A DNA stretch of 64,000 bases from Rhizobium sp. Leaf306. Lineage in GTDB: Bacteria > Pseudomonadota > Alphaproteobacteria > Rhizobiales > Rhizobiaceae. The stretch covers positions 558,001-622,000 of the forward strand of contig NZ_LMNX01000002.1 in NCBI RefSeq assembly GCF_001423425.1. Reading direction: 5' to 3'. Of the stretch, positions 1-64,000 are shown in pieces (the first letter of the stretch is position 1; every line of letters starts with the position of its first letter). A program made the position numbers and the translations under genes. The notes under the pieces were generated by a model. The model was given only the letters and a program-made list of their open reading frames with translations, searched no databases and had not been told where the DNA came from.

Positions 1-169
1 TCGCTTCGACGACCGGTTTTCCGAAGACGGCGAAGTCATCTGGCTGGAAATCAACACGCAGCCCGGGATGACGCCGACCTCGCTTGTGCCTGAGATGGCT
101 GTTCATGCCGGTCATACTTTTGGTGGTCTCGTCCGTTGGATGGTGGAGGACGCGTCGTGTTTGCGTTGA
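1..169 (+). CDS. ddlB: D-alanine--D-alanine ligase, 3' fragment
   Basis: This is the last 55 codons of a D-Ala-D-Ala ligase, the cytoplasmic ATP-grasp enzyme that makes the dipeptide for peptidoglycan stems. The frame starts at base 2. The conserved C-terminal block reads [20 protein letters not shown], where the E-x-N pair binds Mg-ATP and the PGMT loop lies at the active site. The stop is TGA at 167-169, and the gene overlaps the proposed ftsQ start by 13 bases. The position directly before ftsQ is the usual dcw-cluster order. The 5' part lies outside the window. Confidence 0.93.
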
Positions 170-1077
170 ATAGCAAAAAAGCTGACGATCACGGCCGGGC
201 AAACTATCTCGGCGCTGAAGAGCGTCGTGTACTGCCGCGTCCACTGCGCCGCGTCGTCCGCTTCGGCTTGAGCCTTGCGACGGGCCGCATCCATATCCCT
301 GATCATACCGGCACGTTCGCGACTTTCGGTTTCTTCGCGGTTGTCGGCCTCTACGGAATGTCGCTCGGCGGCCATGCCCAGACGGTTGCCCAGGCGACGA
401 CAGCGGCCGTCGGTTTCGCCATCGAAGACGTTCGCGTCTCGGGCAATGACCAGACGTCGGAAATCGACATCCTGCAGCTTCTCGGTCTCGATGGCACGAC
501 CTCGCTGGTCGCTCTCGATGTCGATCAGGCGCGCCGCAAGCTGTCTGAGCTTCCCTGGGTTCGCTATGCCGAAGTCCGCAAAGTCTATCCGCGCACGATC
601 GAAGTGATGCTCAAGGAGCGCGAGGCTTTCGGGATCTGGCAGAACGGTTCGGATCTCGCTCTGATCGAAAAGAACGGTTCCATCATCGCGCCGCTGCGGG
701 ACAGCAAGTTCGCTTCCCTGCCACTGTTCGTGGGTCGTGAAGCAGACAAGGCCGCATCCGCTTTCGTCGATCAGATGGCTGCGTGGCCGGAGCTTCGCTC
801 GCGGGTAAAGGCGTACGTCCGCGTCGCCGGTCGTCGCTGGGATTTGCACATCGACAACGGCGTTGTCCTGAAGCTGCCGGAAACCCAGGTCGAGACCGCG
901 CTCAGCGTGCTGGCTCGTCTGGAAAAGGAAGAACGGATCTTGGAGCGTGACATCGCTGCCGTCGATCTTCGCCTGCACGACCGCACAACCGTTGAACTTA
1001 CTTCTGCCGCCACCGAACGCCGCAACGAGGCAGTCGAGGCACGCACGAAGGCGTTGAAGAAGGCAGGAGAGACGTGA
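157..1077 (+). CDS. ftsQ: cell division protein FtsQ
   Basis: FtsQ is a bitopic inner-membrane divisome protein that links FtsB/FtsL to the late division proteins. The protein has a basic cytoplasmic N terminus, one membrane segment near residues 50-70 ([15 protein letters not shown]), a POTRA domain beginning [18 protein letters not shown], and the FtsQ beta domain with a [11 protein letters not shown] motif. I place the start at GTG 157 (protein begins MFALNSKK), as in rhizobial relatives; a TTG at 136 is also in frame. The coding region overlaps the ddlB end by 13 bases and the ftsA start by 4 (GTGA), so the three genes are probably translationally coupled. About 306 aa. Confidence 0.93.
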
Positions 1078-2405
1078 GTGTATTCGGTTCTTCCAATTAC
1101 GGGCTTCCGCACATGAAGCCACTGTCTTCCAAGCGCAGCCACATCGTTTCGGTGCTCGACATCGGCTCGACCAAGGTCGTGTGCATGATTGCGCGGCTGA
1201 CGCCAAAGCAGGAAAGCCAGATCCTGCCGGGTCGGACCCATCATGTCGAGATCATCGGCATCGGCCACCAGCGTTCGCGCGGCGTCAAGTCCGGCGTCAT
1301 CGGCGATCTCGATGCGGCGGAAAGCGTCGTCCGTCTTGCGGTTGACGCTGCAGAGCGCATGGCCGGCCTCACGGTCGACAGCCTCATCGTCAATGTTTCT
1401 GCCGGTCGTCTGACCAGCGACGTCTATACGGCATCGATCGACCTCGGTGGACAGGAAGTCGAATCGGCCGATCTGAAGCGTGTTCTCGTCGCCGCCAGCC
1501 AGAAGTCGGCTCGCCAGGACCGCGCAATCCTTCACTCGCTGCCGACCGGCTTCACGCTGGATGGCGAAGTCGGGATCCGCGATCCGCTGGCGATGTACGG
1601 CGATATGCTGGGCGTCGATATGCATGTCGTCACCGCCGAGCGCGTGATGCTGCGTAACCTCGAGCTCTGCATCAACCGGGCGCATCTGTCCGTCGAGGGT
1701 ATGGTGGCAACGCCTTATGCCAGCGGCCTTGCAGCCCTTGTCGACGACGAAGTCGAACTGGGCTGTGCAGCGATCGACATGGGCGGCGGCACGACAACAA
1801 TTTCGGTGTTTGCCGAAGGCAAGCTCGTTCATACGGATGCGATCGGTCTCGGTGGCCATCACGTCACCACGGACCTTGCCCGCGGTCTTTCGACCCGGAT
1901 CGAGGATGCCGAGCGGATGAAGGTCGTGCATGGCTCGGCCGTCTCCAACGGCGCAGACGACCGCGACATGATTTCGGTTCCACCGATCGGCGAGGACGAC
2001 CGCGACCAGCCGACCCAGGTTCCACGCTCGCTCGTCACCCGAATCGTCAAGGCCCGCATCGAAGAAACGCTGGAACTGATTCGTGACCGGATCCAGAAAT
2101 CGGGTTTCAGCCCGATCGTCGGCAAGCGCGTGGTTCTGACGGGCGGTGCCAGCCAGTTGACCGGCCTGTCGGAGACGGCCCGTCACATTCTGGCCCGCAA
2201 TGTTCGTATTGGTCGTCCGATGGGCATTTCCGGCTTGCCGGCTGCCGCCAAGGGCCCGGCCTTTTCGACGGCCGTCGGACTGATGATCTACCCGCAGGTC
2301 GCGGACCTCGAAACACATGCATCCCAGAGCGGCCTGATCAGCTCGCTCGGAAATGGAAACGGCCGTCTCGCCCGCGTCGGGCAATGGCTCAAGGAAAGTT
2401 TTTGA
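1074..2405 (+). CDS. ftsA: cell division protein FtsA
   Basis: FtsA is an actin-like ATPase that anchors FtsZ filaments to the membrane and recruits the divisome. The 443-aa protein shows the actin-fold phosphate-1 motif VLDIGSTKVVCMI (about residues 24-36), the phosphate-2 motif AAIDMGGGTTTISVF (about 233-247) and the adenosine motif VVLTGGASQLTGL. It ends in a conserved amphipathic tail, RVGQWLKESF, the expected membrane-targeting helix. Translation starts at GTG 1074, which overlaps the ftsQ stop by 4 bases. The gene is followed after 82 bases by ftsZ. Confidence 0.97.
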   Translation: MSVFGSSNYGLPHMKPLSSKRSHIVSVLDIGSTKVVCMIARLTPKQESQILPGRTHHVEIIGIGHQRSRGVKSGVIGDLDAAESVVRLAVDAAERMAGLTVDSLIVNVSAGRLTSDVYTASIDLGGQEVESADLKRVLVAASQKSARQDRAILHSLPTGFTLDGEVGIRDPLAMYGDMLGVDMHVVTAERVMLRNLELCINRAHLSVEGMVATPYASGLAALVDDEVELGCAAIDMGGGTTTISVFAEGKLVHTDAIGLGGHHVTTDLARGLSTRIEDAERMKVVHGSAVSNGADDRDMISVPPIGEDDRDQPTQVPRSLVTRIVKARIEETLELIRDRIQKSGFSPIVGKRVVLTGGASQLTGLSETARHILARNVRIGRPMGISGLPAAAKGPAFSTAVGLMIYPQVADLETHASQSGLISSLGNGNGRLARVGQWLKESF

Positions 2406-2487
2406 CCCGGGCTCTGCTCCCGGATCAGAGAAGTTGCAATGAATTGGCCAGCTCGGCAATGCGGCCACGAGAAGAAGGACAGGTACA

Positions 2488-4248
2488 ATGACGATCAAGC
2501 TTCAAAAGCCTGATATTACCGAGCTGAAGCCTCGGATCACCGTTTTCGGCGTCGGCGGCGGCGGCGGCAATGCCGTCAACAACATGATCACCGCAGGGCT
2601 GGAAGGCGTCGATTTCGTCGTTGCCAATACCGATGCCCAGGCGCTGACCATGACCAAGGCCGAGCGGATCATCCAGATGGGTGTGCAGGTCACCGAAGGT
2701 CTCGGCGCAGGTTCGCAGCCGGAAGTCGGTCGCGCTGCCGCTGAGGAATGCCTCGACGAGATCATCGATCATCTTAACGGAACGCATATGTGCTTCGTCA
2801 CCGCCGGCATGGGCGGCGGCACCGGCACCGGTGCTGCTCCAGTCGTTGCACAGGCTGCCCGCAACAAGGGTATCCTCACGGTTGGCGTTGTTACCAAGCC
2901 GTTCCACTTCGAAGGCGGTCGCCGCATGCGGCTTGCCGAACAGGGCATCCAGGAACTGCAGAAGTCGGTCGACACGCTGATCGTCATTCCGAACCAGAAC
3001 CTATTCCGCATCGCCAACGACAAGACGACGTTTGCCGACGCCTTCGCCATGGCCGACCAGGTTCTCTATTCGGGCGTTGCCTGCATCACCGACCTGATGG
3101 TCAAGGAAGGCCTCATCAACCTCGACTTCGCGGACGTTCGTTCCGTGATGCGCGAAATGGGCCGTGCGATGATGGGCACCGGTGAAGCTTCGGGTTCGGG
3201 CCGCGCGATGCAGGCAGCGGAAGCTGCTATCGCCAACCCGCTGCTCGACGAGACCTCGATGAAGGGTGCACAGGGCCTGCTGATCTCCATCACCGGTGGT
3301 CGCGACCTGACGCTGTTCGAAGTCGACGAAGCGGCAACCCGCATCCGCGAAGAAGTCGATCCGGACGCCAACATCATCCTCGGCGCAACCTTCGACGAAG
3401 CGCTGGAAGGCATCATCCGCGTTTCCGTGGTTGCCACCGGCATCGACCGCGCCCATGGCGAAATCGACCTGCGTGCCGCTGAAATGCGCGCAGCCCAGAA
3501 GCCGATTATCCGTCCTTCGGCGGCCGTTGCTCCGGCTCCGGCCGCACAGCAGCCTGTCATGATGCAGGCACCGGTTCAGGCCGCAGCGCCTGCGCCAATG
3601 GCTCCCAAGGCAATCGATCCGATCGCCGAGACCATCCGCCAGGCTGAAGCCGACATGGAACGCGAACTGGCTATCCCGCAGCCGGTCATGCATCAGCCTG
3701 CAGCGCCTGCGCCGCAGCCTGTCATGCAGCAGCAGCCGCCGGCCGAAGAGGCTTTCCGTCCGCAGAGCCGTCTGTTTGCACAGTCTGCACCTGCAGAAGC
3801 CGCTCCGCAGGTTTCGCGCCCGGCTCCGCAGATGACGCAGCAGCCAGCACCGCGCATGACACAGCCGGTTCAGCAGGAACCTGTCTACCGCGAACCCGTC
3901 ATGGAACCGGTCCGCATGCCGAAGGTCGAGGATTTTCCGCCGGTCGTAAAGGCCGAGATGGATCACCGCACCCAGCCTGCCAGCCATGTGCAGGAAGAGC
4001 GCGGCCCGATGGGGCTTCTGAAGCGAATCACCAACTCGCTTGGCCGCCGTGATGAAGAAGAGCATGTCGAACCGGCCGCCGCTCCGGCACCGGCTCAGCA
4101 GCAGCGCCGTCCGCTGTCGCCTGAGGCAAGCCTCTACGCACCGCGTCGCGGCAACCTCGACGATCACGGTCGTTCGGTACCGCAGAGCTCGCAGCATGAC
4201 GACGATCAGCTCGAAATTCCGGCATTCCTTCGCCGTCAGTCGAACTGA
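2488..4248 (+). CDS. ftsZ: cell division protein FtsZ (long-linker type)
   Basis: FtsZ is the tubulin-like GTPase that forms the cytokinetic ring. The globular domain covers about residues 1-325 and has the tubulin signature GGGTGTG at 109-115 and the synergy-loop region [11 protein letters not shown]. It is followed by an unusually long linker (about residues 335-570) rich in Pro, Gln and Ala, then the conserved C-terminal peptide [16 protein letters not shown] that binds FtsA. The total of 586 aa is much longer than E. coli FtsZ (about 383) but fits rhizobial FtsZ1. The gene is third in the ftsQAZ run and is followed by a strong terminator. Confidence 0.98.
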
Positions 4249-4299
4249 TTTGTGGGAGCGTCGCAGCGTCAGCGCGCGGCGTTCAACAAATGTCTGCAG

Positions 4300-4327
4300 A
4301 GCCCGGGTCGTTGCACCCGGGCTTTGT
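4300..4327 (+). terminator. Rho-independent terminator after ftsZ
   Basis: A perfect 9-bp GC-rich stem pairs AGCCCGGGT (4300-4308) with ACCCGGGCT (4315-4323) across a 6-base loop, followed by a weak T-rich tail. It lies 50 bases after the ftsZ stop and marks the end of the dcw transcription unit. The remaining space to lpxC holds a candidate promoter and no recognisable gene. Confidence 0.75.
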
Positions 4328-4486
4328 GTATCCGGACGCCTGAGGCGTTAAGGATTTTGTCCTGGACCTCCGGAAAAGTTGCCTTAATTCAGGTTGTTAC
4401 CGGTAGACGTCCGCGTTTGTGCCTTGAGTCCTAACACCGCGTCATTCTGCGGGTTGGTGGCGTAACAATCCGATACGAACAGTGAT

Positions 4487-4515
4487 TTGGAATGTTAAAG
4501 ACGCCTGCGTATGTA
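4487..4515 (+). promoter_or_regulatory. candidate sigma-70 promoter of lpxC
   Basis: TTGGAA (4487-4492) and TATGTA (4510-4515) are separated by 17 bases, a reasonable housekeeping promoter. Transcription would begin near 4522 and leave a 5' untranslated leader of roughly 90 bases before lpxC. This is motif matching only. Confidence 0.4.
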
Positions 4516-4614
4516 AGACGATAAATGATGCTGACATGAACGTTTGAGAGGCGTTGTCGCCGGTATCTAACCAAGCTCGATCCCAGACCAGGGGTCTTGA
4601 GAGAAGGCATTAGA

Positions 4615-5571
4615 ATGACCATCGGATTGCTCGGTTTCCAGACCACCATCGCGGCCCCGGTTTCTTTGACCGGTATTGGCGTGCATTCGGGGTTTCCGGT
4701 CAGCATCACATTCCAGCCTGCTGAAGCCAATTCCGGTATCATCTTCGCGCGTCAGTTTGATGACGGATCTTCTGCCGAATACCGCGCCGTCTCCTCTCAG
4801 GTTGGACCGACCGATCTCTGCACGATCCTCGGTTCGTCGCCGGCCACCTGGGTTGCCACGATCGAACACGTGATGGCAGCACTCTACGCGCTCGGGATCG
4901 ACAACGTGACTGTCGATGTCGATGGCGCCGAAATGCCGATCATGGACGGCAGCTCCTATCCTTTCATTGATGCGATCGAACAGGTCGGCATCGTCAATCT
5001 CAATGTGAAGCGTCGCTACATCCGTGTCATCAAGCCGGTCCGAATCGAATCGGGCGCGTCCTGGTCCGAGTTCCGGCCGCATGATGGTACCCGCTTTGAA
5101 GTCGAGATCGATTTCGCATCTCCGCTGATCGGCCGTCAGAGCTGGAACGGTGAACTGACCGCAGCGCGGTTCAAGCAGGATCTTTCACGGGCTCGTACAT
5201 TCGGCTTCATGCGTGACGTCGAGCGCCTTTGGGCTGCTGGCTACGCTCTCGGTTCGTCGCTTGAGAATTCCGTCGTCATTTCCGATGACGAAACGGTCGT
5301 GAATGTCGAGGGTCTTCGCTATCAGGACGAATTCGTGCGCCACAAGACGCTGGACGCGGTTGGCGATCTTGCGCTTGCCGGCGCTCAGTTCATCGGCTGC
5401 TACCGCTCCTATCGCGGCGGCCACAAGATGAACGCCAATGCGCTGAAAGCTCTGCTCAACGATCCGATGGCTTATGAAATCGTCGAAGCGCCATCGTCGC
5501 GGGTTGCGCGCGTGAGGGCCGGAGATTTCGTTCCGGTCAGCGTCAGTGAACTGGCGCCGTCTTTTGCTTGA
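4615..5571 (+). CDS. lpxC: UDP-3-O-acyl-N-acetylglucosamine deacetylase
   Basis: LpxC is the zinc deacetylase that commits UDP-acyl-GlcNAc to lipid A synthesis in the cytoplasm. The zinc ligands are visible as H85 (TIEHVMAAL), H243 and D247 (HKTLDAVGD), with the catalytic general acid H270 in RGGHKMNA. The protein is 318 aa, the usual length. I chose ATG 4615 because AGAAGG stands just upstream and the protein then begins MTIGLLGFQTTI; an in-frame TTG at 4597 would add only six residues. The gene stands alone between two terminators, so it is probably monocistronic. Confidence 0.97.
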   Translation: MTIGLLGFQTTIAAPVSLTGIGVHSGFPVSITFQPAEANSGIIFARQFDDGSSAEYRAVSSQVGPTDLCTILGSSPATWVATIEHVMAALYALGIDNVTVDVDGAEMPIMDGSSYPFIDAIEQVGIVNLNVKRRYIRVIKPVRIESGASWSEFRPHDGTRFEVEIDFASPLIGRQSWNGELTAARFKQDLSRARTFGFMRDVERLWAAGYALGSSLENSVVISDDETVVNVEGLRYQDEFVRHKTLDAVGDLALAGAQFIGCYRSYRGGHKMNANALKALLNDPMAYEIVEAPSSRVARVRAGDFVPVSVSELAPSFA

Positions 5572-5592
5572 ATAACAACTCCAGTCGACTTG

Positions 5593-5621
5593 GCCGCTTC
5601 CGTTGGAAGCGGCTTTTCTTT
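5593..5621 (+). terminator. Rho-independent terminator after lpxC
   Basis: A perfect 9-bp stem pairs GCCGCTTCC (5593-5601) with GGAAGCGGC (5605-5613) over a 3-base loop and is followed by TTTTCTTTT. It begins 21 bases after the lpxC stop. Confidence 0.88.
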
Positions 5622-5787
5622 TGAATAGCCATGTGTGCTGCGTTCGGTGCCACAAAAATGCGTTAATGGGTGAGCATTGCGTTGCTCTGCCAATACTTTT
5701 ATGGCTAGAACGACCTGCTTTCGGGCAGCAGGGCAAAACGGGCGGGACATCGGGAATTGTCGAATGGCGTATGCGAAGGCTGTAGAA

Positions 5788-6630
5788 ATGCGTAGAGCGG
5801 CAAGGATCGCACTTGTATCGTTGGTGTTTGCGGGTGCCGGTCTCGGCCTTACCGCATGCCAGTCGGACAAAGACATCGACATCACCAAGCTCGGTTTCGA
5901 AAGCGAGTCGCCCGAGGCCCTCTACAATCAGGGCCTTGCCAACATGAAGGCGGGCAATATCGTCGAAGCGAGCCGCAAGTTCGACGCCATCGAGAAGCAG
6001 AACCCGTTCACCGAATGGGGCCGCAAGGCGCTCGTCATGAGCACGTTCAGCAAGTATCGCATGGGCCGCAACGACGAAGCCATCACCGTCGGTAACCGCT
6101 ATCTCAACCAGTACCCGCGCTCCGCAGATTCGGCCTACGTGCAGTATCTGGTCGGCCTTGCCTATTCCAAGCAGGTCGCCGACGTCACGCAGGACCAGAA
6201 GGCCGCCAACAACACGATCGATGCGATGACCAAGGTCGTCCGTGATTATCCCGATTCGGAATATGTCGAGGATGCGCAGGCCAAGATCCGCTTTGCGCGT
6301 GACCAGCTTGCCGGCAAGGAAATGCAGGTCGGGCGATACTATCTCGAGCGCAAGGAATATCTTGCCGCCATCTCGCGCTTCCGCAGGGTCGTCGAGACCT
6401 TTTCCAATACCAACCAGGTTGAAGAAGCCCTCGCGCGTCTGACGGAAACCTATTACGCGATGGGCATCGTCGAAGAGGCGCAGACTGCCGCAGCCGTGCT
6501 TGGCCGCAACTATCCGGACAGCCAGTGGTACGCAGACTCCTACAAGCTGCTTCAGTCCGGCGGTGTTCAGCCGCGCGAGAACAAGGGCTCGTGGATTGCG
6601 CGTGCCGGCGCAAAGCTCGTCGGCGCCTGA
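5788..6630 (+). CDS. bamD: outer membrane assembly lipoprotein BamD
   Basis: BamD is the essential lipoprotein of the BAM complex that folds beta-barrel proteins into the outer membrane. A short signal peptide ends in the lipobox LTAC (cysteine near residue 24), followed by TPR repeats such as [16 protein letters not shown] and [18 protein letters not shown] chose ATG 5788 because GAAGG stands 8 bases upstream and the signal peptide then starts [11 protein letters not shown] 5764 is in frame and is a fair alternative. About 280 aa. recN follows after 40 bases in the same direction. Confidence 0.95.
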
Positions 6631-6670
6631 GACCTTTCAACCAAGTGCCTGACAGGATAGGCGAGGCCGC

Positions 6671-8344
6671 ATGCTGATCCAGCTTTCGATCCGCGACATC
6701 GTTCTGATCGAGAAGCTGGACCTTGCCTTCGAAGCGGGCCTTTCCGTGCTGACCGGCGAGACCGGTGCAGGCAAATCCATCCTTCTCGACAGTCTTTCTC
6801 TGGCGCTGGGCGGCCGCGGCGACGGTGGTCTCGTGCGCCATGGCGAGGACAAGGGGCAGGTGACGGCGGTCTTTGACGTGCCGATGAACCATTCCGCCCG
6901 CAAGCTTCTGCGCGACAACGGCATAGACGACGACGGCGATCTGATCTTCCGCCGTATCCAGTCGGCCGACGGGCGCACCCGCGCCTCGATCAACGACCAG
7001 CCGGTCAGCGTGCAGATGATGCGCCAGGCGGGACAGGTTCTGGTCGAGATCCACGGCCAGCACGACGATCGCGCTCTGATCGATACCGGCGCCCACCGCA
7101 CGCTTGTCGATTCTTTTGCAGGCCTAAACGATGAGGTTCTCTCGGTTTCCCACCTCTACAAATCCTGGCGGGATGCCGACCGGACCCTGAAGACGCATCG
7201 CGCCAAGGTGGAGGCCGCCGCACGCGAGGCCGATTATATCAGGGCCTCGGTCGAGGAACTGGAAGCCCTCTCTCCCCGCGACGGCGAGGAGGAGGAACTG
7301 GCCGAGCAGCGCTCGAAGATGCAGAAGTCCGAGCGCATTGCCGGTGATATTTCGGAAGCGTCGGAGTTTCTCAACGGCAACGGTTCGCCTGTACCGCTGA
7401 TCGCCTCCATGGTGCGCCGCCTCGAGCGCAAGAGCCACGAGGCGCCTGGGCTGCTGGAAGAAACCGTCGAACTGCTGGATCAGGCGCTCAACCATCTGTC
7501 GAACGCACAGATGGAAGTGGAAACGGCGCTTCGCCGGACCGAATTCGATCCGCGTGAACTGGAACGGGTCGAAGAACGGCTGTTTGCCCTGCGCGCCGCC
7601 GGCCGCAAATATTCGGTCGCCGTCGTCGATCTTCCGGCACTTGCCGAAAAGATGGTGGCGGACCTTGCCGATCTCGATGCGGGCGAGGAACGCCTCGGCG
7701 AGCTGGAAAAGCTCGCGGCCGCCGCGAAAGAGGAATTCGATCGGGCGGCACTCGTTCTCTCGGACAAACGTAAAGCGGGCGCGGAGACGCTGGCCGAAGC
7801 GGTGATGCAGGAATTGCCGGCGCTGAAGCTGGAGCGGGCCCGCTTCATGGTCGAGGTGACCGCAAATCCGGAGGCTGCGGCTGCCGAGGGTATCGATACG
7901 GTCGAATTCCACGTTCAGACCAATCCAGGCACGCGCCCCGGGCCGATCATGAAGGTCGCGTCCGGCGGCGAGCTGTCGCGCTTCCTGCTGGCGCTTAAGG
8001 TCGCGCTTGCCGATCGCGGCTCGGCACCAACGCTCGTCTTCGACGAAATCGACACCGGTGTCGGTGGTGCGGTGGCGGATGCGATCGGCCAGCGGCTGAA
8101 GCGTCTGTCGGGCACCGTGCAGGTGCTGTCGGTGACCCACGCGCCGCAGGTGGCGGCCCGTGCTGCGACGCATCTTCTGATCTCCAAGGGTCCGGCCGGC
8201 GACGGTTCCGACAAGATTGCCACACGGGTGGCGACGATGGCGCCTGAAAACCGCACCGAGGAAATTGCTCGCATGCTGGCCGGCGCTTCGGTAACGGACG
8301 AGGCGAGGGCGGCCGCCAGAAGCCTGCTTGCCGGCAACGGCTAG
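6671..8344 (+). CDS. recN: DNA repair protein RecN
   Basis: RecN is an SMC-like ATPase that acts in double-strand break repair. Walker A is GETGAGKS at residues 29-36. The central part is a long charged coiled coil, and the C-terminal head carries the ABC-type signature SGGELSRFLLALK and Walker B TLVFDEIDTG, followed by SVTHAPQVAA. The length of 557 aa is normal. GAGG lies 6 bases before the ATG. In many bacteria recN is LexA-controlled, but I see no clear SOS box in the 40 bases between bamD and recN. Confidence 0.97.
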   Translation: MLIQLSIRDIVLIEKLDLAFEAGLSVLTGETGAGKSILLDSLSLALGGRGDGGLVRHGEDKGQVTAVFDVPMNHSARKLLRDNGIDDDGDLIFRRIQSADGRTRASINDQPVSVQMMRQAGQVLVEIHGQHDDRALIDTGAHRTLVDSFAGLNDEVLSVSHLYKSWRDADRTLKTHRAKVEAAAREADYIRASVEELEALSPRDGEEEELAEQRSKMQKSERIAGDISEASEFLNGNGSPVPLIASMVRRLERKSHEAPGLLEETVELLDQALNHLSNAQMEVETALRRTEFDPRELERVEERLFALRAAGRKYSVAVVDLPALAEKMVADLADLDAGEERLGELEKLAAAAKEEFDRAALVLSDKRKAGAETLAEAVMQELPALKLERARFMVEVTANPEAAAAEGIDTVEFHVQTNPGTRPGPIMKVASGGELSRFLLALKVALADRGSAPTLVFDEIDTGVGGAVADAIGQRLKRLSGTVQVLSVTHAPQVAARAATHLLISKGPAGDGSDKIATRVATMAPENRTEEIARMLAGASVTDEARAAARSLLAGNG

Positions 8345-8457
8345 ACGGTTATCCGGCAGTCGCGGGAGCGTGCGGGCAGGCTCACCCGGACAGGGCGTAA
8401 CGCAATCACGTATCCCGAAACGATGCTGCATCTCGTGGCGTTCAGTCACAGCTGTGA

Positions 8458-10701
<2,244 letters not shown>

Positions 10702-10704
10702 GCA

Positions 10705-11244
10705 TCAGGTTTTCAGCCGCGCCATCGCATAGGCGTCGACATAGTGCCCGTCGCGAAAGGCGTCGTCCCTGAGATGCCCTTCGATAACGAAGCCGTAGCG
10801 CTCGTAGAGCCTGATGGCGTCGTGGTTGTCGGTAAAGACGTCGAGTTCCAGGCGGTGCAGGTTCAGCCAGTTGTCGGCAAGGTCGATCGCGGCCTTCATC
10901 AAGGCCGAACCGACGCCGCGGCCGACGAAATCGTCGTGCACGCCCATGCCGATCGTCCCGACATGCCGGCGGCGGCCCTGTAGCGGACCGAGGGAGATGC
11001 CGCCGATGATGACGCCGTCGAGGTCAGCCACGAGATTCTTTGCGCCGGGCGTCGGGTTTTCCAAATATTGGCGAGTTTCCGCTACGGTCTGGAAAGGCAG
11101 CCTCAGAGTGCCGTAGCGATAACCGGGAAGATTGGCGAGGGCCGTGATGGCCACCGCATCGTCAGGTGTCGACGACCTGATGACGTAGCCGTCCAGTCGT
11201 TCGGCTCGGGGTGGTTTTTCCTGGATTTCGTCGCTTGATGTCAT
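10705..11244 (-). CDS. GNAT family N-acetyltransferase
   Basis: This 179-aa protein belongs to the GNAT acetyl-CoA-dependent acetyltransferases. The acetyl-CoA loop is MGVHDDFVGRGVGSALM, followed by the typical strand LHRLELDVFTDNHDAIRLYERYGFVIEG. The overall pattern resembles RimJ/RimL and SpeG-like enzymes, but the substrate cannot be told from sequence. The start is backed by a strong AAGGAG. The gene converges on ligA with 3 bases between the coding regions. Confidence 0.88.
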   Translation of the reverse strand: MTSSDEIQEKPPRAERLDGYVIRSSTPDDAVAITALANLPGYRYGTLRLPFQTVAETRQYLENPTPGAKNLVADLDGVIIGGISLGPLQGRRRHVGTIGMGVHDDFVGRGVGSALMKAAIDLADNWLNLHRLELDVFTDNHDAIRLYERYGFVIEGHLRDDAFRDGHYVDAYAMARLKT

Positions 11245-11518
11245 GATGGCTCTCCTTCAGGTATGACCGAGGCAGAGCGGACCAGCCGATCCCTGCCATC
11301 TTCGGCAGGGTGGTGGACGGATGATCGACTAACGCGCCAAACCCGCCACACGCCCTGCAAGGCGGATGGTTATGGTAAGACGGGTAAGGGCGATAGCGTT
11401 CATCATGGTCACATTGGGCCTGACAATCATGTGGAGGTCAAGATGCAGGCGGGGATCCGCTTTGCCGAATCGCTCCATCCGGCATAAAAGTCCGATGACC
11501 GAAGATTAGGACGCGACC

Positions 11519-12109
11519 TTGAAGACCATTGCGATCGATTTCGAAACCGCCAACGAACAGCGCGGCAGCGCCTGCTCGGTGGGCCTCGCGTGGATCGAGG
11601 ACGGTCGTGTGGTGCGGGTCGAGGAACGGCTGATCCGGCCGCGGGATATGCGGTTTTCGTCTTTCAACATCGCCATCCATGGGATCCGGCCCGACCATGT
11701 CGAGGATGCCGGCGAGTTTCCCGAAGTGATGGACGAGTTCATCGACGATTTTCGTGGCGCGACGATGATCGCCCATAATGCCGCCTTCGATTTCAGCGTC
11801 TGGCGGGCCTGTCTCGACCAGTACCGGCAGTCCTATCCGGAACTGTCTTATCTCTGCAGCGTCAAGATGGCGCAAAAGGTCTGGCCGCATCTGATCTCGC
11901 ACAAGCTCAATATCCTCGCGCAGCACCTGGGGCTGAGCTTTCTGCATCACAATGCAGCCGAGGATGCGGCGGTCTGCGCCGAAGCCTCGATCGCGATTGC
12001 ACGGTCGCTTGAGGTCATGCATATCCACGACATCCCGACCGCGATCGGCATGCGGGCAGGGCGGTTGTTTTCCGGTGGCTATGATGCCTGCACATTGCGC
12101 AAGCAGTGA
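11519..12109 (+). CDS. 3'-5' exonuclease, DnaQ/DEDDh family
   Basis: This 196-aa protein is a stand-alone DEDDh exonuclease. Exo I is AIDFETA (residues 5-11), Exo II is MIAHNAAFDFSV, and Exo III-epsilon is LHHNAAEDAAVCAE with the conserved His and Asp. It resembles the DNA polymerase III epsilon proofreading fold but is not linked to a polymerase gene here, so its role could be repair or RNA/DNA trimming. Translation probably starts at TTG 11519, which has AGGA 9 bases upstream and gives the conserved MKTIAIDFET. The 274 bases upstream (11245-11518) hold nothing I recognise. Confidence 0.85.
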   Translation: MKTIAIDFETANEQRGSACSVGLAWIEDGRVVRVEERLIRPRDMRFSSFNIAIHGIRPDHVEDAGEFPEVMDEFIDDFRGATMIAHNAAFDFSVWRACLDQYRQSYPELSYLCSVKMAQKVWPHLISHKLNILAQHLGLSFLHHNAAEDAAVCAEASIAIARSLEVMHIHDIPTAIGMRAGRLFSGGYDACTLRKQ

Positions 12110-12175
12110 TCACTTGTAACCCCGCTGCCGAAGCTTATCTCTGATCACGTATCGTTGACTGGAGATTTTGCCACT

Positions 12176-12673
12176 ATGACTCGTTCGAGCCGCCGCCTTG
12201 CCGTTCTCGCGACCGCCGCTATCCTCGGCGGTCTTGCCGTTCCCGCTCTTGCCCAGGTGGTCGGCAAGGTCGGCGTCGACTGGATCGGCAACGACATCAT
12301 CATCGAGGCAGTGCAGGACCCGAAGGTGAAGGGTGTCACCTGCCACGTCACGTATTTCGACCGCAGCGTCATCGACAGGCTGAAGAACGGCAAGTGGTTC
12401 GAGGACCCGTCCAACAATTCCATCTCCTGCCGCCAGACCGGGCCGATCGAGATTGGTGACATCGAGCTCGACGACGGTGGCGAGGAAGTGTTTCGCCAGG
12501 GTCGGTCGCTGATCTGGAAAGACCTTCTGGTCAAGCGGATCTACGACAAGCCGAACGATACGCTGATCTACCTTGCCCATTCGCGACAGGTTGTCGAAGG
12601 ATCGGCGAAGATGGCGATCTCCAGCGTGCCGCTGTTCAACCAGCCGGTGACCTGGGAAAAGGGCAAACCCTGA
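12176..12673 (+). CDS. creA: CreA family protein, exported
   Basis: CreA proteins are small exported proteins of unknown function. The sequence begins with a typical signal peptide (MTRSSRRLAVLATAAILGGLAVPALAQ, written in pieces: basic start, hydrophobic core, ALA cleavage site). It continues with family-typical stretches KVGVDWIGNDI, VKGVTCHVTYFDRS and SISCRQTGPIEI. About 165 aa. ATG 12176 is preceded by TGGAG and gives the correct signal peptide; an in-frame upstream start at 12155 is less likely. It ends at a strong bidirectional terminator shared with cheW. Confidence 0.88.
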   Translation: MTRSSRRLAVLATAAILGGLAVPALAQVVGKVGVDWIGNDIIIEAVQDPKVKGVTCHVTYFDRSVIDRLKNGKWFEDPSNNSISCRQTGPIEIGDIELDDGGEEVFRQGRSLIWKDLLVKRIYDKPNDTLIYLAHSRQVVEGSAKMAISSVPLFNQPVTWEKGKP

Positions 12674-12697
12674 TCCGCTCTACGTCCTGACGTAAGA

Positions 12698-12725
12698 AAA
12701 CCGGGCTCCTTTCGGAACCCGGTTT
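12698..12725. terminator. bidirectional terminator between creA and cheW
   Basis: AAACCGGGCTCC (12698-12709) pairs with GGAACCCGGTTT (12714-12725) over a 4-base loop, with one mismatch. It lies between two convergent genes, and the A/T ends serve both strands. Confidence 0.75.
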
Positions 12726-12752
12726 CAATTAGGACAGCTCTAAGGCTTACGA

Positions 12753-13220
12753 TCAGGCGGCTTCGCGCGACAGTTCGTCTGCAATGACGGTGTCGAGGTT
12801 CAGGAAGCAGACCATGGTCTTTTCCAGGGCAACGATGCCGCGGCAGAAATCGCGCTGGGCTTCCGGAATGATTTCCGGTGCCGGCTGCAGATCTTCGCTT
12901 CTGATCGTCATCATGTCGGAGACCTGTTCGACCAGAAGGCCGACCAGCTTGCCGGCGATGTCGGTGACGATGATCGCCGAACGCTCTGATGGTTCGGTCA
13001 TCTTCATGCCGAGGCGGCAGGCCATGTCGATGACCGGGATCACCGCGCCGCGCAGGTTGATGAGGCCAAGCACGTAAGGCGGAGTATGCGGCATCGGAGT
13101 GACCGGCGCCCAACCGCGAATTTCGCGGATCGCCATGATGTCGATGCAGAATTCCTGGTCTCCCAGATGGAAGGAGACGATTTCGAGATAGGCTCCCGAC
13201 TGCTTGATGGCGTTACTCAT
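12753..13220 (-). CDS. cheW: chemotaxis adaptor protein CheW
   Basis: CheW couples chemoreceptors to the CheA kinase in the cytoplasm. The 155-aa protein is one CheW domain, with FHLGDQEFCIDIMAIREIRGW, the diagnostic VLGLINLRGAVIPVIDM and a C-terminal FLNLDTVIADEL. I chose the ATG at 13220 (MSNAIKQSGAY) because AGGA stands 8 bases upstream; the in-frame ATG at 13229 overlaps that site. No other chemotaxis gene is nearby, so this is a CheW outside the main che operon. Confidence 0.93.
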   Translation of the reverse strand: MSNAIKQSGAYLEIVSFHLGDQEFCIDIMAIREIRGWAPVTPMPHTPPYVLGLINLRGAVIPVIDMACRLGMKMTEPSERSAIIVTDIAGKLVGLLVEQVSDMMTIRSEDLQPAPEIIPEAQRDFCRGIVALEKTMVCFLNLDTVIADELSREAA

Positions 13221-13343
13221 GTCGATCATCCTGATGTCGTTTTTTTGAAGGTCTCACGTCCCCGTTAAACTTCCCCTAATCTTTGCCGCCACAACGCGCT
13301 TTTTGTTCTATTTCCAGGCCGGTCGACGATGCTATAGTGGGTC

Positions 13344-13499
13344 ATGCAACCGATCGCTCCATCGCTTCGACTTCCGGTTTTTCTGATCGCCGCGCTTGCC
13401 GCGATGCTGATCGGCGTCCTCGCTTTTGTTGGTTGGGCGCAGCACGGTTCTTCCATCTTCCTCGCGACGGCCGAGGGAACGCTCTCCTGGTGCATGTGA
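13344..13499 (+). CDS. 51-aa membrane peptide upstream of SCO1
   Basis: A short open frame encodes MQPIAPSLRLPVFLIAALAA and onward, ending EGTLSWCM. One strong transmembrane segment (about residues 10-32) is followed by a short tail WAQHGSSIFLATAEGTLSWC. The reading frame ends 99 bases before the SCO1/SenC gene and points the same way. I recall similar unannotated small proteins before SCO1 in rhizobia, but cannot confirm it here. Function unknown; cofactor delivery to cytochrome oxidase is only a guess from position. Confidence 0.55.
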   Translation: MQPIAPSLRLPVFLIAALAAMLIGVLAFVGWAQHGSSIFLATAEGTLSWCM

Positions 13500-13598
13500 C
13501 GGCCACGTCTGTGAAAACGTGGTGGTGATTTGCAACAATCGTCGTCTGCGGCTATCAGCGGTCACGATCTCAACTGATGATGCAGCAGGCAAACTACG

Positions 13599-14198
13599 AT
13601 GAAGACTTTCCGAATTGTACTTTGGCTCGCCGTCGTCATTCTGGCCGGTGTTCTGGCCTGGCTGACCCTGGAGGTCACGCGTTCGAAGCAGCAGGTTGCC
13701 GAAGGGCCGTTCGGTGTGCCGTTCGAGCTTGTGGCGCAGGATGGCAGCCCGATCACCGAAGCAGCGTTCCGCGACAAACCGACGGCCGTGTTCTTCGGCT
13801 TTACCCATTGCCCGGAAGTCTGCCCGACAACGCTGTTCGAGCTGAACACCTGGCTGCATCAGGTCGATCCCGATGGCACCAAGCTCAACGCTTACTTTGT
13901 GAGCGTCGACCCGGAGCGCGATACGCCGGAGCTGATGGGACAGTATGTCTCGAATGTCTCCGACCGTATTCGCGGTATCTCAGGCCCGCCTGCCAAGGTG
14001 ATGGAGATGGTCAAAGGGTTTCGCGTGCTCGCCCGCAAGGTGCCGGTGGATGAGAAGAACCCTGGCGGCGATTACACGATGGACCATACGGCATCGATTT
14101 TCCTCCTGAAGGACGGCGGCCGTTTTGCCGGGACGATCGCTTACGGCGAGGATCCAGCTGCTGCTGCAAAGAAGCTCGAGAACCTGACCAAGGGATAA
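13599..14198 (+). CDS. SCO1/SenC family copper protein
   Basis: SCO1/SenC proteins are membrane-anchored, thioredoxin-fold proteins that help insert copper into the CuA centre of cytochrome c oxidase. The 199-aa protein has an N-terminal membrane anchor (IVLWLAVVILAGVLAWL), the copper-binding CPEVC motif at C71-C75 and the distal ligand H163 in TMDHTAS. All three copper ligands are present, so it should be functional. The active domain faces the periplasm. It sits just before prmA and after a small membrane peptide. Confidence 0.94.
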   Translation: MKTFRIVLWLAVVILAGVLAWLTLEVTRSKQQVAEGPFGVPFELVAQDGSPITEAAFRDKPTAVFFGFTHCPEVCPTTLFELNTWLHQVDPDGTKLNAYFVSVDPERDTPELMGQYVSNVSDRIRGISGPPAKVMEMVKGFRVLARKVPVDEKNPGGDYTMDHTASIFLLKDGGRFAGTIAYGEDPAAAAKKLENLTKG

Positions 14199-14264
14199 GT
14201 CGCTTGAGGCGGATGCCTTATCTGTGGCAAAGCTTGCCGCGAAGATTATGAAAGGCGACTTCCT

Positions 14265-15146
14265 TTGAGTGAAATCCGGCTTTACGTGACATCCACCGAA
14301 ATCGGTTCGGCCGAGATCCTCGACCTCCTGTCGCTGGAGTTCGGCGAAGAGGACGTGGCGATTGCCACGACCGAGGTGGACGAGAAGAAGGATATCTGGG
14401 AAGCCTCCGTCTACATGATGGCGGACGACGAAGAGGTCTTCAGAGAACGCATCGCAAAGGCGATCAGCGAGGATTTTCCCGATCTTTCGATTGCGATGGA
14501 GGTTATCCCGGATGTCGACTGGATTGCCAAATCGCTCGAAGGGCTCAAGCCTGTCAGGGCAGGGCGGTTTCTGGTTCATGGCTCGCATGACCGCGACAAG
14601 GTCAAGATCAATGACATTGCCATAGAGATCGATGCTGGACAGGCGTTCGGGACCGGCCATCATGGGACAACGGCGGGGTGCCTCGAGGTGATCGACACGG
14701 TCGTTCGAGCAACCGAGCCGAGAAATGCGCTCGATCTGGGAACGGGCAGCGGCGTTCTGGCGATTGCGGTGCGCAAGTTGCGCAACATCCCGGTTCTTGC
14801 AACGGACATCGATCCGGTCGCCGTTCGGGTTGCCAAGGAGAATGTTCGCCGCAACGGCATTGCCAGCGGACTGCGGCTGGAGACGGCACCGGGTTTCCAC
14901 TCCTCGGCCTTTCGCCAGGACGGTCCGTTCGACCTCATCATCGCCAATATTCTGGCGCGGCCGTTGATCAAGATGGCGCCGCAGCTGGTGACGCATCTGA
15001 CACCGGGCGGATCGGTGATCCTGTCCGGTATTCTAGCCGAGCAGCGCTGGAAGGTGATTTCCGCTTATGCAGGCGCCCGCTGCCGGCATGTGCGCACGAT
15101 CTGGCGCAACGGCTGGGTGACCATGCACTTCGTGCGAGGCATGTGA
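14265..15146 (+). CDS. prmA: ribosomal protein L11 methyltransferase
   Basis: PrmA is a SAM-dependent enzyme that methylates ribosomal protein L11. The N-terminal part is the L11-recognition domain (about residues 1-90), followed by GQAFGTGHHGTT and the SAM motif ALDLGTGSGVLAIA, then the catalytic-loop motif LIIANILARPL. The length of 293 aa is normal. Translation starts at TTG 14265, with GAAAGG upstream and the typical MSEIRLYV beginning. It follows the SCO1 gene by 66 bases. Confidence 0.95.
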   Translation: MSEIRLYVTSTEIGSAEILDLLSLEFGEEDVAIATTEVDEKKDIWEASVYMMADDEEVFRERIAKAISEDFPDLSIAMEVIPDVDWIAKSLEGLKPVRAGRFLVHGSHDRDKVKINDIAIEIDAGQAFGTGHHGTTAGCLEVIDTVVRATEPRNALDLGTGSGVLAIAVRKLRNIPVLATDIDPVAVRVAKENVRRNGIASGLRLETAPGFHSSAFRQDGPFDLIIANILARPLIKMAPQLVTHLTPGGSVILSGILAEQRWKVISAYAGARCRHVRTIWRNGWVTMHFVRGM

Positions 15147-15226
15147 TGGGCCATGGGCTGGCCTGTCAGGTTCTGTAGGCTTGCCGGCACACCGAGTTGC
15201 GTGCCGGGTATCGCGTCGTCTTCAAA

Positions 15227-15400
15227 TCAGAAGATGTAACGGGTCGCACCCTGGCGCTGAAGTTCTTCGCGCGTCGTGCCGAGGCTCTTCAGCGTCGCAT
15301 CATCAAGGCCAAGCATTGCGCCGTTGACGTAACGGGAGACCTGACGCTGACGGGCTTCGACCACGCGGTTCATTGCATTGCGGAGAAATGAGTTGGCCAT
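15227..15400 (-). CDS. small DUF1127-like protein
   Basis: A 57-aa basic protein, MANSFLRNAMNRVVEARQRQ followed by VSRYVNGAMLGLDDATLKSLGTT. The motif VSRYVN-x-LxLDDATLKxLG fits the DUF1127 family, small Arg-rich proteins common in alphaproteobacteria and reported to bind RNA in some species. I chose ATG 15400, which has AAGGA upstream; an in-frame start at 15439 gives an unlikely extension. Its 5' region holds a 6-bp hairpin (15422-15440). Function here is unknown. Confidence 0.8.
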   Translation of the reverse strand: MANSFLRNAMNRVVEARQRQVSRYVNGAMLGLDDATLKSLGTTREELQRQGATRYIF

Positions 15401-15638
15401 CGTGTTCGTCCTTTTCAAAGTGATGACCCCAGAAGTCATCGAACCTTGACGACACCTTAAATGATAAAAAATGAGGCAGGCAGTGGGTCTGCATCATGTG
15501 TGGCATGCGTCGGCTGCATGGATAGGTTCCTGACACTGACTGCCCTGTCACGTATCTGCATAGGATACTGGCGGCGGCGCGGGGAAATGTTCTAACATGG
15601 CGGCCATCAGTCGGAATCAAACCAGCCGGAATTCACTC

Positions 15639-17474
15639 ATGTTTCAATCGTTCGAGACCAAGTCCGCCCCGCAGTTCGGCCGCGAAAGGGTGACTGCCCT
15701 GCGCGACGGCTTTGCCGAACTCGGCATCGACGGGTTTCTCGTGCCCCGCGCCGACGAGTATCAGGGCGAGTATGTGCCTGAGTCGGCCGAGCGCCTGTCG
15801 TGGTTGACCGGCTTTACCGGATCTGCCGGCATGGCGCTCATCACGCAGCGTGAAGCGATCGTCTTCGTTGACGGGCGTTACGTGACGCAACTGGCCGAAC
15901 AGGTTGACGGAACTGTGTTTTCCGGCGGCGATCTGGTCGGCGAGCCGCCGCATGCCTGGATTGCGAAACATGCGCCGAAAGGGGTCCGCCTCGGCATCGA
16001 CCCTTGGCTGCATGCCGGTGCGGAAGTGCGCAGGCTGGAAAAGGCGCTTGCGGAGATCGGCGGCACGCTGGTTTCGCTGGCCCACAATCCGCTCGATGCG
16101 ATCTGGAGCGATCGCCCTGCGGAACCGGTTGGCGCGTTGACCATCCAGAGAGAAGAGTTTGCCGGAAAGCCGGCCGGCGACAAGCTGAGCGAGATCGCGC
16201 GGCAGACCGAAGCGAAGGGACTGTCTGCGGTACTGATCACGGATCCGTCCTCCGTCGCCTGGATCTTCAATGTTCGCGGGGCTGACGTGCCGCACACGCC
16301 ACACCCGCTGGCGCGCGCGATCGTCTTTGCAAACGGCAAGGCAGAACTCTTCATCGATGCGGCAAAGCTCGGGAGCGAAGAGGCGGTTTACCTGGACGCT
16401 CTCGCCCTCCGGCGGGATCCCTCCGAGTTCCTCGGGCGTCTTGCTGAGGTTTCAAAAGACGGCGCCCGCATCCTGATCGATCCGGATCTGACACCGCTCG
16501 CGCTGACGGCTGCAATCGTCGCAGCTGGCGGCGAGGTGATCGAGGGGATCGATCCGGCAAAGCTGCCGCGCGCCTGCAAGAATTCGGCGGAACTCGATGG
16601 ATCGGCGAAGGCGCATCTGCAGGATGGCGCGGCTGTCGTCGAGTTTCTGTGCTGGTTGGATGGCCAGACGCCGGGCTCAATCACCGAGATCGATGCGGTA
16701 AAGACGCTGGAAGCGACCCGGGCCCGCGTCGGCCAGAGCATGCAGAACCCGCTGAAGGACGTTTCCTTCGATACGATTTCCGGTGCCGGAGAGCATGCTG
16801 CGATCATGCATTACCGGGTGACGTCCGAAAGCAACCGGCAGATCCTGCCCGGCGAACTGTTCCTGATCGATTCGGGCGCGCAGTATGTCAACGGAACGAC
16901 GGATATCACCCGCACGGTTGCGGTCGGCTCGGTTTCCGAGGATCGCAAGCGCTTCTTCACGCTGGTTCTGAAGGGCATGATCGCCATTAGCATGGCGAAG
17001 TTTCCGAAGGGAACGCGCGGCTGCGATCTCGATCCGCTGGCGCGTATCGCGCTGTGGAAGGCGGGGGCGGATTTCGCGCATGGCACGGGACACGGCGTCG
17101 GGTCCTATCTCTCCGTGCATGAGGGACCGCAGCGTATTTCGCGGATGTCGACGCAGGAGCTTCTGCCCGGCATGATCCTTTCGAACGAGCCCGGCTATTA
17201 TCGCCCCGGCGCCTTCGGGATCCGCATCGAGAACCTGATCTTCGTGAACGATGCCGCGCCTGTCGAGGGTGGGGACATGCCGGTTCTGTCGTTCGAGACG
17301 CTGACCTGGTGCCCGATCGATCGCCGGCTTGTGGTCGCCTCGCTGATGACCTCGGAAGAACTGCAGTGGCTGAACGACTATCACACACAGGTGCGCGAAA
17401 AACTGATGCCGCTGATCGACAAGGATTCGGTCAAGACCTGGCTCACAACTGCGACGGCGCCGATCTCCGGCTGA
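15639..17474 (+). CDS. pepP: M24 family aminopeptidase P (Xaa-Pro aminopeptidase)
   Basis: This cytoplasmic metallopeptidase removes an N-terminal residue before proline. The 611-aa protein has two creatinase-like N-terminal domains (SAERLSWLTGFTGSAG) and the pita-bread catalytic domain. The metal-binding elements are LIDSGAQYVNGTTDITRT (two Asp), GTGHGVGSYLSVHE (His), ILSNEPGYY and GIRIENL (two Glu). The long three-domain form is common in alphaproteobacteria. I start at MFQSFETKS (ATG 15639); an in-frame ATG at 15597 would add 14 residues. Confidence 0.92.
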   Translation: MFQSFETKSAPQFGRERVTALRDGFAELGIDGFLVPRADEYQGEYVPESAERLSWLTGFTGSAGMALITQREAIVFVDGRYVTQLAEQVDGTVFSGGDLVGEPPHAWIAKHAPKGVRLGIDPWLHAGAEVRRLEKALAEIGGTLVSLAHNPLDAIWSDRPAEPVGALTIQREEFAGKPAGDKLSEIARQTEAKGLSAVLITDPSSVAWIFNVRGADVPHTPHPLARAIVFANGKAELFIDAAKLGSEEAVYLDALALRRDPSEFLGRLAEVSKDGARILIDPDLTPLALTAAIVAAGGEVIEGIDPAKLPRACKNSAELDGSAKAHLQDGAAVVEFLCWLDGQTPGSITEIDAVKTLEATRARVGQSMQNPLKDVSFDTISGAGEHAAIMHYRVTSESNRQILPGELFLIDSGAQYVNGTTDITRTVAVGSVSEDRKRFFTLVLKGMIAISMAKFPKGTRGCDLDPLARIALWKAGADFAHGTGHGVGSYLSVHEGPQRISRMSTQELLPGMILSNEPGYYRPGAFGIRIENLIFVNDAAPVEGGDMPVLSFETLTWCPIDRRLVVASLMTSEELQWLNDYHTQVREKLMPLIDKDSVKTWLTTATAPISG

Positions 17475-17480
17475 GCCGGA

Positions 17481-17819
17481 TTACATCCCGATACCGAAAC
17501 CGTGCCGGGCGGCCATGACTGCCGCCCAGCCGACGACGAGGACCATGAGGCCCGGAAAACGCAGTCCGAACACCAGCGCCGCGATCATCGCAATGCGCAC
17601 GTCCCAGCCGCTGTTGACGAAGGGTGGAGCGACGAGTGTCACCAGAACGGCGGCCGGCACGGCGTTGAGGGCCGATTCCACCCGTGGCGGTATGCGTTTC
17701 AGGCTGTTGACAAGGATGTAGCCGCCGAGCCGCGTGGCGTATGTCGCAATTGCCGCCATCAGGATCAGGGTGACGGTCTGGCTATCGACGGAGAAGGCGC
17801 TCATGCCGGTTTCCATCAC
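17481..17819 (-). CDS. azlD: AzlD family branched-chain amino acid exporter subunit
   Basis: AzlD is the small partner of AzlC in a two-part amino acid exporter of the inner membrane. The 112-aa protein is almost all hydrophobic, with about four membrane segments and the family motif ATYATRLGGYIL followed by VESALNAVPAAVLVTLVAPP. The ATG overlaps the azlC stop by 4 bases, showing translational coupling. Confidence 0.9.
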   Translation of the reverse strand: MMETGMSAFSVDSQTVTLILMAAIATYATRLGGYILVNSLKRIPPRVESALNAVPAAVLVTLVAPPFVNSGWDVRIAMIAALVFGLRFPGLMVLVVGWAAVMAARHGFGIGM

Positions 17820-18562
17820 GCAGCCTCCGTTTCAAGGGCCGGGTCTTTCACGTCGTGATCCGAGGCTCCGGGAGGAGGCAGGATGGCCGCGACGACGATC
17901 CCGAGCGCTGCCCCCACACTGATATGCCAGGGTGACCCGACGACCCAGTAGGCGATAACCGATCCGACTGCTCCGGCGACGAGGACGGGTAGAAAATTGT
18001 GCCGCTTGCGAAAGCCCATCACCAGACCGAGAAAGTAGACTGGCAGGAGGACATCGATGCCGATCGCCTTCGGGTCGCCGATCAGGCTGCCGAACAGCGC
18101 GCCGACAATGGTATTGCCGACCCATCCAATCCAGACCACTCCGCCCATGGCGATGTACCAGGCGAAAGTGACCGGGGTTTGTTCTTCACGTTTCTCCGTC
18201 TCGGCAAATTGCGGATCGGTTAGCAGGAAAAACGAAAGACAGCGCTTGAGGAGCGGGAAGCGCCCGAGGATCGGCGATACTGCCGCAGAATAGAGAACGT
18301 GGCGGAAATTGACGGCGAGCACCGAGAGCACGATCATCCAGGCCGCGACATGGTGGCCGAACAGTTCGATCCCGACCAACTGGCTCGCACCGCCGAAGAC
18401 AAACGCGCTCATCAGCGCCGCTTCCGCCATGCTGAAACCGTTGTCGATGGCGATCGCTCCGAACAGGATGCCGAACGGGGCTGAGGAGAGGACGATGACG
18501 AAGCCCTTCTTCAATCCGTTCCTGATCTGGCCGCTTGTGGTGATCGGTTCGCTGAAACTCAT
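17816..18562 (-). CDS. azlC: AzlC family branched-chain amino acid exporter subunit
   Basis: AzlC is the large subunit of an inner-membrane amino acid exporter. The protein shows the family start SSAPFGILFGAIAIDNGFSM and FGGASQLVGIELFG, then NFRHVLYSAAVSP, all in hydrophobic segments. I chose ATG 18562 (MSFSEPITT), which has GGAAG upstream; the longer in-frame extension is not conserved in my memory of the family. It is followed in the same operon by azlD. The substrate range is inferred from the family only. Confidence 0.9.
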   Translation of the reverse strand: MSFSEPITTSGQIRNGLKKGFVIVLSSAPFGILFGAIAIDNGFSMAEAALMSAFVFGGASQLVGIELFGHHVAAWMIVLSVLAVNFRHVLYSAAVSPILGRFPLLKRCLSFFLLTDPQFAETEKREEQTPVTFAWYIAMGGVVWIGWVGNTIVGALFGSLIGDPKAIGIDVLLPVYFLGLVMGFRKRHNFLPVLVAGAVGSVIAYWVVGSPWHISVGAALGIVVAAILPPPGASDHDVKDPALETEAA

Positions 18563-18679
18563 GAGTCTTCCGATGCGTGCGCGTGCAATGCTTCGTTTAT
18601 GCACGTGAGCGCCCGGTGACAATCGAATTGCGTTGATGCGTGTATCGATTTTGCTGAACGATCGGCGGCGCGGAGTGCG

Positions 18680-19306
18680 TCAGTCCGCGAGAATCTCGCT
18701 GCTCTTGATAATGCCGACGCCGTTGGCGCGCATCTCCTCGATGGCAGCCCTGACACCCTCGGGTGTTATGCCGCGGCTCGCATCCTCGATGAAGCGCACT
18801 TTGACGTCCGGCAGCATTTCGACAGCGTCCAAGGCTGAAAACTTCACGCAGTAGTCCGTGGCGAGACCGCAAACGTCAAGCTCCGTAATCTGCTGCGCCC
18901 GGAGGTAACCGGCAAGGCCGGTAAGGGCGGCCTGGTCGTTGTCGCGAAAGGCGGAATAGCTGTCGACCGCAGGGTTTTCGCCCTTCTGCTGGATATAATC
19001 GACTGCGCCGATATCGAGATCCGGGTGGAATTCCGCATCCGGTGTTTCCTGCACGCAATGATCCGGCCACATGACCTGCGGCTGGCCCGAGAGCTCGCCC
19101 ATGTCGAATGGTTTCTTGCCCGGATGCTGGGAGGCGAAGCTGCCGTGATTGGCGGGATGCCAGTCCTGCGAGGCGACGATCACATCGTAACCGCCGTCGG
19201 AAATGAGGCTGTTTGCGATCGGCACGATGTCGTCACCGTGGGCAACAGCGAGGTTGCCGCCAGGGCAGAAGCCATTCTGGATGTCGATCAGGAGCAGCGC
19301 TTTCAT
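18680..19306 (-). CDS. pncA: nicotinamidase/pyrazinamidase
   Basis: PncA hydrolyses nicotinamide to nicotinate in the NAD salvage pathway. The 208-aa isochorismatase-fold protein has the catalytic triad D8 (LIDIQNGF), K108 (QQKGENP) and C153 (GLATDYCVKFS). Metal ligands are seen in QDWHPANHGSF (D48, H50, H54). A GAGGA site precedes the ATG. The gene stands 117 bases upstream of azlC on the same strand, with no obvious functional link. Confidence 0.95.
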   Translation of the reverse strand: MKALLLIDIQNGFCPGGNLAVAHGDDIVPIANSLISDGGYDVIVASQDWHPANHGSFASQHPGKKPFDMGELSGQPQVMWPDHCVQETPDAEFHPDLDIGAVDYIQQKGENPAVDSYSAFRDNDQAALTGLAGYLRAQQITELDVCGLATDYCVKFSALDAVEMLPDVKVRFIEDASRGITPEGVRAAIEEMRANGVGIIKSSEILAD

Positions 19307-19610
19307 AGATCGTCCTCACGAGTGGTTCTTCCTTGTCACACGAAGATGCCAAGCATGGCGGCATCGATCAAGCCTCTTCTGCCCAACACGATCGTCGCTC
19401 CAAATCATTTGTGACGAAACGGTCGGCCTTGGTGGCAGGTTCTGCGGTCATCTGATCTCCGCGGTTTCTAGGATGTCTGAAGATGACTCGATCGCTTTTG
19501 CTGACGGATCTGAAATCCCAATCCGGTTTCGAGCCGAATGTTGAAACGTGATTCCTCGTCGGATGCGGACCACAACCCTATCTAGAGGTCATCTTCACGG
19601 AGTTTCTCCC
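19307..19610. other. intergenic region, nothing recognised
   Basis: This 304-base stretch separates divergent pncA and the YeeE/YedE gene, so it must hold both promoters. I see no convincing -35/-10 pair, hairpin or short gene in it. Confidence 0.5.
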
Positions 19611-20834
19611 ATGTCACTGTCGTCTTCGCTAGAAACGCGGGCTGAAGGCCTGCCGCCGATCGGTTTTCCCGGTCTCGGCGCTCTCATCGTGCTTGTTGTC
19701 GGCACCGTTGCGCTCGGCCTCGCTTATGGTCCAGCCCAAGGTGCGCTCTTCCTCATCGGAGGCGGGCTTGGCATCGCGCTCTATCACGCGGCCTTCGGGT
19801 TCACGTCTGCCTGGCGTGTCTTCATTGCGGAGGGCCGGGGCCGGGGTCTTCGCGTTCAGATGATTCTTCTGGCGCTTGCCGTCATCCTGTTTTTCCCGGC
19901 TCTATCCAACGGCGTGCTGTTCGGCACCGAGGTGCGTGGCAATATTTCGCCGGCCGGTATCGGCGTGATCGTCGGCGCCTTCATGTTCGGCATCGGGATG
20001 CAGCTTGGCGGCGGTTGTGCATCCGGCACGCTGTTTACCGCCGGTGGTGGCAATGCGCGCATGCTGGTGACCCTGTTCTTCTTCATCGTCGGTTCGGTTC
20101 TCGCCACCATCCACTTCGACTGGTGGGTCAGTCTTCCTTCGCTGCCGCCGACGTCTCTGTTCCAGACCTTCGGTGCATTTGGCGGCATTGCGGTATCGCT
20201 TGCCATCTTTGCGGCGATCGCCGCGATCACTGTGGTCGTCGAGAAGCGGCGCAACGGCGCACTTGAACAGGCACCGCCTTCGCCACGGCATGGTCTTGCC
20301 CGCTATCTGCGTGGTCCGTGGCCGCTGGTGGCTGGCGCGATTGCGCTCGTCATCCTCAATTTCGCGACGCTCGCACTCGCCGGCCGTCCCTGGGGGATCA
20401 CGTCCGCCTTCGCGCTCTGGGGTGCGAAGGGCGCGCAGGCGATCGGCTTTGATCCGACAGCCTGGGCCTACTGGCAGCAGCCGGGGAATGCCAAGGCACT
20501 GGCCGGAAGCGTGTTTGCCGATGTCACATCCGTCATGGATTTCGGCCTCATCGCGGGCGCCATGCTGGCGGCGGCGCTGGCCGGAAAGTTTGCTCCCAGC
20601 CTCGACATCCCGCTGCGTTCGATCCTCGCGGCCGTCGTTGGCGGTCTGCTGCTCGGCTACGGTGCGCGAATCGCCTATGGCTGCAATATCGGAGCCTATT
20701 TCTCCGGCATCGCGTCCGGCAGCCTGCATGGTTATCTCTGGGCAGTCGCGGCGTTTGCCGGAAATGTGCTGGGTGTGAAATTGCGGCCCTTCTTCTTCAT
20801 GGAAGGTCGGTCCATTCGCCGGGCCGACGGTTGA
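19611..20834 (+). CDS. YeeE/YedE family sulfur transporter
   Basis: This 407-aa inner-membrane protein belongs to the YeeE/YedE (DUF395, TsuA-like) family, whose characterised member takes up thiosulfate. It has about ten or eleven membrane segments. Two conserved cysteine motifs are present, one in each half: MQLGGGCASGTLFTAGGG and ARIAYGCNIGAYFSGI; in TsuA these cysteines line the substrate path. I start at ATG 19611, preceded by CGGAG. No sulfurtransferase (TusA-like) gene lies next to it. A strong terminator follows. Confidence 0.87.
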   Translation: MSLSSSLETRAEGLPPIGFPGLGALIVLVVGTVALGLAYGPAQGALFLIGGGLGIALYHAAFGFTSAWRVFIAEGRGRGLRVQMILLALAVILFFPALSNGVLFGTEVRGNISPAGIGVIVGAFMFGIGMQLGGGCASGTLFTAGGGNARMLVTLFFFIVGSVLATIHFDWWVSLPSLPPTSLFQTFGAFGGIAVSLAIFAAIAAITVVVEKRRNGALEQAPPSPRHGLARYLRGPWPLVAGAIALVILNFATLALAGRPWGITSAFALWGAKGAQAIGFDPTAWAYWQQPGNAKALAGSVFADVTSVMDFGLIAGAMLAAALAGKFAPSLDIPLRSILAAVVGGLLLGYGARIAYGCNIGAYFSGIASGSLHGYLWAVAAFAGNVLGVKLRPFFFMEGRSIRRADG

Positions 20835-20870
20835 GCCGTTCACCGCATCCCTTCAAAACTCCACGATCCA

Positions 20871-20898
20871 TGGGCGCCTCCACAGAGGCGCCCATTTT
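20871..20898 (+). terminator. Rho-independent terminator after YeeE/YedE gene
   Basis: A perfect 10-bp stem pairs TGGGCGCCTC (20871-20880) with GAGGCGCCCA (20885-20894) over loop CACA, followed by TTTT. Confidence 0.85.
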
Positions 20899-21021
20899 CG
20901 CATGTGGGTTCAGACAGAGTGTCGCCACACTTTGGCTCGGGCTTGCCGCATCTTACCCCCTCAAAATTGCGGGTGCGATTTCGTACCTCAAATGTCGCAA
21001 CAGTTAAAAACCGGTGTAAGC

Positions 21022-21050
21022 CTTGAGTTTGTTAACTTTTGTCGCTAAAC
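21022..21050 (+). promoter_or_regulatory. candidate promoter upstream of the Tlde1-domain gene
   Basis: CTTGAG (21022-21027) and CTAAAC (21045-21050) are 17 bases apart and resemble the alphaproteobacterial housekeeping promoter. This would leave a leader of about 270 bases before the next start at 21330. Nothing else is recognised in the 430 bases between the terminator and the gene. Confidence 0.3.
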
Positions 21051-21329
21051 AGCAACAGTCGACGAGCTAGACACCGGACTTGCGGGCAGGGTCGGACACC
21101 CCTTTGCCGCATTTCTGCTTAACTTCCGGCGGTATGCGCTTTTAAGTGCACCACCGAAACCAAATCGGGGCGGCGTAAAGACATTGGTTACCATAATCGT
21201 TCATTCTCATATGCAGTCGATTGGCGGCGATGAGCAGATCCTGTCTGCTTTCTCAGTCCGCTTTGATCTTGCGGGCAAGACTGCGAAAGCAGGCCTTGCC
21301 GGTGTGAGTAACGGTTCGGGTAACGAGTA

Positions 21330-22790
21330 ATGGCGCGTCAGTTGGAATCCAAAGCTTCGAAGCAGAACGGTCGCAAAGCGGCATCGAAAGCATCCTCGGC
21401 GCAGGCGCGCCGCAAGAAGTCCCGCTCACTCATGACGAATATGGCGCTTGGCGTCGGCTTTACCGTGGCGGCGCTGGTTGGTGCCTCGATGGTCACGGTC
21501 GCGACCTCGGTCAAGTCTGCCCCCAGCATCAGGTTCGAAACGGCCCTGCTTGCGCCACCGACCGCGCGCGAGCATCTCGTGGCTGCATCGGCGCGCACTG
21601 CGGACCGCAATCTCGATGTTTCGAAATTCTCCCGCCTTCCAGGCAGCGCGCCGGCGGAGCCGAAGCGCGGTCGTCTGGAAGGAGCGCAGCTTGCTGCTCT
21701 CTCTTCCCAGCGTCCTGATGACGCAAGCGTTCGTCAGTCGATGCATCTTGCGATGGCAAAGGCTGCCCGTCACGCCGAAACCGAACAGCAGTTTGCGGCC
21801 CTTGGCAAGCTTCGGCCCGGCTCCGACCAGATCAAGTCCGCCCTCGGTTCTGCCATGGAAAGTCTTGTGGTCGTAGCGCCACGCGGTAGTGAAGCTCTGG
21901 GCGCAATGCCCGACATTCTCCAGGAAGTTCAGCCGGCGACAGAGGTGGCGGAACTCAACACGATGAAGCCGGTGGAACTGGCGTCGCTCGAAAGCGATCT
22001 GCCGGAAAGCATGTCGGAGGATACGGTGGCGATTGCCGAACAGGCGACGCCGCTGCCTTCACCTGCGCCGACATCTCTCGCCCAGGCGCTGCCGAAAGCC
22101 GGACCACTGCCCGTCCTGCGTCCCGGTGCGGCCACCACCAGCGCTTCCATGGCCGTCGCTTCCGTCAAGCCTGAAAAGCCGAATGCACTTGCCGCAATCG
22201 CAGCCGTCGCACCGCAAAAGCCTGGCCGTGGCGACAACGATAACGACAAGCCAACCGTGCTTGCCTTTGCCAAGCCGAACAACCCGATGCGCGAAGAGCC
22301 TCTCGCTCCGTCGCAGGGTTCGCCGAAGTGGCCGGGCATTGGCACCAAGGTTGCGATCTACGACATCACCAACGGCGTTGTCATCATGCCGAACGGCAGC
22401 AAGCTCGAGGCCCATTCCGGCATCGGCAGCATGCGCGACAACCCGAAGTTCACGCATGTGAAGATGCGCGGCCCGACACCTCCGGGCACCTACAAGCTCT
22501 CGATGCGCGAATCGCTGTTCCACGGCGTTGCGGCGATCCGCCTGACGCCGACCGACGGCAAGGCGCCGCAGGGCCGCACGGGTCTTCTCGCCCACAGCTT
22601 CCTGCTTCGCGTTCGCGGCGACAGCCATGGTTGCGTGGCCTTCGCCGACTACGACAAGTTCCTGAAGGCCTTCCAGCGCGGCGAAATCACCCACATGATC
22701 ATCGTGCCGAAGTGGGATGGCAAGCGCCCCGGCGCCGGCCCAAGCGGCGGCGGCATCATGGCAAAGCTGTTCGGCAACAAAGACGCCTGA
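21330..22790 (+). CDS. exported protein with C-terminal Tlde1/DUF2778 (L,D-transpeptidase-like) domain
   Basis: The 486-aa protein has a basic N terminus, one membrane segment (about residues 35-56, MALGVGFTVAALVGASMV) and a long low-complexity Ala/Pro-rich region (about 60-325). Its C-terminal domain (about 335-475) matches DUF2778/Tlde1. The catalytic pattern is visible as LLAHSF followed by GDSHGCVAF, with H433 and C435. Family knowledge: Tlde1 domains act on peptidoglycan cross-links or tetrapeptides and include type VI effectors. Here the domain is fused to a membrane anchor in a housekeeping region with no secretion genes, so a role in the cell's own envelope is more likely. A strong terminator follows. 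Confidence 0.8.
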   Translation: MARQLESKASKQNGRKAASKASSAQARRKKSRSLMTNMALGVGFTVAALVGASMVTVATSVKSAPSIRFETALLAPPTAREHLVAASARTADRNLDVSKFSRLPGSAPAEPKRGRLEGAQLAALSSQRPDDASVRQSMHLAMAKAARHAETEQQFAALGKLRPGSDQIKSALGSAMESLVVVAPRGSEALGAMPDILQEVQPATEVAELNTMKPVELASLESDLPESMSEDTVAIAEQATPLPSPAPTSLAQALPKAGPLPVLRPGAATTSASMAVASVKPEKPNALAAIAAVAPQKPGRGDNDNDKPTVLAFAKPNNPMREEPLAPSQGSPKWPGIGTKVAIYDITNGVVIMPNGSKLEAHSGIGSMRDNPKFTHVKMRGPTPPGTYKLSMRESLFHGVAAIRLTPTDGKAPQGRTGLLAHSFLLRVRGDSHGCVAFADYDKFLKAFQRGEITHMIIVPKWDGKRPGAGPSGGGIMAKLFGNKDA

Positions 22791-22803
22791 TTAAACTCAA
22801 CAA

Positions 22804-22835
22804 AAAACGGAGCCTTTTAGGCTCCGTTTTTCGTT
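22804..22835. terminator. bidirectional terminator between convergent genes
   Basis: AAAACGGAGCC (22804-22814) pairs perfectly with GGCTCCGTTTT (22820-22830) over loop TTTTA, followed by more T residues. It ends just before the amidohydrolase stop and serves both strands. Confidence 0.9.
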
Positions 22836-22836
22836 G

Positions 22837-23991
22837 TCAGCCCAGCGTCTGCCGCGTTGCGGCCAGGAAGATGCGCGCGCCGATCGCAATCAGATCGTCG
22901 GGATAATCATAAGTCGGATTGTGCAGGGCAGGGTGGCTTTCGCCGGCGCCGAGAAACAGCATGGCCGATTTCGAGACCTTAGCGAAGCGACCGAAATCCT
23001 CCGAGGCGCGGTAGGCTTCCCCAGCGACATGCGGCACGCCCTCGGCATCCATGGCGGCCCTCAGGATGTCGGCTGCAGCGGGATCGTTGATGCAGTGGCC
23101 GAACACATCCTGATAGGACAAGGCCAGGGCCAGCCCATCCGCCGCAGCCGCGTCTCTCGCCATTGTCTCCGCCTGTTCGACAAGAGCGGACATCTGATCA
23201 TCCGTCGAGGTGCGCAGCGTCACCCAGATCTCGCCATGCGCCGGTGAAATGCCCGCCGCGAGTTCACCGATCGTCACGTGGGTCACGGTCGCTCGCACGA
23301 GGTCGTCGTTTTCGACAGAGCCTGCCGAAATACCGCTCAGGGCTGGCAGCAGCCTGGCCACGGCCGAAACCGGCGAGATCCCGGTCTCTGGCCATGCCGC
23401 GTGGGCAGTCTTGCCGGTCAGGATGATTTTCATGCCGCGCGACGCGCAATTGGTCGGGCCGTCCTTCAGATGAACGTGGCCGAGCGGGATGCCCGGCATG
23501 TTGTGCAGGGACAGGCTGATATCGGGCGTCAGGTCCCGAAACTTGTCGTCGGCAAGGACCGCTGCCGCCCCGGCGCCGGTTTCCTCCGCCGGCTGGAACA
23601 GGAGAACGACACGACCCTTCGCTGGCCGCCGACGTCCGAGCGCGCGGCCGACCGCCGCAAGCGTTGCCATATGCCCGTCATGGCCGCACATATGGCTTTT
23701 TCCCGATACCTTCGACTTGTGCTCGGGGTCGCCGAGTTCCTCGATCGGAAGAGCATCGAGCTCCGCCCGCAGCATCACCGTCATTCCGGGCAGGCCACTG
23801 TCGTAGACGACCGCGACGCCGGCGCCACCCAGACCCTCAACGATCGCGTCCGGACCGGTCTCCGACAGAAACCGCACCACCTCGCGAGCGGTTTCCACTT
23901 CCTCACCGGACACATCAGGCATGGTATGAAGCCGGCGGCGCCATGCGGTGAGTTCGACGACGTCGCTGTTGCTGAGGGAGATGTCATTCAT
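22837..23991 (-). CDS. M20 family amidohydrolase (HipO-like)
   Basis: This 384-aa cytoplasmic metalloenzyme belongs to the M20D group (hippurate hydrolase, N-acyl amino acid amidohydrolase, IAA-amino acid hydrolase). Metal-binding features are MLRAELDALPI, SHMCGHDGHMATL, FQPAEETGAGA, LSLHNMPG and the late HNPTYDYPDD. The dimerisation (lid) domain lies near residues 180-290 (KIILTGKTAHAAWPE). The exact acyl-amino acid substrate cannot be told. Confidence 0.9.
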   Translation of the reverse strand: MNDISLSNSDVVELTAWRRRLHTMPDVSGEEVETAREVVRFLSETGPDAIVEGLGGAGVAVVYDSGLPGMTVMLRAELDALPIEELGDPEHKSKVSGKSHMCGHDGHMATLAAVGRALGRRRPAKGRVVLLFQPAEETGAGAAAVLADDKFRDLTPDISLSLHNMPGIPLGHVHLKDGPTNCASRGMKIILTGKTAHAAWPETGISPVSAVARLLPALSGISAGSVENDDLVRATVTHVTIGELAAGISPAHGEIWVTLRTSTDDQMSALVEQAETMARDAAAADGLALALSYQDVFGHCINDPAAADILRAAMDAEGVPHVAGEAYRASEDFGRFAKVSKSAMLFLGAGESHPALHNPTYDYPDDLIAIGARIFLAATRQTLG

Positions 23992-24050
23992 CAGATTCTA
24001 AAGCCCTCATCATGGTCACGACCCTCGTTTGCGAGTGAGTAGACGTCTCG

Positions 24051-26627
24051 TCAGCCCGCCTTCTCCACGAACCCGTCCAGCACCCGCTTTTGCCCTGCCT
24101 TGTCGAACTCGATCGTCAGCTTGTTGCCTTCGATCGCGGTGATATTGCCGTTGCCGAACTTGATGTGGAAGACCCGGTCACCGGTGGTGAATTTCGACGG
24201 CGTGTCGGTTGTCGATTTGGCGACCAGCTCGCCGTCGATCGTGCGGCCGCGGGGGCCGCTTTCGCCGTAGCCGATGCGTTCCACGGCGTGGCCGGAGCGG
24301 CTGCCCCAGTTGTCGCGGGTGGCATCTGTCTTGTTGGCCTGGGCGCGTTTCCAGCCGGGCGTCGAATAGGAGTTGCCGGCGAAGGCATCCGCCTTGTCGA
24401 AGCGCGACTGGCCGTAGCCGCCGCGGCCGCCATAGCCGCCGAAGCTTGAGGATTCCGATGCCGCGACATCGACATGGCTCGGCGGCAGTTCATCGAGAAA
24501 GCGCGAGGGCATTGTGGATTGCCACAGGCCGTGGATGCGGCGGTTCGAGACGAACCAGATATGGCAGCGGCGTTTTGCGCGGGTGATGCCGACATAGGCG
24601 AGGCGGCGTTCCTCCTCCAGCCCGGAGCGGCCGCCTTCGTCCAGCGCGCGCTGGTGCGGGAACAGGCCTTCCTCCCAGCCGGGCAGGAACACGGTCTCGA
24701 ATTCCAGACCCTTGGCCGAGTGGAGCGTCATGATCGAGACGGCATCGAGGTTCTCGTTGGTCTCGGCATCCATGACGAGCGAGACGTGCTCTAGGAAGCC
24801 GCGCATGCTCTCGAACTGCTCCATCGAGCGGATCAGTTCCTTGAGGTTTTCCAGCCGCCCCGGCGCTTCGGCGGTCTTGTCGTTCTTCCACATGTCGGTA
24901 TAGCCCGACTCTTCGAGGATCTGCTCGGCCAGTTCCGTATGCGGCACGGTTTCGAGACGTGCCTGCCAGTTGCGAAAATTCTGCACGACATCGAACAGGG
25001 CCTTGCGGGCCTTCGGCTTCAGCTCGTCGGTCTCGATCATTTCGCTTGCGGCCTGAAGCATGGGCACATCGCGGGCGCGGGCGCTGTCATGCAGGTAGCG
25101 TATGGTCGTGTCGCCGAGGCCGCGCTTTGGTGTGTTGACGATGCGCTCAAAGGCAAGGTCGTCGGCCGGCTGGCAGACCATGCGGAAATAGGCCATCGCA
25201 TCGCGGATCTCGAGCCGCTCGTAAAAGCGCGGGCCGCCGATGACGCGGTAGTTGAGGCCGAGCGTCACGAACCGGTCTTCGAACTCGCGCATCTGGAACG
25301 AGGCGCGCACCAGGATCGCCATGTCGTTCAGCGCGTGTTTCTTGGCATCGCTGCGACCATCGCCGCGCTGCAGCCGCTCGATCTCCTCACCGACGGCACG
25401 GGCTTCCTCTTCGCTATCCCAGGCGGCGTGGACGATGACCTTTTCGTCCTCGGGATCGACCCGGTCGGTAAACAGCGTCTTGCCGAGGCGTCCTTCGTTA
25501 TGGGCGATCAGATGGCCGGCAGCGCCGAGGATATGCTCAGTCGAGCGGTAGTTGCGCTCAAGCTTGATGACCTTGGCGCCCGGGAAATCCTTGTCGAAGC
25601 GAAGGATGTTTTCCACTTCGGCGCCGCGCCAACCATAGATCGACTGGTCGTCGTCGCCGACGCAGCAGACGTTTTGCGGCACATCCTTCGGGCGCTGAGC
25701 GAGAAGACGCAGCCACATATACTGGGCCGTATTGGTGTCCTGATACTCGTCGACGAGGATATAGCGGAACCGCTGGTGGTATTCCTTCAGCAGATCCGGT
25801 GCCTTGCGGAACAGGGCGATCGGGTGCAGCAGAAGGTCGCCGAAATCGCAGGCGTTGAGCGTGCGCAGGCGGGCCTGATAGGCGGCATAGAGTTCGCGGC
25901 CCTTGCCGTTGGCAAAGGCCCGGGCGTCGCCTTCCGGAATGTCGGGCGGCAACAGGCCCTTGTTCTTCCAGCCATCGATCATGCCGGCGAACTGCTTGGC
26001 CGGCCAGCGCTTGTCATCCAGACCTTCCGCCTGGATGAGCTGCTTGATCAGGCGCACGACGTCGTCGGTGTCTAAGATGGTGAAATCGGATCGCAGGCCG
26101 ACCAGCTCCGAATGGCGCCGCAGCAGTTTGACGCCGATCGAGTGAAACGTGCCGAGCCACGGCATGCCTTCGACGGCGCCGCCGACGAGAACGCCGATGC
26201 GCTCCTTCATCTCGCGCGCAGCCTTGTTGGTAAAGGTCACGGCGAGAATCTGGCTCGGATAGGCGCGGCCGGTCTCCAGCAGATGGGCAATACGGGTGGT
26301 CAGCACCCGCGTCTTGCCGGTTCCGGCGCCCGCCAGAACCAGAACGGGTCCATCCAAAGTCTCGACTGCTTCGCGCTGTTCCGGGTTAAGGCCAGTCATA
26401 TAGTCGGGCGACGGCCGGTTGCCGCCGCGCGCCGCCATGGCCCGTGCCGCGATCCCCAAACCACCGGAGGCACCACCGGAACTACCAGCAGGAACGGGAG
26501 CCGAACCATGGTTGCCAGCCGATGCCGGCACCGGGCGCTGGTCCGATTGGTCTTCGCCTCGCGCCTTGCGGGGGGCGGGCTCCGGCTCCTCATCGAAGAA
26601 AGGAATGTCGTCGTAACTGTTACTCAT
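24051..26627 (-). CDS. uvrD: UvrD/PcrA-type superfamily 1 DNA helicase
   Basis: This 858-aa 3'-5' DNA helicase acts in nucleotide excision and mismatch repair. Walker A is AGAGTGKT at residues 99-106, preceded by GLNPEQREAVE (Q motif). Other helicase motifs are ILAVTFTNKAAREM, LVDEYQDTN, VGDDDQSIYGWRGAE, LERNYRST, VSIMTLHSAKGLEFETVF and LAYVGITRA. The first 75 residues are a charged, Gly/Pro-rich extension. The C-terminal tail has a tudor-like UvrD end (GDRVFHIKFGNGNITAIEGNKLTIEFD). A weak SOS-box-like sequence lies upstream. Confidence 0.95.
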   Translation of the reverse strand: MSNSYDDIPFFDEEPEPAPRKARGEDQSDQRPVPASAGNHGSAPVPAGSSGGASGGLGIAARAMAARGGNRPSPDYMTGLNPEQREAVETLDGPVLVLAGAGTGKTRVLTTRIAHLLETGRAYPSQILAVTFTNKAAREMKERIGVLVGGAVEGMPWLGTFHSIGVKLLRRHSELVGLRSDFTILDTDDVVRLIKQLIQAEGLDDKRWPAKQFAGMIDGWKNKGLLPPDIPEGDARAFANGKGRELYAAYQARLRTLNACDFGDLLLHPIALFRKAPDLLKEYHQRFRYILVDEYQDTNTAQYMWLRLLAQRPKDVPQNVCCVGDDDQSIYGWRGAEVENILRFDKDFPGAKVIKLERNYRSTEHILGAAGHLIAHNEGRLGKTLFTDRVDPEDEKVIVHAAWDSEEEARAVGEEIERLQRGDGRSDAKKHALNDMAILVRASFQMREFEDRFVTLGLNYRVIGGPRFYERLEIRDAMAYFRMVCQPADDLAFERIVNTPKRGLGDTTIRYLHDSARARDVPMLQAASEMIETDELKPKARKALFDVVQNFRNWQARLETVPHTELAEQILEESGYTDMWKNDKTAEAPGRLENLKELIRSMEQFESMRGFLEHVSLVMDAETNENLDAVSIMTLHSAKGLEFETVFLPGWEEGLFPHQRALDEGGRSGLEEERRLAYVGITRAKRRCHIWFVSNRRIHGLWQSTMPSRFLDELPPSHVDVAASESSSFGGYGGRGGYGQSRFDKADAFAGNSYSTPGWKRAQANKTDATRDNWGSRSGHAVERIGYGESGPRGRTIDGELVAKSTTDTPSKFTTGDRVFHIKFGNGNITAIEGNKLTIEFDKAGQKRVLDGFVEKAG

Positions 26628-26845
26628 CCGGCCAATGTAGTGATTCGGGCTCGAAAGACCAGCCGATGTTCTCTTTTCATTCCTGTGTTTCCCCTAGGAA
26701 TCGTTCGGATTCGTGTCGTTGAAGCTCTGACACATCCGTGAAATCGCGTGATGTTACAAAACAGTAAGGTAGGTTCCTCGACCTTGCCAGTTGGGCGCGA
26801 AACGGGGATACTTGCACCACTTATCGATAGACTTGCGAGGAATGA

Positions 26846-28024
26846 ATGCGGATCTGGAACCAGCTTCTGATGTCGGTTGCGGTACTGCTCGGAGGGCTCT
26901 GTCTCTGGGTCTACCTGTCGGCAGATGCCGGGCGGTCACTGATTTCGATGGGCGTTCCCGCAGGCATGGTGACTTCCATCAATCCTGATGTCGCCGAGCC
27001 GGCGGCCGCAACGGTTGCGGGCTCACCGGCTTCGTCATCGCGCGGCGGGCAGCGGGGCGGCGGTGAGAGCCAGGTGGTGTTGGTTGCAACCAGACCCGTC
27101 GGAACCGGTGTGGTCAACGACAGACTGTCGGCGATCGGTGACGGCGAGGCGATCCAGTCGGTTATCGTGATGCCGCAGGCGACGGGCACCGTAAACGAGA
27201 TCCTCGTCAAATCCGGCGACATGGTCAAAAAGGGCCAGATTCTTGCGCAGCTCGATGACGATGAGCAGATCATCCTGCGCGATCAGGCGCAGGTGGTGTT
27301 GCGCAGTGCGCGTGAGAAATCCGATACTTACCGGAACCTCAAGAGCTTCTCCCGCCTCGACGTGCTCGACGCGCAGATTGCGTCCGAAACGGCGCAGCTG
27401 ACGGTCACCAACGCCGAACTGGCGCTGAAGCGTCGCTCGGTCGTCGCGCCAATCGATGGGATCGTCGGCATCGTCGCGGTCAATATCGGTGACAACGTCA
27501 CGACCGCGAGCAATATCGTGACGATCGACAACCGTACCGAGCTGCTGGTGGATTTCTGGGCGCCGGAGCGTTTCGCGGTTCAGGTCAAGCCTGGCATGCC
27601 GGTCGAGGCCGCCTCCGTCTCGCGTCCAGGCCGCACCTTCGAGGGTTCGGTCGAGGCCGTCGACAACAGGGTCGATCCGGCAAGCCGTACGATCCGCATT
27701 CGTGCCAGAATTCCCAATGTTGATGACGAACTCCGCGCCGGCATGTCTTTCGGCGTGACGATGCGGTTTCCGGGCGAGACCTTTCCAAGCGTCGATCCGC
27801 TTGCAGTCCAGTGGGATGCGAAAGGCTCGTTCGTCTGGCATATCGTCGATCACAAATCGGTCAAGGAGCGGGTGAGGGTGATCCAGCGCAATCCCGATGC
27901 GATCCTCGTTTCAGCCAATCTGAAGGATGGCGATATCGTTGCGACTGAGGGCCTCCAGCGGGTTCGCGCAAACGGTGCCGTTCGTATTGCCGGTGAAAAG
28001 CCGCCGGAGGTCGCCAGCCGATGA
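26846..28024 (+). CDS. RND efflux periplasmic adaptor (membrane fusion protein)
   Basis: This 392-aa protein is the membrane fusion subunit of an RND pump. It has an N-terminal membrane anchor (LMSVAVLLGGLCLWVYL), a lipoyl-like motif (GTVNEILVKSGDMVKKGQILAQLDD), a short coiled-coil hairpin (about residues 150-190), a beta-barrel (SVVAPIDGIVGIVAVNIGDNV) and a membrane-proximal domain. The stop overlaps the start of the pump gene (ATGA at 28021-28024), so the pair is one operon. No outer-membrane factor gene lies nearby, so the pump must borrow one from elsewhere. Confidence 0.92.
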   Translation: MRIWNQLLMSVAVLLGGLCLWVYLSADAGRSLISMGVPAGMVTSINPDVAEPAAATVAGSPASSSRGGQRGGGESQVVLVATRPVGTGVVNDRLSAIGDGEAIQSVIVMPQATGTVNEILVKSGDMVKKGQILAQLDDDEQIILRDQAQVVLRSAREKSDTYRNLKSFSRLDVLDAQIASETAQLTVTNAELALKRRSVVAPIDGIVGIVAVNIGDNVTTASNIVTIDNRTELLVDFWAPERFAVQVKPGMPVEAASVSRPGRTFEGSVEAVDNRVDPASRTIRIRARIPNVDDELRAGMSFGVTMRFPGETFPSVDPLAVQWDAKGSFVWHIVDHKSVKERVRVIQRNPDAILVSANLKDGDIVATEGLQRVRANGAVRIAGEKPPEVASR

Positions 28025-31000
28025 GCAGCAACCACAGCGGAAACTCCAATAACGACCCTTCGGCGAACCAGTCCGGCCAGTCTGGCGGCAAGCAGAACGG
28101 CTTCACCGCGCTCTTCGTGCGTCGTCCGGTTCTTGCCGCGGTTCTGAATACGCTTCTCGTCGTCGCAGGCCTTGCCGCTCTGGCGGGGGTCGAGGTGCGC
28201 GAGTTGCCGGATGTGGACCAGCCGGTCATCACCATCCGCACCACCTATGACGGCGCTTCTGCCCAGACGATGGACCAGGAGGTGACCGATATCATCGAGG
28301 GCGCGGTTGCCCGTGTGGCCGGCCTCAAGGCCGTTTCGTCGGAATCGCAGTTCGGCCAGAGCCGCGTCACGCTGGAATTCAACGACACCGCCGATCTTGC
28401 GGTCGCGGCCAACGACGTGCGCGATGCGCTTGGACGCGTCACCGGGCAGCTGCCCGACGATGTGGACGAGCCGCGTATCGTCAAGGCCGATTCCGACAGC
28501 CAGCCAATCATGCGGCTTGCCGTCACGTCGAACACGCTCTCCATGGAAGACCTGACGCTTCTGGTCGATAACGAGGTGTCCGACCGGCTTGCGTCGGTGG
28601 ATGGCGTGGCCGACGTGGAACTCTACGGCGATCAGGAGAAGGTATTCCGCGTCGACGTGAACCAGACGGCGCTCGCCAGTCGCGGACTGACGATTGCGGA
28701 TCTGGCCGAGGCGCTTTCGACGGCTGCGCTCGACGTGCCCGCCGGGTCGCTCGAATCCTCGACGCAGGACATCGTCGTGCGCGCGACGGCGAGCCTGACC
28801 AAGCCCGAAGACTTCGAAAACGTCATGCTGGGCAACAATGTCCGGCTGCGCGACGTGGCGACCGTAATGCTCGGGCCGGATGATGGCACGACGGCATTGC
28901 GATCAAATGGCGTTCCGGGCGTTGGTCTTGGCGTTCTGCGCCAGGCGCAATCGAATACGCTCAGCATTTCGGAAGGTGTAAGGGCCGCCGTCGCCGATCT
29001 CCAGAAGACGTTGCCCAAGGGCACGCGCATTGCCATCACCAGTGATGACGCGGTGTTCATCGAAGGCGCGCTGCACGAGGTCGAGATCGCGCTGGCGCTG
29101 TCGGGAACGATCGTCATTGCGGTCATCTATCTCTTCCTGCGCGACTGGAAGGCGACGCTGATCCCGGCGCTTACCATGCCGGTGGCGCTGATCGGTACGC
29201 TGGTCGCGATCTATGCCGTCGGGTTCTCGATCAACATTCTGACGCTGCTGGCGATCGTGCTCGCGACCGGCCTTGTGGTGGATGACGCGATCGTCGTTCT
29301 CGAAAATATCGTGCGGCGACGATCCGAGGGGATGGGTCCGCGCGCGGCCGCCGTGATTGGCACGCAGGAGGTTTTCTTCGCGGTGCTGGCGACGACCGCG
29401 ACGCTTGCCGCCGTGTTTATTCCGCTATCCTTCCTCCCCGGCCAGATGGGCGGCCTGTTCCGCGAGTTCGGTTTCGTTCTGGCGTTTGCCGTCGCGCTGT
29501 CTTCGGTTACGGCGCTGACGCTTTGCCCGATGCTTGCCTCGCGCATGCTGACAAAGCCGATACAGGAAAAGAACGACGGCCTGCTTGGCCGGTTCGGCAC
29601 GCTGTTTGCCAATTTCTACCGGGTGACGCTGCATGCCTGCCTTGGCGCGCCGGCGATCGTCATCGTCTTTGCGCTGCTGTTCGGCGGTGCCGGATATATG
29701 GCCTTCAAGACAGTCAAGAGCGAACTTACCCCACCGGAAGACCGGGCCATGGTCATGCTGCGGGCGACGGCACCCGAAGGCATCAGCCTGCAATATATGC
29801 GCGACAAGCTGCAGCAGATCGAAGAAAAACTGCAGCCGCTGGTGGCTTCCGGCGAGATCCAAAACATCTATTCGATCTCGGGACAGGGTGGCGCCACCAA
29901 TAACGGCTTCATGGTTCTGACCCTTGCACCGTGGTCCGAGCGAGAGCGCAGCCAGGCCGATATCGTGCGCGATATCAACGCGGCCACCGCGACCGTGCCG
30001 TCGCTTCGCGCCTTTGCGACGCAGCAGAACAGTCTGCGTATCCGCGGCGCCGGCAACGGGTTGCAGATGGCGATGGTCGGCACCAACCACGAACAGCTGA
30101 CGGCCGCCGCACTGAAACTGGTGGACCAGCTGCGCGCGAGCGGAATGTTCGATACGCCGCGTCTCAACAACGAGCCGACACAGGCGCAAATTTTTGTGTC
30201 GGTAAACCGCGAGCGGGCATCCGACCTCGGGATCGACATCACCAATCTCGGCACGTCGCTGCAGTCTCTTCTCGAAGGGCGGTCTGTGGTGGACGTGTTT
30301 GTCGACGGCGAGGCGACGCCGGTCAAGTTGACATCGACCACTCGTCCGATCGACGATCCGACGGATCTCGAGAACATTTTCCTGAAGGCCAAGGATGGCC
30401 GCATGGTGCCGCTTTCGACCGTGGCGACACTTGAAGAAAGGGCCGTCGCGCCAAGGCTCACCCGTGAACAAAGGCTCGCGGCCGTTTCCTTCTCGGCGAG
30501 CCTTAAGGATGGGGTCTCGCTCGGTCAGGCGGTCCAGGTGGCGACCGAGCTTGCCCAGCCACTTCTGCCTGCCGGATCGCGTCTCATTCCGCTAGCAGAG
30601 GCTGCGACACTCAAGGAAAACTCGAGCGGCATGGCGCTGACATTCGGCTTTGCGATCGCCATCATCTTCCTGGTGCTTGCGGCGCAGTTCGAAAGCGTCC
30701 TGTCGTCGATCATCATCATGTCCACCGTGCCGCTGGGACTAGCGTGTGCTGCCTTCGCGCTGGTGCTGACGGGCTCCAGTCTCAACGTCTATAGCCAGAT
30801 CGGGCTTGTGCTGCTTGTCGGGGTAATGGCGAAAAACGGCATTCTGATCGTCGAGTTTGCCAACCATCTCCGCAACGAGGGCGCCTCCTGCCGCGAGGCG
30901 ATCGAACGGGCGTGCGCGATCCGTCTTCGACCGGTGATGATGACGATGATCGCCACCGTGATCGGCGGCGTGCCTCTGGTTCTTGCCAAGGGCGCCGGTG

Positions 31001-31215
31001 CCGAAGCCCGTATCGCGCTCGGCTGGGTGATCGTCGGTGGCCTCGGCATGGCAACCATGGTGACGCTCTACATAACCCCCGTCGCCTACCTTCTGATTGC
31101 CCGCTTCTCCAAGCCGCAGATGCATGAGGAACAGCGTCTGCAGGACGAGCTGGAAAGCGCCCGCAAAGGACGCGCCAACGATACGAAAGAGCAGCAGCTG
31201 ATGGCTGCGGAGTAG
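28021..31215 (+). CDS. RND family efflux pump, inner membrane subunit
   Basis: This 1064-aa protein is a proton-driven hydrophobe/amphiphile efflux pump of the AcrB/MexB class. It has the expected 12 membrane segments in two halves with two large periplasmic loops. The proton-relay aspartates are in TM4 (ATGLVVDDAIVVLENI), and the second half has a GLVLLVGVMAKNGILIVEFANHL motif. An unusual Ser/Asn/Gly-rich cytoplasmic N terminus (about 30 residues) precedes TM1. Substrates are unknown; no dedicated repressor gene lies next to it. Confidence 0.94.
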   Translation: MSSNHSGNSNNDPSANQSGQSGGKQNGFTALFVRRPVLAAVLNTLLVVAGLAALAGVEVRELPDVDQPVITIRTTYDGASAQTMDQEVTDIIEGAVARVAGLKAVSSESQFGQSRVTLEFNDTADLAVAANDVRDALGRVTGQLPDDVDEPRIVKADSDSQPIMRLAVTSNTLSMEDLTLLVDNEVSDRLASVDGVADVELYGDQEKVFRVDVNQTALASRGLTIADLAEALSTAALDVPAGSLESSTQDIVVRATASLTKPEDFENVMLGNNVRLRDVATVMLGPDDGTTALRSNGVPGVGLGVLRQAQSNTLSISEGVRAAVADLQKTLPKGTRIAITSDDAVFIEGALHEVEIALALSGTIVIAVIYLFLRDWKATLIPALTMPVALIGTLVAIYAVGFSINILTLLAIVLATGLVVDDAIVVLENIVRRRSEGMGPRAAAVIGTQEVFFAVLATTATLAAVFIPLSFLPGQMGGLFREFGFVLAFAVALSSVTALTLCPMLASRMLTKPIQEKNDGLLGRFGTLFANFYRVTLHACLGAPAIVIVFALLFGGAGYMAFKTVKSELTPPEDRAMVMLRATAPEGISLQYMRDKLQQIEEKLQPLVASGEIQNIYSISGQGGATNNGFMVLTLAPWSERERSQADIVRDINAATATVPSLRAFATQQNSLRIRGAGNGLQMAMVGTNHEQLTAAALKLVDQLRASGMFDTPRLNNEPTQAQIFVSVNRERASDLGIDITNLGTSLQSLLEGRSVVDVFVDGEATPVKLTSTTRPIDDPTDLENIFLKAKDGRMVPLSTVATLEERAVAPRLTREQRLAAVSFSASLKDGVSLGQAVQVATELAQPLLPAGSRLIPLAEAATLKENSSGMALTFGFAIAIIFLVLAAQFESVLSSIIIMSTVPLGLACAAFALVLTGSSLNVYSQIGLVLLVGVMAKNGILIVEFANHLRNEGASCREAIERACAIRLRPVMMTMIATVIGGVPLVLAKGAGAEARIALGWVIVGGLGMATMVTLYITPVAYLLIARFSKPQMHEEQRLQDELESARKGRANDTKEQQLMAAE

Positions 31216-31225
31216 GGGCTTGCCT

Positions 31226-32662
31226 TCAGGCAGCGTTTTCGGGGGGTCGCATGTCGGCGAAAATCTGCTTCAGGACGTCGTAGATCCGGCCGTCGAGCGA
31301 TTGTGACACGTTGAAGCGCATGGAGCTCGCCGCTGATTGCGACGGGCTGAAGACATTGCCCGGGGCGAGCACGATGTTGTGCTTCAGTGCCGCCCGCGCC
31401 ACGTCCGCGGAATCGAGACCATCGGGCAGCTGGCACCACAGAAACATGCCTGCCTGCGGCTCGATCCACGGCACGATGCCGATCGCTCTTAGCCGTGCCG
31501 ATACCTCGACCCTTGCGCCGGCGAGCCGCCCCCTTATCGTGTCCAGGTGCTTTCGGTAGCTGGCATCGCTCAGCGCCTGATAGACCAGTTCGGACGCAAG
31601 CGATGGCCCGCCGAACGAGGTCGCGATCTTGAGGTCCGTCAGACCCTCGATCCATTCGCGCTTCGTGGCGATGAAGCCGCAGCGGAACGAAGCGGACAGC
31701 GTTTTCGAAAAGCTGCCGATATGAATGACCCGGTCCAGACCGTCGAAGGCGGCCAGCCTCGGTGCCGGCGTGTGCTCGAAATCCGCAAAGATATCGTCCT
31801 CGACGATCGTCAGGCCGAACTGTTCGGCTAGTTTCAGGACGCGATGCGCAGTGACGGGACTGAGCGTTGCCCCCGTCGGATTGTGGACCGCCGAATTGGT
31901 GATGTAGAGGCGAGGGCGGTGCTCAGCGAGGACGTTTGAGAAAGCGTCTAGATCAGGCCCGTTCGGCGTATAGGGCACGCCGACGATCCGGGCTCGGTGA
32001 GCGCGCAGGATTGCCTGGAAATTGAAATAGCACGGGTCGTCCACAAGGACCGTGTCTCCGGGCTCGATCAGGAACCGGCATAGAAGGTCGATCGCCTGGG
32101 TACCGGAATCTGTCAATACGATCTGGTCGGGCGACGCCTCGATGCCGCGCTCTCCCATTCTGCGCGCAATCAGGCTTCGAAGCGGTGCCAGGCCGAGCGG
32201 AGAACCGTAGTCCGTAAGCGCTGCCGTATCGCCGCGGGACAGCGTGCGAAGCGATCGCCGCAGGGTCTCGTCCGGTAACCAGGATGGCGGTAGCCAGCCA
32301 CAACCCGGCGTGAGGCCATCGCGCCGGACATCGAGCGATTGCCGCGACACCCACAAGGGATCGACGGCGCGGTCGAGCTTCGGACCGATCTGCGCGAGCG
32401 ACAACGGTGCCGTCTGGCTGGCAACGTAGAAACCGGAGCCGGGGCGGGAGGTGATCACGCCCTCTGCCGTCAGCCGGTCGTAGGCATCGACGACGGTGGA
32501 GGTGGAGACTTTAAGAGTTGCCGCGAGGCTGCGCACGGAGGGAAGCTTTGCTCCGGGCACAAGGCTGCGCCCGGAAATCCGTTGCCGAATGGTCGCAACG
32601 ACCATAGCGACCTTCTGCCCACCTTGCGTCCCCAAGTCCATCCGTACTGCCTCATGCACCAT
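31226..32662 (-). CDS. MocR/PdxR-type GntR regulator with aminotransferase domain
   Basis: This protein joins an N-terminal GntR winged helix (about residues 15-85, IRQRISGRSLVPGAKLPSVR then STSTVVDAYDRL) to a fold-type I aminotransferase domain. The PLP lysine is in VIHIGSFSKTLSASFRCGF, and NSAVHNPTGATLS and IVEDDIFADFE mark the cofactor pocket. Family knowledge: MocR regulators sense PLP or an amino compound and do not usually transaminate. I chose ATG 32662 (MVHEAVRM); ATG 32641 is possible. It is transcribed away from an EamA exporter gene 94 bases distant, which is the likely target. Confidence 0.9.
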   Translation of the reverse strand: MVHEAVRMDLGTQGGQKVAMVVATIRQRISGRSLVPGAKLPSVRSLAATLKVSTSTVVDAYDRLTAEGVITSRPGSGFYVASQTAPLSLAQIGPKLDRAVDPLWVSRQSLDVRRDGLTPGCGWLPPSWLPDETLRRSLRTLSRGDTAALTDYGSPLGLAPLRSLIARRMGERGIEASPDQIVLTDSGTQAIDLLCRFLIEPGDTVLVDDPCYFNFQAILRAHRARIVGVPYTPNGPDLDAFSNVLAEHRPRLYITNSAVHNPTGATLSPVTAHRVLKLAEQFGLTIVEDDIFADFEHTPAPRLAAFDGLDRVIHIGSFSKTLSASFRCGFIATKREWIEGLTDLKIATSFGGPSLASELVYQALSDASYRKHLDTIRGRLAGARVEVSARLRAIGIVPWIEPQAGMFLWCQLPDGLDSADVARAALKHNIVLAPGNVFSPSQSAASSMRFNVSQSLDGRIYDVLKQIFADMRPPENAA

Positions 32663-32756
32663 TACAGTTTTGTCAAATCGTACCTGAGTGTAGCTGTCGC
32701 GGCCAGAGGCTTGCGTGCATAAGCGTCGAAGGCTTTTGGTAGGGGTATGCAGGCTT

Positions 32757-33620
32757 ATGGATCGTTCTCTTTCAGGTTGGATCAACGGCATGATCGGCGT
32801 GATCATCTTCAGCGGGTCGCTGCCGGCGACAAGGGTTGCCGTCACGCAGTTCGATCCGGTTTTTCTGACCGTTGCCCGCGCCGCGATTGCCGGCATCCTC
32901 GCGCTCTGCATTCTCCTTGTTTTCCGGGAGAAATGGCCGTCGCGCCGCGACCTCGTGTCTCTTGTGGTCATCGCGCTCGGCGTCGTGGTGGGTTTTCCGC
33001 TTCTCACTGCGCTGGCACTCCAGCACGTGACATCGGCCCATTCCATCGTCTTCATCGCTCTGTTGCCGCTCGCGACGGCATGCTTTGCGGTTCTGCGCGG
33101 TGGCGAGAGACCCAGGCGGGCATTCTGGATCTTCGCGATTGCCGGGAGCGCTTGCGTTGCCGGTTTTGCGCTGTCGCAGGGTGTGATGGCGTCACCCTAT
33201 GGCGACGGCATGATGCTTGCCGCGGTTCTCGTCTGCGGCCTCGGTTATGCGGAAGGTGGCCGCCTGTCGCGGACGCTTGGGGGATGGCAGGTGATCTGCT
33301 GGGCGCTTGTTCTATCTCTGCCGGTGATGGTCGTCATCACGCTTACGCAGCTGCCGCCGGATTTCTCAGCAATCCGCATGCCGGCATGGCTTGGCCTCGG
33401 CTATGTCTCACTCTTCAGCATGCTGATCGGTTTCATCTTCTGGTACCGCGGGCTGGCGCAGGGCGGCATTGCTGCGGTGGGCCAGCTGCAGCTGACGCAG
33501 CCATTCTTCGGCCTCGTGCTTGCCGCCCTGCTGCTCGGTGAAAGCATCAGCCCGATGATGATCGTGGTCACGCTGGCCGTCATCCTCTGCGTCGCCGGTG
33601 CTCGCCGCTTCGCGCGATAG
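32757..33620 (+). CDS. EamA/DMT family transporter
   Basis: This 287-aa protein is a drug/metabolite transporter with about ten membrane segments in two EamA repeats (first SGSLPATRVAVTQFDPVF, second WYRGLAQGGIAAVGQLQLTQ then PFFGLVLAALLLGE). Relatives export amino acids or other small metabolites, but the substrate is unknown. I start at ATG 32757; an in-frame upstream ATG at 32715 would add 14 non-hydrophobic residues. The gene is divergent from a MocR-type regulator and probably controlled by it. Confidence 0.9.
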   Translation: MDRSLSGWINGMIGVIIFSGSLPATRVAVTQFDPVFLTVARAAIAGILALCILLVFREKWPSRRDLVSLVVIALGVVVGFPLLTALALQHVTSAHSIVFIALLPLATACFAVLRGGERPRRAFWIFAIAGSACVAGFALSQGVMASPYGDGMMLAAVLVCGLGYAEGGRLSRTLGGWQVICWALVLSLPVMVVITLTQLPPDFSAIRMPAWLGLGYVSLFSMLIGFIFWYRGLAQGGIAAVGQLQLTQPFFGLVLAALLLGESISPMMIVVTLAVILCVAGARRFAR

Positions 33621-33707
33621 GCCCACCGTACCGATGCGGGGTTGTTCGTTCTGGACAAACCTTGCCGTGTCTCCTAACCAAGCCCTAGCATCTTGAGGAG
33701 ACGTAGC

Positions 33708-35123
33708 ATGGCAATTCGCGACGTGAAGGCAGGCCAACGGAACGAGGAGGGCATTGCCGCGGTCCTCGGGATCTTGAAACAGGCTTTCGGCGAACGGTTC
33801 CAGACCGGCCAGTCGTTCCGCGAACAGCATGCACACACGACCACCTATCTTCCGGGCCAGCTTCCCGATGGCGTCGTGTTCGTCGAGACGAGCGACGACG
33901 TGAAGACCGTGGTGAAGGTGTGCGGCGAACATCGGGTTCCGATGATCCCGTTTGGCGTCGGTTCCTCTCTGGAAGGTCAGGTGAATGCGCCGTCCGGCGG
34001 CATTTCGATCGATTTCAGCCGCATGAACAAGGTCCTTCGCATCAGCCCTGAAGATCTCGACGTCACCGTCGAGCCAGGGATCACGCGTGAGGAGCTCAAC
34101 CGCGAACTGCGCGATACCGGCCTGTTCTTTCCGATCGATCCCGGTGCCAACGCAACGATCGGCGGCATGGCGTCGACGCGTGCGTCGGGCACCAACGCGG
34201 TGCGTTACGGCACGATGAAGGACAATGTCCTGGCGCTGACCGTGGTGACCGCCGATGGCGAAGAGATCCGCACCGCGCGTCGCGCCCGCAAATCCTCGGC
34301 CGGCTACGATCTGACCCGGCTCTTCGTGGGCTCCGAAGGGACGCTCGGCGTGATCACCTCGGTGACGCTGAAGCTTCAGGGCATTCCGGAGAAGATCGGC
34401 GGTGGCGTCTGCGCCTTCCCGAGCGTCGAGGCTGCCTGCGATGCCGTCATCATGACCATTCAGATGGGCATTCCGGTTGCCCGTATCGAACTTTTGGACG
34501 ACGTGCAGATCCGCGCCTGCAATGCCTATTCGGGCCTATCCTACCCGGAGAAGCCGACGTTGTTTCTCGAATTCCACGGCACCGAGGAAACGGTCCGCAT
34601 CCAGTCGGAACAGTTTGCCGAGATTGCCTCCGACTGTGGCGGCGACGAGTTCCATTGGACTGCCAATGCCGAGGAACGCACGAAGCTGTGGAACGCCCGC
34701 CACAATGCCTACTGGGCCGGCCGCGCGCTCGATCCGTCGCTCAACGGGCTTTCGACCGATGTCTGCGTGCCGATCTCGCGGCTGGCGGAATGCGTGGCCG
34801 AAACCCAGGCCGATATTCGTGAAGCAGGGCTTCTGGCGCCGATCGTCGGCCATGCGGGCGATGGCAATTTCCATGTTCTCGTGCTTTTCGACGACAAGGA
34901 TCCGGCTTCCGTTGCCAATGTCGAGGCGTTTACGGGACGCCTGAGCCGCCGTGCTCTCGCGATGGACGGAACCTGCACCGGCGAACACGGCGTCGGGCAG
35001 GGCAAGATGTCCTATCTCGACGAGGAACTGGGCGGTGCCGTCGAGCTGATGCGGTCGATCAAGAAAGGCTTTGATCCGCAAAACCTCTTCAATCCGGGAA
35101 AGATCTTCCGCATCGCGGAATAA
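33708..35123 (+). CDS. FAD-linked D-2-hydroxyacid dehydrogenase (D-lactate dehydrogenase/GlcD-like)
   Basis: This 471-aa flavoprotein belongs to the VAO/FAD-linked oxidase group. The PP-loop FAD-binding motif is MIPFGVGSSLEGQV, followed by ATIGGMASTRASGTNAVRYG and YDLTRLFVGSEGTLGVIT. The C-terminal cap has the metal/substrate motifs GHAGDGNFHV and CTGEHGVGQGK, typical of cytochrome-type D-lactate dehydrogenase. Glycolate oxidase subunit GlcD is the alternative, but no GlcE or GlcF gene is present. I chose ATG 33708, which has GAGGAG upstream. Confidence 0.88.
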   Translation: MAIRDVKAGQRNEEGIAAVLGILKQAFGERFQTGQSFREQHAHTTTYLPGQLPDGVVFVETSDDVKTVVKVCGEHRVPMIPFGVGSSLEGQVNAPSGGISIDFSRMNKVLRISPEDLDVTVEPGITREELNRELRDTGLFFPIDPGANATIGGMASTRASGTNAVRYGTMKDNVLALTVVTADGEEIRTARRARKSSAGYDLTRLFVGSEGTLGVITSVTLKLQGIPEKIGGGVCAFPSVEAACDAVIMTIQMGIPVARIELLDDVQIRACNAYSGLSYPEKPTLFLEFHGTEETVRIQSEQFAEIASDCGGDEFHWTANAEERTKLWNARHNAYWAGRALDPSLNGLSTDVCVPISRLAECVAETQADIREAGLLAPIVGHAGDGNFHVLVLFDDKDPASVANVEAFTGRLSRRALAMDGTCTGEHGVGQGKMSYLDEELGGAVELMRSIKKGFDPQNLFNPGKIFRIAE

Positions 35124-35195
35124 CACTTCCCAATGATTGACTTGCCAGTCCGGCGCGTGGAACTACTCTTGCCATAGAAACAGGGAGATAGGCCG

Positions 35196-38100
35196 GTGCT
35201 CGGACGCATCATGTTGGCTTTGGGCGGATTGGTCGTGGCGGCGCTGTTTGCGGCGCTGCTGGTGCCGTTCTTTGTCGACTGGTCGAGCTTCCGCGTCGCT
35301 TTCGAGGATCAGGCCAGCCGTCTGCTCGGCAAGAAGGTCGCCGTCCACGGCTCGGTCGATGCGCGGATCCTCCCATTTCCGTCGGTTACACTGCATGACG
35401 TGCGCGTCGGCCAGGACGTCGATGGCCAGCCGCTCGTGCAGGTGGCGCAATTCTCGATGGATATGGAACTCGCGCCGTTTCTCTCCGGCGAGGCCCGCAT
35501 TTTCGATATGCGCATTGACAAGCCGAAGGTTCGCTTCCGCATCCTGAAGGACGGCACGTTCGAATGGCTGCGCGGCAGTCGCCCGACGATCGCGGCCCGC
35601 AGCGTCATTCTCGAAGACGTCCATATCATGGGTGGCGAAATCGAGATCATCGACGATCGCAACGGCCAGGTCCGCCACATGACCGGACTGTCCACCGACC
35701 TGTCGGCGGGGACGCTTGCCGGGCCATGGCGGGGCGAGGGCAATGCGGTGCTGGATGGCCAGGAGGCCCGCTTCAGCCTGACAAGCGGTGAAGCCGCTGC
35801 CGAGGGACGGCAGATTCCGTTGCGGCTTCGCGTCTGGCCGGATGCCCATCCGGTCGTGGTCGATTTCGATGGCGAACTTGCCGCGGTCGACAACAAGCCC
35901 AGCTACAATGGCAAGTTCAACCTTGCCTTCCTGCAGGAAGAAGACGAGTCCGAGCCGGTCAAGGCGCCGCCGCCCGGTCCGCGCGTGTCCGGCGATTTTG
36001 AGCTGACCGGCGAGCGCGCCCGCATTCCGCAATACCGGGTCGAAGTCGGTCCGAAGGAAAACCCTTACATCGTCACCGGCGAGGCAACGCTCGATACAGG
36101 GCCGAAGCCGGAATTCCTGCTGACGGCCGATGGCCAGCAGATCGACGTCAACCGCCTGAGCGAAGGGCCGCAGGCAAAGACGGGTCGCAATCCGGCCGCC
36201 TCCGCGCAGCGTCGCCTCAATGCCTTCGTGCAGATGGTTGCATCGATCCCGATCCCGCAGGTACCGGGGCGGGTCAACCTCAAGCTGCCGGCGATCGTCT
36301 TCAACGACACAACGATCCGCGACATCCATCTCGACGTCAGACCGGCCGGCCGCGGCTGGGCCGTCGACAACGTGACTGCCACCCTGCCGGGCCGCACCCA
36401 GCTGGAGGCCAAGGGAAATCTCAACCTTGCAAACCGAACCGCTTTCGTCGGCGACATGCTGGTTGCATCGACACAGCCCTCCGGGCTTGCCGACTGGCTG
36501 TCCGGCAGCGTTGATCCTGCGATCCGGCAGCTGAAAAACGCCGGCTTCTCGGCCAAGGTGAACCTCACGCCGGAACTTCAGCGGTTCGAAGCTCTGGAAC
36601 TTGGGATAGGCCCTGCAACGCTAAAAGGAAGGCTGGAGCGCCAGTCGCCGAACGGCCAGGCGCCAAGCCTTTCCATGGCGCTTGCCGGCAACGAGATCGA
36701 TATCGACGCCATGCGCGCGCTCGCGTCGCTGGTCACCGGCGACGATGCCGGTCAGGACGTGCTGGATCACCGGGTCGCAGCAAGCCTCAAGGCCGACCGG
36801 CTGACGGCTCTAGGCGTCGTCGCAACCAAGGTCGATACCGCGTTTAGCGTGGCCGAGGGCGTGTTGTCGCTGGAGCGGCTGACTGTCGGAGATATCGAGG
36901 GTGCCACCTTGTCCGCCAAAGGCATGTTCGAGGGCTCGCTGGTTTCCTACGGCGGGACCGGGTCGGTGAGTTTCCGTTCACCGGACCCTACGTCTTTCAT
37001 CACCATGCTGCGGGATCGGCTGCCGCATCATCCGTTGCTCGACCGGTTGGCCCGAAACGGCAGCTGGTATGCGGATTCAGATCTGATCGCCGATATTTCG
37101 CTCGGCGGCAGCGGTCTTGGCGGTGCCAATATCAAGCTGCGCGGCAAGGCGAATGGCAGCACGGTCGATGCGGATCTAAAGCTACCCGGCATCTTCGATC
37201 TCACGGCAGGCAACGCGATGACGCTGTCTGCATCGCTTGCCAACCCGAAGGCGACGGTCCTGCTGGGTCAAGCCGGTCTCGATCCCTTGCCTTTCGATGG
37301 TGACGGCGCGGGAAGGTTGGCGCTGACCTTGCAGCAAAAGGAACAGCAAGCGGCCACCACCGAACTGAGCTTCACGACGCCCAAGACATCTCTGCTGATG
37401 GCCGGCGACGTGAATATCCAGAATGCCGGATTTGGCGAAGGGCGCGCGCGGGTGTCGCTCAAGAGCGCCGATATCGAGCCCTATCTTCTGGTTACCGGTG
37501 TCAGCCTGCCGCAATTTGGCAGCGGACTGCCTGTCGATCTCGCAGCCGATGTCGAGCTTTCGGCGGACACTGTGAAAGTTTCGGGCCTCACTGGCGAGCT
37601 TGCCGGAAACGCTGTCGGCGGGTCGCTGTCCGCCGATCGCCGCGCTCCCGGCCTGCCCGTTACCGGCGATATGTCTGTCGACACGATCGATCTTGCCTGG
37701 ATGGGCGAGGCGGTATTCGGGCCGATGGAGAATGGCGTGACAGGCGCCCCATCGAAGACGCCGTTCGCCACGCCGCTGATTGGATCGACGGATGTCGGCA
37801 TCAATCTGTCGGCAAAAACGCTGCGGGCCGATGCGCTTGGAACAATTACCGGTTTTTCGGGCAGGGTGAACGGCAAAGCCGGTGGTCTGACGATCGACAA
37901 CGCGTCCGGAACCTGGCAGGGCGGAAAGCTGTCCGGACGGCTGATGATGTCGAACGGCGATGCAACCGGTATCGTCCAGGCAAAGCTGCAGGTCGAAAAC
38001 GCCGATCTCGCGCCGCTCGTCTGGCAAAAGGGCGGCACACCGGTCGCGACGGGCAGGCTGGACAGCACTGTCAGCATCGAGGCGACGGGCAAGACCATGG

Positions 38101-38939
38101 ACGAACTCATGCATGGCGTCAGCGGCTCCGGCGAGATTCGCCTCAAGAATTTCGAGATTGCCGGGATCAATCCGGATGCGCTCGCGCCAGTTCTTGCCGG
38201 TGCCGACAGGCTGCAGGGTGAGGTCAACGAGGCGGCGGTTCGCCCGATCGTGACAACTGAGGTCCTGAAAGGGACAGCCCGGCTCGGGTCCGTCACCATT
38301 CCGATGACGATTACCGGCGGCGCCGCACGGGTTCAGAATTTTACCGCAACGGCCGGCGCCGCACAGGTCTCGGCTGAGGGCGTGCTCGACTTTGTCGATA
38401 GCCGCATCGATGCCGTGCTGTCGGTCCGTTACGATGCGGGTGAAGAGGCTGTGGCGGGCGGAGAACCGACTGTCACGCTCGGTTATTCCGGATCGCTTGA
38501 GCAGCCGGAACAGCGCATCGATATGGCCGCAATGGCAAACTTCCTGTCACTGCGGGCCTTCGAACAGGAACGCCGCCGCGTCGAGACGCTGCAGGCAAGC
38601 GTGCTCGAGAAACAGCGGCTGCGCCGCGAAGTCGCGCTCTACACGTTCCGTGGCGTGGAACGGGAGGCGGCACGCGTGAAGGCAGAGGCCGAGGAGCGGG
38701 CACGCCAGGAGGCGGCGGAGGCAGAACGCAGAAGCCAGGAAGCCGAACGGCAGGAGGCAGCAAGGCGCGCTGAAGCAGCCCGGCTCCAGCAGGAGCGGCA
38801 ACGGGAAATCCAAAGGCAGAACCAGCAGCCATCGGCGCCGGCGCCGTTCACGATGCCACCCGCCGGCGACCTTTTCCAGGAGCAGCCTTCGGGTACGGGT
38901 CGCTCCTCAAACCCCAGTTTGCCGGGCGTGCAGCCGTGA
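35196..38939 (+). CDS. large AsmA family protein
   Basis: This 1247-aa protein belongs to the AsmA/TamB-like group, which are inner-membrane anchored and span the periplasm; relatives are implicated in phospholipid transport to the outer membrane. One membrane segment (about residues 6-28) is followed by the AsmA domain (VDWSSFRVAFEDQASRLLG and GSVDARILPFPSVTLHDVRV). A long beta-rich middle region and the AsmA_2-type end (EIRLKNFEIAGINPDALA) follow. The last 120 residues are a highly charged Glu/Arg/Ala coiled coil and a Gln/Pro tail, unusual for the family core. Translation starts at GTG 35196, with GGGAGA upstream. Confidence 0.9.
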   Translation: MLGRIMLALGGLVVAALFAALLVPFFVDWSSFRVAFEDQASRLLGKKVAVHGSVDARILPFPSVTLHDVRVGQDVDGQPLVQVAQFSMDMELAPFLSGEARIFDMRIDKPKVRFRILKDGTFEWLRGSRPTIAARSVILEDVHIMGGEIEIIDDRNGQVRHMTGLSTDLSAGTLAGPWRGEGNAVLDGQEARFSLTSGEAAAEGRQIPLRLRVWPDAHPVVVDFDGELAAVDNKPSYNGKFNLAFLQEEDESEPVKAPPPGPRVSGDFELTGERARIPQYRVEVGPKENPYIVTGEATLDTGPKPEFLLTADGQQIDVNRLSEGPQAKTGRNPAASAQRRLNAFVQMVASIPIPQVPGRVNLKLPAIVFNDTTIRDIHLDVRPAGRGWAVDNVTATLPGRTQLEAKGNLNLANRTAFVGDMLVASTQPSGLADWLSGSVDPAIRQLKNAGFSAKVNLTPELQRFEALELGIGPATLKGRLERQSPNGQAPSLSMALAGNEIDIDAMRALASLVTGDDAGQDVLDHRVAASLKADRLTALGVVATKVDTAFSVAEGVLSLERLTVGDIEGATLSAKGMFEGSLVSYGGTGSVSFRSPDPTSFITMLRDRLPHHPLLDRLARNGSWYADSDLIADISLGGSGLGGANIKLRGKANGSTVDADLKLPGIFDLTAGNAMTLSASLANPKATVLLGQAGLDPLPFDGDGAGRLALTLQQKEQQAATTELSFTTPKTSLLMAGDVNIQNAGFGEGRARVSLKSADIEPYLLVTGVSLPQFGSGLPVDLAADVELSADTVKVSGLTGELAGNAVGGSLSADRRAPGLPVTGDMSVDTIDLAWMGEAVFGPMENGVTGAPSKTPFATPLIGSTDVGINLSAKTLRADALGTITGFSGRVNGKAGGLTIDNASGTWQGGKLSGRLMMSNGDATGIVQAKLQVENADLAPLVWQKGGTPVATGRLDSTVSIEATGKTMDELMHGVSGSGEIRLKNFEIAGINPDALAPVLAGADRLQGEVNEAAVRPIVTTEVLKGTARLGSVTIPMTITGGAARVQNFTATAGAAQVSAEGVLDFVDSRIDAVLSVRYDAGEEAVAGGEPTVTLGYSGSLEQPEQRIDMAAMANFLSLRAFEQERRRVETLQASVLEKQRLRREVALYTFRGVEREAARVKAEAEERARQEAAEAERRSQEAERQEAARRAEAARLQQERQREIQRQNQQPSAPAPFTMPPAGDLFQEQPSGTGRSSNPSLPGVQP

Positions 38940-38990
38940 GTGCGGCGGCACGCTGATCAGAGCAAATGGGGGGCGGGAGGACGCTGACCG

Positions 38991-39236
38991 TCAGCGCCTG
39001 GCTGGCAGCCCGGCAAGACAGTCGGCCAGCGAGGTCTTGAACCAGCGCAGCACATGCAGGCGGAGTGCAGAGGAAAGATTGTTGTCTTCCGAACGACCGT
39101 CGTCGACCTCGGCGATCAAGGCGGCCAGACTGATGCCGCGTTTGGCAGCAATGGATTTCAGTTCATGCCAGAATTCATCTTCCAGCGAAAAACTCGTTCG
39201 ATGACCGTGCAGGGTCGCAGAATGTTTTCGGATCAA
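38991..39236 (-). CDS. ribbon-helix-helix protein
   Basis: An 81-aa protein with the RHH_4 pattern: MIRKHSATLHGHRTSFSLED, then EFWHELKSIAAKRGISLAALIAEVD. Such proteins are dimeric DNA-binding proteins, though the target is unknown. The start is TTG 39236, chosen because the family begins MIRKHS. It follows the DUF4169 gene by 98 bases and may be the last gene of the sspB operon. Confidence 0.8.
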   Translation of the reverse strand: MIRKHSATLHGHRTSFSLEDEFWHELKSIAAKRGISLAALIAEVDDGRSEDNNLSSALRLHVLRWFKTSLADCLAGLPARR

Positions 39237-39334
39237 GTGTAGGCCCCGTCACCCTCATGGTGATTGATGGAGCGCAATTGAGGATGTCGCATGCGCACGG
39301 TCAAGCCGTTGCCATGAGTCAGCCTAACGAAGCC

Positions 39335-39541
39335 TTAACGCCGTTCGTCCGTTTCCGGAGAAGGCTTTTCGAGCTTGCCCTGATCGAGGGTTTTCCCCGC
39401 TTTTTCGTTGAGGGCCGTCGTCAGCTGCTTTTCAATCTTGGTGCGGCCAAAGCTGATGCGGTTCTGTTCGGCAGCCGCGTCCTTTTGCGAACGCGCCTTG
39501 CCTTTGCGAAACTGCCGAAGGTTGACGATCTCGGCGCACAT
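39335..39541 (-). CDS. DUF4169 family protein
   Basis: A 68-aa very basic protein, MCAEIVNLRQFRKGKARSQK and onward, with the DUF4169 pattern of INLRxxRK at the start and many Lys, Arg and Glu residues. Function is unknown. It starts 9 bases after the sspB stop on the same strand, so the two are surely co-transcribed. Confidence 0.8.
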   Translation of the reverse strand: MCAEIVNLRQFRKGKARSQKDAAAEQNRISFGRTKIEKQLTTALNEKAGKTLDQGKLEKPSPETDERR

Positions 39542-39550
39542 CGTGTCTGC

Positions 39551-40054
39551 CTACTGCTTCTTGCGGAACGAATCGAGGGAGACGACGGAGCCTTCCTTCT
39601 TGTCCTCGCCGGTGGCGGCATCCGCATCCACAACCTTTGGCGTGGTATCGACCGGGATCGCGGTGATCTCGGCGGAAACTTCGCCTTCCTCGACCATCGG
39701 CACTTCGAACTCGAGTTCGAAATTCACGGACGGGTCGTAGAAGCCGCGGATCGTGTTGAACGGGATGACCAGGCGTTCCGGCGTATCGTTAAACGACAGG
39801 CCGATTTCAAAAAGCGTATCGGTGATCTTGAGGTCCCAGAACTGGTGCTGGACGACGATCGTCATCTGTTCCGGATATTTCGACTTCAGCGCCGGAGAGA
39901 TTCGTACCCCGGGTGCGCCGGTCAGGAATGTGATGAAGAAGTGGTGGTCACCCGGCAGTCTGCCGGTTGCCGCGACCTCGGACAAAACCTTGCGGATAAC
40001 GCCGCGGAGGGCGTCCTGTGCCAGAATATCGTAGCGGATGTGATCCTGCCCCAT
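39551..40054 (-). CDS. sspB: ClpXP adaptor protein SspB (alpha type)
   Basis: SspB binds the ssrA tag on proteins released from stalled ribosomes and hands them to ClpXP. The 167-aa protein has the alphaproteobacterial SspB core (HHFFITFLTGAPGVRIS, MTIVVQHQFWDLKI, FNDTPERLVIPFNTIRGFYDPSVNF), an acidic linker, and a C-terminal basic peptide VVSLDSFRKKQ that matches the ClpX-binding XB motif. The gene is about 0.1 kb downstream of the tmRNA gene on the same strand, so adaptor and tag are encoded side by side. Confidence 0.94.
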   Translation of the reverse strand: MGQDHIRYDILAQDALRGVIRKVLSEVAATGRLPGDHHFFITFLTGAPGVRISPALKSKYPEQMTIVVQHQFWDLKITDTLFEIGLSFNDTPERLVIPFNTIRGFYDPSVNFELEFEVPMVEEGEVSAEITAIPVDTTPKVVDADAATGEDKKEGSVVSLDSFRKKQ

Positions 40055-40164
40055 GCGATCCTGTCTTTCTATTGCTCTTCAAACGCCGCTTATGTCACGA
40101 GACGCGCCCGCGGGGAAGTCCGCTTCGGCGTCGAGTCATGTCATGATATTCCACCGGGGAGCGA

Positions 40165-40505
40165 AGGTGAAGGCTTCTGTTGCCAGGTGCCTCCGGACCC
40201 CGCCTTACGGGGCTAACCGTAAGGACTTAGTTCGGGTTTCCCGCACCGCCATTAGGCAGCGAGAGCGTAACCCTTAGCGTTGTTGTCATTTGCAACTACA
40301 CTTGTGACCCGATAACGGCGGTATCATGCCGAGCAAAAGTTCGATCTTTACACCCTTGTCGATCCTATTTCGCCCCCATCACAAGCCGGTCCAGATTGAC
40401 CGACCGGTTTGTGGTGGAGGCGCCGGGTACCGCCCCCGGGTCCAATAGGCTTATTTCATCGACCGTTTATCGCCATATCCGAACCGAAGTCCGGCACGAG
40501 TGATA
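40165..40505 (-). ncRNA. ssrA: tmRNA, circularly permuted two-piece form
   Basis: tmRNA rescues stalled ribosomes and adds a degradation tag. On the minus strand the order is acceptor piece, spacer, coding piece. The acceptor piece ends CGCCTCC-ACCA at 40422-40412. After a spacer (40411-40378), the coding piece starts GGGGGCG at 40377-40371, which pairs with CGCCTCC to form the acceptor stem. The tag frame (40293-40252) reads ANDNNAKGYALAA then TAA. A pseudoknot (CCTTACGG with CCGTAAGG, CCCC with GGGG) follows. The two pieces also pair through GTCCGG (40198-40193) and CCGGAC (40494-40489), extended by GCAC/GTGC. The outer ends are approximate. Confidence 0.93.
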
Positions 40506-40658
40506 TAGGGGTTTGCGAACCGGATGAAAAGAGGTCTCGTCATATTCCTATCATCAACGTGAAAAGCTTGGAAAAGCCGCGCCGGTGACGGGGAGGTGAT
40601 TGGTGAGTAGGCTTCGTGCTATTATGTAGGACGATCTCGACCAATCGGCGGAAGACCT

Positions 40659-41453
40659 ATGAAGCAGTATCTCGACCTTCTCCGGCACGTGATGGAGACT
40701 GGCGCCGACCGCGGCGACCGCACCGGGACCGGTACCCGCTCGGTCTTCGGCTACCAGATGCGATTCGATCTGAACGAGGGTTTCCCGGTCCTCACCACGA
40801 AGAAGCTGCATCTGCGCTCGATCATCCATGAGCTCTTGTGGTTTTTGAAGGGCGATACGAACATTGCCTATCTCAAGGAAAATGGTGTCTCCATCTGGGA
40901 TGAATGGGCAGACGAAAAAGGCGATCTCGGTCCGGTTTACGGATATCAGTGGCGCTCATGGCCGACGCCTGATGGCGGTCATGTGGATCAGATCGCCAAC
41001 CTGATCGAGAACCTGAAGGTCAACCCGAACTCGCGCCGGCACATCGTCACAGCCTGGAATCCTGCACAGGTTGACGACATGGCGCTGCCGCCCTGCCATT
41101 GCCTGTTCCAGTTCTACGTGTCGGAGGGGCGGCTGTCGTGTCAGCTCTACCAGCGGTCGGCGGACATATTTTTGGGAGTTCCGTTCAACATCGCCTCTTA
41201 CGCGCTCCTGACCATGATGGTGGCGCAGGTGACCGGGCTGAAGCTTGGCGATTTCGTGCATACGCTTGGCGACGCGCATATCTATTCGGATCATTTCGAA
41301 CAGGCGCAGCTGCAGATGACGCGCGAGCCGAAGCCGCTGCCGACACTGCGTATCAATCCTGATGTGAAGGACATCTTCTCCTTCCGCTTCGAGGATTTTG
41401 CGCTGGAGAATTACGTCGCTGATCCCAGCATCAAAGCACCGATTGCAGTCTGA
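40659..41453 (+). CDS. thyA: thymidylate synthase
   Basis: ThyA makes dTMP from dUMP with methylene-tetrahydrofolate. The 264-aa protein matches E. coli ThyA in length and position of the catalytic cysteine: C146 in [12 protein letters not shown]. Other motifs are [31 protein letters not shown] and [25 protein letters not shown] precedes the ATG. The stop overlaps the folA start by one base, so thyA and folA are coupled, which suits their shared folate cycle. Confidence 0.98.
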
Positions 41454-41980
41454 TGGCGGTTCCGGTCGCAATCTTCGTCGCGGTGTCGCGCAACAATGTC
41501 ATCGGCAGAGATGGCGACATGCCGTGGCGATTGTCGACCGACCTCAAACGTTTCAAGGCGATGACGCTCGGCAAGCCGATGGTGGTCGGGCGAAAGACGC
41601 TCGACAGCTTCGGCGGCAAGCCGCTGCCCGGCCGCCCGCATGTCGTGGTCACCCGCAATCGCGATCTCTCGGTCGAGGGTGTGGAGACGGCGGCGTCCCT
41701 CGAGCAGGCGATATCTAGGGCGAGGGAGATCGCTGCAGCGACCGGTGCTGAAGAGGTCGGCATTCTCGGCGGCGGTGAAATCTACGCGAAAGCAATCGAT
41801 CTGGCAGACCGACTTTACGTAACCCATGTGGAAGCGGATATTGCAGACGGTGATACGATGTTTCCAGCAATCGATCCAACCGTGTACGAAAAGATCGAGG
41901 AGATCTTCGTCCCGGCCGGCGAGCGCGACAGCTTTGCCACCCGTTTTGCTGTCTACAGCCGCCGATCGATGCCAAAGTGA
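41453..41980 (+). CDS. folA: dihydrofolate reductase
   Basis: FolA reduces dihydrofolate to tetrahydrofolate with NADPH, restoring the cofactor used by ThyA. The 175-aa protein has AVSRNNVIGRDGDMPWRLSTD (read as two parts), with the catalytic acid D30, the NADPH motif KPMVVGRKTLDSFGGKPLPG, and GAEEVGILGGGEIYAKAI. The ATG overlaps the thyA stop (TGATG). It is followed by the hflK promoter region. Confidence 0.96.
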   Translation: MAVPVAIFVAVSRNNVIGRDGDMPWRLSTDLKRFKAMTLGKPMVVGRKTLDSFGGKPLPGRPHVVVTRNRDLSVEGVETAASLEQAISRAREIAAATGAEEVGILGGGEIYAKAIDLADRLYVTHVEADIADGDTMFPAIDPTVYEKIEEIFVPAGERDSFATRFAVYSRRSMPK

Positions 41981-42021
41981 CATAATTCGTTACCGAACAC
42001 CGGGAAGTTATTGAAGCTGCG

Positions 42022-42050
42022 TTGAAAGCGGCTCTTCCGATACTTATAAC
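42022..42050 (+). promoter_or_regulatory. sigma-70-like promoter of hflK-hflC
   Basis: TTGAAA (42022-42027) and TATAAC (42045-42050) are separated by exactly 17 bases, close to consensus. Transcription would start near 42057, giving an 86-base leader before hflK. Confidence 0.55.
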
Positions 42051-42142
42051 GGCATGACCGGGGGCACGGACCGCGAGCTGCTGCATTTCAGGCGGCTCGG
42101 ACAGGCGACCGGTTAGGGAGTAGCACTAACAAAGAGGTTTTG

Positions 42143-43252
42143 ATGCCCTGGAGCAATCAGAATGGCGGCGGCGGCCCATGGGGCGGCGGCGGCGGCGGTA
42201 ACAATCAAGGACCTTGGGGACAAGGCCCGAACCGTCCGCGCGGCGGCGGTGGTGGCGGAGGGGGAAATGGCGGACCGCCTGACCTCGAAGACATCCTGCG
42301 GCGCAGCCAAGACCGGCTGAAGGGTTTTATGCCTGGTGGTTTCAACGGCGGAGCAGTCGCGGTCGTCTTTCTGGCCGTTCTCGCATTCCTGGCATTCGAA
42401 TCGATCTATACGGTTCAGCCGGACGAGCGGGGCGTCGAACTTCGATTTGGAAAGCCCAAGGAAGAACTGTCCATGCCGGGCCTTCACTTCCATCTTTGGC
42501 CGTTCGAAACGGTGGAGATCGTCAAGGTCACCGAGCAGCAGCAGAATATCGGTGCGCGCAGCAGTGCCACCAATTCGAATGCCGGATGGATGCTGACCGG
42601 CGACCAGAATATCGTCAACGTCCAGTTTTCGGTCCTCTTCACCGTCACCGATCCACGCGCCTATCTCTTCAACGTCGAGGCCCCGGCCCAGACGCTGCAG
42701 CAGGTTGCAGACAGCGCCATGCGCGAAGTCGTCGGACGCCGTCCGGCTCAGGATATTTTCCGCGACGCTCGTGAAGGCATGTCGACCCAGGTGCGCGACA
42801 TCATTCAGGGCACGATGGACCGTTACGGCGCAGGCATTGCCATCAACGCCGTGCCGATCGAAGATGCAGCGCCGCCGCGTGAAGTGGCAGACGCGTTCGA
42901 AGAGGTTCAGCGCGCCGAGCAGGACGAAGACCGTATCGTCGAGGAAGCCAATCGCTACGCCAACCAGAAGCTTGGTGGCGCCCGTGGTCAGGCCGCGCAG
43001 GTCCGCGAAGAGGCGTCCGCCTATCGTGACCAGACGGTCAACGAGGCTCAGGGTGAAGCGCAGCGCTTCGTGTCGATCTACGACCAATATGTGAACGCAC
43101 CGGACGTGACGCGCGAACGCATCTTCATCGAGACCATGGAGAACGTTCTGAAGAACTCCAACAAGGTCATCATCGAGCAGGGTCAGAACGTCGTCCCTTA
43201 TCTGCCGCTCAATGAAATCAACCGGCCGGCAGCCGCACAGGGGGGCAACTGA
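42143..43252 (+). CDS. hflK: membrane protease modulator HflK
   Basis: HflK forms, with HflC, a large membrane complex that modulates the FtsH protease. The 369-aa protein has a Gly/Asn/Pro-rich cytoplasmic N terminus (about residues 5-40), a single membrane segment (about 70-90, GAVAVVFLAVLAFLAFESIY) and an SPFH/band-7 domain starting VQPDERGVELRFGKP, followed by a long helix (AEQDEDRIVEEANRYANQKL). ATG 42143 has AGAGG upstream. The stop overlaps the hflC start. Confidence 0.96.
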   Translation: MPWSNQNGGGGPWGGGGGGNNQGPWGQGPNRPRGGGGGGGGNGGPPDLEDILRRSQDRLKGFMPGGFNGGAVAVVFLAVLAFLAFESIYTVQPDERGVELRFGKPKEELSMPGLHFHLWPFETVEIVKVTEQQQNIGARSSATNSNAGWMLTGDQNIVNVQFSVLFTVTDPRAYLFNVEAPAQTLQQVADSAMREVVGRRPAQDIFRDAREGMSTQVRDIIQGTMDRYGAGIAINAVPIEDAAPPREVADAFEEVQRAEQDEDRIVEEANRYANQKLGGARGQAAQVREEASAYRDQTVNEAQGEAQRFVSIYDQYVNAPDVTRERIFIETMENVLKNSNKVIIEQGQNVVPYLPLNEINRPAAAQGGN

Positions 43253-44214
43253 TGATCTCGAACAAATTGCCCGCTTTCCTGATCGGTCTCGCCGTTCTCC
43301 TTTTCCTCGTCTACTCGTCCGTCTTCGTCGTCAACGAACGGCAGCAGGCGCTCGTGCTTCGCTTCGGTGAAATCCAGAGCGTGAAGAACGAGCCGGGGAT
43401 CTATTTCAAGCTTCCCTTCGCCTTTGCCGATGCGGATCGCGTTCAGTATATCGAAGACCGCGCACTTCGCCTGGATCTCGACAATATCCGCGTTCAGGTC
43501 CGCGGCGGTGCCTTCTATGAAGTCGACGCGTTCGTGATCTACCGGATCGAAAACCCGCAGCGTTTCCGGGAAGCGGTTTCGGGCGATCGCGTGTCTGCCG
43601 AATCGCGTATCAGCACGCGTCTCGACGCCGGTCTGCGCCGCGTCTACGGTCTGCGCAGCTTTACTGAAGCACTCTCCGAAGAGCGTGCGTCGATGATGAC
43701 CGAGGTCAAGCGTGATCTCGACGTTGCCGCCGAAACGCTTGGGGTCAAGATCCAGGATGTTCGCATCCGCCGTACGGATCTGACGCAGGAAGTCTCGCAG
43801 CAGACGTTTGCGCGCATGCGTGCCGAGCGTCTCGCGGAAGCGGAACTCATCCGCGCCCGTGGTAGCGAAGAAGGCCAGCGCCGCCGTGCTATCGCCGACC
43901 GCCAGGTTGTCGAGTTCGTATCGGAAGCGCAGCGCGATTCGGAAATCATCCGAGGTCAGGGCGATGCCGAGCGTAACCGCATCTTCGGGGAAGCGTTCCA
44001 GCGTGATCCGTCGTTCTTCCAGTTCTACCGGTCGATGCGCGCCTATGTCGCCTCGATGGCCGGGAAGGATACGACCCTGGTGCTTTCGCCTGATTCACAG
44101 TTCTTCCGGTTCTTCAACTCGTCGGACGGAGTGGTAACGCCGCCTGCAGCGGGACGGCCTGCACCGGCCCAGCCGACGCCAGCCCAGCCGGCACCGGTGC
44201 AACCGACGAACTAA
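43252..44214 (+). CDS. hflC: membrane protease modulator HflC
   Basis: HflC is the partner of HflK in the FtsH-regulating complex. The 320-aa protein has an N-terminal membrane segment (LPAFLIGLAVLLFLVYSSVFVV, read in two parts), the SPFH domain (NERQQALVLRFGEIQSVKNE) and the helical ARGSEEGQRRRAIADRQV region, with a Pro/Ala-rich C-terminal tail. It overlaps hflK by one base. A terminator follows, so degP has its own promoter. Confidence 0.96.
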   Translation: MISNKLPAFLIGLAVLLFLVYSSVFVVNERQQALVLRFGEIQSVKNEPGIYFKLPFAFADADRVQYIEDRALRLDLDNIRVQVRGGAFYEVDAFVIYRIENPQRFREAVSGDRVSAESRISTRLDAGLRRVYGLRSFTEALSEERASMMTEVKRDLDVAAETLGVKIQDVRIRRTDLTQEVSQQTFARMRAERLAEAELIRARGSEEGQRRRAIADRQVVEFVSEAQRDSEIIRGQGDAERNRIFGEAFQRDPSFFQFYRSMRAYVASMAGKDTTLVLSPDSQFFRFFNSSDGVVTPPAAGRPAPAQPTPAQPAPVQPTN

Positions 44215-44224
44215 GCACTCAAGA

Positions 44225-44253
44225 AAAGGGCGGCCTGTCATGGCCGCCCTTTT
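44225..44253 (+). terminator. Rho-independent terminator after hflC
   Basis: AAAGGGCGGCC (44225-44235) pairs with GGCCGCCCTTT (44242-44252) over a 6-base loop, followed by TT. It starts 10 bases after the hflC stop. Confidence 0.85.
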
Positions 44254-44450
44254 CGCAACTGCCCTTTTCACCCGTCATCCACATCCATGTTCGCTGATGG
44301 TCGCGGTTTCACGAAAAGGTAATTTTCCCGGCCGTTATTCCGCCCTATGCTTTCTTCAGAACGGGGCGCGAGTTATCAATGCGTAACGTTGTGGGTTGCA
44401 CGGATGCTTTTCTGCCGCGGCAGACACCGTGACAGAAAACGAGGATGCCA

Positions 44451-46226
44451 ATGGGCCATTCGAAACTATCGTCCTTGAAGGGTTCCGTGAGCCTCGGTCT
44501 AGTGGTTGCCGTCATGGTCAGTCCGCTTCAGGCACTGGCGCAAAGCCCGGCCCAGCCGCAGCAGGTCCAGGCCCCGGCTCCTCGGCCACAGGCGCCAGCG
44601 CCTCAGGGACAGGCGCCCGCTCCGCAGGGGGAAGCCCCGGCACCTCCGGGACAGGCGCCGGCTCCACAGGCGAACAGCCAGCCGGCCACCCAGCCCGGCG
44701 GCATGCTGCCCGCGCCACCAGCGCCAGTCGGCAACAAGTTCAATCCGCCACCTCCGGTCAGCCCGTCCGCAGTGCCCGCCGGTCCAGCGCCGATCTCCGA
44801 CCTGGCGGAAGGTCTGCTCGACGCCGTCGTCAACATCTCGACGTCGCAGAGCGTCAAGGACCAGGGTGCCGGCCCGCAGCCGCAGATCCAGGAGGGCTCA
44901 CCCTTCCAGGAATTCTTCGACGACTTTTTCGACGACAAGGACAATCAGGGCGGAAACCAGAAGGTGTCTTCGCTCGGCTCCGGCTTCGTGATTGATTCCT
45001 CCGGCTATGTGGTGACGAACAACCACGTTATCGAAGGCGCCGACGATATCGAGGTGATTTTCCCGGATGGCCGTAAGTTGAAGGCCCGGCTGGTCGGCAC
45101 CGACACAAAAACCGACCTCTCCGTGCTGAAGGTCGAGTCCAAGACGCCGCTCAAGGCCGTTCCCTTCGGTGATTCCAAGAAGATCCGGATCGGCGACTGG
45201 GTCATGGCGATCGGCAATCCGTTCGGTCTTGGCGGGTCGGTGACGCTCGGCATCGTGTCCGCACGCGGCAGAAACATCAATGCAGGGCCCTACGACAACT
45301 TCATTCAGACGGATGCGGCGATCAACAAGGGCAATTCCGGCGGACCGCTGTTCAACATGCGCGGCGAGGTGATCGGGATCAACACGGCGATCATTTCGCC
45401 CTCCGGCGGCTCGATCGGGATCGGCTTTGCCGTCCCGACAGAACTTGCGGAAAACATCGTCCATCAGCTGATCGAGTTCGGCGAGACCCGCCGCGGCTGG
45501 CTCGGTGTCCGCATCCAGCCGGTCACCGACGATATTGCAGCGAGCCTGGGGCTCGACAAGGCCCGTGGAGCCCTGGTTTCCGGCGTCGTTGAAAACGGTC
45601 CGATCAAGAACGGTGAAATCAAGTCGGGCGATGTCGTGCTCGCCTTCGACGGACAGTCGGTCAGTTCGATGCGCGATCTGCCGCGGATTGTTGCCGAAAG
45701 CCCTGTGGGCAAGGATGTCGAGGTGCGTTTGCTGCGCGACGGCAAGGAGCAGACCGTCCGCATCACGCTCGGGCAACTCGATGATACGGCCGATGCCGCA
45801 GATGGCGATGAGCCGGCAGCACCCGAAGGACAGTCGCCAGACGCACAAAGCCCTGACGATCAGTCCCCGGATGACCAGGGCAAGAATGACAGCGGCTCCC
45901 CGGACGCCGGCGAGAAAAGCAGCGAGCCCGTCACGGTTTACGGCATGACGCTGAGCGTGCTGGATGAGGCGCACCGCAAGACGTTCGGGATCGCGGAAAG
46001 CGTCGAGGGCGTGGTGGTGTCCGAGGTGAAGGCTGGTTCGGTTGCCGCTGCCAAGGGCTTCAAGGCCGGCGACGTGGTGGTCGAAATCGCCCAGGACTTC
46101 GTCGAGAACCCGGGTGAGGTCGCCAAGCGCTTCGACGTGCTGAAGAAGGAAGGCCGCCGCAACGCGCATGTCATGGTGGCCGACAAGACCGGAAACCTGC
46201 GGTTCGTGGCACTTCCGCTGGAATAG
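44451..46226 (+). CDS. degP: periplasmic serine protease DegP/HtrA (Do family)
   Basis: DegP degrades or holds misfolded proteins in the periplasm. The 591-aa protein has a signal peptide cut after ALAQ, a Pro/Ala/Gln-rich spacer (about residues 32-110), the trypsin-like domain and two PDZ domains (RRGWLGVRIQPV and the one near VTVYGMTLSVLDE). The catalytic triad is H192 (TNNHVIEG), D222 (KTDLSVLKV) and S296 (GNSGGPL). ATG 44451 is favoured because GAGG stands 7 bases upstream; ATG 44445 is in frame. A second low-complexity Asp/Ser/Pro/Gln linker joins the PDZ domains. The spacer is longer than in E. coli DegP. Confidence 0.94.
   Translation: MGHSKLSSLKGSVSLGLVVAVMVSPLQALAQSPAQPQQVQAPAPRPQAPAPQGQAPAPQGEAPAPPGQAPAPQANSQPATQPGGMLPAPPAPVGNKFNPPPPVSPSAVPAGPAPISDLAEGLLDAVVNISTSQSVKDQGAGPQPQIQEGSPFQEFFDDFFDDKDNQGGNQKVSSLGSGFVIDSSGYVVTNNHVIEGADDIEVIFPDGRKLKARLVGTDTKTDLSVLKVESKTPLKAVPFGDSKKIRIGDWVMAIGNPFGLGGSVTLGIVSARGRNINAGPYDNFIQTDAAINKGNSGGPLFNMRGEVIGINTAIISPSGGSIGIGFAVPTELAENIVHQLIEFGETRRGWLGVRIQPVTDDIAASLGLDKARGALVSGVVENGPIKNGEIKSGDVVLAFDGQSVSSMRDLPRIVAESPVGKDVEVRLLRDGKEQTVRITLGQLDDTADAADGDEPAAPEGQSPDAQSPDDQSPDDQGKNDSGSPDAGEKSSEPVTVYGMTLSVLDEAHRKTFGIAESVEGVVVSEVKAGSVAAAKGFKAGDVVVEIAQDFVENPGEVAKRFDVLKKEGRRNAHVMVADKTGNLRFVALPLE
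44568..44672 (+). repeat. five imperfect 21-bp tandem repeats in degP
   Basis: Five in-frame 7-residue units follow each other: QAPAPRP, QAPAPQG, QAPAPQG, EAPAPPG, QAPAPQA. They make up much of the flexible spacer between the DegP signal peptide and protease. Such repeats can change copy number without shifting frame. Confidence 0.85.
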
Positions 46227-46235
46227 CCTGAGAGT

Positions 46236-46850
46236 TCAGGCTTTCTCGACAAGGCGGGCGTTCCGCCTTGTCCATTCCTCCGGTGTCATTGCATAGACGA
46301 CATGGCGCTTGAGGTGGGGATGCGTCTCCGGCACGCGCGGATGGTCGAAATCCATGCCGGCCGCCCGATGCATTCCAAGGCGCTTCATGACAGCCGTCGA
46401 GCGGTTATTGTCCGCTACGGCGAACGAGACGACAGCCTTGATGTCCTTCTCCACGAAGGCGAAATCAAGCAGCGCTTCTGCCGCTTCCGTCACATAGCCA
46501 TTGCCCCAGTAACGGGCAGCCAGACGCCAGCCGATCTCCACCGTTTCGGCCGGAAAAATCCCCGGCATATTGGCATAGGTCAGCCCGCAAAACCCGAGTG
46601 GCTCGCCGGTTTCCCTGAGTTCGAGCGCGTAAAAGCCAAGCCCGTTTTCGGAAAACATGTCGTTCAGTTTCCCGAGGAACGCATCCGATTCGTCGTGGCT
46701 GCGACGGAACGGAAAGAACGCCATCACGTCAGGATCCGCGTTGATTTCGCGGAACAGGTCCCGGTCCGTGGGGAGCCAGCGGCGCAGGACGAGGCGTGAA
46801 GTTTCAAGGAGCGTGGTTGCGATAGGCTGCGGCTGCATGGTGTTGCTCAT
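46236..46850 (-). CDS. GNAT family acetyltransferase, RimJ/RimL-like
   Basis: A 204-aa acetyltransferase of the GNAT_3 (RimJ/RimL) group. It starts with TSRLVLRRWLPTDRDLFREI, has the acetyl-CoA loop ARYWGNGYVTEAAEALLDFAF, and ends with NNRSTAVMKRLGMHRAAGM. Relatives acetylate N termini of ribosomal proteins or small amines, but the substrate is unknown. It points toward degP with 9 bases between the genes. The RBS stands very close to the chosen ATG; an ATG 12 bases downstream is possible. Confidence 0.87.
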   Translation of the reverse strand: MSNTMQPQPIATTLLETSRLVLRRWLPTDRDLFREINADPDVMAFFPFRRSHDESDAFLGKLNDMFSENGLGFYALELRETGEPLGFCGLTYANMPGIFPAETVEIGWRLAARYWGNGYVTEAAEALLDFAFVEKDIKAVVSFAVADNNRSTAVMKRLGMHRAAGMDFDHPRVPETHPHLKRHVVYAMTPEEWTRRNARLVEKA

Positions 46851-46864
46851 CCCTCTGTGGAGCC

Positions 46865-47758
46865 TCAGCCGGGAATGACGAAATCCGTCTTCCGGTAGCC
46901 CTGGATATAGAGGAGCGCGGTCAGGTCGCCGTGGTCGATTCGGATCTTGGCCTGGGCCGCAACAGTGGGCTTGGCGTGGAGGGCCACGCCGGAGCCTGCG
47001 ATGCCGAGCATGCCAAGGTCGTTTGCGCCATCGCCGACAGCAATCGTATCATCAGGGGTGATGCCGAGTTCGCGGGCGATCTCTTCCAACGCATCCACCT
47101 TGGCCTGTTTGCCGAGGATTGGTTCGGCGACGTCGCCGGTAAGGATACCATCCTGTTCGAGGAGGATGTTGGCGCGGTTGACGTCGAAGTCGAGCATTGC
47201 GGCGATGCGGCTGGTAAAGACGGTAAAGCCACCGGACACGAGTGCCGTGTACCCACCCTTCGCCTTCATCGTCGCGATCAGTTCCGGTCCACCCGATGTC
47301 AGCGTGATCCGCTTCTCGATGACCTCGTCGACGACGCCGATCGGCAGGCCTTTCAAGAGCGCCACCCGTTCTCTCAACGCCGGCTCGAATGCGATCTCGC
47401 CGTTCATGGCACGTGCCGTTATCGTCGCCACCTTGTCCTTCAAACCGACGACGTCGGCGAGTTCATCGATGCATTCCTGGCCGATCATGGTGGAATCCAT
47501 GTCTGCGATGAGGAACGACTTGCGCCGGGTTTCCGCCTGCTGCACCACAACATCGATCCGCTCCTCGCCGATCAAGCCGCGGAGTGTTTCTTCCGCAGCC
47601 GACGGATCGGTGCCGTCGCGAAGGGCGATATCGCAGGCGATCCCGTCTGCCAGCCAGTACAGACCGGAGGCGTTGACCGCTTCGGCGGCCCGTTCGGCGA
47701 TGGCCGGAGTGAGAACGGGGTTTGACGGATGGGCAATGAGCGTGGCAACGAAAGCCAT
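46865..47758 (-). CDS. serB: phosphoserine phosphatase
   Basis: SerB removes phosphate from phosphoserine in the last step of serine synthesis. The 297-aa HAD enzyme has an ACT-like N-terminal half, the nucleophile motif FLIADMDSTMIGQEC, KGGYTALVSGGFTVF (motif II) and IAVGDGANDLGMLGIAG (motifs III-IV). I chose ATG 47758 because AAGG stands 9 bases upstream; the next in-frame start (47776) lacks one. The start codon abuts the start codon of divergent miaA. Confidence 0.95.
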   Translation of the reverse strand: MAFVATLIAHPSNPVLTPAIAERAAEAVNASGLYWLADGIACDIALRDGTDPSAAEETLRGLIGEERIDVVVQQAETRRKSFLIADMDSTMIGQECIDELADVVGLKDKVATITARAMNGEIAFEPALRERVALLKGLPIGVVDEVIEKRITLTSGGPELIATMKAKGGYTALVSGGFTVFTSRIAAMLDFDVNRANILLEQDGILTGDVAEPILGKQAKVDALEEIARELGITPDDTIAVGDGANDLGMLGIAGSGVALHAKPTVAAQAKIRIDHGDLTALLYIQGYRKTDFVIPG

Positions 47759-48652
47759 ATGACCGACCTTATGCAAAATACTGATGCGATCCTGATAACC
47801 GGGCCAACTGCCAGCGGCAAGTCGGCGCTTGCCATTCGCATGGCACGCGAATGCGGCGGCGTCGTCGTCAATGCCGATAGCATGCAGGTTTACGACACGC
47901 TCAGGATCATCACCGCGCGTCCGTCAGAGGAAGAGACAGGGGACATCGCCCATTACCTCTATGGGCATGTGCCGGCGACGCACGCCTATTCGACGGGCGA
48001 ATGGCAGCGGGACGTATCCGCACTCCTGCCGGTCTTGAAAGAACAGGGGCGGATTCCGGTCTTCGTCGGCGGCACGGGGCTGTACTTCAAGGCGCTCACG
48101 GGCGGTCTGTCGGACATGCCGGAGATTTCCCAGGATATTCGGTGCCGTGTGCGCTTGCGGCTCAAGGAGGAGGGACCGCAGGCGCTTCACTCGGAGTTAT
48201 CGGCACGTGACGCGGCGGTGGCCGCCAATCTGAAGCCGATGGACGGACAGCGAATCCTGCGGGCACTGGAGGTGCTGGAAGAAACAGGCCGATCCATCAC
48301 CGAGTTTCAGGGCAAGGCAGGCCCGGTCATCATCGATCCGTTGCGAGCGCGCAAAATCGTCGTTCTGCCGGATCGAAAGATCCTGCACGATCGTATCAAT
48401 GCCCGCTTCGTCAAGATGCTGGATGGGGGCGCAGTCGAGGAGGTCGAATCGCTGCTCGCCTGCGATCCGGCCCCGGACCTGCCGATCATGAAGGCGATCG
48501 GCGTGCGGGAGATCGTCGAAATGCTCGCGGGACGGATGACCCGCGACGCGGTCATCGAGCGTGGCTCCGCGCTGACGCGGCAATACGCCAAGCGTCAGAT
48601 GACCTGGTTCCGCAACCAGATGGACGAAAGCTGGGAGCGCCTCGCGACGTGA
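47759..48652 (+). CDS. miaA: tRNA dimethylallyltransferase MiaA
   Basis: MiaA adds a dimethylallyl group to A37 of tRNAs that read codons beginning with U. The 297-aa protein has a P-loop GPTASGKS (residues 15-22), NADSMQVYDTL, the FVGGTGLYFKALTGGL motif and KRQMTWFRNQ near the end. ATG 47759 gives MTDLMQNTD, as in relatives; ATG 47774 is possible. It is divergent from serB with no bases between the two proposed starts and converges on the HerA-like gene after 16 bases. Confidence 0.95.
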   Translation: MTDLMQNTDAILITGPTASGKSALAIRMARECGGVVVNADSMQVYDTLRIITARPSEEETGDIAHYLYGHVPATHAYSTGEWQRDVSALLPVLKEQGRIPVFVGGTGLYFKALTGGLSDMPEISQDIRCRVRLRLKEEGPQALHSELSARDAAVAANLKPMDGQRILRALEVLEETGRSITEFQGKAGPVIIDPLRARKIVVLPDRKILHDRINARFVKMLDGGAVEEVESLLACDPAPDLPIMKAIGVREIVEMLAGRMTRDAVIERGSALTRQYAKRQMTWFRNQMDESWERLAT

Positions 48653-48668
48653 GGGCGCTCGCTCGGGA

Positions 48669-50858
48669 TCAGTCCTTGTCGTAGAGACTGCTCAGCGGCT
48701 TCTTGAGAAGACCATCGCGCAACGAACCTTCCCTTGGCGGAGCTTCGCGCCGCAGGAATGCGTTCGGACGCGGTTCCAGTGACGGCGAGCCTGGTCGAGG
48801 GGTCTCGGACGAAACCTGCCGACGAAGATCGGCGAAACGGTCGTGAATGGCGGGCGGGCGATCCGTGAGCCGGTCGGTCTGGCGCTCCGCGGGACGCTCG
48901 GCAAAGCGCTCAACCGGCCTGTCGCGTTCCGGGAAGCGCGGTGCAAGCCGCTCCGCTGCACGCGGGGTCGGCAGCATGTCGGATGTGTAGGGTGCCAACG
49001 AGGGCGGCTCCGGCGAGCGCGGGGCAGGCGCATCGAGCGGCGGTATACCGCTGCCGATTTCACGCCGCCAGTCATTCAGTTCCGCGTCATCGGCGGCCGG
49101 CACAGCCTGCCTGTCTTCGGGGGGGATCGGCAGACCTGCCTCCGGGGCGGGTGGATTGGCGGAATAGCTCTGCTGGAACGATGAGATTTCCGGCGCTGTG
49201 ACCGAGCGCATGCGGGACACGATCGAACGCAAATCAACCGTGTCGGGCGTTTCTTCGCTGCCCTTGTTTGCAAGACTGTTGGTCTTTGGAAGATAGCGTT
49301 TCTCGACGCGTGAGAAGCGCATGCGCATGGGAACCGAGATGGCCTCGCCGAACGCGATTGCCTCGCCATTGCCGATCGACGACAGGAAGCTCGTCGTCGA
49401 AATCGACGAATTCGGGATCGCCGACTTGATGATGACCTGATCCCGTTCATTCGACAGGCGCATGGCAAACAGTGTCGAGCACTGGGACAGGATCGTCTGG
49501 TCAAGCTCGCCGGGGCGCTGCGTGATGATGCCAAGGGAAACGCCGTATTTCCGGCCTTCCTTTGCGATGCGGGAGATGGCCTGCACGGTCGGCGCAAACC
49601 CGAGCTCCCGGTCCGCCGGTACGTAGCGGTGCGCTTCCTCGCAGACAACGAGCATGTGAATTGCGCCATTGCTCCAGAGCGCAAGCTCGAACGCCATGCG
49701 GCAGAGGATAGAGGCGACAGAGTTCACGACTTCCGATGGGATGCCGGCAAGCTGGAACGTCGAGATCGGCCGGTCGTCGCCGGGAATGCGGAAGATATGC
49801 GCGATCGTCTCCATGATCGTGTCTTGGATCGTGTTGTTGGAGAACATGAAATGGTAGCGCGGATCGTTGATAGCCGACGTGATGCGCATTTTCAGAGCGC
49901 GCAGGAACGGCTTGTCGGAGCGACCCTCCAGCCTGCCGAGCCGTTCGTCGATCAGGGCCAGCAGATCGGCCATGCGGTAAGGGACGGGCGTATCGGCGGT
50001 CAGTGAACTTTTTTCCGAAGCCGAGCGGCGCATCAGGCCCGAATCGCTGCCCTTGAAAGCGCGTTTTGCTTCCGGGATGAGGTCGCGCATGATGTCGAGC
50101 TCTTCGGGGATAGCCGGGCGGCCACGGAAAATGACCTCCGAGAATTCCTCAAGGCGCATCAGCCAGAAAGGCAGGTCGAGCGTGTCGGTATCGATAATGA
50201 CCGCATGATCGGGAAAGGCTGCCGCAAATTCGTTGTGCGGATCGAGGATCAGAACGCGGAGCCGATGGTCAGCTTCGATCGCCTTGTGCAGGAGAAGCGA
50301 AACGGCTGTCGACTTGCCGACGCCGGTGGAGCCGACGATGGCGAAATGCTTCGACAGCATTGAAGGCACATGGATCGCCGCATCGATGCTTTCATCCTGG
50401 CTGAGCTTGCCGATCGTGCACGTATCGTTCTTGCCGGCATCGTAGATGCGCAGAAGGTCGGCCGAGCGGATACGATGGGCAATGGCGCCGAGATAGGGGT
50501 AGGCGGAAATGCCGCTCGAAAACTCTTCGCGGCCATCATGCCCGACACGGACCTCGCCGAGCAGCTCGACTTCGATGTGGAATTTCGTGTCTTCGCCTTC
50601 CGCCCACTGGCGTTCGCCAGATTGCATCGAATAGGCAAGCGCGACGACGCGGTTGCTGCCGACGGAAATGGAGATCAGCCGGCCGACGGACCAGAGTTCG
50701 GTGAGATCGGTGTCGCCATGCTCGGCGACAGCTGCGATCGTCGCATGCGAGCCGTTGCAGGCGACGACACGGCCCAGCATCCGGTTACCGATTTTCTGGG
50801 CATCGCGACGCTCTTGCTCCCCGGCAGAGATCGAACGGTGAAGGTCGTTGTTCAACAA
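48669..50858 (-). CDS. HerA/FtsK-like ATPase (DUF87) with disordered C-terminal tail
   Basis: A 729-aa P-loop ATPase. The N-terminal HAS-barrel-like domain (about residues 25-150) is followed by Walker A GSTGVGKST (176-184), LILDPHNEFAAAFPD, Walker B MLVVCEEAHRYVP, and a sensor region GIITQRPGELDQTILSQCST. This fits the HerA/DUF87 helicase-translocase family. The last 200 residues are Pro/Arg/Glu rich (for example ERPAERQTDRLTDRP) and predicted disordered. No NurA nuclease gene is next to it, so the partner is unknown. The start is TTG 50858; a later ATG at 50780 is possible. Confidence 0.85.
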   Translation of the reverse strand: MLNNDLHRSISAGEQERRDAQKIGNRMLGRVVACNGSHATIAAVAEHGDTDLTELWSVGRLISISVGSNRVVALAYSMQSGERQWAEGEDTKFHIEVELLGEVRVGHDGREEFSSGISAYPYLGAIAHRIRSADLLRIYDAGKNDTCTIGKLSQDESIDAAIHVPSMLSKHFAIVGSTGVGKSTAVSLLLHKAIEADHRLRVLILDPHNEFAAAFPDHAVIIDTDTLDLPFWLMRLEEFSEVIFRGRPAIPEELDIMRDLIPEAKRAFKGSDSGLMRRSASEKSSLTADTPVPYRMADLLALIDERLGRLEGRSDKPFLRALKMRITSAINDPRYHFMFSNNTIQDTIMETIAHIFRIPGDDRPISTFQLAGIPSEVVNSVASILCRMAFELALWSNGAIHMLVVCEEAHRYVPADRELGFAPTVQAISRIAKEGRKYGVSLGIITQRPGELDQTILSQCSTLFAMRLSNERDQVIIKSAIPNSSISTTSFLSSIGNGEAIAFGEAISVPMRMRFSRVEKRYLPKTNSLANKGSEETPDTVDLRSIVSRMRSVTAPEISSFQQSYSANPPAPEAGLPIPPEDRQAVPAADDAELNDWRREIGSGIPPLDAPAPRSPEPPSLAPYTSDMLPTPRAAERLAPRFPERDRPVERFAERPAERQTDRLTDRPPAIHDRFADLRRQVSSETPRPGSPSLEPRPNAFLRREAPPREGSLRDGLLKKPLSSLYDKD

Positions 50859-51028
50859 CAGTAACGGCCCTGCAAATGGGGTGGCAATCGAAAGGTGATA
50901 TGGAGATCAGGTTCCTCCAATCTCGCGACTGTAGCCTTGCCGGCTTAACAACTTGTGTAGGACCTCGTGACTTTCGGCGCGAACTGCGAGCGATCTCAAT
51001 GAGATGACGTTTTTGCTGACGGTCTGCG

Positions 51029-51057
51029 TTGACGAATGGGGCATATCCGGCTAACAC
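51029..51057 (+). promoter_or_regulatory. promoter of the ilv leader
   Basis: TTGACG (51029-51034) and TAACAC (51052-51057) are 17 bases apart. The predicted first base falls at about 51063-51066, on or just before the leader ATG at 51066. The 170 bases between the HerA-like gene and this promoter hold nothing else I recognise. Confidence 0.55.
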
Positions 51058-51065
51058 TCACGGCC

Positions 51066-51122
51066 ATGAAGATTTCGAACGCACTTATCGTGGTGGGAAC
51101 GCGCATGGGCAGGACGGTGTAA
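51066..51122 (+). CDS. ilvL: leader peptide of the ilvIH operon (predicted)
   Basis: An 18-codon frame reads MKISNALIVVGTRMGRTV then TAA. Five of 18 codons are for branched-chain amino acids: Ile3, Leu7, Ile8, Val9 and Val10, the last four in a row. It ends about 110 bases before the ilvI start and is followed by two hairpins, the last a terminator. No clear Shine-Dalgarno precedes it, and the predicted transcript starts at or near its AUG, so it may be translated leaderless. The symbol is given by role only. Confidence 0.7.
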   Translation: MKISNALIVVGTRMGRTV

Positions 51123-51148
51123 CCGTCCGGCGATAGCCACCCATGCGC
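51101..51148 (+). promoter_or_regulatory. long leader hairpin before the ilv attenuator
   Basis: GCGCATGGG (51101-51109) pairs perfectly with CCCATGCGC (51140-51148). Inside lies a second hairpin, GGACGG (51112-51117) with CCGTCC (51123-51128), whose loop TGTAA carries the leader stop codon. The first strand begins just after the BCAA codons, where a stalled ribosome would block it. Confidence 0.65.
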
Positions 51149-51156
51149 GGAAAGAC

Positions 51157-51180
51157 AGGCTCCTCAAGGGGCCTTTTTTT
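51157..51180 (+). terminator. attenuator terminator of ilvIH
   Basis: AGGCTCC (51157-51163) pairs with GGGGCCT (51168-51174) over loop TCAA, with one G-U pair, followed by a run of seven T (51174-51180). It ends directly before the ilvI 5' region and would stop transcription of the operon. Confidence 0.8.
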
Positions 51181-51231
51181 ATGTCTTCAAACCGGCTCGG
51201 AGGAGCCGCCGGTAAATCCAGAAGTGAACGG

Positions 51232-53019
51232 ATGACGATGATGACGGATACGAATAACAGGATGACGGGCGCAGAGATCGTCCTGAAGGCGCTGAAGGAC
51301 AACGGCGTCGAGCATATTTTCGGCTATCCCGGCGGCGCGATCCTGCCGATCTATGACGAAATCTTCCAGCAGGATGACATCAAGCACATCCTCGTCCGCC
51401 ACGAACAGGGCGCCGGCCATGCGGCCGAAGGCTATGCCCGTTCGACCGGCAAGGTTGGTGTCATGCTCGTCACCTCAGGTCCAGGCGCCACCAACGCGGT
51501 TACGCCGCTGCAGGACGCGCTGATGGATTCGATCCCGCTCGTGTGTCTGACCGGCCAGGTTCCGACCAACCTGATCGGCTCGGATGCCTTCCAGGAAGCC
51601 GATACGGTCGGCATCACGCGCCCCTGCACCAAGCACAACTGGCTCGTCAAGGACGTCGACCAGCTGGCCGGTGTCATCCACGAGGCGTTCCGTATCGCCC
51701 AGTCGGGCCGTCCGGGACCTGTTGTCGTCGATATCCCGAAGGATATCCAGTTTGCGACCGGCACCTACACGCCACCGGGCGCGACGCCTGCCAACAAGAG
51801 TTACGCGCCCAAGCTTGCCGGCGATATGCAGGCAATCGAGGCAGCCGTACAGCTCATGGCCTCGGCCCGTCGGCCGATCCTCTATACCGGCGGTGGCGTC
51901 ATCAATTCCGGTCCGGAAGCGTCGCGTTTGCTGCGCGAGTTGATCGAGCTCACGGATTTCCCGATCACCTCGACGCTGATGGGGCTCGGCGCCTATCCGG
52001 CATCGGGCAAGAACTGGCTCGGCATGCTGGGCATGCACGGTTCCTATGAAGCCAACATGGCGATGCATGACTGCGACGTCATGGTTTGCGTCGGTGCGCG
52101 TTTCGACGACCGCATCACCGGTCGCCTGAACGCGTTCGCGCCGAACTCGCGCAAGATCCACATCGATATCGACCCGTCGTCGATCAACAAGAACGTTCGT
52201 GTCGAGATCCCGATCATCGGTGATGTCGGCCATGTTCTGGAGGAGATGGTCCGCCTGTGGCGCGCCCTGCCGCAAAAGCAGGACAAGGCGCAGATCTCCG
52301 ACTGGTGGAGCGAAATCCAGAGCTGGCGGGGTCGCAAGTCGTTTTCCTACAAGAACTCGACCGACGTCATCATGCCGCAATACGCGGTCGAGCGTCTCTA
52401 CGAGGCGACGAAGGGTCACAAGACCTTCATCACGACCGAGGTCGGCCAGCACCAGATGTGGGCGGCACAGTTCTTCGGTTTCGAAGAGCCGAACCGCTGG
52501 ATGACATCGGGTGGTCTCGGCACGATGGGTTACGGCCTGCCGGCAGCTCTCGGCGTTCAGGTCGCGCATCCCGATGCGCTCGTCATCGACATTGCCGGCG
52601 ACGCGTCGATCCAGATGTGCATCCAGGAAATGTCCTGCGCGATCCAGCACGATCTGCCGGTCAAGATCTTTATCCTGAACAACCAGTATATGGGCATGGT
52701 GCGCCAGTGGCAGCAGCTGCTTCACGGCAACCGCCTGTCGAACTCCTATACGGAAGCGATGCCTGACTTCGTCAAACTAGCGGAAGCTTACGGTGCTGTC
52801 GGCATGTATTGCGACGATCCCAAGGAGCTGGACGACAAGATCGCCGAGATGATCGCGGTCAGGCGGCCGGTCATCTTCGATTGCCGCGTTGCGAACCTCA
52901 CCAACTGCTTCCCGATGATCCCGTCAGGCAAGGCTCATAACGAGATGCTGCTGCCGGACGAGGCGACCGATGACGCTGTTGCGACAGCGATCGACGCCAA
53001 GGGCCGTCAGCTGGTTTGA
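51232..53019 (+). CDS. ilvI: acetolactate synthase, large subunit
   Basis: The TPP-dependent catalytic subunit makes acetolactate or acetohydroxybutyrate, the first common step of valine, isoleucine and leucine synthesis. The 595-aa protein has the catalytic glutamate E58 in RHEQGAGHAAEGYARS, the FAD-binding middle domain, and the TPP motif IAGDASIQMCIQEM followed by NNQYMGMVRQWQ. I start at ATG 51232; a frame from ATG 51181 is open but its first codons form a GC-rich hairpin and are not conserved. The gene lies behind a leader peptide and attenuator. Confidence 0.95.
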   Translation: MTMMTDTNNRMTGAEIVLKALKDNGVEHIFGYPGGAILPIYDEIFQQDDIKHILVRHEQGAGHAAEGYARSTGKVGVMLVTSGPGATNAVTPLQDALMDSIPLVCLTGQVPTNLIGSDAFQEADTVGITRPCTKHNWLVKDVDQLAGVIHEAFRIAQSGRPGPVVVDIPKDIQFATGTYTPPGATPANKSYAPKLAGDMQAIEAAVQLMASARRPILYTGGGVINSGPEASRLLRELIELTDFPITSTLMGLGAYPASGKNWLGMLGMHGSYEANMAMHDCDVMVCVGARFDDRITGRLNAFAPNSRKIHIDIDPSSINKNVRVEIPIIGDVGHVLEEMVRLWRALPQKQDKAQISDWWSEIQSWRGRKSFSYKNSTDVIMPQYAVERLYEATKGHKTFITTEVGQHQMWAAQFFGFEEPNRWMTSGGLGTMGYGLPAALGVQVAHPDALVIDIAGDASIQMCIQEMSCAIQHDLPVKIFILNNQYMGMVRQWQQLLHGNRLSNSYTEAMPDFVKLAEAYGAVGMYCDDPKELDDKIAEMIAVRRPVIFDCRVANLTNCFPMIPSGKAHNEMLLPDEATDDAVATAIDAKGRQLV

Positions 53020-53089
53020 TCGGCGCATCTGGGGCGTCAGCGGAACGCTGGCGTCCTGAACCTATCTCTGAGGAAACGGACCTGAGACC

Positions 53090-53662
53090 ATGAATGCACA
53101 TCAGCAGCCGACCGGTTCTGCCTACTTCTTCCAGCCGGAGACGGCCAAGGTCGAGAGCCATACGCTTTCGGTTCTCGTCAGCAACGAGCCGGGCGTTCTT
53201 GCCCGCGTCATCGGGCTTTTCTCCGGCCGCGGCTACAATATCGAAAGCCTGACGGTTTCGGAGACCGAGCATGAAGCGCACCTATCGCGCATCACGATCG
53301 TCACCAACGGAACGCCGACCGTGCTTGAGCAGATCAAAGCGCAGCTCGAGCGCATCGTGCCTGTCCACCGGGTTCTCGACCTGACGGTCCGAGCGCGCGA
53401 TCTTGGCCAGGACCGGCCGATCGAACGGGAAGTGGCATTGCTCAAGGTCGTCGGCCACGGCGACCAGCGGGCAGAGGCCTTGCGTCTCGCCGACGCGTTC
53501 CAGGCGAAGGTCGTGGACGCGACGATCGAGCACTTCATCTTCGAAATCACCGGCAAGTCGTCGAAGATCGATCAGTTCGTGGCGGTCATCAGACCTCTCG
53601 GCCTGATCGAGATCTGCCGCACGGGCATCGCCGCGATGAACCGCGGCTCGCAGGGCATGTAA
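53090..53662 (+). CDS. ilvH: acetolactate synthase, regulatory small subunit
   Basis: The small subunit activates the large one and gives valine feedback control. The 190-aa protein has an N-terminal ACT domain (HTLSVLVSNEPGVLARVIGL, then FSGRGYNIESLTVS) and a C-terminal ALS_ss domain (EREVALLKVVGHGDQRAEAL). It follows ilvI by 70 bases in the same direction and must be in the same operon. Confidence 0.97.
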   Translation: MNAHQQPTGSAYFFQPETAKVESHTLSVLVSNEPGVLARVIGLFSGRGYNIESLTVSETEHEAHLSRITIVTNGTPTVLEQIKAQLERIVPVHRVLDLTVRARDLGQDRPIEREVALLKVVGHGDQRAEALRLADAFQAKVVDATIEHFIFEITGKSSKIDQFVAVIRPLGLIEICRTGIAAMNRGSQGM

Positions 53663-54703
53663 GTGTCGGGCCGTGGCGCCGGGGATATTCCATTGCAAAA
53701 GGGCTGGCTGCCGAAACCTGGAACGCGCATCGGTGCGACCTTCTATGTCCGGCAGTCCCAGCCCTTTTTGCGGCATTACTTCGGCGTAGAGGCGCTTGAG
53801 CCGACGCTTCGGCCGGGGATCGGCGGGATCGTTCTGTGGGGCGGTCGCGCTCCGGCAAAGGCGGCGAGGTTGATTGCCGCGCTGCGCGGCCTGCCGAGCT
53901 GGTTTCTCGAAGACGGGTTTTTACGCTCGGTGGGTCTCGGCAAGCAGAACGCGCTGCCGATTTCGATCCAGATCGACGACCTTGGCATGCCGGTAAGGGC
54001 CGCCGTTCCCTCGCGGCTGGAAAAGGTGATCGCGGCATCTGCCGACGATTGGGATGCTGCATCCCTGGGCAGTGATATCCGCACTGCGCTGGTGTCTGAA
54101 AAGCTCTCGAAATACAACAACCTGCCGCATCGGGAGCTGAAACTCGAGAGATCGCTGCGAAAGCGCATCCTTCTGGTTGACCAGGTGTTCGGCGATGTTT
54201 CGGTGCCGATGGCGGGCGGCTCGCCGGACAGCTTTTCTCGGATGCTCAAGGATGCGATCGCGAGCGGTGCTCAATGCGTGGTGCGCACCCATCCGGATGT
54301 GATGGCCGGTTTCCGCAAGGGCTACCTGACCGAACAGGCAGCGAACGCGTCCGGCGTGATTCTCCTGTCGGATGCGGTCTCGGTTGCCTCCATTCTCGAC
54401 GTGGTGGACGAAGTCTGGACGGTCTCGAGCCAGTTCGGGCTGGACGCGCTCCTGCGCGAAAAGCCGGTGCGGTGTTATGCCGGTCCGTTCTATGCGGGCT
54501 GGGACCTGACCGAAGATCACCTCGGTGGGGGCGCGCAGGCCACTCTGTCTCGTCGGACCGCCCGTCCCACCATCGATCAGCTGGCAGCGGCAGCCTTCGG
54601 CCTATACCCGGTCTATCGCGACACGAAGAGCTTTGCCGAAATCGACGTCTTCAAGGCGATCGAGACGCTCGCGGACGAGCGCCGACGGCTGAATCTCGAC
54701 TAG
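53663..54703 (+). CDS. KpsC/LpsZ-like capsule polysaccharide protein
   Basis: A 346-aa protein of the Capsule_synth family (KpsC/KpsS, rhizobial LpsZ/RkpJ-like), which includes beta-Kdo transferases for K-antigen lipid anchors. Motifs seen are [56 protein letters not shown] and [12 protein letters not shown]. KpsC itself has two such domains; this has one. It starts at GTG 53663, immediately after the ilvH stop, which suggests co-transcription. No other capsule gene is near. The stop overlaps that of the convergent aldo/keto reductase (CTAG). Confidence 0.82.
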
Positions 54704-55542
54704 AGCATCTCCAGCGGCTGCTTGCGTTCCGGCGGCGGGAAGGCGGCGTCGAGAGCCTCCCAGTCCTCGTCGCTGATGTCGAGGTCGACAGCAACGGCAT
54801 TCTCCTCGACGCGCGACGCGGTCGAGGATTTCGGAATCGCGATCACCTTGTCCCGCTCCAGCAGGAAAGCGAGCGCCACCTGCGCTGGCGTTGCCTGGTA
54901 GGCTTTGGCGATGCGGATCAGTTCCGCATTGCGCAGGATCCGTCCCTGTTCGATCGGGGAATAGGCCATGACCGGAATCTCGTGCTCCTGGCACCAGGGC
55001 AAGAGATCGTATTCGATGCCGCGGCGCGACAGATTGTAGAGTACTTGATTGGTCGCGCAGTTGCGTCCATCCGGCACCGCCATCAGTTCTTCCATGTCGG
55101 CGGTGTCGAAATTGGAGACGCCCCAGGCGCCGATCTTGCCGTCGCGGCGCAGAGCCTCGAACCCGGCGACGGTTTCTTCGAGCGGATGCTCGCCGCGCCA
55201 GTGCAGGAGGTAGAGGTCGAGCCGATCCGTTTGCAGGCGTTCGAGACTGGCCTCGCAGGCCTCGATCACACCGGGGCGGCTGGCATTCCAGGGATAGACC
55301 TTGCTGACCAGAAACACCTCGTCGCGCCGGCCGTCGATGGCTTTTCCTGTGAGCTCTTCCGACGCGCCTTCGCCATACATTTCCGCCGTGTCGATCAGTG
55401 TCATCCCAAGGTCGAGCCCGCGGCGCAGACTTTCGATCTCGGCGTTGGCGTCGTTCGGGGACTCGCCCATCTTCCAGGTTCCAAGACCAAGCGCTGGAAC
55501 CGAGATGCCGGAGGGCAGGGTGACGGTTGGAATATCGGGCAT
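54700..55542 (-). CDS. aldo/keto reductase
   Basis: A 280-aa NADPH-dependent TIM-barrel oxidoreductase. The catalytic tetrad is seen as D51 and Y56 ([15 protein letters not shown]), K81 ([10 protein letters not shown]) and H114 ([11 protein letters not shown]). The cofactor end reads [15 protein letters not shown]. The start [12 protein letters not shown] (ATG 55542) is preceded by GAGG. It converges on the KpsC-like gene with overlapping stops. The substrate is not known; it is divergent from the nitrile hydratase operon. Confidence 0.93.
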
Positions 55543-55738
55543 CTTCGACCTCGCTGATGAGTGATCTGATGTCAGATAAGGCGCTCTGCCGTGATGCCAA
55601 GCCTCCGGTCCGTCCGGTGGCGGCAAAGGCTTGCCGGGCATGAGGAAGGCGCATACGCTGAACCGACGACGACAACGTTTGCATCTCCTCGATGCGGACG
55701 TTGGCAAAGGTATCCCGCAGCGATCATGAGGTCCGGCC

Positions 55739-56392
55739 ATGCACGACGATCACGAGACCGATCACCACGACCACCATGGCCACGCTCACGGTCACTTTCA
55801 CGACCACGACAACCGCTACACCGACATGCAGGCGCGGGTAAGGGCGCTTGAGACGGTGCTGGTCGAAAAAGGCCTGATTGATCCGAAAGCGGTTGATGCG
55901 ATCGTCGAGACCTACGAGACGAAGATCGGGCCGAAGAACGGCGCCCGCGTGGTAGCGAAAGCATGGAGCGATCCGGTGTTTGCGGACTGGCTGAAGGCAG
56001 ATGCCACGGCGGCGATCGCCAGCCTCGGCTATACCGGCCGCCAGGGTGAGCATATGCGCGCCGTGTTCAACACGCCGGGTACCCATAACCTCATCGTCTG
56101 CACGCTCTGCTCCTGTTATCCGTGGGCGGTCCTTGGCCTGCCGCCGACCTGGTACAAGGCGCCGGCCTATCGCTCCCGTGCGGTGATCGATCCACGCGGC
56201 GTGCTGGCCGAATTCGGCTTGGCTCTTCCCCAGGAGACGAAGATCCGCGTCTGGGATTCGACGGCGGAACTGCGCTACCTCGTCATTCCTGAACGACCTG
56301 ACGGGACGGACGGGCTGGACGAGCAAGCGCTTGCCGCACTGGTCAGCCGTGACGCGATGATCGGTACCGCGATCGCAGGGGTGCCGTCATGA
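55739..56392 (+). CDS. nthA: nitrile hydratase alpha subunit, cobalt type
   Basis: The alpha subunit holds the metal centre that hydrates nitriles to amides. The claw motif is [10 protein letters not shown] with C121, C124, S125 and C126; Thr between the first two Cys marks the cobalt type (iron enzymes have Ser). The 217-aa protein has an extra His/Asp-rich start, [20 protein letters not shown], absent from classical enzymes. GAGG precedes the ATG. It overlaps nthB by 4 bases. Confidence 0.95.
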
Positions 56393-57048
56393 ACGGCCCG
56401 CACGACCTTGGCGGACAGATGGGTTTCGGGTTGGTGGCACCTGACAGCAACGAGCCCTATTTCCATGCGGACTGGGAACGCCGCGTGCTGGGCCTGACGC
56501 TCTCCTGCGGTGCATTTGGCGCATGGAACATCGATGAAAGCCGGCATGCGCGCGAGAATATCCCACCGGCGAGCTATCTCGCGGCCAGCTATTACGAGAT
56601 CTGGACCCGGGCGCTGGAAGTGCTTCTGGAACGGCACGGTTTTGCGACCAGCGCGGAAATTGCCTCGGGCACAAAACAGGTCGAACCGGCGGTGCCCAAA
56701 CGCATCTTGAAAGCCGAGACGGTTGCGGGCGTGCTTTCCAAAGGCGGGCCGTGCGACCGGCCGCTGGAGACAAGGCCAGCCTTTGCCGCGGGCGATCGTG
56801 TCCGCACGAAAAACTTCAACCCGGAGACCCACACGCGATTGCCGCGTTACGCACGCGCCAAGACCGGCGTGGTCGAGGCGGTGCAGGGCGCTTTCGTGTT
56901 CCCGGATGACAATGCCCATGGCAAGGGCGAAAACCCGCAATGGGTCTATACCGTCGTTTTCGATGCGGCTGAAATCTGGGGCGAGGGCGCCGATCCGACG
57001 CTGACGGTTTCCATCGACGCCTGGGAGAGCTATCTTGAGCGCCTCTGA
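56389..57048 (+). CDS. nthB: nitrile hydratase beta subunit
   Basis: The beta subunit forms the heterodimer with NthA and shapes the substrate pocket. The 219-aa protein begins [14 protein letters not shown], the conserved start, and has the C-terminal SH3-like domain [20 protein letters not shown] and [20 protein letters not shown]. It overlaps nthA by 4 bases and the accessory gene by 14. Confidence 0.95.
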
Positions 57049-57424
57049 ACACCGATGCGATATCAAACCGGACATCGTGCAATCGCCGGGCTTGCCGGTG
57101 TCACCGGAGGGTGATCCGGTATTTCCCGAGCCCTGGGCGGCCGAAGCCTTCGCGATGACCGTGCATCTGCACGAGCGCGGCGTGTTTACGTGGCCGGAAT
57201 GGGCGCAAGCGCTCTCGGGCCAGGTCCATCAGCCCGGCAGGGCAGATGATGGAAGCGACTATTTCGACTGCTGGGTTGCAGCGCTCTGCGACCTTCTCGC
57301 AGAAAAACAGGTCGCCGACGAAGCGACGATCCTTAGCCTGCAGCAGAGTTGGCAGCGCGCGGCGGAAGCCACGCCGCATGGCATGCCGATCGAGCTGAGG
57401 AACGATCCGCACCGACAGAGTTGA
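57035..57424 (+). CDS. nitrile hydratase accessory (activator) protein
   Basis: A 129-aa protein similar to the cobalt nitrile hydratase activator (P14K/NhlE type), which helps load and modify the alpha subunit. Typical stretches are PVFPEPWAAEAFAMTVHLHE, GVFTWPEWAQAL and YFDCWVAALCDLLAEK. The start at TTG 57035 overlaps nthB by 14 bases. No cobalt transporter or amidase gene lies beside the operon in this window. Confidence 0.85.
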   Translation: MSASEHRCDIKPDIVQSPGLPVSPEGDPVFPEPWAAEAFAMTVHLHERGVFTWPEWAQALSGQVHQPGRADDGSDYFDCWVAALCDLLAEKQVADEATILSLQQSWQRAAEATPHGMPIELRNDPHRQS

Positions 57425-57469
57425 CAACAGGCACCTTGAAAATACACATCAAGTGTGTATAGATAGGCC
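57421..57469 (+). promoter_or_regulatory. hicAB promoter with dyad operator
   Basis: A TTGACA box (57421-57426) overlaps the stop of the nitrile hydratase accessory gene. Downstream, ATACACA (57442-57448) and TGTGTAT (57454-57460) form a perfect 7+7 bp dyad with a 5-base centre, covering the likely -10 (TACACA, 57443-57448). The HicB ribbon-helix-helix antitoxin is the likely binder. Confidence 0.6.
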
Positions 57470-57658
57470 ATGAAGAGTGGCGACATCATCTCTGCGTTGA
57501 AGGCTGATGGCTGGTACGAGGTCGCCAGGAAGGGCAGTCATGTCCAGTTCAAGCATCCAAGGAAGCTTGGTCGGGTAACTGTTCCTCACCCTAAGCGAGA
57601 TATTCCAGTCGGAACGCTTAAGAGCATCGAAAAGCAAGCCGGACTAAATTTGAGGTAA
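57470..57658 (+). CDS. hicA: HicA family mRNA interferase toxin
   Basis: HicA toxins bind and cut mRNA on ribosomes when not held by HicB. The 62-aa dsRBD-like protein matches the family along its length: MKSGDIISALKADGWYEVAR, then KGSHVQFKHP with catalytic H24, and VTVPHPKRDIPVGTLKSIEK near the end. It is directly followed by hicB, 3 bases later, with the hicB RBS in the last hicA codons. GC content is lower than that of its neighbours. Confidence 0.94.
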   Translation: MKSGDIISALKADGWYEVARKGSHVQFKHPRKLGRVTVPHPKRDIPVGTLKSIEKQAGLNLR

Positions 57659-57661
57659 GCC

Positions 57662-58093
57662 ATGCGCAATTATATCGCACTGATTCATAAGGATGCCGAC
57701 AGCGATTTCGGCGTTTCCTTCCCGGATTTCCCCGGTGTTGTCACCGCTGGTCGGGATCTGGATGAGGCGCGGCGGATGGCTGAGGAAGCGCTGGCGTTGC
57801 ATGTCGAAGGACTGTTGGAAGATGGCGATGCCATTCCGGAACCGGCGTCACTTGATGCCGTGATGGAAAACCAGGACAACAGGGACGGTGTCGCCATCCT
57901 TGTTTCGCTCAAGACCGAAGGCAAGAAGGCCGTTCGCATCAACATCACGCTTCCCGAAGACATGCTCGCCTCGATCGACGCTTTCGCCGAGGCGAATGGA
58001 TTTACCCGATCCGGCTTTCTCGCCCGTGCAGCCAAGCATGAGATGGAGTCCGCCGAGTCGGGCAATGGCCGGAAGTTGGCGCTGGGCGCCTGA
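57662..58093 (+). CDS. hicB: HicB family antitoxin with RHH domain
   Basis: HicB neutralises HicA and represses the operon. The 143-aa protein has the degenerate RNase H-like HicB domain (YIALIHKDADSDFGVSFPDF then PGVVTAGRDLDEARRMAEEAL, about residues 3-60) and a C-terminal ribbon-helix-helix (VRINITLPEDMLASIDAFAE, about 92-130) for DNA binding. It starts with ATG 57662 after GAGG. Confidence 0.93.
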   Translation: MRNYIALIHKDADSDFGVSFPDFPGVVTAGRDLDEARRMAEEALALHVEGLLEDGDAIPEPASLDAVMENQDNRDGVAILVSLKTEGKKAVRINITLPEDMLASIDAFAEANGFTRSGFLARAAKHEMESAESGNGRKLALGA

Positions 58094-58177
58094 ATCAGCT
58101 TCCTTCATCCCCGGCTTCCATTCATCTTTCGTTCTTTTCAGTTGCGCTGACGGGCAGAATCCTGCCAAGTCGCGGCC

Positions 58178-59302
58178 ATGCAATTTGCGCCGCAACAAGA
58201 CGAGGCCTTGAAGGCCGTTTCGAAATGGCTGAAGGAAGGCCGTAGCCAGGTTTTCCGTTTGTTCGGGTATGCGGGCACGGGCAAGACGACGCTTGCCAAG
58301 CATTTCGCCGAGCACGTCGATGGCGACGTGCTGTTTGCCGCGTTTACCGGCAAGGCGGCGCAGGTGCTGCGGTCGCGCGGCGCGCGCAATGCGAAAACCA
58401 TTCACTCGCTGATCTATCGCCCGCGGGGCGAGGAGGAGGTTGAGAACGAGGAAACCGGCAAGACTTCCGTGTCGCCGATGTTTTCGATCAACCGCCAGAG
58501 CCCGCTCACCAAGGCAGCACTGATCGTCATCGACGAATGCTCGATGGTAGACGAACAGCTGGGGCGTGACCTCTTAAGCTTCGGCACGCCTGTTCTGGTT
58601 CTGGGTGATCCCGGCCAGCTGCCACCGGTCACGGGCGGCGGTTTTTTTACCGAACAGGAACCGGATTATCTGCTGACCGATATCCATCGCCAGGCGCAGG
58701 ACAACCCGATCATCCAGCTCGCCATGACCGTGCGCGAAGGCAAGGAGATCATGCATGGCGACTACGGCAAGGCGAAGGTAATTTCCCGCAACGAGGTGAC
58801 GCAGGAACTGGTGATGGAGGCCGATCAGGTTTTGGTCGGAACCAACCGGACCCGCAAGCGCTACAACCAGCGCCTTCGCGAACTGAAGGGCTTTACCGCC
58901 GATTACCCACAGTCCGGCGACAAGCTGGTCTGCCTTCGCAACGATCAGGTCAAGGGCCTTTTGAACGGGTCTCTGTGGCAGGTGATGAGTTCGTCGCGAG
59001 AAACCGTCAAGCCCGGTATCAACCTGATGATCCGCCCGGAAGACGACGACATGGATCGCGGTGCAGCCAAGATCAAGCTGCTGAAGACTGCGTTTGAGAG
59101 CGACGAGGAAATTCCGTGGTCGACACGCAAACGCTATGACGAGTTCGATTACGGCTATGCGCTGACCGTCCACAAGGCGCAGGGTTCACAGTGGCAGAAC
59201 GTCGTTCTGTTCGACGAGAGTTTTGCCTTTCGCGATACGCGGGAGCGCTGGCTCTACACGGCGATCACCCGTGCTGCCGAAACGCTGACGATCGTCCGCT
59301 AG
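58178..59302 (+). CDS. RecD-like superfamily 1B DNA helicase/ATPase
   Basis: A 374-aa stand-alone SF1B ATPase. Walker A is GYAGTGKT (residues 30-37); Walker B is LIVIDECSMVDEQL; further motifs are LGDPGQLPPVTGG, the DIHRQ motif, and a C-terminal UvrD_C_2 block DYGYALTVHKAQGSQWQNVV with AITRAAETL. It lacks the N-terminal domains of RecD and RecD2 and is short, so it is a RecD-like or Dda/Pif1-like helicase of unknown partner. RecBC is not next to it. Confidence 0.88.
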   Translation: MQFAPQQDEALKAVSKWLKEGRSQVFRLFGYAGTGKTTLAKHFAEHVDGDVLFAAFTGKAAQVLRSRGARNAKTIHSLIYRPRGEEEVENEETGKTSVSPMFSINRQSPLTKAALIVIDECSMVDEQLGRDLLSFGTPVLVLGDPGQLPPVTGGGFFTEQEPDYLLTDIHRQAQDNPIIQLAMTVREGKEIMHGDYGKAKVISRNEVTQELVMEADQVLVGTNRTRKRYNQRLRELKGFTADYPQSGDKLVCLRNDQVKGLLNGSLWQVMSSSRETVKPGINLMIRPEDDDMDRGAAKIKLLKTAFESDEEIPWSTRKRYDEFDYGYALTVHKAQGSQWQNVVLFDESFAFRDTRERWLYTAITRAAETLTIVR

Positions 59303-59308
59303 AGCGGT

Positions 59309-60025
59309 TCAGTTGAGGACGACACCGGCCACCAGTGCCTTGGCGATTGCCTGAAAACGGTTGCTCGCCTCGAACTTGTCGATCAGCGCGATTTCGATTC
59401 GGCGCATTTCGTCGAGATCAATCTCAAGCTCGCGGGCTATCCTTGATGCGGAATATCCATCGCTCATCAACGACAGGCATCGGCGTTCGATATCGGCAAG
59501 CGGCGGACAGGCTGCACGCCGGCTGGTCTCGGCACGGTCGTCGGTGTCCTGCGACACCAGGGTCTCGATCTGCTGCATCTGCCGCCGGATCTGGGAAATC
59601 TCTGCGGTCATCTCCCGTTTGCGTTGTTGAAGTGCGGTACTGAAGATGTCGTCGGCCTTGGCTTGGCTGGCAGCTCCTGCCAGCTCCGACAGGAGGTCCT
59701 GGATCATCACGATGCCGATGCCGACCTCGCGGCAGGCCGTGATAACTGCCATGCGACGGATTTGATCTGATGCGTAAACCCGCATCGGGGCCGTTCCGCG
59801 TCCCGTTGCACGGCCTGCGACCAGCAGCCCTTTTTCCTCGTAGAAATGCAGTGTCCGGTGCGTTACGCCGAACAGGTCCGCCACGTCGGCAATCGGCACA
59901 GGCTGATCCGGCAGCTCGAACGGCAACTGGATTTGCGGGAAAAATCTGATCGCCAGGAATTCCGGCGACAACAGGCAGGAGGGCTGGGAAGTCTGGCTCG
60001 TTGCATCAAACAGGTCGCTTCGCAT
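59309..60025 (-). CDS. MerR-type regulator with C-terminal LuxR-like HTH
   Basis: A 238-aa transcription regulator with two DNA-binding regions. Residues about 40-110 are a MerR winged helix (VPIADVADLFGVTHRTLHFY, EEKGLLVAGRATG). A helical linker follows. Residues about 170-235 (PPLADIERRCLSLMSDGYSA, SRIARELEIDLDEMRRIEIA) match a LuxR/GerE helix-turn-helix. The effector is unknown. It is divergent from pdxJ across a 340-base region with an inverted repeat and three TACGTAA motifs, likely its target sites. Confidence 0.85.
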   Translation of the reverse strand: MRSDLFDATSQTSQPSCLLSPEFLAIRFFPQIQLPFELPDQPVPIADVADLFGVTHRTLHFYEEKGLLVAGRATGRGTAPMRVYASDQIRRMAVITACREVGIGIVMIQDLLSELAGAASQAKADDIFSTALQQRKREMTAEISQIRRQMQQIETLVSQDTDDRAETSRRAACPPLADIERRCLSLMSDGYSASRIARELEIDLDEMRRIEIALIDKFEASNRFQAIAKALVAGVVLN

Positions 60026-60139
60026 CGGATCCTTCGGTCGCTACCTGGTCCTGCTCGATTGCATCCACAGGCCGCTTTATGCGTCATGATGAGCGGATGA
60101 TCTTCGGTAAGAGGAATGCGGACCCGATTGATCGTGACA

Positions 60140-60196
60140 GCAGAATTCGCCTCGCCGGCCTCATGTGCCGCATCTTGCCGACTTGGCGAATTCTGC
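60140..60196. repeat. 12-bp perfect inverted repeat between MerR-LuxR gene and pdxJ
   Basis: GCAGAATTCGCC (60140-60151) and GGCGAATTCTGC (60185-60196) are exact reverse complements, separated by 33 bases. Either a long-armed hairpin or two half-sites for a regulator. No gene is recognised in this interval. Confidence 0.9.
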
Positions 60197-60208
60197 ATGA
60201 AGACAACG

Positions 60209-60292
60209 TACGTAAAGTTTTAACGATTACTACTCCGGAATTTTGTAGATTATAATATGCTTACGTATCGGAAAGATCTATTTTCTACGTAA
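60209..60292. promoter_or_regulatory. three TACGTAA motifs in AT-rich DNA
   Basis: TACGTAA occurs at 60209-60215, its reverse complement TTACGTA at 60261-60267, and TACGTAA again at 60286-60292. The stretch is clearly more AT-rich than the rest of the window, as expected for a promoter region of pdxJ or the divergent regulator. Confidence 0.5.
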
Positions 60293-60365
60293 TGTTCCCA
60301 AACGGTGGTCAACACGCTGCGCATGTCCTAAAAGCAGGCTGACATTTCTCGCTTCGGACGCTGCC

Positions 60366-61118
60366 ATGACCACTACGCTCTCCGTCAATCTCAATGCTGT
60401 CGCCATGCTCCGCAATCGCCGCGATCTTCCGTGGCCGAGCGTTGAAGCTTTGGGGCGGATTGCGTTGCAGGCCGGGGCATCCGGACTGACGGTTCATCCG
60501 CGTCCCGACCAGCGCCACATCCGCTTTTCCGACCTGCCGGTTCTTCGAGCCCTGATCGACGACGAATTCCCGGACGCAGAATTCAACATCGAAGGCTATC
60601 CGAGCGAGGATTTCCTGGCGCTGTGCGAACGTATCCAGCCGGAGCAGGTGACATTGGTGCCTGACGATCCGGCCCAGGCGACGTCCGACCACGGTTTCGA
60701 TTTCCGTGCGACAGGCGAAATGTTGAAGCCGATTGTGGCGCGCTTGAAAAAGGGCGGCATGCGGGTTTCGCTGTTTGCCGATGGTGACGGCGATGTCGAA
60801 GCGGTGGCGCTTGCCAAGGCGACCGGTGCCGATCGGATCGAACTTTATACCGGTCCCTATGGCGGCTGTTTCGACAATCCGGAACGCGGCATCGAATTTC
60901 TCGAGCTGTTGGGAAGGACTGCGGATGCTGCATTGGCGCAAGGCCTTGGCGTCAATGCCGGGCACGACCTGACGGTCGACAATCTCCCCGCGCTGGTGAA
61001 GCGCATTCCGGCGCTTGCCGAAGTCTCGATCGGCCACGGGCTGACGGCCGATGCGCTGGAATACGGAATGGCCGAGACGGTGCGTCGTTTCTGCCGCGCC
61101 TGCGGTCAGACGATCTAA
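60366..61118 (+). CDS. pdxJ: pyridoxine 5'-phosphate synthase
   Basis: PdxJ condenses 1-deoxyxylulose 5-phosphate with 3-amino-2-oxopropyl phosphate in vitamin B6 synthesis. The 250-aa TIM-barrel protein has [81 protein letters not shown] and [11 protein letters not shown], all family signatures. No pdx neighbour is present (acpS often follows it elsewhere). Confidence 0.96.
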
Positions 61119-61395
61119 CTGAACCCGCAGCCGCGGTTCTCTCTTCGACCATGAGGCTGTTAGAGTCTGGTGCCGTCACGGCAGGCTTGTCACCGCGTGA
61201 AGGCGACGGGTCGGATGCTGCCCCCACGCGGCGCTATCGAGCGCCTGAATGCCTTGCATCAGGCGGCTCCCTGCCTTGCACAAAAGGCAGATGGACAAAG
61301 TGCCGCAGTTCCGTTGACTGAGAACTTGATTAAGACCTGCATCATATTGCGCTGCAGCATTTCATTGTCATTCGTCATTCGGGGAAGCATCCATC

Positions 61396-62661
61396 GTGAG
61401 CAAGCATAGAGTTGTCGTCGTCGGGGGAGGTTTCGGGGGATTGCAAACGGTGCATGGGCTGAAAGGTGCCGATGCCGACATCACGCTCATCGATCGTCGC
61501 AACCATCATCTGTTCCAGCCGCTCCTCTATCAGGTCGCGACGACGGTGCTCGCCACGTCGGAAATAGCATGGCCGATCCGCAGGCTGTTCCGCGATCGGC
61601 GCGATGTCACGACGGTGCTCGATGAGGTTCTCGGAATCGACAAGGGTGCGAAGACGGTGAAGCTCGCGTCCGGCCGTATGGTGCCCTATGATACGCTGGT
61701 TCTCGCAACCGGCGCACGCCACGCGTATTTCGGCCGCGACGAATGGGAAAGTGTCGCGCCCGGCCTGAAGACGTTGGAGGATGCGACGACATTGCGCCGC
61801 CGCATCCTGCTCGCATTCGAGCGGGCAGAGATGGCGGAAAAGACGTCGGAGCTGGATTCCGAGCTGACATTCGCGATCATCGGCGCCGGTCCGACAGGCG
61901 TGGAAATGGCCGGCATGATCGCGGAACTCGCGAACAAGGTGCTGCCGAAGGAATTCCGCAAGATCGACACGACCCGAACACGGGTGATGCTGATCGAGGC
62001 AGGTCCACGCGTGCTGCCGGCTTTCACCGAGGATCTGTCGGCTTACACGAAGACGGCGCTCGAAAAGCTCGGCGTCGAGGTTCATACCGGCAAGCCCGTC
62101 ACCGCGATCACCGAGGAAGGCGTCACCGTTGGCGACGCCTTCATTCCCTGCAAGACGGTGATCTGGGCAGCCGGTGTTCAGGCATCGCCCGCAGCGCGCT
62201 GGATCGGTGCGTCGGCGGACCGGGCAGGGCGCGCCGTCGTTGGTCCGGATCTGTCAGTCCCCGAGCAGCCCGAGATCTTTGTCATCGGCGATACCGCGTT
62301 GGTCTCGCAGGACGACGGCAAGCCGGTGCCCGGCATCGCGCCGGCCGCCAAGCAGCAGGGCGAGTACGTCTCGAAGGTGATCAAGACGCGGCTCGCCGGC
62401 AAGCCTGTGCCCGCGGCGTTCCACTATCGCCACCAGGGCAGTCTCGCAACCATCGGCAAGCGTGCGGCGGTGATCGATTTCGGCAAGTTCAAGCTGACCG
62501 GCGGACTTGCCTGGTGGATCTGGGGGCTTGCCCATATCTACTTCCTGATCGGCACCAGATCACGCGCCGCCGTTGCCTGGAGCTGGCTGTGGATTTATCT
62601 GTCCGGCCAGCATAGCGCGCGGCTGATCACCCAGAAGGAAACGCTGAAGGACGAGTCCTGA
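61396..62661 (+). CDS. ndh: type II NADH dehydrogenase (NDH-2)
   Basis: A 421-aa peripheral membrane flavoprotein that passes electrons from NADH to quinone without pumping protons. The FAD motif is VVVVGGGFGGLQTVHGL (residues 5-21), the NADH motif is FAIIGAGPTGVEMAGMI, and DRRNHHLFQPLLYQVAT follows the first. The C-terminal third has KQQGEYVSK and the membrane-binding end WWIWGLAHIYFLIGTRSR. Translation starts at GTG 61396, with GGGGAAG upstream. The 277 bases before it hold no clear gene. Confidence 0.92.
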   Translation: MSKHRVVVVGGGFGGLQTVHGLKGADADITLIDRRNHHLFQPLLYQVATTVLATSEIAWPIRRLFRDRRDVTTVLDEVLGIDKGAKTVKLASGRMVPYDTLVLATGARHAYFGRDEWESVAPGLKTLEDATTLRRRILLAFERAEMAEKTSELDSELTFAIIGAGPTGVEMAGMIAELANKVLPKEFRKIDTTRTRVMLIEAGPRVLPAFTEDLSAYTKTALEKLGVEVHTGKPVTAITEEGVTVGDAFIPCKTVIWAAGVQASPAARWIGASADRAGRAVVGPDLSVPEQPEIFVIGDTALVSQDDGKPVPGIAPAAKQQGEYVSKVIKTRLAGKPVPAAFHYRHQGSLATIGKRAAVIDFGKFKLTGGLAWWIWGLAHIYFLIGTRSRAAVAWSWLWIYLSGQHSARLITQKETLKDES

Positions 62662-62714
62662 TCGTCTGGCGGGGTATGGATCCTCGGGCGTGATCCAGGG
62701 ATCCAAGCGCGATC

Positions 62715-63659
62715 TCAGACATCGGCGCGTTGAGCGTTCGTCAGATCGAGTTCCCAGGTCTGGCCAATGCATTCCGGGCCGAACATCGCATGTCTCTCCT
62801 CGGCGACAAGCGTGAAGCCGGTGGCCTCGTAGATGTGGAGGGCAGCCTTCAGCACGTCATTGGTCCACAGCGACAGCTTGGCATAGCCTGCCGCCTTCGC
62901 GAAGGCGATTGCTTGCTCGACAAGGGTCCTGCCAAGGCCGAGGCCACGGCCTGCAGGATCGACATAAAGGACGCGCAGCTTGGCGATGTTTTCGCCAGCG
63001 TCAGCGACCAGAACTGAGCCTATGCGCTGTCCGTCTCTTTCGGCAATCCAGCACCGCTCCCTGTCCGGATTGAAGTTCTGGATGAACCGTCCCGCCACCT
63101 CGGCAACGAGACCTTCGAACCGGTCGTTCCACCCGTATTCCCGCGTATAGGCAACCGCCTGCGCCTCAATCAGCCAGCCCATGTCGCCGGTTCGGTGTTC
63201 ACGGATCACGACCGGTGCCGTGGAGCGCTCCGTGGCTGCCAGAATACCGTGGATGGTAGCCATCGCGGTGACCACTCTGTCTCGATCAGCGTCGCTGATG
63301 CCGGAAAGCTCGCGGGCGATCTGCGCTCTCGATCGCGTGCCGAGCATTTCGTATTCCGCTTTCCCCGGCGCGGTAATCGTCAGGATTTGACTGCGCCGGT
63401 CCAACGGGTCGGGTTCGCTCCCGAGAAAGCCTGCTTCGCGGAATTTCTTCAGGATGCGGCTGAGATAGGCAGGATCGAGCCCGAGTTCACGGTTGAGCTC
63501 GGTGGCCGAAATTCTTTGGCTCGCGCCGATCTCGTAGAGGATACGCGCTTCCGTCAGCGTGTGGTCGGTATCGAGGTACCCCTTCGACAGCACGCCGAGC
63601 TTGTTGGTGTAGAAGCGGTTGAAGGCGCGGATTGCCTCGAAGGTCTCTGCTCTAGACAT
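62715..63659 (-). CDS. MarR-GNAT fusion protein
   Basis: A 314-aa protein with an N-terminal MarR winged helix (about residues 1-140, ARILYEIGASQRISATELNR, LDRRSQILTITAPGKAEYE) and a C-terminal GNAT acetyltransferase (about 155-305, with LYVDPAGRGLGLGRTLVEQAI, SLWTNDVLKAALHIYEATGF). Such fusions occur widely in proteobacteria; the effector and acetyl target are unknown. ATG 63659 has a strong GGGAGG. A 41-bp palindrome lies 29 bases upstream and is the probable autoregulatory operator. Confidence 0.92.
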   Translation of the reverse strand: MSRAETFEAIRAFNRFYTNKLGVLSKGYLDTDHTLTEARILYEIGASQRISATELNRELGLDPAYLSRILKKFREAGFLGSEPDPLDRRSQILTITAPGKAEYEMLGTRSRAQIARELSGISDADRDRVVTAMATIHGILAATERSTAPVVIREHRTGDMGWLIEAQAVAYTREYGWNDRFEGLVAEVAGRFIQNFNPDRERCWIAERDGQRIGSVLVADAGENIAKLRVLYVDPAGRGLGLGRTLVEQAIAFAKAAGYAKLSLWTNDVLKAALHIYEATGFTLVAEERHAMFGPECIGQTWELDLTNAQRADV

Positions 63660-63663
63660 GATG

Positions 63664-63683
63664 ATCCTCCCATCCAGGAGGAT
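63664..63683 (-). promoter_or_regulatory. hairpin over the MarR-GNAT Shine-Dalgarno
   Basis: ATCCTCC (63664-63670) and GGAGGAT (63677-63683) are exact reverse complements with a 6-base loop. On the mRNA (minus strand) the second arm contains the ribosome binding site GGAGGAT, so the hairpin would hide it. Confidence 0.6.
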
Positions 63684-63687
63684 AGAT

Positions 63688-63728
63688 GTTCCGGTATTTA
63701 GTTGACTGAGTCAACTAAATACCGGAAC
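63688..63728. promoter_or_regulatory. 41-bp perfect palindrome, likely MarR operator
   Basis: GTTCCGGTATTTAGTTGAC (63688-63706) and its exact reverse complement (63710-63728) flank TGA. The core TTTAGTTGAC-n3-GTCAACTAAA is the size and symmetry of a MarR dimer site. It could also end transcription of the upstream SDR gene, but there is no T run. Confidence 0.8.
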
Positions 63729-63744
63729 TAGGTTGCCTGTTGTC

Positions 63745-64000
63745 TTACGCGGTGAGGTCGGCCTTGCGGCTGTCTAAATAGGACGCAAGCGATTGGGGCT
63801 TTGCACCTGTCAGCGTCTCGTAATCTTCGGTCACCAGATCAAAGTTGCCCGCCTCGATATTGGCGTCGGCGGATACGAGCATCTTGATCAGGAAGTCGGG
63901 AAGCCCCGCATTGGCCATTCCGCCTGCAAGTTGCTCCTCGGTGACCTTGACGACCGCAAGCGGCTTTCCCGTGACCTTCGAAACCAGTGATGCGATCTCG
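63745..64000 (-). CDS. SDR/NmrA-type NAD(P)-dependent oxidoreductase, 3' fragment
   Basis: The last 85 residues of an NmrA-like atypical short-chain dehydrogenase (NAD(P)H:quinone oxidoreductase QOR2/YtfG-like). The visible end reads EIASLVSKVTGKPLAVVKVT, EEQLAGGMANAGLPDFL, NFDLVTEDYETLTGAKPQSL and ends KADLTA. The catalytic and cofactor parts lie beyond the window edge. It is upstream of the MarR-GNAT gene on the same strand, separated by the 41-bp palindrome. Confidence 0.8.
   Translation of the reverse strand, partial: EIASLVSKVTGKPLAVVKVTEEQLAGGMANAGLPDFLIKMLVSADANIEAGNFDLVTEDYETLTGAKPQSLASYLDSRKADLTA

Follow-up and report, generated by a model that had tools for sequence, protein, structure and literature searches.

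A probable leaderless, ribosome-dependent attenuator upstream of ilvIH in Rhizobium, with related leaders elsewhere in its class, including valine-rich leaders before transporter genes

The ilvIH locus of Rhizobium sp. Leaf306

The DNA analyzed here (hereafter, the window) is a 64,000-nucleotide stretch of the Rhizobium sp. Leaf306 genome. It carries the acetolactate synthase genes ilvI and ilvH, which are preceded by a short leader open reading frame (ORF), nested hairpins, and an intrinsic terminator (Table 1). The ilvI ORF opens at 51181, and its similarity to the family model begins only at residue 21. The divergent neighbor (48669-50858, minus strand) encodes a HerA-type helicase domain (Pfam DUF87), and its product resembles anti-phage-associated HerA models at scores below the cut-off. 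A gene matching Capsule_synth (PF05159) lies directly 3' of ilvH (53663-54703, plus strand), and an alpha-proteobacterial tmRNA gene (RF01849) occupies 40166-40534 on the minus strand.

Table 1. Features of the ilvIH locus, in window coordinates
Feature	Position	Strand	Basis or match
-35 element TTGACG	51029-51034	+	Read directly from sequence
-10 element TAACAC, 8 nt 5' of ATG	51052-51057	+	Read directly; 17-nt spacer to -35
Leader ORF, predicted leaderless, MKISNALIVVGTRMGRTV + TAA, 18 codons	51066-51122	+	Read directly
Regulatory codons CTT ATC GTG GTG (Leu-Ile-Val-Val), codons 7-10	51084-51095	+	Read directly
P1 hairpin, 10 bp (51100-51109 / 51140-51149)	51100-51149	+	Fold
P2 inner hairpin, stop codon at loop	51112-51128	+	Fold; inside P1
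P3 inner hairpin	51129-51138	+	Fold; inside P1
Intrinsic terminator AGGCTCC-TCAA-GGGGCCT + T tract	51157-51180	+	Sequence, motif scan, fold
Rfam RF02502 Atu_C8 match	51068-51190	+	124.5 bits, E 3.3e-27
ilvI, acetolactate synthase large subunit	51181-53019	+	NF006581, 1205 bits, residues 21-612
ilvH, acetolactate synthase small subunit	53090-53662	+	NF008864, 221 bits

An earlier note, made from the sequence alone, had proposed a leader peptide and attenuator controlling ilvIH at this site. Direct reading confirmed the promoter-like pair with its 17-nt spacing, the leader ATG at 51066, the consecutive Leu-Ile-Val-Val codons, and the seven T residues (51174-51180) that the note had described, the terminator stem being formed by 51157-51163 and 51168-51174. 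The hairpin that it had placed right behind these codons is also present, beginning 4 nt 3' of the last Val codon; its outer stem measures 10 bp instead of the 9 bp given there. Folding further supported the claim that the stop codon sits in a nested loop, since the TAA overlaps the loop of P2. The segment from 51066 to 51180 folded with a predicted energy of -54.1 kcal/mol (z = -5.04), and none of 200 shuffled sequences folded equally well.

A generic scan of positions 49500-52500 returned no sigma-70-like promoter at the scan threshold (0.7 in shuffles) and one terminator-like site (2.3 in shuffles). Since this is no better than shuffles, the promoter and the terminator, each taken alone in the window, are within chance; what places the two together beyond chance is the RF02502 match, with its E-value of 3.3e-27, and the conservation in relatives. 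An extra promoter between the terminator and ilvI was also considered, and the scan of the same interval revealed none.

Distribution of the element

The window element scored above the RF02502 gathering threshold of 50 bits over the full length of the covariance model (all 122 model positions), and this match was the only one in the source genome. Rfam labels the family "Rhizobiales sRNA", in keeping with the earlier suggestion that a discrete RNA may be released from the leader. The Rfam fields shown for Atu_C8 describe an sRNA and mention neither a leader peptide nor ilvI, and position 1 of the model falls 2 nt into the leader ORF of the window. Two other Rfam matches near the site, to ctRNA_p42d and sR1, fell below their own cut-offs and were dismissed.

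In the bacterial family, 96 of 101 sampled genomes had an RF02502 match (92 of them scoring above the cut-off); the corresponding figures were 131 of 249 sampled genomes for the order (38 above it) and 6 of 289 for the class, the source genome included (2 above it). For further analysis, we assembled 118 elements from 30 order-search loci, 60 loci hand-picked for spread, and 28 new family-search loci. In 116 of these 118 relatives the element precedes ilvI, at a distance of 3-200 nt (median, 49 nt). Twenty further family regions, queried for ilvI only, all contained the gene, as did two of the six loci L247-L252. The terminator analyses comprised 116 sequences, with identical rows counted once and L058 left out; there, a contig end cuts the locus so that the length rule failed, and the T tract is not lacking. 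Tandem RF02502-like matches below the cut-off were seen on one contig of genome G223, about 2.7 kb apart (L071 and L072) and each followed by an ilvI-like gene, and a genome of another genus of the family (G023) holds a second element copy (L031) 5' of an ilvI-like gene.

Outside Rhizobiaceae, the sequence of the element diverges and its architecture is kept. Two further orders of the class, represented here by genomes G363 and G381, have ilv leaders of the same layout. Of 29 loci read in the order of G363, the terminator filter retained 22 for counting. Of 30 loci read in the order of G381, 29 (all except L308) satisfied the first terminator rule, and a second rule left 24 distinct loci for counting. 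A wider sample of 30 ilvI loci (29 besides the window's own, 28 of them outside the order) yielded a candidate leader ORF in 6 of the 29, and only 3 of these 6 were judged alike by eye (L258, from the same order, L262, and L271).

Leader peptides and their codons

Conservation of the branched-chain amino acid (BCAA) codons in relatives had been set beforehand as a test of the attenuator proposal. All 118 leaders contain a run of at least three Ile, Leu, or Val codons, a count that is somewhat inflated because our leader picker favors such runs among candidate starts, and 110 of the 118 contain a run of at least four. As a control, runs of at least three were found in 95 of 1462 other short ATG ORFs from the same loci.

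The codons used in these runs are unusual compared with those of 80 named ilvI genes, which come from different genomes than the leaders. GTA accounts for 126 of 229 Val codons in the leader runs and 53 of 3324 in the ilvI genes, and ATT for 85 of 139 Ile codons versus 486 of 3251. Conversely, CTG accounts for only 6 of 155 Leu codons in the runs versus 1937 of 3320 in the genes; 142 of the 155 are CTT or CTC. In the window's own ilvI, CTT makes up 2 of 43 Leu codons, and GTG makes up 2 of 41 Val codons.

Position of the promoter relative to the leader ATG

The earlier note had also placed the first transcribed base at or near the leader ATG, and the promoter spacing fits such a start. Across Rhizobiaceae, all 39 elements have a TTGA[CT] word 35-38 nt 5' of the start codon, and just one has a Shine-Dalgarno-like word before the leader start. 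The 80 named ilvI loci, drawn from Agrobacterium, Rhizobium, Neorhizobium, Sinorhizobium, Mesorhizobium, Ochrobactrum, and others, gave a similar picture: all 80 have a leader, 76 show the 35-38-nt spacing, and Shine-Dalgarno-like words are absent throughout. The four loci off this spacing are ones where an in-frame start further upstream had been picked.

The rhizobial trp leader (rnTrpL/peTrpL) offers a parallel. According to the portion of PMC7298713 that concerns it, the 5' end of Sinorhizobium meliloti trpL RNA is the trpL ATG. The trp leader of the source genome (L233) likewise has a -10-like TAACAA 8 nt before its ATG, a gap equal to that of the ilv element. Owing to the 35-38-nt spacing, the dearth of Shine-Dalgarno words, and this trp parallel, the sequence evidence favors a leaderless message as the best reading for the ilv leader of Rhizobiaceae.

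Alternatively, transcription might begin further upstream, giving the ATG a normal 5' untranslated region. Such an arrangement finds some support in the other families of the order, where only 15 of 79 elements carry TTGA[CT] at 33-42 nt, 45 occurrences of the word fall at 53-65 nt, and a Shine-Dalgarno-like word is present in 46 of the 79. For Rhizobiaceae, we consider it highly unlikely in view of the uniform spacing and near-absence of Shine-Dalgarno-like words both in the family's 39 elements and in the named loci. The length of the leader thus seems, as judged from promoter spacing, to differ between families of the order, with leaderless and led forms.

The P1 hairpin and its proximity to the terminator

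P1 encloses the stop codon in the folds of all 116 sequences, and in 104 of them the stop codon overlaps a hairpin loop. Among 51 aligned sequences, changes on both sides were found in 8 of the 10 P1 pairs, and the outermost pair was unpaired in 23 sequences. Over P1 and the terminator together, 94.8% of alignment cells were paired, with a covariation score of 0.421 versus 0.212 in shuffles. As P1 covaries and encloses the stop codon, the passage of a ribosome through it should matter.

In the 116 elements, the linker between P1 and the terminator measures 0-9 nt, and leaders from the order of G363 gave 0-8 nt, whereas 21-28 nt separate the stop-bearing hairpin from the terminator in 10 rhizobial trp leaders. 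The corresponding linkers in our Escherichia coli trp, thr, and leu controls are 22, 12, and 8 nt, and the thr and leu values mean that the closeness of P1 to the terminator is not special by itself. In the order containing family f74, P1 of the ilv leaders runs straight into the terminator. In the order of G381, the sequences of P1 and the terminator share bases; the linker there is 0-1 nt, a value partly forced since the fold ended at the terminator. Only 11 of the 24 loci in that order have a stop codon that overlaps a loop. With P1 free to form, the terminator in that order had a predicted probability of 0.85-0.86; placing the ribosome either at the last BCAA codon or at the stop codon raised this to 0.98. 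In the order of the window, P1 and the terminator coexist without conflict in the predicted fold of the free RNA.

We also modeled the RNA with a ribosome at defined codons. P1 stayed intact in 116 of 116 sequences with the ribosome at the first BCAA codon and in 114 of 116 with it at the second. Moving the ribosome to the last BCAA codon left P1 in none of the 116, and placing it at the stop codon left P1 in 39 of 116. A stall at the last BCAA codon would therefore resemble finishing at the stop codon, since both open the base of P1.

Search for a competing antiterminator

The earlier note had found no obvious competing antiterminator by eye and had nonetheless suggested that ilv may use the same design as trp. 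We compared the ilv elements with rhizobial trp leaders as a control: 11 of 16 trpE loci have a WWW leader and 5 do not, and 10 of the 11 leaders have a terminator by rule (L226 does not). The best duplex between the 5' arm of the ilv terminator and upstream RNA fell short of the strength found in shuffles (mean z of +0.43 over 116 sequences), whereas the same measure averaged -1.34 in the rhizobial trp leaders. For the 3' arm of the ilv terminator, the mean z was +0.53 (117 sequences).

In a stall test, the ribosome was set at one of three codons (the first BCAA codon, the last one, or the stop codon), and pairing of the terminator 5' arm with upstream RNA was calculated before the second arm is made; antitermination was called stall-dependent when sequestration differed by more than 0.4 between stall and stop. 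In the 10 rhizobial trp leaders, the 5' arm was paired upstream at mean values of 0.85, 0.84, and 0.19 (first codon, last codon, and stop), and 9 of the 10, including L233 from the source genome, were positive. The ilv elements gave 0.25, 0.48, and 0.45, respectively; only 5 of 116 were positive, and 4 of 116 changed in the opposite direction. The mean stall minus stop difference was 0.04 for ilv versus 0.66 for rhizobial trp. For the window element, pairing of region 3 was 0.10 at the first and 0.42 at the last codon versus 0.29 at the stop (z, +1.59). Five footprints, extending from +8 to +16 of the A site, gave 1 to 7 positives among the 116 ilv elements and 9 of 10 for trp each time. Among the E. 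coli controls, leu and trp were clearly positive, and thr was positive for the first codon only. The two further orders behaved as the main set did, with 1 of 22 loci positive and 1 reversed in that of G363 and 2 of 24 positive and none reversed in that of G381. The full terminator was predicted at a probability of about 0.96 in every ribosome state in the main set, a measure that does not discriminate because the trp leaders score as high (0.94-0.95).

Collectively, a trp-type antiterminator was not found in the window element, nor in most of its relatives in three orders. It is at the antiterminator that the suggested identity of design with trp breaks down. A classical four-segment attenuator, in which stalling of the ribosome would make region 2 available for pairing with the 5' arm of the terminator, nevertheless deserves consideration: the order of parts (codons, stop-bearing hairpin, terminator) matches that of trp, a weak AGCC:GGCT pairing is present in the window, and the five positive relatives do show stall-dependent sequestration above 0.4. 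Against it stand the arm pairing that is weaker than in shuffles, the near-zero stall minus stop difference, the low count of positives whatever the footprint, and, as an insensitive measure, the terminator probability that is high in every state, and we regard such an attenuator as unlikely. An extension of P1 in which the Gly-codon segment after the Val codons would pair with the CUCC of the terminator was judged weak by eye and set aside.

A working model for ilvIH control

Taken as a whole, the element is most probably a ribosome-dependent transcription attenuator of ilvIH with a leaderless leader, a reading to which we assign a probability of roughly 0.85. The RF02502 match, the Ile/Leu/Val runs, the terminator, and the placement before ilvI all point to the BCAA leader peptide and attenuator that the earlier note had proposed.

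Judging from promoter spacing, transcription would begin at the ATG or a few bases from it, and the leader would be read as a leaderless message. When charged tRNAs are scarce, the ribosome should slow at Leu-Ile-Val-Val; when they are ample, it should run into P1 as far as the stop codon at the apical loop. Termination at the intrinsic terminator would release an RNA of about 115 nt, and readthrough would yield the ilvIH mRNA. That stalling leads to readthrough, and not the reverse, is an assumption borrowed by analogy from the literature on the Caulobacter operon.

The step that couples the ribosome to the terminator might be a gate. Folded P1, lying 0-9 nt before the terminator, could hinder the terminator from closing at the RNA polymerase exit, and a ribosome that opens P1 would lift this hindrance and so permit termination. 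Consistent with this model are the linkers, shorter in both orders measured than in rhizobial trp, the shared bases and the P1-dependent terminator probability in the order of G381, and the persistence of P1 while the ribosome is on either of the first two BCAA codons. Several results go against it, namely, the opening of P1 by a ribosome already at the last BCAA codon, the P1 hairpins kept with the ribosome at the stop codon, the short linkers of the E. coli leu and thr controls, the compatibility of P1 and the terminator in free RNA in the order of the window, and the minority of stop codons lying in the loop in the order of G381. For this reason, we put the gate forward as our preferred but tentative model of the coupling, at well below even odds.

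One might also argue that the terminator is constitutive, that the RNA acts mainly in trans as an sRNA or small messenger, and that ilvIH is fed by a fixed readthrough. The family is placed by Rfam among the sRNAs, predicted formation of the terminator is indifferent to the ribosome (by the insensitive measure above), and rnTrpL/peTrpL, as presented in parts of PMC7298713, provides a precedent. This scenario is improbable in our estimation, given that both the BCAA codons and the position before ilvI are conserved. Moreover, the sequence changes outside Rhizobiaceae while the architecture stays, which is unexpected for a conserved pairing sRNA. The codons after the Ile/Leu/Val run sit in the P1 and P2 stems, so peptide conservation in that part needs no peptide function.

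BCAA-dependent attenuators are said to have been predicted for alpha-proteobacterial ilvIH in the abstract of Vitreschak et al. 2004. Citing that study, Table 3 of PMC2573895 places an "ilvIH cis regulatory" element before SMc01431 of S. meliloti, and a passage of PMC1273637 refers to an earlier-described "ilvB leader peptide" of alpha-proteobacteria. As far as these partial accounts go, the ilvIH/ilvB attenuator agrees with the window element in gene, clade, and leader peptide. Attenuation via a leader coding sequence in the Caulobacter ilv operon is mentioned in PMC4117421 with reference to Tarleton et al. 1994; by description, that system (ilvBN/ilvIH) is alike in having a leader coding sequence with tandem Ile/Val codons before acetolactate synthase genes. 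On the evidence of these excerpts, the alpha-proteobacterial ilvIH attenuator is already in print and not new; the earlier note's guess was thus largely right but concerned a known attenuator. Like the rhizobial trp leader described in PMC7298713, the ilv leader is probably leaderless, and its 8-nt gap between -10 element and ATG equals that of L233; the ilv element lacks both the stall-dependent antiterminator and the long linker of rhizobial trp.

Relative to the portions of the literature cited here, what is possibly new is the absence of a trp-type antiterminator from most elements in three orders, the split between leaderless and led forms, and the valine-rich leaders before transporter genes described below. 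The standard account of attenuators does not fit this widely spread member, and if contact between hairpins takes the place of competing pairs, a second wiring of ribosome position to termination exists.

Valine-rich leaders before MFS transporter genes

Two of the 118 elements, L010 (from 1499) and L032 (from 299), are followed by genes that match the Bcr/CflA efflux MFS model; the L010 protein scored above the cut-off, and the L032 protein, truncated by the end of the locus, scored below it. A third such element, L247 (from 1499), precedes an MFS gene in another order. A search of the order with the MFS protein returned 30 loci. The 11 nearest include 8 with a leader of the ilv layout, 6 of them by rule and 2 (L344 and L348) by eye; L342 and L351 from this search are the L010 and L032 genes again. 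None of the 19 more distant MFS loci of the order had a leader, as judged by rule only. In a class search, 4 of 14 MFS loci, including the query, showed a run of at least three Val codons before such a structure, and two more (L376 and L379) were degraded or weak.

Besides L010, L032, and L247, the loci with ilv-type and mostly Val-rich leaders before the MFS gene are L344, L345, L348, L349, L350, L353, L373, L374, and L381; together, they represent several families and another order. When 25 MFS loci were scored by a single scripted rule, for which the leader starts of L344 and L348 were entered manually, 13 had a leader. The longest runs in these 13 leaders comprise 36 Val, 6 Ile, and 5 Leu codons; the runs of the 118 main-set leaders, L010 and L032 included, comprise 229 Val, 139 Ile, and 155 Leu codons.

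At the level of titles and abstracts, we found nothing on such a Val-leader transporter. A still more speculative idea is that alpha-proteobacteria may possess a distinct class of ribosome-controlled attenuators that are free of an antiterminator and consist of a pair of adjoining hairpins, in which the ribosome gates the first and the first physically hinders the second, and that a Val version of this device could control a clade of Bcr/CflA-type MFS transporters. Control of the clade by a Val leader, if true, would imply that its members act on valine or one of its precursors, or else on a compound that deprives the cell of charged tRNA-Val, a concrete prediction of function for genes now named merely efflux-like.
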